24,011 bases of DNA from a virus. The stretch is from positions 1 through 24,011 of the IMG/VR virus record IMGVR_UViG_3300023179_000508. One strand, given 5' to 3'. A program made the translations under genes and the position numbers. Positions 1-24,011 of the stretch are shown in pieces. A model generated the notes under the pieces. The model saw only the letters and a program-made list of their open reading frames with translations. It was not told where the DNA came from and did not search any database. The first letter of the stretch is position 1; each line of letters begins with the position of its first letter.

Positions 1-1
1 A

Positions 2-97
2 TCTGGAACTGAAGCAAATCGTCAATCACTTCATCCATTTTATGGTTATGGTTTTGCAACATCTGAATATCCAAACAAGGTAAATCCAGGTAAGTAA
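2..97 (+). CDS. 3' end of a truncated hypothetical gene
   Basis: An open frame runs from the window edge to a TAA, giving 31 residues that include HPFYGYGFATSEYPNK. The next gene starts two bases after the stop, as in the rest of this compact block, which supports real coding. The 5' part lies outside the window. I recognise no family. Confidence 0.55.
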   Translation, partial: SGTEANRQSLHPFYGYGFATSEYPNKVNPGK

Positions 98-99
98 TT

Positions 100-381
100 A
101 TGGGTAACATGCACGCTGAGGAATATGCCTCAATGAAAGGCAAGAACAAGGATATGGGATTGCTTGCACATTTGCAAGGAAACCATTATCCACCAGTTCC
201 TGCATCAATGCTTGGACCATCTAAGCGTGCCATCAGTGCCGTTAATCGTGGAAAACATGATTCAAACATTAAACTTCCACAAGGTATTTTATATAAAGGT
301 AAAAAGTCAGCACCAGCATCTGCAATTGTTGAGGCACACCACTTACACGCTTGGTTAAACCCAGATCAATTCCAGGATTAA
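100..381 (+). CDS. hypothetical phage protein, 93 aa
   Basis: It is a small soluble protein with no membrane segment and no Cys cluster. It is rich in Lys and His, with a C-terminal HHLHAW stretch. Its ATG follows the previous stop by two bases and the next gene begins two bases after its TAA, so it sits in a tight operon. I do not recognise the family. Coding is supported by the spacing and by codon use like its neighbours. Confidence 0.6.
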   Translation: MGNMHAEEYASMKGKNKDMGLLAHLQGNHYPPVPASMLGPSKRAISAVNRGKHDSNIKLPQGILYKGKKSAPASAIVEAHHLHAWLNPDQFQD

Positions 382-383
382 AT

Positions 384-737
384 ATGGCTAAAGCAAAAAG
401 ACTTAAAAATTTAAAAGAAGCATCTAGTTTTATTTCTACCAGAGTTCCCTTTTCAGTAGCATCTCTATCTGGTGTAGAAGGAGTTACTGATCCTGGCTAT
501 ATGTCAGATGATGAGACTCGTGAATACCGTAAATCAAATCCAACATATACAGTTCGTTCATATGGAACTCCAATTGCCTGGCATGGAGACGCTGGTTGGC
601 AACAGTCATCTACCAAGTATTCTAGTACAACCTCTAAACACCAAGGAATAGTTCGCCGTGCATTAAATGAACATTTCCAAAGTGGACATGATGGCGCAAA
701 GAACCCAGATTACGGCATACCTCTTGGCGAAAAATAA
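384..737 (+). CDS. hypothetical phage protein with an SYGTPIAW / YSSTTSKHQ domain
   Basis: The 117-aa protein starts at an ATG two bases after the upstream stop. A longer TTG start would overlap the upstream gene. The N-terminus is basic (MAKAKRLKNLK). The C-terminal half carries RSYGTPIAW, then KYSSTTSKHQ and VRRALNEHF. From memory this pattern resembles a small uncharacterised domain found singly in many phages and archaeal viruses (a DUF8033-like family). That assignment is tentative and gives no function. Confidence 0.6.
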   Translation: MAKAKRLKNLKEASSFISTRVPFSVASLSGVEGVTDPGYMSDDETREYRKSNPTYTVRSYGTPIAWHGDAGWQQSSTKYSSTTSKHQGIVRRALNEHFQSGHDGAKNPDYGIPLGEK

Positions 738-900
738 AAGTGGTGGGGGTCGTAATGACGCCCGAAAATGTGGTAAAGCAAATAAGAAACGCCCAAAGAT
801 AAATGTAAAAAAGGGTAAATCTTGTTGTGGATACTCAATAAAGAGAATTGATAGATTAGATCACAATCAAGGTCATCGTAAAATAGCCTTAGCCGCCTAA
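688..900 (+). CDS. small basic hypothetical protein
   Basis: This frame overlaps the end of the upstream gene. It encodes a strongly basic peptide with Lys/Arg/Asn runs and a CC pair (KSCCGYSIKR). The start is uncertain: ATG at 688 or 691, or TTG at 724, which would shrink the overlap to 14 bases. None has a strong ribosome binding site. The high positive charge could mean nucleic-acid binding, but no family is recognised. Confidence 0.4.
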   Translation: MMAQRTQITAYLLAKNKSGGGRNDARKCGKANKKRPKINVKKGKSCCGYSIKRIDRLDHNQGHRKIALAA

Positions 901-936
901 ATACGTTAGGCTACACGGACTACCACAAGGAGCACT

Positions 937-1485
937 ATGAGTAACGTACCTATTCTTGGACAGAAAAAACAAGATAACGAACCACAATTTAGATTGTTGT
1001 ATTGTCTTGTTTGTCAAACACTAGAAGAATTACCGCCATACGATGGTGCGCCTGAACAAGACTACTTGTTAGAAATTGCTTGTGAACAACATGTATTTCC
1101 ATCTGGAGAACCTCATAAAGGTAAATTATTTGTTTTGCCATTAAGAGCATGGGCTAAGACAGAATCAAAAAAAGAAATTATTCGCCAAATTAAAGGCGGA
1201 GGTTCTGCTGGTATTGCTGAGGTAGATGATACCTTCTATGATTCACGATCTACCTTTATGGAAGATGCAATGACCTGTTATCGCCAACATAATAAGCCAA
1301 AAGATGGCTGTTCAGATTGGCATATAAAAGACAAGATGTTAGTTCCTAAAACCGTAAAAGAACGTAGAGCCGAAGGTATGGAGAAGTACGAAGAATCTGC
1401 AGGTCCAAAAACTTATTTGTGCGATTTTTGTCCTGTAGCAATATCCGTAGCACAACGAAAGAGAAAGTTGATGGGAATAGAATAA
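937..1485 (+). CDS. hypothetical actinophage-type protein with Cys pairs, 182 aa
   Basis: An AGGAG lies just upstream of the ATG, and a 36-base gap precedes it. Cysteines come as CLVC near residue 23, C-x2-H (CEQH), a single C in DGCSDWH and CDFC near the C-terminus, a pattern that suggests structural zinc binding. A C-terminal YLCDFCP stretch is, from memory, recurrent in actinobacteriophage hypothetical proteins. Function is unknown. The stop overlaps the next ATG by one base (TAATG), so the two are translationally coupled. Confidence 0.7.
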   Translation: MSNVPILGQKKQDNEPQFRLLYCLVCQTLEELPPYDGAPEQDYLLEIACEQHVFPSGEPHKGKLFVLPLRAWAKTESKKEIIRQIKGGGSAGIAEVDDTFYDSRSTFMEDAMTCYRQHNKPKDGCSDWHIKDKMLVPKTVKERRAEGMEKYEESAGPKTYLCDFCPVAISVAQRKRKLMGIE

Positions 1486-1775
1486 TGTCTGAAAATGAGA
1501 TGGTACAGGTAGCCTATACTGTAGGAATTAGATTAGATGGAACTGTATTTACAGAGGTGCTTGAACCTAGCGATGTAATTCAAAGAAGAGCAACTACCTT
1601 TGACATATACCAAACAAGTCGAGAATTAGTTTCCGACATAGAAAGCCAGTTGCTTGCTGATAGAGTTGCAAGAAATGTGGTAGCAAGTCTCCAGCCTAAA
1701 GATAATGTTGCAGAATTTAAAGAAAAATTGATAAATGCACTAAGTGATAGAGGCATAGACACCCCACAGGCCTAA
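1485..1775 (+). CDS. hypothetical protein, 96 aa
   Basis: The ATG is embedded in the TAATG junction with the upstream gene, which decides the start. The product is acidic and soluble, with a beta-rich first half (VQVAYTVGIRLDGTVF) and a helical second half. The rare AGA and ATA codons match its neighbours. I recognise no family. Confidence 0.65.
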   Translation: MSENEMVQVAYTVGIRLDGTVFTEVLEPSDVIQRRATTFDIYQTSRELVSDIESQLLADRVARNVVASLQPKDNVAEFKEKLINALSDRGIDTPQA

Positions 1776-1788
1776 AGAGCCATAGACT

Positions 1789-2724
1789 ATGTCTATGAGT
1801 GATTTAAGTGGGTTTGTTAATCCTGTTCAATTACAGGCTACTTCTACATCATATTTTTCTGAACCTGAAGAAGAACTAGATCATAAATTATTTGTCAATA
1901 CAACTCTTAAAGGGTGGGTTCGTAACGGTATTCTTCAAAAATTGTATGGATTTTTAGATGATGTTTATCGTCATCCAGATTTGTGGACAAGAGTCTGGCT
2001 TGCAGGTTCTGCAGTATCGTTTCAATGGTCAGCAGATCGTGAACCAGGAGATTTAGATGTATTGATTGGTGTTGATTATATCTCTTTTAGAAAAGCCCAT
2101 CCAGAGTATGTGGGATTATCCGATATTGAAATTAGCAAAATGTTAAATGAAGATTTTAGAGAACATTTACAGCCTGAAATGACTAATTGGAATGGATTTG
2201 AAGTAACTTTCTATGTTAATCCTGGAGCCACAGATATCAAAACAATCAATCCATACGCTGCATACGATCTAACTCACAATGAGTGGACAGTGTTTCCTAA
2301 AAAACAAGGTGCTCCACAAAATTTAACGTGGGAATTAGCCATTCAAAAGGATGTTTCTAAGGCTTCAGAGATTATTATGCGTTATTCAAAATATTTAACA
2401 GATTTACAAAATGCAAAAAATTCAGCATCTCGTCGTAATGCTGAGTTTGGTTTACAAACCGCTTTAATGCAAGGTTCGGCTCTTTTTGAGGACATTCATC
2501 GTTCTCGTAGATATGCATTTAGACAAGATGGTAAAGGTTATGAAGATTTTTATAATTATAGATGGCAGGCTGGTAAAAAATATGGAACAGTTCCTGCATT
2601 AAAAAAACTATCTGAATATTGGTCAGCATACAAAGAAAAACAAGCAGACGAAACTTATGGTATTGATTTACCAGATACTCAGACCCTAATTCGTAGAGCG
2701 GCAACATACCGAGCAAAAGGATAA
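1789..2724 (+). CDS. nucleotidyltransferase-fold protein, 311 aa
   Basis: The Pol-beta-type nucleotidyltransferase signature is visible. A glycine-serine pair (LAGSAV, G73-S74) is followed 13-15 residues later by GDLDVLIG with D88 and D90, the usual metal-binding pair. A possible third carboxylate is E138 in FEVTFYV. The C-terminal 150 residues are helical and include WELAIQKDVSKASEIIMRYSKYL. Proteins of this kind are often annotated as nucleotidyltransferases in actinophages; substrate and target are unknown. It may be an antitoxin/toxin-type or RNA-modifying enzyme. Its TAA is immediately followed, in the same frame, by the HAD-like coding sequence. Confidence 0.7.
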   Translation: MSMSDLSGFVNPVQLQATSTSYFSEPEEELDHKLFVNTTLKGWVRNGILQKLYGFLDDVYRHPDLWTRVWLAGSAVSFQWSADREPGDLDVLIGVDYISFRKAHPEYVGLSDIEISKMLNEDFREHLQPEMTNWNGFEVTFYVNPGATDIKTINPYAAYDLTHNEWTVFPKKQGAPQNLTWELAIQKDVSKASEIIMRYSKYLTDLQNAKNSASRRNAEFGLQTALMQGSALFEDIHRSRRYAFRQDGKGYEDFYNYRWQAGKKYGTVPALKKLSEYWSAYKEKQADETYGIDLPDTQTLIRRAATYRAKG

Positions 2725-2727
2725 CTA

Positions 2728-3216
2728 ATTAACATACTACTATCATTAGACGGCGTACTCAGTTCGGACACAGGAGAACCAATCCGAGCAGGAGTAATGC
2801 TTTACTATGCATTAAATATCAATAATCGTGTAGCCATTATGACCTCTAGAAAAACAGAGGATGCAGAGCATTGGCTTAATTCTCACGGAATTATTAACTA
2901 TGATGATTTAATTGATCGTTCTTTTTATTTAGAAGGAGAAGATTTAAAGAAAAGACAGTTTGTTATGAGTCGCTCTCGTGCTCCAATTGAGATGTATGTG
3001 GACTCTGATCCTGTTATGTGTGCATGGGTTTTTGAAGAACAAGGTATTCCAGCCATCATGTTTATGAATCCAGGGTATTTGGCTGTAGAAAGACGGCCTG
3101 ATGCACCTAAAAAAGTTCGTACTTGGAATCAAATAGAAGAGTCTATTAATCGAGTAAATATTGCTCGTTCAAAGGATGCAGCCAATCCAAAAGAACTAGA
3201 GTTCTGGGATGACTAA
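2728..3216 (+). CDS. HAD-like protein initiating at a non-canonical ATT codon
   Basis: The first ATG (2797) would delete HAD motif I. In the same frame, coding clearly runs back to the stop of the upstream gene and reads LLSLDGVLSSD. If the ATT at 2728 is the start, the protein begins M-N-I-L-L. An AAAAGG lies seven bases before that ATT. Motif I has Ser in place of the first (nucleophilic) Asp, while D8 is kept. Motif II is IMTSR (T39/S40), and a later YVDSDP matches the acidic motif. The missing nucleophile suggests a pseudo-enzyme or a binding protein. The gene overlaps the next one by eight bases. Confidence 0.6.
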   Translation: MNILLSLDGVLSSDTGEPIRAGVMLYYALNINNRVAIMTSRKTEDAEHWLNSHGIINYDDLIDRSFYLEGEDLKKRQFVMSRSRAPIEMYVDSDPVMCAWVFEEQGIPAIMFMNPGYLAVERRPDAPKKVRTWNQIEESINRVNIARSKDAANPKELEFWDD

Positions 3217-4714
3217 ATTAATTTTTTCGGGGACTGAAGTTGGTTCAAACCGAACTTTGTTAGAAGGTATGAAGGTTGAGTCTATGGGACTTAACTATTG
3301 GGGTCTTAGAAAACGTGGTTTACCAAAAACTAAACTTTGGCTTATAAGCGAACATTTTACCCCAGAGACTAAGGTTTATATAGAATCTGGTGCAGCACAA
3401 GCAGATAAAGCAGGTTTATCTAAAGAAGAACTATTAGAAATAGCCGCAGATTATCAAGAGTTTTTAGTCAACAATGCTGATAGGGCAGAGGCTTTTCAAG
3501 AATTTGACTCACTCACTTTAGGATTAGATTGGGTAGAAAAACAACGCCCCTTTTTTAGTAATGATCCAAAACTATGGGTTGTATGGCATGAGGAGTATGG
3601 CTTATTAAACCTCAAAGACATATCTGAAAAATATAAAAATGTAGTAGTTCCTTATGCTGAAATTGAGTCAGTAACTAACTTAGCGGCAGTTACAAGAAGT
3701 TACTCTAAACAGTTTAATACTGTTTATCATGCCCTTGGATGTGCCAAACCAGATAATCTAAGACAGATACCATTTGCTACAGCCAGCACATTGTCTTGGC
3801 TATCACCAATGCGAAGAGGTGAAACTATTATTTGGGATGGTACTAAATTAGTTCGTTACCCAAAAAGAATGAAAGATCAGGCACGACCACGATACAAGCC
3901 AATTGTAGAGAAGGCTGGACTAGACTATTTGGAGTTTGTTCAAGATGGTACCCTTGAAGCAACTAGAGTTGCAGTGTGGTCTTACAAACGATTAGAGGAG
4001 TCTATGGATAAAAAAAGTCCAAATTTTCACATCATAAACGGCGGCAAGGAAGAGAAAGTATCTGATAATAGCGATGAGTTGTTAACAGGTTTAATGGGAT
4101 TTGAACTGCCCTCTTCTGATAACAGCGATGTTGAAGTGCGGAAAAATTCTGCAAATGAATTGATACAAAGAGATCCTTCTGAGGTTCAAAACCTACCTGT
4201 ATTTGGTGTAAAAATGAAAACGATTGTTGATGTTGATGATGAGGGGAAAGAAATATTAAAAGATGTTCCCGTACTCAATAACCAATATTCATCACTTCGT
4301 CAATGCAATACTTGTTTTGTTGCTTCAAATTGTCCTGCTTTTAAACCTGATAATAGTTGTGCTTTTAACCTTCCAGTTGAGGTAAAGACTAAAGATCAAC
4401 TTAAGGCTTTATTAACTGCAATCATTGAAATGCAAGGTCAAAGAGTGGCTTTTATGCGTTTTGCAGAAGAAATGAATGGCGGGTATGCTGATCCCAATGT
4501 ATCTCAAGAAATTGATCGTTTGTTTAAACTGGTTGGTAACTTAAAAGAATTAGAGGAAAACAGAGAGTTTGTTCGTATAACTGCTGAACGTCAAAGTTCG
4601 GGCGGCGTTCTTTCTGCAATTTTTGGGGATAGAGCACAAGCCCTTAGAGAATTGCCTGATGCTTTAAAAGAAGATACTGTAACAAAAATTATTCAACAAT
4701 CTATAGAAGATTAG
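3209..4714 (+). CDS. two-part phage protein: possible TIM-barrel domain plus C-terminal Cys-cluster domain, 501 aa
   Basis: Residues 1-260 alternate predicted strands and helices (KVYIESGA, LWVVWHEEYGLL, HALGCAKPDN, STLSWLSPMRRGE). The feel is of a TIM barrel related to the tRNA-guanine transglycosylase-like phage proteins; this is a weak structural guess. A low-complexity acidic linker (about 280-325) leads to a four-cysteine cluster C366-x2-C369-x5-C375-x8-C384, suited to zinc or Fe-S. A helical region follows (IEMQGQRVAFMRFAEEM). The second half could be a separate DNA-binding or small-terminase-like module. No function is established. Confidence 0.65.
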   Translation: MTKLIFSGTEVGSNRTLLEGMKVESMGLNYWGLRKRGLPKTKLWLISEHFTPETKVYIESGAAQADKAGLSKEELLEIAADYQEFLVNNADRAEAFQEFDSLTLGLDWVEKQRPFFSNDPKLWVVWHEEYGLLNLKDISEKYKNVVVPYAEIESVTNLAAVTRSYSKQFNTVYHALGCAKPDNLRQIPFATASTLSWLSPMRRGETIIWDGTKLVRYPKRMKDQARPRYKPIVEKAGLDYLEFVQDGTLEATRVAVWSYKRLEESMDKKSPNFHIINGGKEEKVSDNSDELLTGLMGFELPSSDNSDVEVRKNSANELIQRDPSEVQNLPVFGVKMKTIVDVDDEGKEILKDVPVLNNQYSSLRQCNTCFVASNCPAFKPDNSCAFNLPVEVKTKDQLKALLTAIIEMQGQRVAFMRFAEEMNGGYADPNVSQEIDRLFKLVGNLKELEENREFVRITAERQSSGGVLSAIFGDRAQALRELPDALKEDTVTKIIQQSIED

Positions 4715-4741
4715 TTATCTGATAATAGTGAGGGGAGAGTA

Positions 4742-4822
4742 ATGGAACATAGTGGAGGGAAGTTTACCCTTTTGTCTAAGCCATATGAACTCTATCAAGT
4801 TAACAAGTGTGTGATAGGTTAA
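4742..4822 (+). CDS. possible 26-aa leader peptide
   Basis: In the 178-base gap before the reductase gene, a very strong purine-rich ribosome site (GAGGGGAG) precedes an ATG, followed by a 26-codon frame ending in TAA. It could be a leader peptide that controls the reductase operon, or chance. I looked for a cobalamin riboswitch (B12 box GCCACTG) in this gap and did not see one. The rest of the gap (4823-4892) holds only a weak AATAC...GTATT hairpin and the reductase ribosome site TAGGGGG. Confidence 0.3.
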   Translation: MEHSGGKFTLLSKPYELYQVNKCVIG

Positions 4823-4892
4823 GACCCGTCACAATACGCATTCCCATAGAGGGGTATTTGCATCCAAGTAGAAATAGTAGGGGGTTATAAAA

Positions 4893-6926
4893 TTGTTTTC
4901 GTTTAAATTAGCCGAAGAGTATGTCTCTCCATATAGAAAATTAAAAGCGCCATTTGGTTATCAAGATGCTGCTGGAAACTCAGTTGGTGAGATAACCTTC
5001 TTGAGGACCTATTCACGACTTAAGGAAGATGGTACTAAAGAAACTTGGGTTGACGTCTGTGAGAGAGTTATTAACGGAATGTACTCTTTACAAAAAGATC
5101 ATGCTAAAACAAATAGACTGCCTTGGTCAGATGCAAAGGCAGCAGCCTCAGCCAAAGAGGCATTTGATCGTTTGTGGAATTTAAAATGGACACCACCAGG
5201 TAGAGGTCTTTGGGTTATGGGAACCCCACTTGTAAATGAAAAACGAAATTCAGCAGCCTTACAAAACTGTGCATTTGTGTCTACAGGCTCAATGACCAAG
5301 ACCGATCCAGCAAAGCCTTTTGCATTTTTAATGGAGGCTAGTATGCTTGGAGTTGGAGTTGGATTCGATGATAAGGGCGCCGATAAAGACTTCACAATTT
5401 ACAAACCGCAAGAGGGGGAAACATATGTCATTCCAGATACCAGAGAAGGCTGGGTCGAATCAACAGCCACGCTTATTAACTCTTACCTACGTCCAGACTC
5501 AAAACGTCCTAGGTTTAACTATGAAGAAATTCGCAAGGCAGGGGAGCCTATCAAGACATTTGGTGGCACAGCAGCAGGTCCAGATCCTCTCATTAAGTTA
5601 CATAATTACATTGATGGAATCTTCAAAGAACGTGCTGGTGAGAAACTTACCCGCATTGATATTGCTGATATTGGGAATCTTATTGGGGTGTGTGTTGTAT
5701 CTGGTAATGTTCGGAGGTCTGCTGAATTATTTATTGGTCGAATTGATGATGAGAATTTCCTTAATTTAAAAAACGTAGAAGCATTTCCAGAAAGAAATTC
5801 TTATGATCCTGAAAAACCAGGATGGGCTTGGATGTCCAACAACTCTGTCTCAGTAAATGTTGGCGATAACTTAGAAACTATTATTGAGGGTATCTCTCGT
5901 AATGGTGAACCAGGAGTTATCTGGATGGATATCTCTCGTCAATACGGAAGATTAATAGATCCTATAAATAACAAAGATTGGCGTATTTCAGGGTACAACC
6001 CTTGTGCAGAACAATCTCTTGAATCTTTTGAGTGTTGTACTTTGGTTGAAACTTATTTAAATCGTCATGAAGATATAGAAGATTTTAAGAGAACCTTAAA
6101 GTTTGCTTATCTATACGCTAAAACTGTAACTTTAATTCCTACACATTGGGAAGAAACAAATGCCATCATGCAAAGAAATCGGCGCATAGGTACTTCTGTT
6201 TCAGGAGTGGCTAATTTTGCAGATATAAAGGGATTGCCAGTGCTTCGTCAATGGATGGATGAGGGATATAAGGTTATAAAGACCTATGACACAACCTACT
6301 CAGAGTGGCTTGGTATTCGAGAGTCTATTAAGATGACTACCGTGAAACCAAGTGGAACAGTTAGCATCCTGGCAGGTGAATCACCTGGCGTTCATTGGAC
6401 TGTAGGTGGAGAGTATTTTAATCGTGCTATTCGGTTTGCTAACTCTGATCCAATGCTCCCATTATTTAAGATGGCTAACTATCGAGTAGAGCCAGCCGTT
6501 GAGTCTCCAGAAACAACTTCAGTTGTCTTTTTTCCAATTAAGTCAAAGGCTAGAAGAAGCGAGAAAGATGTAAGCGTTTATGAAAAGGTGGCTCTTGCTG
6601 CTACAGCACAGAGATACTGGTCAGATAACTCTGTAAGCGTAACGGTTTCTTTTAATCCCGAAACAGAAGCATCTGCAATTGGCACCGTCCTTCACATGTA
6701 TGACGGTCAATTAAAGACTGTGTCCTTTTTACCCATGGGCAATTATGTTTATCCACAGTTACCATACACTCAAATTTCTGCAGAACAGTATGAGTCAGAG
6801 GGGGTAATGAAACTATTTCCTATTGACTTCTCAGGGGTGTATGCTGGTATGGCTGCTGATGCAATTGGTGAAGCCTATTGCACTACAGATGCTTGTGAAG
6901 TAAAACTAATAAGGGACAATCAATGA
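4893..6926 (+). CDS. nrdJ: class II (adenosylcobalamin-dependent) ribonucleotide reductase, monomeric RTPR type
   Basis: The enzyme reduces ribonucleotides (triphosphates in the Lactobacillus leichmannii type) to deoxyribonucleotides, using adenosylcobalamin to make the thiyl radical. The whole catalytic set is present. C126 (QNCAF) and C382 (ECC) are the redox pair. C371 and E373 (NPCAEQ) are the radical site. PSGTVS (486-491) is the phosphate-binding loop. A C-terminal C663-x4-C668 pair is the shuttle that re-reduces the active site. At 677 aa it is slightly shorter than the roughly 740-aa prototype. It starts at TTG, eight bases after TAGGGGG. The stop overlaps the next gene by four bases. 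It feeds phage DNA synthesis. Confidence 0.95.
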   Translation: MFSFKLAEEYVSPYRKLKAPFGYQDAAGNSVGEITFLRTYSRLKEDGTKETWVDVCERVINGMYSLQKDHAKTNRLPWSDAKAAASAKEAFDRLWNLKWTPPGRGLWVMGTPLVNEKRNSAALQNCAFVSTGSMTKTDPAKPFAFLMEASMLGVGVGFDDKGADKDFTIYKPQEGETYVIPDTREGWVESTATLINSYLRPDSKRPRFNYEEIRKAGEPIKTFGGTAAGPDPLIKLHNYIDGIFKERAGEKLTRIDIADIGNLIGVCVVSGNVRRSAELFIGRIDDENFLNLKNVEAFPERNSYDPEKPGWAWMSNNSVSVNVGDNLETIIEGISRNGEPGVIWMDISRQYGRLIDPINNKDWRISGYNPCAEQSLESFECCTLVETYLNRHEDIEDFKRTLKFAYLYAKTVTLIPTHWEETNAIMQRNRRIGTSVSGVANFADIKGLPVLRQWMDEGYKVIKTYDTTYSEWLGIRESIKMTTVKPSGTVSILAGESPGVHWTVGGEYFNRAIRFANSDPMLPLFKMANYRVEPAVESPETTSVVFFPIKSKARRSEKDVSVYEKVALAATAQRYWSDNSVSVTVSFNPETEASAIGTVLHMYDGQLKTVSFLPMGNYVYPQLPYTQISAEQYESEGVMKLFPIDFSGVYAGMAADAIGEAYCTTDACEVKLIRDNQ

Positions 6927-7378
6927 AACAAAGACTTATACGTTCTTTTATAATACTTGGATTAGTTTTTATTGGGTTATCTTTTGTAACTAAACCAGAT
7001 CCATCTTGTGTAAACCTATATATTGATTATAACGCACTAGATAATGGAACAAAGTTAACAACTTGCGTAGATGCTTCTGAAAAAATAAATGCTTTAGAAG
7101 TTTTAAAAAAAGCCAACCTTAAAATTGAAGGTACAAAGAAATATGGAGATGGCGTTATCTGTCGAGTAAACGGATTACCAGACTCAACTGTTGAGAAATG
7201 TGAAGATATGCCACCAGCAAAGGCATACTGGGCAATTATTATTAAAGAAAGAAATGTAATACCTTTTCCTAAAAATGAATGGGGTTGGGGACAACTTGCA
7301 GTAAATCAACAATACTTAAACCCAGGAGATTCTATTGGTTTAGTATGGGCTAACAATGGAGAGGTTGTGTTTCCATGA
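6923..7378 (+). CDS. secreted or membrane-anchored DUF4430 / transcobalamin-C-like protein
   Basis: The 151-aa protein has a basic start and one hydrophobic segment (residues 8-22), so it is exported and either anchored or cleaved. The body fits the DUF4430 beta-grasp seen in the C-terminal domain of transcobalamin/intrinsic factor and in bacterial proteins encoded beside ECF-type corrinoid transporters. Visible landmarks are an ALEVLKKANL helix, VICRVNGLP, AYWAI, WGWGQLA and LNPGDSIGLVW. Four cysteines (29, 48, 80, 93) could form two disulfides. Its place between a B12-dependent reductase and a B12 adenosyltransferase supports a corrinoid-capture role. The family match is from pattern memory, not a search. 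Confidence 0.65.
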   Translation: MKQRLIRSFIILGLVFIGLSFVTKPDPSCVNLYIDYNALDNGTKLTTCVDASEKINALEVLKKANLKIEGTKKYGDGVICRVNGLPDSTVEKCEDMPPAKAYWAIIIKERNVIPFPKNEWGWGQLAVNQQYLNPGDSIGLVWANNGEVVFP

Positions 7379-7509
7379 GTTTACTTCACAAAGATGTAGA
7401 ACAAAAATCTTCTTACAAATTAATTGTTCAATTAGCCTTGACTTTACTTTCTTTATACATTGCAAATGCTAAAACAATAGATATTTGGCGTTCTTTGACG
7501 GGACACTAA
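7375..7509 (+). CDS. 44-aa single-pass membrane peptide
   Basis: ATGA overlap with the upstream gene and TAATG overlap with the downstream gene fix both ends and show translational coupling. A charged N-terminus (HKDVEQKSSYK) is followed by one hydrophobic segment (LIVQLALTLLSLYIA). It is far too short to be a full ECF S-component. It may be a small accessory subunit that docks the DUF4430 protein or a host transporter. The function is inferred only from context. Confidence 0.65.
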   Translation: MSLLHKDVEQKSSYKLIVQLALTLLSLYIANAKTIDIWRSLTGH

Positions 7510-8075
7510 TGGTTCATTTAACTCGTATTTATACAAAGACTGGAGATGATGGAACAACTGCTCTTGGAGATATGAGCAGAACATCTAAAAATGATCCAAG
7601 GTTAGAAGCCTTTGCAACTGTTGATGAAGCAAATTCTTATATTGGAGTTGTGCTTCTACATATACTTGATGAAGAACTTAGAACACTATTACTAACAATT
7701 CAAAATAACATGTTTGATATAGGAGCAGACTTGTCTACTCCAGTTATAGATAGTCCAGAGATAAAACCTCTTCGAATTACTCAAGAACAAATTGATTATC
7801 TTGAAACACAGATAGATAAATACAATGCAACCTTGCAACCACTTAGATCTTTTATTCTTCCTTCAGGATCAATTGCGTCTTCTCACTTACATGTAGCGAG
7901 AACTATAGTTCGTCGTGCAGAACGACGTACTTGGCATGCGATAAATAGTTTTGGAAAAGGAGTCAATATTTTGACTGCAAAATACTTAAACAGATTATCT
8001 GACTTGTTGTTTGTTTTAGCCAGATATGAAAATAAACAAAATGGAGATCAACTATGGATTCCTGGAAAAGATTAA
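7509..8075 (+). CDS. PduO-type cob(I)alamin adenosyltransferase
   Basis: It transfers the adenosyl group of ATP to cob(I)alamin, making the coenzyme the class II reductase needs. The 188-aa length is normal for the family. Hallmarks are IYTKTGDDGTT near the N-terminus (ATP site), DEANSYIG, SFILPSGS, then LHVARTIVRRAERR and YLNRLSDLLFVLAR. The ATG in a TAATG overlap is chosen; an upstream TTG would intrude on the membrane-peptide gene. It is the last gene of the four-gene reductase operon. Confidence 0.93.
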   Translation: MVHLTRIYTKTGDDGTTALGDMSRTSKNDPRLEAFATVDEANSYIGVVLLHILDEELRTLLLTIQNNMFDIGADLSTPVIDSPEIKPLRITQEQIDYLETQIDKYNATLQPLRSFILPSGSIASSHLHVARTIVRRAERRTWHAINSFGKGVNILTAKYLNRLSDLLFVLARYENKQNGDQLWIPGKD

Positions 8076-8143
8076 TTAAATGATATTTCACAAACACTTA
8101 CTTGTTAACGCAAAAGTACTGTAATTTTTTAACACTTCTGGTG

Positions 8144-8192
8144 TTGCTTTGCCTTTTGCTTATGCTTTGCTCTGCTTTGCTATTGCTTTGCA
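8144..8192. repeat. hexanucleotide TGCTTN low-complexity tract crossing a stop codon
   Basis: About eight degenerate units of TGCTTT/TTGCTA (minus strand: AAAGCA/GCAATA) run across the stop codon of the minus-strand gene and on past it. In the gene it encodes the terminal KAIAKQSKA. The tract continues untranslated, so the repeat, not the protein, appears to be what expanded. Confidence 0.7.
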
Positions 8193-8495
8193 ATATCCTA
8201 TCTTGTGATGTTGTATCTTATCTTCAACATTTAATAAAGGTCTAATATCCGTCATGTGTTTAAGGACTACTTTGGTTATGCCTTGCTCACATACAGAACA
8301 AACTAATACTAAACATTCTGTCGTTGTGTAATCTTTTCTCCAACCTAAATGAATTAATTTATCCCAAAACAATTCTTCGGTATATGGAATTACACTCAAT
8401 TCTTCTTGGTAATAATGTTTATATTGGTTTTGTTTGTGTTTTATATATCCTTGATTTAAATTGTCATAGCGATTTGTAAATTGTCTACCATTCAT
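8160..8495 (-). CDS. hypothetical protein with a CxxC, 111 aa
   Basis: It is a soluble basic protein rich in Tyr, His and Gln in its first third (NQYKHYYQEE), with VLVCSVCEQG in the middle, perhaps a metal-binding knuckle, then a repeat-derived Ala/Lys tail. It is the last gene of the leftward block and converges on the adenosyltransferase gene. The 84-base gap between them has only a weak TGTTAA...TTAACA hairpin. No family is recognised. Confidence 0.55.
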   Translation of the reverse strand: MNGRQFTNRYDNLNQGYIKHKQNQYKHYYQEELSVIPYTEELFWDKLIHLGWRKDYTTTECLVLVCSVCEQGITKVVLKHMTDIRPLLNVEDKIQHHKIGYCKAIAKQSKA

Positions 8496-8514
8496 GTTCG
8501 CCCCTTACTAACTG

Positions 8515-8546
8515 ACTAACTTCTCCTGGTTGCCAGGTAAGTTAGT
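8515..8546. promoter_or_regulatory. ACTAACTT/AAGTTAGT hairpin upstream of the 111-aa gene
   Basis: An 8-bp outer stem (ACTAACTT with AAGTTAGT) and a 5-bp inner stem (CCTGG with CCAGG, loop TTG) lie 20 bases before the minus-strand ATG. The same outer arms recur at 10712-10742. It has no U tract, so it is more likely an operator or an RNA structure than a terminator. Confidence 0.5.
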
Positions 8547-8554
8547 TCTGAGAT

Positions 8555-8578
8555 AGCCCCACCATTTCTGATGGGGCT
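8555..8578 (-). terminator. possible weak terminator hairpin after the lysozyme-like gene
   Basis: AGCCCCA pairs with TGGGGCT, 47-70 bases downstream of the lysozyme-like stop on the minus strand. No T-run follows on either strand, so termination is uncertain. Confidence 0.3.
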
Positions 8579-8582
8579 TCTC

Positions 8583-8638
8583 CTATTGCTTTGCTTTCTT
8601 ATGCTTCTGCTATGGCTTCTGCTATTACTTTGACTTCT
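8583..8638. repeat. hexanucleotide TGCTTC/TGCTAT tract beyond the lysozyme-like stop codon
   Basis: On the minus strand this reads as AGCAGA/AAGCCA units directly after the stop. In another frame it would encode VIAEAIAEA. It is a second copy of the tract type at 8144-8192, lying mostly outside coding sequence. Confidence 0.65.
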
Positions 8639-9221
8639 TGATTGGGAACTGCTCCATTAACTGTTTAGTCTTTGGAGTAAGTCCATGCCAAGAACTCCAA
8701 TCTTCACCACCCCTACTCATGTAGTAAGCGATACTGGCATTAACCACAGGATTAAGAAGTTCGGCATTATTTTCTAAACCAAACTTTTCTCTACGATCTT
8801 CACCTAACTCCCCAATCATGTTTATTTGAAACATGCCCCAAGAGTTATCACCTGTTTCTGTATTTGGGTTGTGAGCGAGTGGTCGCCCATTACTTTCTTT
8901 TTTAGCAACTGCCCATGCTTCTTGAAGGTCTTTGCCTTTGAAGCCAACGGCACTAAGCAATTCGACTAATTGAGTATCAGTCAAAGAATGAGCATTCTCA
9001 TACTTTTGTAAAATTGCTTCTTTATTTGCTTCCTTAACTATCTGTGCTTCGGCTCTAGTTGGTGCTATGGCATCTGTTGTAGTTGCTACTCCAAATGCTA
9101 CGGCTAAGGTCGAAATCGACCCACCAAGTATTAAAGCCTTTATTCTTGCTTGTGCTTTTGCTGATGCTTTGACTATTGCCTTCGGCATCTGCTCGGCTCT
9201 TATTCTTGCGTTTGTTTTCAT
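8625..9221 (-). CDS. exported lysozyme/transglycosylase-like protein
   Basis: It likely cleaves the peptidoglycan glycan strand. The 198-aa protein has a basic N-terminus, a hydrophobic segment (residues 29-47) acting as signal or anchor, and a lysozyme-like domain. Landmarks are the probable catalytic E109 in VAKKESNGRP, GDNSWGMFQINM (124-135) and NPVVNASIAYYMS, followed by the usual WSSWHG. The ATG at 9221 is preferred because GGAG sits five bases upstream; ATG 9224 and GTG 9227 crowd or overlap that site. The integrase stop is three bases before this ATG. The N-terminal KAIVKASAKAQARIKA comes from the local hexanucleotide repeat. It could be a virion-associated or secreted enzyme, or a superinfection factor. 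Confidence 0.8.
   Translation of the reverse strand: MKTNARIRAEQMPKAIVKASAKAQARIKALILGGSISTLAVAFGVATTTDAIAPTRAEAQIVKEANKEAILQKYENAHSLTDTQLVELLSAVGFKGKDLQEAWAVAKKESNGRPLAHNPNTETGDNSWGMFQINMIGELGEDRREKFGLENNAELLNPVVNASIAYYMSRGGEDWSSWHGLTPKTKQLMEQFPIKKSK
9145..9210. repeat. hexanucleotide tract inside the 5' end of the lysozyme-like gene
   Basis: Degenerate TGCTTT/TGATGC units encode the Ala/Lys-rich region before the hydrophobic segment. This is the third of four such tracts within 1.5 kb. Confidence 0.55.
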
Positions 9222-9223
9222 CA

Positions 9224-10561
9224 TCACTCCAAGTAGTCGTTGGCACTTTCAGATGCCTTTGACTGGTGTGAACGAAGGCGGTGTAAATACCGCTCTGTCG
9301 TCTTGATCGATTGATGTCCTAGTCGCTCTTTTACTTCATGGACATCTACGCCGTTCTTTAACAACTGCGTAGCGTTGGCATGTCGTAAATCGTGAGTTCT
9401 AGGAAACCAGCCGATTGCGGACTTGTCTATTGCTTTGTTCCAAGTTGTTCTCCATACATCACGAGGCATGTGGCTCATATTGTTGATGAAACTCCTTTGC
9501 TTATGCTTTTGCTGGTGCTTCTGCTTTGCCTTACGGCTTTGGCTTCTTACCTGCTCTGCTTCTGCTAGTGCTTCTGCTTGGGCTTTGGCTTTGCGGTAGT
9601 TTGCTACTGCTTGCCTACACCCTTCGCATCTACAACCCCCATGTGTATAGGAGTAAAGAGTTCCATGCTGGAACTGTTTTCCGCCTTTCTCGAATGGTCG
9701 AGAGGGCTTGGTGCTTCGTGAACCTTTAAGTTTACTATCCGTCAAGAGGATTGTTCTTGGAAACATGAGGTCATCTTTTGCTATGCCTTTTGCTAGGACA
9801 TACGCTTTTAATTGCTGTAATAGGGCTTTTCCTATTACTACGCTTCTCTTATGACCTGATTTTGTGGCATCTACTACCAAGAACCTAGTGCCATTGTTGT
9901 AATTGCTTCCAAGATCACTAACTCGTCTTTGAATAAATACTTCGCCAGTTTTGAAATTAATGTCTTTTGCTCTTACTTCCGTTGCTTCACCAAATCGACA
10001 CCCACTTGCTACTAGAAATTGGGCGAATAATTTAGTTCCTTGTGTCGGTAAATGCTTAATGATCTCCTTAAACTCATCAGGGGCTAGGAGATTAGAAATA
10101 TCGGCATGGTTGACCTTGATCTTAATTCCATGTGTCGGATTGCTCTCCAGTTGACCTGAACTAACTAACTTGGAAAACATAGAGCCAAGAGAAGCCTTCA
10201 CCTGATTTAAGGTGGCAGGTCTAACTCCCGATAGTTTTAGATCATCAATTAACTTAACTAGGTCTGAAGGCTTTAGAGAAGTTAGTTCTCGATCTCCGAT
10301 AACTGGAATTACAAACCTAGTTAAAACCGATTTATAGCCCTTCTTTGTAATCGGCATGAGATCAGACACCGCCAGCCATTGATCTATAAAATCAACCACC
10401 CTTAAATTAGCCTTTGAAGGGGGTTTTAAGCCATGTTTCTCGGCTTGTATGGCATGATACAAGGCTTCGGTTTCATTAGCCCATGTGCCAGCCGATAAAC
10501 GCCTATTTTGAAGCCTGTAATAGCCTGTAAATCTGCCGTTGCGCTTAATCACATACGCCAT
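9224..10561 (-). CDS. int: tyrosine recombinase (integrase) with a Cys-rich insertion
   Basis: It is a site-specific recombinase for integration of the element. The N-terminal arm-binding region (1-50) and SAM-like core-binding domain (about 55-145) precede a catalytic domain with R189 (GCRFGEA), K234 (TKSGHKR), H390-x2-R393 (HDLRH), H416 (LGHQ) and nucleophile Y425. All six residues are present, so it should be active. At 445 aa it is longer than typical because residues about 285-360 are inserted. This insertion is an HGTLYSYTHGGCRCEGC motif (H299, C310, C312, C315) followed by an Ala/Lys/Gln coil made of the local hexanucleotide repeat. An AGGGGGGA ribosome site lies just upstream of the ATG. 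Confidence 0.93.
   Translation of the reverse strand: MAYVIKRNGRFTGYYRLQNRRLSAGTWANETEALYHAIQAEKHGLKPPSKANLRVVDFIDQWLAVSDLMPITKKGYKSVLTRFVIPVIGDRELTSLKPSDLVKLIDDLKLSGVRPATLNQVKASLGSMFSKLVSSGQLESNPTHGIKIKVNHADISNLLAPDEFKEIIKHLPTQGTKLFAQFLVASGCRFGEATEVRAKDINFKTGEVFIQRRVSDLGSNYNNGTRFLVVDATKSGHKRSVVIGKALLQQLKAYVLAKGIAKDDLMFPRTILLTDSKLKGSRSTKPSRPFEKGGKQFQHGTLYSYTHGGCRCEGCRQAVANYRKAKAQAEALAEAEQVRSQSRKAKQKHQQKHKQRSFINNMSHMPRDVWRTTWNKAIDKSAIGWFPRTHDLRHANATQLLKNGVDVHEVKERLGHQSIKTTERYLHRLRSHQSKASESANDYLE
9487..9602. repeat. hexanucleotide tract inside the integrase insertion
   Basis: A run of TGCTTN/CTGCTA units, the longest of the four tracts, encodes residues 321-356 of the integrase (AKAQAEALAEAEQV and a KQKHQQKHKQ tail). 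Confidence 0.65.
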
Positions 10562-10571
10562 AAGTTCCCCC

Positions 10572-10624
10572 CTACTGGCGAGTAATGACCCTTCTACTGG
10601 TGAGTAATACTACTGGTCAGTAGG
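10572..10624. repeat. three CTACTGG direct repeats upstream of the integrase (candidate arm sites)
   Basis: CTACTGGCGAGTAAT (10572), CTACTGGTGAGTAAT (10594) and CTACTGGTCAGTAGG (10610) are spaced 22 and 16 bases apart, just before the integrase gene. The third is also a palindrome (CTACTG-GT-CAGTAG). They fit arm-type recombinase or Xis sites, or operators for the integrase promoter. I could not find an attachment core. Confidence 0.55.
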
Positions 10625-10633
10625 TTCTTAGGC

Positions 10634-10670
10634 AAAAAATAAGCCCCTAACCCGAACTGGGCTAGGGGCT
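10634..10670 (-). terminator. strong intrinsic terminator of the long leftward operon
   Basis: On the minus strand, AGCCCCTAGCCC pairs with GGGTTAGGGGCT as a continuous 12-bp helix if one G-U pair is allowed. The loop is five bases and the helix is followed directly by TATTTTTT. On the plus strand the same position is an A-C mismatch with no T-run, so the element is directional. It separates the operon starting near 18933 from the integrase gene. Confidence 0.85.
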
Positions 10671-10711
10671 ATACATACGGAACTTGGCAACTTGGGGCTT
10701 ATGTGATTTGG

Positions 10712-10742
10712 ACTAACTTGGTGGAACACCAGATAAGTTAGT
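10712..10742. promoter_or_regulatory. ACTAACTT hairpin containing a GAA-centred dyad
   Basis: The outer arms ACTAACTT/AAGTTAGT are identical to those at 8515-8546. Inside is TGGTG-GAA-CACCA, a dyad also seen in variant form at 19957 and 20169. It is directly followed by TAGTTATTGAGCG, which recurs at 20181. It is probably an operator or a recombination/replication protein site. Confidence 0.5.
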
Positions 10743-10753
10743 TATTGAGCGTG

Positions 10754-10786
10754 AACTAACTTTTCTGGAATTAAATAAAGTTAGTT
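10754..10786. repeat. AACTAACTTT / AAAGTTAGTT inverted repeat after the 182-aa gene
   Basis: A 10-bp perfect inverted repeat with a 13-base spacer lies three bases beyond the stop of the minus-strand gene. It belongs to the same AACTAACT family as the elements at 8515, 10712 and 19685-19776. There is no T-run. Confidence 0.5.
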
Positions 10787-10788
10787 GA

Positions 10789-11337
10789 TTACCAACTGGC
10801 ACGATACATAAACTCTAAATCGTTAGATTGCTCTAACAAGGTAGTAATTAGATCAACTGTATATTCAAGTTGGTAATAGTAATAATCAGTTAAATCATTA
10901 CCACCAAAGAAAAATCCTTCAACTGGTGGAAGTGGATTTTCAAAAGTTTCAGGAGTTAATTCAGTTTCTAAATTGTTTAAGTAATCGCATAATTGATAAA
11001 AAACTTTTGAGTTTTCAATCTTATATTCACGATCAGGATTAGCCAAAGCCTTAATACAATCATTACGCAAAGTTTCTAATTGCTCTCTGCTTAGATGTAT
11101 TTCTTGGCACTCATCAACACCACTAGCAATAGTGTTTATGAACCAGCCATGAATAGCGTTTGCTTTGCGCCAATAACCAACTAATTGTTTAACAAGAATG
11201 TTTGCAAAATCAGGAGTTGGTAATTTTTCAAATCCTGCAATTTGTTTAATTTCATTAAACATATTTGGGTGTTCTTTATTAAAAGTATCTGATGAACTCA
11301 CATACTTTTCTGCATACAAATACATATCTAAACCCAT
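10789..11337 (-). CDS. conserved phage/plasmid protein of the MGLDMYL family, 182 aa
   Basis: The N-terminal MGLDMYLYAEKYV, the central GYWRKANAIHGWF and the GFFFGGND stretch followed by a Tyr run and a C-terminal FMYRASW mark a family that, from memory, is widespread in phages and plasmids and still uncharacterised. It is acidic and soluble. Its ATG overlaps the upstream stop by one base. It is the last gene before the hairpins and terminator that close the operon. Confidence 0.7.
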   Translation of the reverse strand: MGLDMYLYAEKYVSSSDTFNKEHPNMFNEIKQIAGFEKLPTPDFANILVKQLVGYWRKANAIHGWFINTIASGVDECQEIHLSREQLETLRNDCIKALANPDREYKIENSKVFYQLCDYLNNLETELTPETFENPLPPVEGFFFGGNDLTDYYYYQLEYTVDLITTLLEQSNDLEFMYRASW

Positions 11338-11498
11338 TAATTAATCTCCCTTACAATATCAATCGCAACATTAATAGCGTTAATAGCACCTATGTAGGTT
11401 GCGTAATCTGAATTGCCGTCTGCTGTTGAACTATTTTGTTCTAGTTCCCACAACTGGCGTAGGTTTAACATTTCAGTAATTGCTTGATCTTTATTCAC
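11337..11498 (-). CDS. small hypothetical protein, 53 aa
   Basis: The GTG start overlaps the upstream HTH gene by eight bases, with GGAG seven bases before it. The stop overlaps the next ATG by one base. The peptide is helical and acidic (ITEMLNLRQLWELEQN, then YIGAINAINVAIDIVREIN). The two coupled junctions support coding. Function is unknown. Confidence 0.6.
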   Translation of the reverse strand: MNKDQAITEMLNLRQLWELEQNSSTADGNSDYATYIGAINAINVAIDIVREIN

Positions 11499-11679
11499 TT
11501 TTAATCTCCATTTCTCTTTGTGATGCCCACTCTTTTATTGTTTCTGTTTTCCAAACTGGTGTTCTCCCCATGTATTTGTCGGGTTTGGGAAGGGTGTTGC
11601 GACTTAGATAACTGTGTAGAGTTTCCACTTTTAATCCAGTTATCTTTGCTATATCTGTATTTGTTAGCCATTCGCTCAT
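11491..11679 (-). CDS. AlpA/MerR-type HTH protein, possible excisionase
   Basis: The 62-aa protein is a single winged-HTH of the kind found in AlpA and phage Xis proteins: WLTNTDIAKITG, then TLHSYLSRNTLPKPD, GRTPVWKTETIKEW. The family binds DNA at att sites or promoters. With an integrase in the same element, a recombination directionality factor is the natural guess, though it could simply be a regulator. It overlaps the upstream gene by four bases. Confidence 0.75.
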   Translation of the reverse strand: MSEWLTNTDIAKITGLKVETLHSYLSRNTLPKPDKYMGRTPVWKTETIKEWASQREMEIKSE

Positions 11680-12164
11680 ATTTTTTTCTTAACTTTCTTT
11701 GATTTTTTGAGTTTAGTTTCATTAGGTTTAGTTCCCCACTTTGTAGTTTTAGTTTCCGTATTAGCCCATAGATAAGGTAAATCTACTGGCACATTAAACT
11801 GATAATAAGTATTATCTTTACGATTTAGATTACTTTGATGCGAGTTATGAAGTTCTAAATTACCAAACCAAAAAGGTAATCCAGTATCAGGAAAGGTTGG
11901 GTGTATTGCTACAAAACTTGGCAACAAAGTATCTTTGTAGCCACGATCAATCCATTCTTGGCAGATTGCAATTCCGTATTCACACAAAGCCTTCTCATGC
12001 CCACGCCACATATTTGTAGCAGGGTGATTACGCCAGCCCTTACTAATTCCCATTAAGGCTCTAAGTATTTGCCACGCTTCAACTCGTTGCTTACCTAATC
12101 TCCTGTAATCAAGAGCCTTAGCAGATTTAACAAAATCAGGGTAAGGAATAAAAGTATTAACCAT
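11676..12164 (-). CDS. pyrimidine-dimer DNA glycosylase-like protein (Pyr_excise / MSMEG_6728 type)
   Basis: The N-terminus MVNTFIPYPDF, followed by AKALDYRRLGKQRVEAWQIL, and a later NHPATNMWRGHEKALCEY match the Pyr_excise-related family common in actinobacteria and their phages. The likely role is repair of UV-damaged DNA, which suits a surface-water virus. ATG 12164 is chosen over GTG 12173 because AGGAG sits eight bases upstream. The C-terminus is a lysine-rich tail (LKKSKKVKKKI) that may bind DNA. It overlaps whiB by eight bases. Confidence 0.75.
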   Translation of the reverse strand: MVNTFIPYPDFVKSAKALDYRRLGKQRVEAWQILRALMGISKGWRNHPATNMWRGHEKALCEYGIAICQEWIDRGYKDTLLPSFVAIHPTFPDTGLPFWFGNLELHNSHQSNLNRKDNTYYQFNVPVDLPYLWANTETKTTKWGTKPNETKLKKSKKVKKKI

Positions 12165-12480
12165 TGATACCACTCCTATATTGTTTTCTAATTAAACCTT
12201 TGCGTTCTAATTCAGTTAATCCACCCCATATTCCGTAATGGATTTTGTTAGTTAATGCGAAAGATAAACATTTAGTTTTAACTTCTTGATCGCAATTACT
12301 ACAAAGAGTTTTGGCTTTTGTAATACCAGCCGTATCAGTTGGATCAGGAAAAAAGATTTCAGGGTCAACTGTTTGGCATGGTGCATCATCAATATCTTGT
12401 GGCGTTGGCATATTTAATGGAATTGGTTTAACTACATTTCTTGCTTTAGTAAAAGATACTTGACCTTTAGGTTTAGTCAT
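12157..12480 (-). CDS. whiB: WhiB-family transcription regulator
   Basis: WhiB proteins are small Fe-S regulators that bind region 4 of the actinobacterial primary sigma factor. This 107-aa copy has four cysteines (C35, C60, C63, C71), the GIWGGLTELER turn and a basic C-terminus (RKGLIRKQYR). The spacing is CX2CX7C, whereas the usual pattern is CX2CX5C, so two residues are extra before the last Cys. ATG 12480 with AAGGA nine bases upstream is preferred over a TTG at 12516. It is a strong marker of an actinobacterial host. Confidence 0.9.
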   Translation of the reverse strand: MTKPKGQVSFTKARNVVKPIPLNMPTPQDIDDAPCQTVDPEIFFPDPTDTAGITKAKTLCSNCDQEVKTKCLSFALTNKIHYGIWGGLTELERKGLIRKQYRSGING

Positions 12481-12787
12481 TATTTTGGTTTCCTTCTTGT
12501 TTAATTGTTTGAACAAACTTATCCATGATTTCTACCAAATCATTTGGTTGTAAATTAGCAACTGTTAATAGTATTTCAATCATGTGTAATAAACCCCAAA
12601 CTAACATTTCAGGTTCTAAATCTTGTTCAGCAATCATTTGATTTAGATGTTCATTTGCTAAATGTTCTTTTATTTCTTGGGGCAAACTATCTTTACGAGT
12701 TTGATCAATCTTAAATCCACGAACTATTTTTACAAACTCGTTGGCAAAATTAATAGATTTAATTAAATCGGATTGCTCTTGGTTCAT
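12473..12787 (-). CDS. hypothetical helical protein, 104 aa
   Basis: It is acidic and almost entirely helical (ANEFVKIVRGFKID, MLVWGLLHMIEILLTVANL), with one short hydrophobic stretch that looks like a buried helix, not a membrane span. It overlaps whiB by eight bases and the upstream gene by four, so it is co-translated with both. No family is recognised. Confidence 0.6.
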   Translation of the reverse strand: MNQEQSDLIKSINFANEFVKIVRGFKIDQTRKDSLPQEIKEHLANEHLNQMIAEQDLEPEMLVWGLLHMIEILLTVANLQPNDLVEIMDKFVQTIKQEGNQNND

Positions 12788-12984
12788 TGGTTTTCTCCTG
12801 TTGTAAATAATTCGTTTAACTGATCATATTTAGGCAATCCATTATTGTTTTGATGTCCAGTATCGCTACCGCAATCTACGCATTGACCCAATACTGGAAC
12901 TTCACAACCACATTCACAATTACACATAGGTTCAGTATCGAATGTTTCATCAAATAAACTTTCATCAAGTAAATCATCAAACAT
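12784..12984 (-). CDS. acidic Cys-rich zinc-ribbon-like peptide, 66 aa
   Basis: An acidic start (MFDDLLDESLFDETFD) precedes a cluster of six cysteines reading CNCECGC and then CVDCG, probably one or two zinc sites. Phages of actinobacteria often carry such knuckles. The very acidic N-terminus could mimic nucleic acid or bind a protein partner. It overlaps its neighbours by four and eight bases. Confidence 0.6.
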   Translation of the reverse strand: MFDDLLDESLFDETFDTEPMCNCECGCEVPVLGQCVDCGSDTGHQNNNGLPKYDQLNELFTTGENQ

Positions 12985-13135
12985 TTTTATTCTCCTTTAA
13001 TTGATTTAGATATTCAATTTCTACTTTTCTAATCTGTATTCTTGAAGTTCCAAACATACGAGCAACTTCGGCAAGAGATCGTTGGTATTCAAATCTTTGT
13101 TGAATTATTTTTTCTTTTTTATTCTTATTGAACAT
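12977..13135 (-). CDS. sigma-70 region-4-like HTH peptide, 52 aa
   Basis: After a lysine-rich start, the peptide reads RSLAEVARMFGTSRIQIRKVEIEYLNQL in two overlapping parts (SLAEVARMFGTSRIQIR; KVEIEYLNQL). This is the order and spacing of sigma region 4 (sLeeVA..fgvsreRIRqIe...L..L). No other sigma domain is present, so it may compete for the -35 element or for WhiB or core RNA polymerase. Its ribosome site GGAGT (plus-strand 13141-13145) can be masked by the RNA element just upstream. Confidence 0.6.
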   Translation of the reverse strand: MFNKNKKEKIIQQRFEYQRSLAEVARMFGTSRIQIRKVEIEYLNQLKENKNV

Positions 13136-13294
13136 TTATTACTCCGTTTCTACTAGGAGTTGAGTAGGCGCAGATACGGCTCGTTTTATTATCCAAAGCA
13201 ATTTAAGGACATAAAAGTCTTGACCGCCCTTCACAAGTGAAAGGAGTGGGGAATGAAAGAACCCCGACAAATCTTGTGTTAACGCCTACCCAAC
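13136..13294 (-). ncRNA. structured leader RNA with possible Shine-Dalgarno switch
   Basis: On the transcribed minus strand, GTTGGGTAGGCG (13294-13283) pairs with CGCCTACTCAAC (13170-13159) as 12 continuous pairs including one G-U. Inside are a GGGG/CCCC hairpin, a CCTTTCAC/GTGAAGGG hairpin (one G-U) and two weaker hairpins. Right after the closing helix, ACTCC can pair with the GGAGT ribosome site of the sigma-4-like gene. It shares two bases with the closing helix, so the two folds compete. It resembles a riboswitch or thermosensor layout. I recognise no known family. Confidence 0.55.
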
Positions 13295-13303
13295 AATTTT
13301 AAG

Positions 13304-13480
13304 TTATCGAGAGAGTGATCTCTTTTGTGCTTCTACGCAGTTATAGCAGAACCAAAGAATGTCCTGAGAATAATTATCGGTAATTGTTTTACCATTCTCT
13401 CTAACACCCTGTTGACCGCATTGATCACAATTATCTAATTCGTGATCTTTAACTCGTCTAACTATTTCTACATAACCCAT
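13304..13480 (-). CDS. zinc-finger-like small protein, 58 aa
   Basis: Two knuckles, CDQCG (about residue 18) and CYNCV (about 45), are 24 residues apart and likely hold one zinc ion. The sequence between them (TDNYSQDILWF) suggests a small beta-hairpin domain. The ATG directly follows the upstream TAA and has AGGGGG ten bases before it. No family is recognised. Confidence 0.6.
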   Translation of the reverse strand: MGYVEIVRRVKDHELDNCDQCGQQGVRENGKTITDNYSQDILWFCYNCVEAQKRSLSR

Positions 13481-13639
13481 TTATTTACCCCCTAAATAAC
13501 ATTGATCAATAGTGCCAAAGCAATAGTGATCGTCAACCCAATTAATATGTGTTGCTAAATAATAAGTTCCAACTGCTAACGCACTCCAAAATAAAATGCG
13601 AATTGCAGTTCTAACTCGATAATAAGTCTTTGATTTCAT
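13481..13639 (-). CDS. small single-pass membrane protein, 52 aa
   Basis: A basic N-terminus (KSKTYYRVRTAIR) precedes a hydrophobic segment (ILFWSALAVGTYYLA), then a short tail with two cysteines (CFGTIDQC). The start overlaps the HNH stop by four bases (ATGA), and the stop abuts the next ATG. It could be a holin-like or superinfection-exclusion peptide, but nothing specific supports either. Confidence 0.55.
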   Translation of the reverse strand: MKSKTYYRVRTAIRILFWSALAVGTYYLATHINWVDDHYCFGTIDQCYLGGK

Positions 13640-14067
13640 AAACTATTCCTTTCCAAATAGATTTGATACTTCCAACTGTTTTGTTCTTTATGAGTTTTAA
13701 CTCGGTGGCATGATGAACACCTAACATCACACTTTGCGATCTCAGATTGAACTATCTCAATATCTTTGGTTTTACCGATAAAAGATTTGCCGATATTAAA
13801 ATGTTTATTACCCCTATGATCGAACTCCAGTTTTAATGGATTAGTTTCACCGCAATCAATACATGGATTACATAATAAATAATCAAAAATCCAATTCTTG
13901 ATATTTAATCGAGAGTTTTTATATTGATTGCGTTTGTATTCCGAAGCACAAGGTCGGCATTTGTAATAAATACCGCCCTTGTATCTTGGGTGATGTGTGA
14001 ATTGATCAATTAACTTTTCAATACCACACGCTCTACACAACTTAGTTAAGGTTGTGCTGGTATCCAC
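13636..14067 (-). CDS. HNH endonuclease
   Basis: The 143-aa protein has an N-terminal zinc pair (CRACG, CRPCAS) and a second set (CIDCG) leading to the HNH core: LEFDHRGNKHFNIG, then CDVRCSSCHRVKTH. The DH, the CxxCH and the surrounding cysteines form the beta-beta-alpha-metal fold. It may be a homing nuclease or a DNA-processing enzyme. It starts at GTG and overlaps the upstream gene by 22 bases, a longer overlap than usual here. The plus-strand gene at 20921 encodes a related nuclease. Confidence 0.85.
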   Translation of the reverse strand: MDTSTTLTKLCRACGIEKLIDQFTHHPRYKGGIYYKCRPCASEYKRNQYKNSRLNIKNWIFDYLLCNPCIDCGETNPLKLEFDHRGNKHFNIGKSFIGKTKDIEIVQSEIAKCDVRCSSCHRVKTHKEQNSWKYQIYLERNSL

Positions 14068-14780
14068 AAACTATCCAATCTGAGTGTTTTGTATTTAAGT
14101 TCATTATGGTTTGACGGAGTTAAATACCCAACAATAAATCGACTACCAGTTGTAGATACGATCTTGCCTTTACGCAAACGCCCATGCGCTTGAATAAAAA
14201 CCTGATCTCCAACATCAATGTTGTATGGATTTTTTACTTCGTATGAACTTGTGCGTTCATCAGCAATAGAAATTAATTCATCTTTTACATCTTTGATTTG
14301 TGAAAGTAAATCTAATTTCTTTTTACATTTGTTAATAACTTTATTTTGATCAGTATTACCGCCATACATATAAAGTATGGCAAGTTGACCTAACCAACCA
14401 AGAGTTTGATACTTGTCGCCCTGACCACCAATTTCGTAAGCCATACTTTGATAATAAGTAAATGATTTAACATCATTTGCGTATCCACCAATTTCAGTAT
14501 CAGCCAAATACTTATCGGTTGTGTTTCCATACAAGTCCAAAACTGATCTGAACTCATAATTAAACCCAATAATTATTAATTGAAAACCTTTGTAAGTTTG
14601 TTCATCAAAAGTTATATCAATTAATTTGTAATTAGTTAATACATCAAACTTATTGCGAGTATGTGGTTGCCAAATTGAATTATCAGTTTCTCCAACACTC
14701 CAATAAGCACCTTCACTATTAAACTTAGTTTTTAATCGTTCAAGATAAAAACTATTTTTAGTTTTAGTTTGTGTAGTCAT
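14046..14780 (-). CDS. hypothetical protein with C-terminal SH3/KOW-like domain, 244 aa
   Basis: Residues 1-150 are rich in aromatic residues and strand-forming (FQLIIIGFNYEFRSVLDLYG). A helical stretch (KKKLDLLSQIKDVKDELISI) follows. The C-terminus reads VGDQVFIQAHGRLRKGKIV and RFIVGYL, which looks like an SH3-barrel or KOW-type module that could bind nucleic acid. It overlaps the upstream gene by one base. The family is unknown. Confidence 0.6.
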   Translation of the reverse strand: MTTQTKTKNSFYLERLKTKFNSEGAYWSVGETDNSIWQPHTRNKFDVLTNYKLIDITFDEQTYKGFQLIIIGFNYEFRSVLDLYGNTTDKYLADTEIGGYANDVKSFTYYQSMAYEIGGQGDKYQTLGWLGQLAILYMYGGNTDQNKVINKCKKKLDLLSQIKDVKDELISIADERTSSYEVKNPYNIDVGDQVFIQAHGRLRKGKIVSTTGSRFIVGYLTPSNHNELKYKTLRLDSLWIPAQP

Positions 14781-15400
14781 TAACCCACCAAGTCTTTCGC
14801 TTCAAGAACTTTCTCAATTAATATGGACATAGTTTTGAGATCAACATTCATCTCAGATACTTGTATGTAGTTATCTCCAACTCTGCGACTACGCTGATCT
14901 ACTGTAATTTGATTAGCACGATCACCGAGAATTGTTTTAAGAGATGCTAATAAAGAAGCAGAAACTCTTTCGTGATATTCCCTTGCTTCTCTTTCTTTGC
15001 GTTCACGCTCTTTCTGTTCCGCTTCTTGTTTTTGGCGTTCCAGTAATTCTTGGCGTTCACGCTCAGCCCACTTTGGTTCAAGAGTTGCATATTCAGCAAC
15101 AATATCTTGTGGTCTAGCCAACCAATAAATTGTTGTTGATGCTTGTCCTGAGTTTAAGTAATCATCTGAACAAACTAGATAACCAACATTACGAGAACCT
15201 TTATTGGCTGGCGCAAAATTATGATCATCTTGTTTGTCTGATCTATAAACTTTGTATTCATATTTAGAACTGGATACAAGAGTTGCTTTAGCAACATGAG
15301 AGCGTTGCACACGATCAGGATTTTTCTTATCGCTTGATGAATAATCCCATGCTGGAATTACTCCGTAGTTAGTTCCGATTTTTAGTTCTGCGGATTTCAT
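14780..15400 (-). CDS. hypothetical coiled-coil protein, 206 aa
   Basis: The N-terminal 95 residues look like a small beta domain (LKIGTNYGVIPAWDY, then KATLVSSSKYEYKVY). Residues about 110-145 are a charged coiled coil dominated by Glu, Arg, Lys and Gln. The C-terminal part (NQITVDQRSRRVGDNYIQV) ends in helices. AAAGGAG precedes the ATG by six bases. It may dimerise or act as a scaffold. The next gene downstream is coupled to it through a one-base overlap. Confidence 0.6.
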   Translation of the reverse strand: MKSAELKIGTNYGVIPAWDYSSSDKKNPDRVQRSHVAKATLVSSSKYEYKVYRSDKQDDHNFAPANKGSRNVGYLVCSDDYLNSGQASTTIYWLARPQDIVAEYATLEPKWAERERQELLERQKQEAEQKERERKEREAREYHERVSASLLASLKTILGDRANQITVDQRSRRVGDNYIQVSEMNVDLKTMSILIEKVLEAKDLVG

Positions 15401-15425
15401 TTATTTATTCTCCTTTAATTAGAAG

Positions 15426-15457
15426 GGTGGAACATAGCCCCCCGACCATGTTCCACC
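15426..15457. other. perfect 10-bp hairpin between the VWA and coiled-coil genes
   Basis: GGTGGAACAT and ATGTTCCACC are separated by 12 bases, in the 68-base gap after the VWA stop on the minus strand. No T-run follows, so it may be an mRNA-stability or attenuation element. Each arm also resembles half of the GAA-centred dyads seen at 10719, 19957 and 20169. Confidence 0.55.
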
Positions 15458-15468
15458 ACATTTGTTTG

Positions 15469-17349
15469 TTAGGCGTTAACTAATCGCCGACTAATCGCAT
15501 ACTTAACGATTGATTTAGCCATGCCAATTAAGTTAAGGGGATTATTTACAACCGCACCAATTTCGCAATAGTGCGATTTTTCTTGATCAAGTTTTACTAA
15601 CTCATCTTGATCAGCAATATAAGCAAAAGCAGTTAATACGCCAGCATTACCTAGTTTTTTAATTGCTTCGTTATTTTCTTTAACGGAATGGTGTTCCCAC
15701 TCGCCGTCAGTAATAGCAAAGAAAATACGAACTGGCTTTTCAGTTTCAGCAAGTATTTTAGTTGCGTAATTAATTGCTTCTGTTGGATTAGTTCCACCAG
15801 TAGAGCCAGCATTACGAATTACACCAGTTGCTTTTTCATCAGCACGATACAAAATGTTTGTATGCGTATTGAATGTAATTACTGTGGTGTTTGCGTTAAT
15901 GCGATCTAATGCTCTTTTAATCGCATACATAGCCCGATAAGCAGAAGTTTCTTTACTGCCACTCATTGAACCTGAATTGTCTAAAAGAATTACGCACTCG
16001 ATCTCTGTGGCATCATCTTGACCTTCTGACCATTGATCAAAGATCGTATCTAAATCATCACCACGCATATATCTATGCGCCTGTAAGCGACCCTGAGATT
16101 GATATTTATTCCAAGCAGGGTCAAAGGTTGCTTTTAATCTTTCTAACTCTCTACTGAAAGATAGAGATGCTTGGAAAGTTTTAGCATCAGGAGTTTGATT
16201 ATGATACCGAGATTTTTGTGGCTCTTTAGAATTATTGGTAGCAAGAGAAGGTAAGCCACCAATCTGTCTAATGATGTCGTTAATCTCGTTAGCAATCTGT
16301 TGATTATCTAATATGTCGTTTAACATATTTTTTAATGCAGATTGATTATCAGGAGTTTGATTACCAGCAGTTTTACCATTACCAGTATCTTTATTTTGAT
16401 CTGTTAAATCAATTTCAATTACTGGTTGTGATTTTAATTGTTCTGCCAATTTAACATCATCTTTAATAGGTTTTGTTTTAGCCCTATCACGATCACGCTT
16501 TTGTTGAATTGGTGGAACTGGGCGAGATGTTGATGAACTCTCTATACCTTCATGCGGTCTATCACCATGACCGAATGGAGATTTAATTGCTACAACAACT
16601 TTCTTGCCGTCTTTGCCAAGTAAATCTTTTTCCCAATTCGCTAATCCGTCTTGTGAAACTTCTTGTTTTGGCATTAACGCATCAAATCTTTTGATTAAAT
16701 CTTTTGCTAATTCAGTATCGTTTGGAAAAACTAATAATCGATACTGGTCAACTATGTCGCAGATTTCATCTAATTGATCTTGATGTTTATATGCGTTGCG
16801 TGATCGTGCCAACAATTCAGTTGGTAAGTATTGCCGACCACGCAATAATGCATAAGAAGTTTCAAACGCTTGTGGGTCATCAACAAAGTGAATAAGAATT
16901 GTTGATGTGAACCAATCAATCGTTGAGGGATAACGAGTTGTAAATAGAGTTTCAATTCGCTGATCATCTAACGCATTGTAAGCAAATAAATAATCATTAT
17001 CTCTACACCATTCAAAGATTTCAGAACCTTCTCTTGGTGTATAAAGAATGTGGCTAACTTCGTGTAAATCAAGTCCACGCAATCCAGCAATTTCTTTTGC
17101 TGTATTTAAGTTGCCAAGTAATCGAGAGTTAAAACAAACATGATTAGCACCTGACCAAGCAGGTGCATTTATATCTGCATGTTCCACTTTAACTTCAACC
17201 TTGCGAAGTGTTAATGCGGAATTAACTCTGCCAAAGAACTGGGAAAATCTTTCAATTCTTTGGCGTTTAATTTCCGCTTCTTGTTTCTCCTTATTTTTTA
17301 GATCAGATTGGGTTAGAGCCGTATCTAAATCTAAGAATGGATATTCCAT
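15469..17349 (-). CDS. VWA-domain protein with HEVSH motif, partner of the MoxR ATPase (CobT-like)
   Basis: The 626-aa protein has an N-terminal region with H96-E-V-S-H100 and a downstream acidic stretch (ALDDQRIE, 126-133), as in zincin-like metal sites. A low-complexity linker spans about 260-390. The C-terminal von Willebrand A domain has a complete MIDAS: DNSGS (457-461), T520 in GGTNP and D548 in TDGE. VWA/MoxR pairs remodel or load metal into partner proteins; the CobS/CobT cobaltochelatase subunits belong to this class. Phage copies are often called CobT-like, but no CobN is seen here. The gene lies 14 bases after the ATPase gene. Confidence 0.85.
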   Translation of the reverse strand: MEYPFLDLDTALTQSDLKNKEKQEAEIKRQRIERFSQFFGRVNSALTLRKVEVKVEHADINAPAWSGANHVCFNSRLLGNLNTAKEIAGLRGLDLHEVSHILYTPREGSEIFEWCRDNDYLFAYNALDDQRIETLFTTRYPSTIDWFTSTILIHFVDDPQAFETSYALLRGRQYLPTELLARSRNAYKHQDQLDEICDIVDQYRLLVFPNDTELAKDLIKRFDALMPKQEVSQDGLANWEKDLLGKDGKKVVVAIKSPFGHGDRPHEGIESSSTSRPVPPIQQKRDRDRAKTKPIKDDVKLAEQLKSQPVIEIDLTDQNKDTGNGKTAGNQTPDNQSALKNMLNDILDNQQIANEINDIIRQIGGLPSLATNNSKEPQKSRYHNQTPDAKTFQASLSFSRELERLKATFDPAWNKYQSQGRLQAHRYMRGDDLDTIFDQWSEGQDDATEIECVILLDNSGSMSGSKETSAYRAMYAIKRALDRINANTTVITFNTHTNILYRADEKATGVIRNAGSTGGTNPTEAINYATKILAETEKPVRIFFAITDGEWEHHSVKENNEAIKKLGNAGVLTAFAYIADQDELVKLDQEKSHYCEIGAVVNNPLNLIGMAKSIVKYAISRRLVNA

Positions 17350-17363
17350 TTATTTATTCCTAA

Positions 17364-18230
17364 CTAAGCGTTAACTGGTTCAAGTAATCCAAGATCGGAT
17401 TTGATGTTGTATTCGCTACCTTCTAGCAACATACGAACTGCTGGCTTCTCATCATCAGCAAAGTTATTAACGAACACTTCACTAGCAAACTCATAAGAAA
17501 GACCCTTAGCAAGTTTCTCGAATGTTTTTAGGATACGAGTTGATACTGGAGTTTCAAATATAGTTGATGAATTAGAAGCATCACTAACACGAAGCGTTGA
17601 TCTCATGCCATTAGCAAGTTCCAATAATGAACCTGAATTAATAATTTGTTTTTCAATCTTTGTGTCGTAGTGATAAGTCAACTTAATTGCGAAGCGATCT
17701 TTCCATGCTTCATTAAGTAATTGAGTTCCACGATAGTTAGGGTTCATATCTGCAACCACTAATAGATCAGGGTGAGCATGTATAACTTCGTTATCGTGGC
17801 TCATTAAAGTAATTGATCGGCGATCATCTAACAAACTCATTAGATATTGTGAAAGATTTTTTGGTGCATTATTTAATTCGTTAATTAATAACACGCCACC
17901 TTCACGAACGATCTTTGTAATTGCGCCGTCAATCCATTTTAGTTCGCCCTTGTTATCAGGAAACAAACCGCCAGTTAGTTGTGTGAAATCAAGTGCATTA
18001 TTTGAAGGAACTGCAAAGAAGTTCATTTTGCGTTTTGATGCGTAAGCCATAGCGGAAGTTGTTTTACCAGTTCCAGCATCACCTTCAATTAATACATTCA
18101 TTTTGTTTTCAAGTGCATAGTCATACATTTGAGTTTCGGTAATACCGCCACCAAAAGAGCGTTCAATGTAATGCCCAGTTTGTTCCAGCGAAGGAACAAA
18201 GAAGGATTTGTTAGTTGTTTCTGTATTCAT
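17364..18230 (-). CDS. MoxR/CobS-type AAA+ ATPase
   Basis: It is an ATP-driven chaperone of the MoxR clade. Walker A is GDAGTGKT (50-57) and Walker B is GVLLINELN (112-120), with Asn-Glu instead of Asp-Glu. Sensor 1 lies around N163 (DMNPNYRGT) and an arginine finger is at R179 (WKDRF). At 288 aa it is one AAA+ module without accessory domains. It is followed directly by the VWA gene, the usual pairing, so the two probably form one complex. Its client is unknown. A 235-base leader with a long-range inverted repeat precedes it. Confidence 0.9.
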   Translation of the reverse strand: MNTETTNKSFFVPSLEQTGHYIERSFGGGITETQMYDYALENKMNVLIEGDAGTGKTTSAMAYASKRKMNFFAVPSNNALDFTQLTGGLFPDNKGELKWIDGAITKIVREGGVLLINELNNAPKNLSQYLMSLLDDRRSITLMSHDNEVIHAHPDLLVVADMNPNYRGTQLLNEAWKDRFAIKLTYHYDTKIEKQIINSGSLLELANGMRSTLRVSDASNSSTIFETPVSTRILKTFEKLAKGLSYEFASEVFVNNFADDEKPAVRMLLEGSEYNIKSDLGLLEPVNA

Positions 18231-18251
18231 TTTGTTTTCCGTTTCTGTTAG

Positions 18252-18459
18252 TTAGTTTGTTTGTATTACTGGGGAATTGAATTGTGTTAGCAATAACGGA
18301 ATAAAGACGATCTCTTTATCTATTATAGATTTCTTTATAGTCGAATTGGCTAATCTGTTGTCGTTCATAAATGAAGGAACAAGACGCAAATAATTAATAG
18401 CAATCATTTGATTTTCAGAAAATTGCCCAAGACTATTTAATCGGCTATTGCTAACACAA
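18252..18459 (-). other. MoxR leader region: long inverted repeat and a weak 51-codon frame
   Basis: TTGTGTTAGCAATA (18282-18295) and TATTGCTAACACAA (18446-18459) are perfect 14-bp inverted repeats 150 bases apart. On the minus-strand RNA they extend by a G-U and a C-G pair. Small hairpins lie between them. A stop-free frame also exists here: from ATG 18407 to TAA 18252 it would give 51 aa, but it lacks a ribosome site. I favour an RNA structure over a gene. Confidence 0.4.
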
Positions 18460-18465
18460 ACTTAT

Positions 18466-18750
18466 TTATTTGTATTCAGGTATTACTACATTAGGGTCTT
18501 TTTCAATAATTGATGAAGCAAGTAAAACATCATCAAGTTGGTTATCAACTAATTCAATGAAAGTTTTATGTTCATCAACTTTTGTTTCAAGAACATCATC
18601 AATTTGATTAAGTAAAGGTATAGCCATTTCAAGAAAGAAATCAGGAACATCAATTTCTTTCATTTTAATAATCATGCCCTTTAATGCGGTGTGAAGTAAT
18701 CCCACTTCATCAAGAGATAGATTATTAATAATCAGTTTTTTATTTTTCAT
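18466..18750 (-). CDS. hypothetical acidic helical protein, 94 aa
   Basis: The short protein begins with basic residues (MKNKKLIINN) and is otherwise acidic and helical (EVGLLHTALKGMIIKMKEI, LVDNQLDDVLLASSIIEKD). Its start directly abuts the stop of the upstream gene. It has no membrane span or metal motif. No family is recognised. Confidence 0.55.
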   Translation of the reverse strand: MKNKKLIINNLSLDEVGLLHTALKGMIIKMKEIDVPDFFLEMAIPLLNQIDDVLETKVDEHKTFIELVDNQLDDVLLASSIIEKDPNVVIPEYK

Positions 18751-18933
18751 TTATTTTAGTCCTTTGACTATTTTGCTGATGTTTAAGTTTTTCAAAACAT
18801 CAATAGTGTAGTTATCGGAACGAGTAGAAAAGAACCGAGTTCCGTCAAATAGAACAAGATCAATTAAGTTAACTGAGATTGTTCCAGTAGCAACGATATT
18901 TCCGTTTGTATCTATGTATGTTTGCGCTTTCAT
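18751..18933 (-). CDS. small hypothetical beta-rich protein, 60 aa
   Basis: It is the first gene of the long leftward operon. ACAAGGA lies eight bases before the ATG. The peptide is mostly strands (TYIDTNGNIVATGTISVNLIDLVLFDG). The operon promoter must lie in the repeat-rich region just to the right (18934-19100), but I could not pick a convincing -35/-10 pair. Function is unknown. Confidence 0.55.
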   Translation of the reverse strand: MKAQTYIDTNGNIVATGTISVNLIDLVLFDGTRFFSTRSDNYTIDVLKNLNISKIVKGLK

Positions 18934-19684
18934 TATTTATTCCTTGTATTGGTTAGGGGGGGAAGGAATTAATAGATCGATATTAAGTTGTTATTAAGTT
19001 GTATTGAATACATTTATTTATGTATTCACCGCTATTACTGGCAAAGATAATTCGCAGATTATTTATCACCAGTAATAGCAGAAAACACATAAGCCATTCT
19101 CTAATTACTAGATAACTAATTTCATTGTGCTTAGATCAGATTGATTACTGTCGGCATCTCACTAGTAGAGAACAATCCATAGTTAGTTATTTTTTATTTC
19201 CAAGAATAGTTGCCTAAACTTAATCTCTATTCACAATTAATTTCTTAATCGTTGATCTGATGTTTTGTAGAACGCTCGTAATTTATTAGTGAAATAAATT
19301 AGTTATCGCCACTCCAAGTGATCTCATCAGATTTAATTACTAATTAGTTAGTTCAAAGTTGCTACACGCAAACTGTTTTTAATTGAACGGCAATAACTAA
19401 TTGCCATAACTAATCGTTTAATCGAGATGTTTTAGTCCGTATGTAGTTTTTAAGGTTCGAGTTCTCTGATTAACTTCTCAAATTAAGAGGCGATCTGATG
19501 ACCTATTAATTAATCGGAACTGTCCAAGCGTAGCACAAAATCCAGTTGACCTTGACCACCTGATAAGAGCGAGTTCCAGCGTGGGGGTGTCCGATTTGCC
19601 CGATTGAGCCTGAGCCTGAGCGTGGGGGCTAACTGGCGAACTGGGGGCTGTGGAACTAACTCCAACTTTCGGAGTAGTGCTGGC

Positions 19685-19776
19685 GAGTTAGTTGCGGACT
19701 AACTCATGGTGGCGGAAGCGGTGGCGGTGGGGAGTTAGTTGCGAACTAACTTTTATGTAGCCCGTAAAAGTTAGTT
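19685..19776. repeat. cluster of AGTTAGTT/AACTAACT hairpins
   Basis: GAGTTAGT-TGCGG-ACTAACTC (19685-19705), AGTTAGTT-GCG-AACTAACT (19733-19751) and a perfect 12-bp repeat with arms AACTAACTTTTA and TAAAAGTTAGTT (19744-19776, nine-base loop). The second and third share an arm, so they are mutually exclusive folds. The same words recur at 8515 and 10712-10786. Confidence 0.6.
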
Positions 19777-19896
19777 GGTTAAATGTGTGCGCTTTGTGGG
19801 AGATGTTTAGTTAATTAGTTATGTGGGAAATTGCGCCGAAGTATTTTTTTCTCAGTAATAACTAAATAGATATATAAGAGAGATAGATAGATAGAT

Positions 19897-19969
19897 ACAT
19901 GTTCCATGTCTAATAAGTAGTTAATAGTTATGTGATGCCAAGAGATATTAATTAATACATGGAACATGT
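19897..19969. repeat. pair of inverted ACATG-N3-CATGT dyads
   Basis: ACATGTTCCATGT (19897) and ACATGGAACATGT (19957) are exact reverse complements 47 bases apart. Each is itself a palindrome around TTC or GAA. They are likely binding sites for a dimeric repressor. Confidence 0.55.
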
Positions 19970-20168
19970 GGCTATGTAGTAATGCGTATGCGTTTGATCA
20001 TGTGAGTTATTACAAGGAGATAAGGCACTAATGATGTGATGATGTAATGATCTGATAACAACTCGGAGAGTTGGCTAATAGGCTGGTGGTGGTCGTATAA
20101 GCAAATTGTTGCCGTAGTCAGTAGCCAAACGCTAATTAGTTATGCCGTCATCAAATAGTCATCAAGCC

Positions 20169-20193
20169 ATGTGGAACACATAGTTATTGAGCG
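20169..20193. promoter_or_regulatory. ATGTG-GAA-CACAT dyad plus TAGTTATTGAGCG, shared with the integrase upstream region
   Basis: The dyad is followed at once by a 13-base word. Both parts, GTGGAACAC and TAGTTATTGAGCG, recur in the same order at 10721-10751, nearly 10 kb away. This suggests one protein acting at both places. Confidence 0.55.
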
Positions 20194-20195
20194 CA

Positions 20196-20242
20196 TGTTA
20201 ACAAGATCGCACCTGATTAATAGTCAGGTGTAATTGTTAACA
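20196..20242. repeat. nested palindrome TGTTAAC...CACCTGA...TCAGGTG...GTTAACA
   Basis: Two concentric 7-bp inverted repeats surround TTAATAG. A similar CACCTG-TTA-CAGGTG dyad occurs inside the small gene at 20586-20735. It is a candidate operator or replication hairpin. Confidence 0.5.
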
Positions 20243-20347
20243 CTAATAAATTACCAAGACCCCCCCACCATTAAGCGTGAGCGCACAGAGGACCCCCCAG
20301 GTCAGAGACATGGTTGAAGGGTTTGGGCCTAAGCAGTAGCCAAGGAG

Positions 20348-20356
20348 TGGGATAAT
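20348..20356 (+). promoter_or_regulatory. extended -10 promoter for the rightward block
   Basis: TGGGATAAT matches an extended -10 element (TGn plus GATAAT). Its expected start point falls on or beside the ATG at 20363, which would give a leaderless transcript, common in actinobacteria. No good -35 is seen at the right distance. Confidence 0.45.
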
Positions 20357-20362
20357 AGGGGT

Positions 20363-20533
20363 ATGGAACAACATTCCCACGTCTTCGACGAGTTAAGAGC
20401 CAGTGTCCGTAGTGAGATGGCCAAAGAGATCATTGAAGGAATTCAGGCGCTTAACATTACTACCTATCTAGAGGCTCAGACAGTAAATAGGGCGATTGAT
20501 GTCGTTAAGGGTACAGCGGGTATCGCCCAATAA
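20363..20533 (+). CDS. small hypothetical protein, 56 aa, first gene of the rightward block
   Basis: The peptide is an amphipathic helical protein (VFDELRASVRSEMAKEI, then YLEAQTVNRAIDVVKG). Codon use is more GC-rich than in the left block. It sits directly under the extended -10 element and may be read from a leaderless mRNA. A candidate terminator overlaps its 3' end. No family is recognised. Confidence 0.5.
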   Translation: MEQHSHVFDELRASVRSEMAKEIIEGIQALNITTYLEAQTVNRAIDVVKGTAGIAQ

Positions 20534-20539
20534 TTTTTT
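20490..20539 (+). terminator. possible terminator at the end of the 56-aa gene
   Basis: GGGCGAT (20490-20496) pairs with ATCGCCC (20522-20528), with a 25-base loop that has a small inner hairpin, then AATAATTTTTT. The long loop makes it moderate at best. The T-run belongs to a repeated TTTTTTCTCAGTAAT word also found at 19845-19859. Confidence 0.4.
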
Positions 20540-20585
20540 CTCAGTAATGACAAAAGCAGTAGTCAAGAGGGTATAGGGTGTACCC

Positions 20586-20735
20586 ATGCGCCTATTTGGA
20601 TTAGAGATACGTAAGATACCTAGAGTACGTAGTGATAGAGAGATGATCATGGTCACCTGTTACAGGTGTTCTATGAAGTTCTTCATAACTCGTCAACATC
20701 TGCGGGTGCATAATTACTGCCCAACTTGTAAATAG
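20586..20735 (+). CDS. zinc-finger-like small protein, 49 aa
   Basis: The peptide carries TCYRCSMKFF and NYCPTCK, a CxxC...CxxC pair about 20 residues apart with His residues between (QHLRVH), typical of a zinc ribbon. A GGGTA...TACCC hairpin sits right before the ATG and contains TATAGG, which could serve as a -10 element for a near-leaderless mRNA. Function is unknown; DNA or RNA polymerase binding is possible. Confidence 0.55.
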   Translation: MRLFGLEIRKIPRVRSDREMIMVTCYRCSMKFFITRQHLRVHNYCPTCK

Positions 20736-20743
20736 GAGAACTG

Positions 20744-20914
20744 ATGGTCTTAGCAACTGACTTCTTAGCCTTGATCTGCGTGAGCGTCGTAGCATTATAT
20801 GTATTGTGGATATCTCGCAAGGCTGGTCATCCCGTATATCTAGTAATGAAGATTTTGTCGGTTGTTATTGCACTCCTCTGGATTATTGCGGCCTTTTTAT
20901 ATTCTCAGCAATAA
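20744..20914 (+). CDS. two-span small membrane protein, 56 aa
   Basis: An AGGAG lies five bases before the ATG. There are two hydrophobic segments: FLALICVSVVALYVLWI, a short basic loop (SRKAGHP), then IALLWIIAAFLY. That hairpin topology fits a holin, a membrane-depolarising exclusion protein or a small toxin. Its place among early-type genes, not beside the lysozyme-like gene, argues against an assigned holin role. Confidence 0.6.
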   Translation: MVLATDFLALICVSVVALYVLWISRKAGHPVYLVMKILSVVIALLWIIAAFLYSQQ

Positions 20915-20920
20915 CTAGAT

Positions 20921-21298
20921 ATGCCATATAAGGACAGGAAGTCCGAGAAGGCTAAGGCGGTAAATAAGAAGGCGAATAAGAAGTACTACAAAAAAAATAA
21001 GGGCGCCCAATTATTACGCAATAAGACCAAGAAGGATCAGATACGTGATTACATCCGTAAGTACAAGGAGCATCGTGGCTGTATGGATTGCGGCGTTAAA
21101 TACCCTTACTATGTACTAGACCTTGACCATCGTGATCCTAATGAGAAGAAGTTCACCCCCGCCATGCTTCATAAGACTGGCAGTTGGGATAAGATGATCA
21201 AAGAAATAAGGAAATGCGATGTAGTATGCTCTAACTGCCATAGGCAGAGGACACATATGCGGGGTCACTACACCCATAAGAATGAGGAGATAGCATGA
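20921..21298 (+). CDS. HNH endonuclease
   Basis: The 125-aa protein has a highly basic N-terminus (about 50 residues of Lys, Arg and Asn), then CMDCG, LDLDHRDPNEKKF and KCDVVCSNCHRQRTH, the full HNH metal-binding core. It may be a homing, packaging-associated or defence nuclease. It is related in layout to the minus-strand HNH gene at 13636 but lacks that protein's N-terminal zinc pair. It follows the membrane-protein gene by six bases and overlaps the next short frame by four. Confidence 0.85.
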   Translation: MPYKDRKSEKAKAVNKKANKKYYKKNKGAQLLRNKTKKDQIRDYIRKYKEHRGCMDCGVKYPYYVLDLDHRDPNEKKFTPAMLHKTGSWDKMIKEIRKCDVVCSNCHRQRTHMRGHYTHKNEEIA

Positions 21299-21387
21299 GA
21301 GATATATTATTGCAATTAGAGTGGAGCCTATTAGATCTAGAGATGTATAGGTTTATATTAGAGTGGTTTATTACTCTAGGTTTATAG
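21295..21387 (+). CDS. possible 30-aa peptide
   Basis: An ATGA overlap with the HNH stop and GAGGAG eight bases upstream support translation. The product is a hydrophobic/acidic helix (ILLQLEWSLLDLEMYRFIL). It is very short, so the call is tentative. Confidence 0.35.
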   Translation: MRDILLQLEWSLLDLEMYRFILEWFITLGL

Positions 21388-21410
21388 ATCTTTACTGAAA
21401 CATAAAACAG

Positions 21411-21438
21411 CGCCCTATAATTTTTTTCAATAGGGGCG
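21411..21438. other. CGCCCTAT / ATAGGGGCG hairpin with a T-rich loop
   Basis: A GC-rich stem with one bulged base encloses AATTTTTTTCA, in the gap before the Arr-like genes. The T-run is in the loop, not after the stem, so it is not a classical terminator. It may block read-through or mark the promoter region of the next operon, where CATAAT (about 21450) is a possible -10. Confidence 0.35.
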
Positions 21439-21470
21439 TAAGACAGTAGTCATAATGTCACAATACATTC

Positions 21471-21842
21471 ATGGCCCAAAATCGCAACTTAAATCCCATG
21501 CAGTTCTACCATGGGTCAACTGCAGATTTAAAACCTGGCGATGTAATTAAATCGCCCAAAGCCATGGGCAAAGAAAATCCACGCCCTGATAATCCTTATT
21601 ACAGGAACGATAGAGTATATGTAACTCCATTTGCACATCCAACTGCAGTCCTCTATACCTGGAAAGAACATGACACCAAAGAGAGTGGACCATCTGGTCA
21701 CATCTACAAAGTAGATCCAATAGGACAAAAGCAACATGACCGAGAGGTTAAGTGGGGATTAAAGGGAGTCTCATACCATGTGCGTGAAGCAAAAGTTATT
21801 AGCAAACATAATCCAATGACAATGGAAGAAATAAAAGATTGA
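21471..21842 (+). CDS. Arr-like (rifampin ADP-ribosyltransferase fold) protein, 123 aa
   Basis: FYHGSTADLKPGDVI at the N-terminus, VYVTP in the middle and IYKVDP near residue 80 match the Arr family, which moves ADP-ribose from NAD to a hydroxyl. H14, Y50 and D82 fall where the Arr H-Y-D residues are expected. The length is close to Arr (about 140 aa). Whether it modifies a drug, host RNA polymerase or another host protein is unknown. It is the first of a cluster of related short proteins and shares NLNPMQF with them. The next gene overlaps it by four bases. Confidence 0.75.
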   Translation: MAQNRNLNPMQFYHGSTADLKPGDVIKSPKAMGKENPRPDNPYYRNDRVYVTPFAHPTAVLYTWKEHDTKESGPSGHIYKVDPIGQKQHDREVKWGLKGVSYHVREAKVISKHNPMTMEEIKD

Positions 21843-22129
21843 GCAATCTATCTAGACAACAATTTGGCCCCATGTACCATGGAACCAAAGCGGTAATCAA
21901 AGATCACCTAATTAAACCTGGTACAGGTGGCTTAGCATATGCAACTAGCGATCCAGGCTCTGCTGAGTTATTTGGCAAAACTAAGATGCCATCTGGTGAG
22001 GTTGGAGAGAACAAGGTCTATAAGGTAATGCCACTTGCAGATGATGTATCTACTGCAAAAGGTAAATTCAAGGGAGAAACACATTACTCTTCCTCTACAG
22101 GGTTCCTTATTATGGGAGAACATAAATGA
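21839..22129 (+). CDS. Arr-like protein lacking the acidic residue, 96 aa
   Basis: It starts at TTG inside the upstream stop region (four-base overlap). The N-terminus NLSRQQFGPMYHGTKA and the AYATSDPGSAELFG stretch (Y34) match its neighbours. The segment that normally ends in a catalytic acid reads VYKVMP, so the acid is replaced by Met. It is shorter than the family norm. It could bind NAD or a partner without catalysis, or act on another target. Confidence 0.65.
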   Translation: MSNLSRQQFGPMYHGTKAVIKDHLIKPGTGGLAYATSDPGSAELFGKTKMPSGEVGENKVYKVMPLADDVSTAKGKFKGETHYSSSTGFLIMGEHK

Positions 22130-22257
22130 GCGCCAAATATAAACGCAACGAGCCATTTAACAAGATGCAAATTAAAGATGGCTGGATAGTCATCATGCGA
22201 AAAGATGGCACAGTTAAATCACGTCTTGAGCCATACCGACCAAAGGTTAAAAAATAA
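22126..22257 (+). CDS. small basic hypothetical protein, 43 aa
   Basis: ATGA overlap upstream and TAATG overlap downstream fix the frame. It is a lysine/arginine-rich beta-hairpin-like peptide (MQIKDGWIVIMRKDGTVKSR) with a basic tail. It probably binds nucleic acid or protein. No family is recognised. Confidence 0.55.
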   Translation: MSAKYKRNEPFNKMQIKDGWIVIMRKDGTVKSRLEPYRPKVKK

Positions 22258-22661
22258 TGTACGAGTATCGTGTAAAGAAGGTTAACAAGATAGTTGATGG
22301 CGACACTATCGACGTCGACATTGATCTGGGTTTTGATGTTTCATTCTCCTCACGTGTGCGCCTAGCGGGTATTGATACGCCTGAGAGTCGTACTACCGAT
22401 CTAAAAGAAAAAGCCCTCGGCTTGGAAGTAAAGGAGAAGATTAAAAAAGAAATAGCGGCGGCAAAAGACATTGTCATTAAGACAGAGAAACCAGACTCAT
22501 CAGAGAAGTACGGAAGAATATTAGGATGGTTATTCTTAGACGGTAATACTGTGTCGTTAAATCAACAATTAATAGATCAAGGTTATGCATGGACATATGG
22601 AGGCGGCACGAAGATAAAAGATTTTGAAGAACTAGTCACAAAGCGCAAGGTGACTAAGTGA
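22257..22661 (+). CDS. staphylococcal nuclease-like (thermonuclease) protein
   Basis: It is a calcium-dependent OB-fold nuclease. The active-site residues are all present: D21, R35, D40, T41, E43 (RLAGIDTPE) and R87 (KYGRILG), in the same positions as the S. aureus enzyme. There is no signal peptide, so it acts inside the cell. In phages such enzymes may degrade host DNA or process their own. It sits in the operon that includes the Arr-like genes. Confidence 0.9.
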   Translation: MYEYRVKKVNKIVDGDTIDVDIDLGFDVSFSSRVRLAGIDTPESRTTDLKEKALGLEVKEKIKKEIAAAKDIVIKTEKPDSSEKYGRILGWLFLDGNTVSLNQQLIDQGYAWTYGGGTKIKDFEELVTKRKVTK

Positions 22662-22891
22662 GCACAAAGAAATGGATTCCACATCCAACTCAAGATTATC
22701 ATGTTGATTACCATGCACTTAGATGGCACAAGCACGCCATGAGTATGGAAGAAGGAAACAAGTTTATGTCCACCCCTAACGAGGACGGATCACGTAGGAC
22801 TAAGTTTGATTATCATCAACACCTACATGACACAGGACAATTTGGCCTCGGCGAGCCTCACGAACACTTTACTCCCAAGGATAAGAAATGA
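22658..22891 (+). CDS. His-rich hypothetical protein, 77 aa
   Basis: Ten histidines, several in HxH or HxxxH spacing (WHKHAM, YHQHLHD, PHEHF), suggest metal binding. The GTG start overlaps the nuclease stop by four bases. It is a small soluble protein with an unknown family; it might deliver or hold a metal for a neighbouring enzyme. Confidence 0.6.
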   Translation: MSTKKWIPHPTQDYHVDYHALRWHKHAMSMEEGNKFMSTPNEDGSRRTKFDYHQHLHDTGQFGLGEPHEHFTPKDKK

Positions 22892-23142
22892 AAAAGAAAA
22901 GTTTTTCAAAGAGTGGTTACTCTAGATCTTCTTACGGAAAAAAGTCCGTCCAGGAGCGGTTTAAAGTTAAAGATGTAAATGAAGAAGGCGGTAGTGATTA
23001 TATTGCTGCGTGGGTAAATAATAATTTAAATAAGACACAAATGTCTAATGCTGAAGGAATTAAAGATCTTATGCAGGGCCCAAAGTTAGGTTACAACGTG
23101 AAGAAGCGCCAGACATCTGAACCAAAAGAGGATGAAGAATGA
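22888..23142 (+). CDS. hypothetical charged protein, 84 aa
   Basis: A Ser/Lys/Tyr-rich basic N-terminus (KKKSFSKSGYSRSSYGKKS) precedes an acidic tail (EPKEDEE). Disorder is likely at both ends. Four-base overlaps couple it to both neighbours. No family is recognised. Confidence 0.6.
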   Translation: MKKKSFSKSGYSRSSYGKKSVQERFKVKDVNEEGGSDYIAAWVNNNLNKTQMSNAEGIKDLMQGPKLGYNVKKRQTSEPKEDEE

Positions 23143-23477
23143 TAGAAAATAGGCCGTGGGGCACTTACGAAGTGCTATCAGATACTGCTACACACAAAGT
23201 TAAGCGCATTGTTGTAAAGCCAGGACAACGTTTGTCGTACCAAGTGCACGATAAGCGGAGTGAGTATTGGGTAATTGTAGAAGGAATGGGGACAGTTACT
23301 TTAGACGGTCAAGAAGCAATGTGTTTAGGTGGTGACGCATTTGTTATTGAGACAGGTGTAGCGCATCGAATTAAAAATACAGGTGAAGAAGATTTAGTAT
23401 TTATTGAGACACAACTTGGATTATATTTTGGAGAAGATGACATCACTCGTTTAGAGGATGATTACAATCGTGCCTAA
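23139..23477 (+). CDS. mannose-6-phosphate isomerase-type cupin
   Basis: The 112-aa protein is the small cupin found as the C-terminal domain of GDP-mannose pyrophosphorylase/phosphomannose isomerase: RPWGTYEV, KPGQRLSYQVHDKRSEYWVIVEG, AHRIKN and FGEDDITRLEDDYNR. The metal-site histidine and glutamate are kept (H and E in VHDKRSEYW). A free-standing cupin suggests sugar-nucleotide metabolism, for example in altering host surface glycans. It overlaps the next gene by eight bases if that gene starts at GTG. Confidence 0.85.
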   Translation: MIENRPWGTYEVLSDTATHKVKRIVVKPGQRLSYQVHDKRSEYWVIVEGMGTVTLDGQEAMCLGGDAFVIETGVAHRIKNTGEEDLVFIETQLGLYFGEDDITRLEDDYNRA

Positions 23478-23823
23478 TTTATCTCCTGATCAATTTCGTA
23501 CTTTATATCGTGGGTTAAGTTCTACTACCGATATTAAAAAGCCTTTAGGTATGCATTGGACAGATGATCCAGAAAGAGCAATGGGGTTTGCACGTAATCC
23601 AATACGAAGAGGTCCAGGTGTTGTAATTGAAGGTCAAGTGGCTAGAAAGAATCGTGAAACTCGTCCTGATGTCTTAAAGAAGAATCAAGTTTACGATGAG
23701 TATTGGGAGAATGAGATTCCTGTTAAGAAGGGCAGCACCGTGCACGTAACTGCTGTCACTAAATTAAGTGACAAAAGAGATCGCACACGCACATATAATC
23801 CACCAAGAAAGTGGAAAGCATAA
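23470..23823 (+). CDS. Arr/ADP-ribosyltransferase-like protein, 117 aa, with Arg in place of His
   Basis: PNLSPDQFRTLYRGL aligns with the YHG start of the Arr-like neighbours, but the catalytic His is Arg (YRG), as in R-S-E type ADP-ribosyltransferases. GMHWTDDPERAMGFA matches the second motif of the family. GTG 23470 is preferred because it gives an eight-base overlap and a start just like the paralogues; ATG 23458 would sit against its ribosome site. The substrate is unknown. Confidence 0.6.
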   Translation: MPNLSPDQFRTLYRGLSSTTDIKKPLGMHWTDDPERAMGFARNPIRRGPGVVIEGQVARKNRETRPDVLKKNQVYDEYWENEIPVKKGSTVHVTAVTKLSDKRDRTRTYNPPRKWKA

Positions 23824-24011
23824 TGGCTGCTGAAGACAACTTATCTAAACAGTTATTTCATGGAAGTATTGAAGATATAAAGGAGGGCGCAATAATTACT
23901 CCTAGAACAAAGAGCGGTCATGCTTTTGCTACAGAAAGTCTTGGAGGAGCAATCGCTCATACTCAAACCAGACTTGGTACTGGTATGGGATTAGGTGATA
24001 AAAGTAAGAAT
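23823..24011 (+). CDS. Arr-like protein, truncated at the window edge
   Basis: The first 63 residues include NLSKQLFHGSIEDIKEGAII and HAFATESLGGAIAH, the same order as in the complete Arr-like proteins. Its ATG overlaps the upstream TAA by one base. The rest lies outside the window. Confidence 0.65.
   Translation, partial: MAAEDNLSKQLFHGSIEDIKEGAIITPRTKSGHAFATESLGGAIAHTQTRLGTGMGLGDKSKN

Follow-up and report, generated by a model that had tools for sequence, protein, structure and literature searches.

The 24,011-base virus record IMGVR_UViG_3300023179_000508 of IMG/VR, analyzed here over its whole length and called the window, carries between two small open reading frames (ORFs) a stretch that a preliminary description had read as a structured RNA with a possible switch at the ribosome site of the downstream gene. 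Both flanking genes have minus as their coding strand, as does the RNA described below (Table 1). Only 9 nt separate the stop codon of the upstream ORF from the start of the closing helix, P1, and no sigma-70-like promoter was found near the element. A 54- to 60-aa cysteine-rich protein (MGYVEIV..NCDQC..WFCFNC) is encoded directly upstream of the RNA in many freshwater relatives and had no match in Pfam or PHROG. The downstream gene had been called sigma-4-like, and its product does match sigma-70 region 4.

Table 1. Positions of the RNA, its parts, and the neighboring genes in the window
Feature	Positions	Strand	Remarks
Upstream ORF	13304..13480	minus	58 aa, cysteine-rich
Element	13294..13159	minus	136 nt, three-way junction
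P1, 5' strand, GUUGGGUAGGCG	13283..13294	minus	pairs with 13159..13170
J1/2, UUAA (consensus UYAA)	13279..13282	minus	T and both As invariant among 55 aligned sequences
P2, 5' strand, CACAAG	13273..13278	minus	covariation
L2	13238..13272	minus	size very variable among members
GGGG/CCCC hairpin in L2	13265..13262 with 13251..13248	minus	lineage-specific
Pyrimidine stretch in L2, ACUCCUUUC	13247..13239	minus	
P2, 3' strand, CUUGUG	13232..13237	minus	covariation
J2/3, A	13231	minus	invariant column
P3, 5' strand, AGGGCGGU	13223..13230	minus	100% of cells paired, 55 sequences
Internal loop, 5' side, CAAGAC (consensus CANGAY)	13217..13222	minus	near-invariant across members
P3b hairpin, UUUUAU with AUAAAA	13184..13216	minus	apical part variable
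Internal loop, 3' side, CGA	13181..13183	minus	alternates with UA
P3, 3' strand, GCCGU, bulged A13175, UCU	13172..13180	minus	covariation, folding
G closing P1	13171	minus	invariant; pairs with U13282
P1, 3' strand, CGCCUACUCAAC	13159..13170	minus	partner of 13283..13294
GGAGU, likely Shine-Dalgarno sequence of the downstream ORF	13141..13145	minus	ATG at 13135, 5 nt further
Downstream ORF	12977..13135	minus	52 aa, sigma-70 region-4-like (PF04545, E = 3.7e-7)

The element was more stable than all of 200 dinucleotide-shuffled sequences (z = -3.41). Its plus strand was similarly stable (z = -3.58), and folding energy alone therefore cannot choose the strand. We searched for homologues in IMG/VR by way of the neighboring pyrimidine-dimer glycosylase, which yielded 80 loci; the intergenic element was strongly conserved among close relatives. 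Scanning with a core pattern retrieved 61 stretches and a relaxed pattern retrieved 73; with a first covariance model (R1), members of greater divergence emerged from the fetched loci, including a clade with a different P3 sequence. When genome contigs were scanned, the first pattern, which was too narrow, gave no match, and the relaxed one gave five: four actinobacterial records and one Bacteroidetes genome (21.6 bits), the latter probably a chance match. After filtering, we were left with 82 distinct homologous sequences from IMG/VR contigs and a few actinobacterial genomes; their 56 representatives are not phylogenetically independent of one another. A second covariance model (R2) had matches in 7 of the 395 genomes searched from the actinobacterial class, and at least one of these matches, lying in coding-looking sequence, may be due to chance. 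A composite blastn search of isolated phages returned nothing significant, and R2 found no match in 12 phage records, mostly actinophages, that included the isolated relative DSL-LC01, the reductase of which is 76% identical. The carriers are phages of actinobacteria and related integrated elements.

Alignment of these sequences showed that the helices are maintained by compensatory change. Among 31 sequences, 94.8% of the cells in P1, P2, and P3 were paired and 16 of 21 pairs had changed on both sides; none of 500 shuffles did as well. With 55 sequences, 92.8% of the cells were paired, two-sided cells numbered 397 compared to 121.8 in shuffled alignments, and the covariation score was 0.76, compared to 0.24 after shuffling and at most 0.16 when partners were slid, so that compensatory changes exceed both controls, as is required of a structured noncoding RNA. 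The retrieval patterns fix parts of P3 but leave free P1 beyond its first base, P2, and the fourth pair of P3, and it is in these free parts that covariation was also found. Across the family, the shape has been preserved while the sequence has changed almost everywhere. We regard it as nearly certain that the RNA class is real. The covariation, together with conserved G.U and U.G pairs in P3 that exist only in the minus-strand RNA, identifies minus as the strand, in agreement with the preliminary description. Homologues lacking compensatory changes in the helix arms would have counted against that description; such changes are present. A protein-coding explanation was rejected, since no frame is open through most members, as was stop-codon readthrough, since the downstream frames are mostly closed.

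The RNA is a three-way junction of P1, P2, and P3, in which P3 continues through an internal loop into a hairpin, P3b; members range in size from about 85 to 145 nt. The 12-bp closing helix that had been proposed was recovered as P1, including one G.U pair possible only in the minus-strand RNA. In the window, a U.G pair between the U of J1/2 and the invariant G lengthens it to 13 bp, and several small members also have this pair when folded to minimum energy. Nine of the 10 inner P1 pairs show two-sided changes among the 55 sequences, and the remaining one is an invariant G-C pair; the boundary of the helix is sharp, with 73% pairing at pair 12 but 21% at the next, pair 13. All four scored P2 pairs and four of the eight P3 pairs change on both sides in the same alignment. 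P3 alternates between AAGG/ACCUG and AAGA/AUCUG, and its extension to 8 bp with a bulged A was made after inspection (AAGA occurs with AUCUG, and ACCUG only with AAGG). The first three pairs of P3b covary and are 75.8% paired even in a rough alignment. The unpaired core, which is invariant or nearly so, consists of UYAA, the single A of J2/3, the bulged A, and CANGA opposite (U or G)A. Compared with a kink-turn, in which a 3-nt bulge is followed by tandem G.A and A.G pairs, CAN-GA opposite GA fits in one subset of members only; UA replaces GA in the other subset, and the G is absent from two members.

Folding of individual members without guidance agrees with this structure. The minimum-energy folds of two of them (L103 and L185) give the conserved fold, and those of five others (L144, L148, L099, L168, and L153) match it in most details. 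In the window, the conserved fold (-41.8 kcal/mol) lies within 0.3 kcal/mol of the minimum (-42.1). The inner hairpin formed by CCUUUCAC and GUGAAGGG in the preliminary description can indeed form there and is isoenergetic, but it is not the inner fold that has been conserved, which consists of P2 and P3 instead, and we rejected it in that role. Because the conserved fold and an alternative are equal in energy, the predicted folds leave two-state behavior of the window RNA possible.

The switch that had been proposed pairs ACTCC (13160..13156) with the GGAGT of the ribosome site (13145..13141). Positions and complementarity are as described, members of the clade of the window do carry an ORF, ribosome site included, about 25 nt past the element, and the two motifs are fully complementary, counting G.U, in 8 of 14 close relatives. 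However, none of the five pairs shows a two-sided change among the 14, and one of the five, the C-G pair, is broken in 6 of these relatives (GGACT or GGATT). P1, moreover, is too long and stable for a typical switching helix. A riboswitch would further be expected to precede, as a 5' leader, the same gene or pathway throughout, whereas the genes that follow this RNA in different phages are unrelated (WhiB, scaffold, tape measure, and unrelated small genes as well as the sigma-4-like gene) or are replaced by a terminator. We conclude that the RNA does not serve the sigma-4-like gene as a dedicated riboswitch and consider a translational switch of the downstream gene through ACTCC and GGAGT quite improbable; with a mask that does not covary and unrelated genes downstream, this model was rejected.

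The genomic context shows that the RNA is tied to no single gene. Besides those just named, its neighbors include genes for an HNH endonuclease, a minor head protein, and small unknown proteins, and in some records the neighbor is a terminator convergent with a ribonucleotide reductase (RNR) gene. The orientation of the RNA follows the operon. A stop codon lies 0 to 15 nt upstream in 57% of the representatives, compared to 6.8% of random positions, and about 18 of 66 members have a strong hairpin or terminator that starts 0 to 6 nt beyond P1. The 3' end of the RNA usually abuts either a terminator or the next ribosome site. In half of the members an ORF follows directly, its ribosome site lying about 25 nt away, so that an effect in cis on translation is possible. 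In one clade (L039, L047, L059, L087, L066, and L105), a second conserved stretch, TGGTAGAGATCATYRACACCTAGCAGACTACGGCAGACTGA, lies between the RNA and the next gene. Two actinobacterial genomes (L193 and L194) have similar pairs of small uncharacterized genes immediately before the RNA, which suggests a shared integrated element.

Exactly one match per record was found in 21 of 21 large contigs and in 25 of 25 further records (46 viral records of 10 to 141 kb), although at least one of these (L142/G436) is so weak a match that chance may account for it. One copy was likewise present in the window record and in each of the four host genomes searched; a match in L181/G440 is doubtful. A single copy at a variable position would also suit a packaging or replication signal, or another signal acting at the level of DNA, that is transcribed by chance. 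This explanation is highly improbable, in that the conserved G.U and U.G pairs belong to one strand, the element is oriented with its operon, and its unpaired nucleotides have the character of an RNA core.

We then compared the RNA with known families. None of the 4,227 families of Rfam 15 matched the element in the window or 29 member loci at the gathering threshold, the only matches in those loci being tRNAs elsewhere, and three members scanned with permissive settings had matches no better than chance; the preliminary description had likewise recognized no riboswitch class. The closest approach was to the azaaromatic (yjdF) riboswitch, RF01764, to which one member (L148) could be aligned weakly over the full length (20.6 bits, E = 0.12; gathering score, 45). 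That alignment depends on L2 and is out of register with the conserved core, and RF01764 gave nothing over its cutoff when run against 30 member records; homology to the yjdF riboswitch was rejected as a single weak chance alignment. No description of such a motif was found in the literature searched, which left out preprints and most subscription papers. The RNA belongs to none of the RNA families tested, even as a variant, and in its broad kind is an orphan structured RNA.

Several known RNAs share individual traits with it. The 6C RNA of actinobacteria has two C6 hairpins, and there are other small RNAs whose C- and U-rich loops bind Shine-Dalgarno sequences. The actinobacterial setting and the exposed pyrimidine-rich loops, which could pair with ribosome sites, are similar here, but the loops are of the CCUUUC type on a conserved three-way junction, and 6C had no match in the Rfam scans. 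The pRNA of phi29, a packaging RNA, resembles it in having one copy per phage genome and a three-way junction but differs in sequence, host group, and genomic context and has no Rfam match to it. GOLLD and ROOL are large structured RNAs, several hundred nucleotides long, that were found by comparative genomics and are often encoded by phages. Like them, the RNA described here is highly structured and conserved and is carried by phages or prophages; unlike them, it measures about 85 to 145 nt, has a single three-way junction, and has no Rfam match. Both are named in PMC12286853.

Its occurrence as a single copy, its indifference to neighbors, its location in operons, and its ends clamped by a helix are best read as those of a noncoding RNA that acts by itself, and we lean slightly toward a kind of structured noncoding RNA not catalogued before, which actinobacterial phages and related integrated elements carry and which acts on its own. 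Such an RNA would be made within the operon transcript, starting just after a stop codon; its ends would be held by a helix of mostly 12 bp, and processing or an adjacent terminator would free it to act in trans or independently of context. In one mode of action, the conserved junction and internal loop might be offered to a protein (or ligand). In the alternative mode, pyrimidine loops such as CCUUUC, which resembles the complement of ribosome sites in the anti-Shine-Dalgarno tail of 16S rRNA, might be offered to the ribosome-binding sites of other mRNAs. An anti-Shine-Dalgarno-like motif of this kind occurs in one of two loops in 47 of 56 members, compared to 23.6 in shuffled sequences, and is absent in the other 9; 7 of 1,000 permutations of the anti-Shine-Dalgarno string score as well, and kinship among the sequences inflates the result. 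The loop sequences suggest, short of proof, that CCUUUC loops may pair with Shine-Dalgarno sequences of mRNAs. Two more specific models were rejected. Mimicry of 16S rRNA (GGGCGGU and GUAGCCGUACC) fails in that P3 covaries away from both in other clades, and a required pseudoknot between CCUU of L2 and AAGG fails in that many members lack CCUU and its presence is not linked to the change from AAGG to AAGA.

The placement between genes and before terminators would also be explained by a new small self-cleaving ribozyme that cuts polycistronic phage mRNA, with the junction core as its putative catalytic site. The junction is compact and has about 10 invariant unpaired or junction nucleotides, and its one copy per record stands just after a stop codon irrespective of the gene. 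On the other hand, P1, at 12 bp and sharply bounded, is longer than would be expected in a small ribozyme, no known ribozyme was matched in Rfam, and the members inspected included no circular permutations, P1 always being the open end, in searches whose pattern fixed only the P3 side. Circular permutation is common among self-cleaving ribozymes, though not obligatory. We consider a ribozyme unlikely. Another alternative is a module acting in cis on mRNA stability or processing, e.g., one that stops 5'-3' or 3'-5' exonucleases and thereby shields the cistron before or after it. The constant place after a stop codon in most members and before a terminator in others, the irrelevance of gene identity, and a long, stable P1 would all suit such a module. 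Repeats within a genome would be conceivable for it, however, yet each record has one copy, and simple hairpins would suffice without a conserved internal loop and a bulged A, so this explanation, too, has little probability in our judgment. It is a speculative idea, and one more apt to be wrong than right, that the RNA brings a biochemical activity new to phages, either as a new class of self-cleaving ribozyme or as a single-copy scaffold RNA with which actinophages of many lineages would capture a ribosome, RNase, or polymerase of the host.

Actinobacteria are the dominant group in many fresh waters and soils, and to our knowledge few structured RNAs encoded by phages are known. That a single-copy RNA has been kept in GC-poor and GC-rich phages, whether in an early, a head, or a tail operon, points to a common, as yet unnamed, requirement of infection. 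Integrated members in named actinobacterial strains, among them the culturable Haloechinothrix aidingensis YIM 98757 and Actinosynnema sp. ALI-1.44 as well as a Nesterenkonia and a strain recorded as Rhodococcus rhodnii, would allow its action to be tested without an uncultured phage.

Three further features of the window were observed apart from the RNA. About 1.4 kb between divergent gene blocks (18934..20360) is without convincing ORFs and has recurring CAATAACTA and TTAGTTATTG motifs in direct and inverted orientation, possibly marking a regulatory or replication region. A tyrosine-integrase-like protein is encoded at 9224..10561 (minus strand); its residues ~295 to 351, with GCRCxGCR cysteines, match HNH/HTH profiles of PHROG, as if a small zinc domain had been inserted in the middle. 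Finally, a VWA-domain protein is encoded beside an AAA ATPase at 15469..18230 (minus strand), a pair that is CobS/CobT- or MoxR-like.
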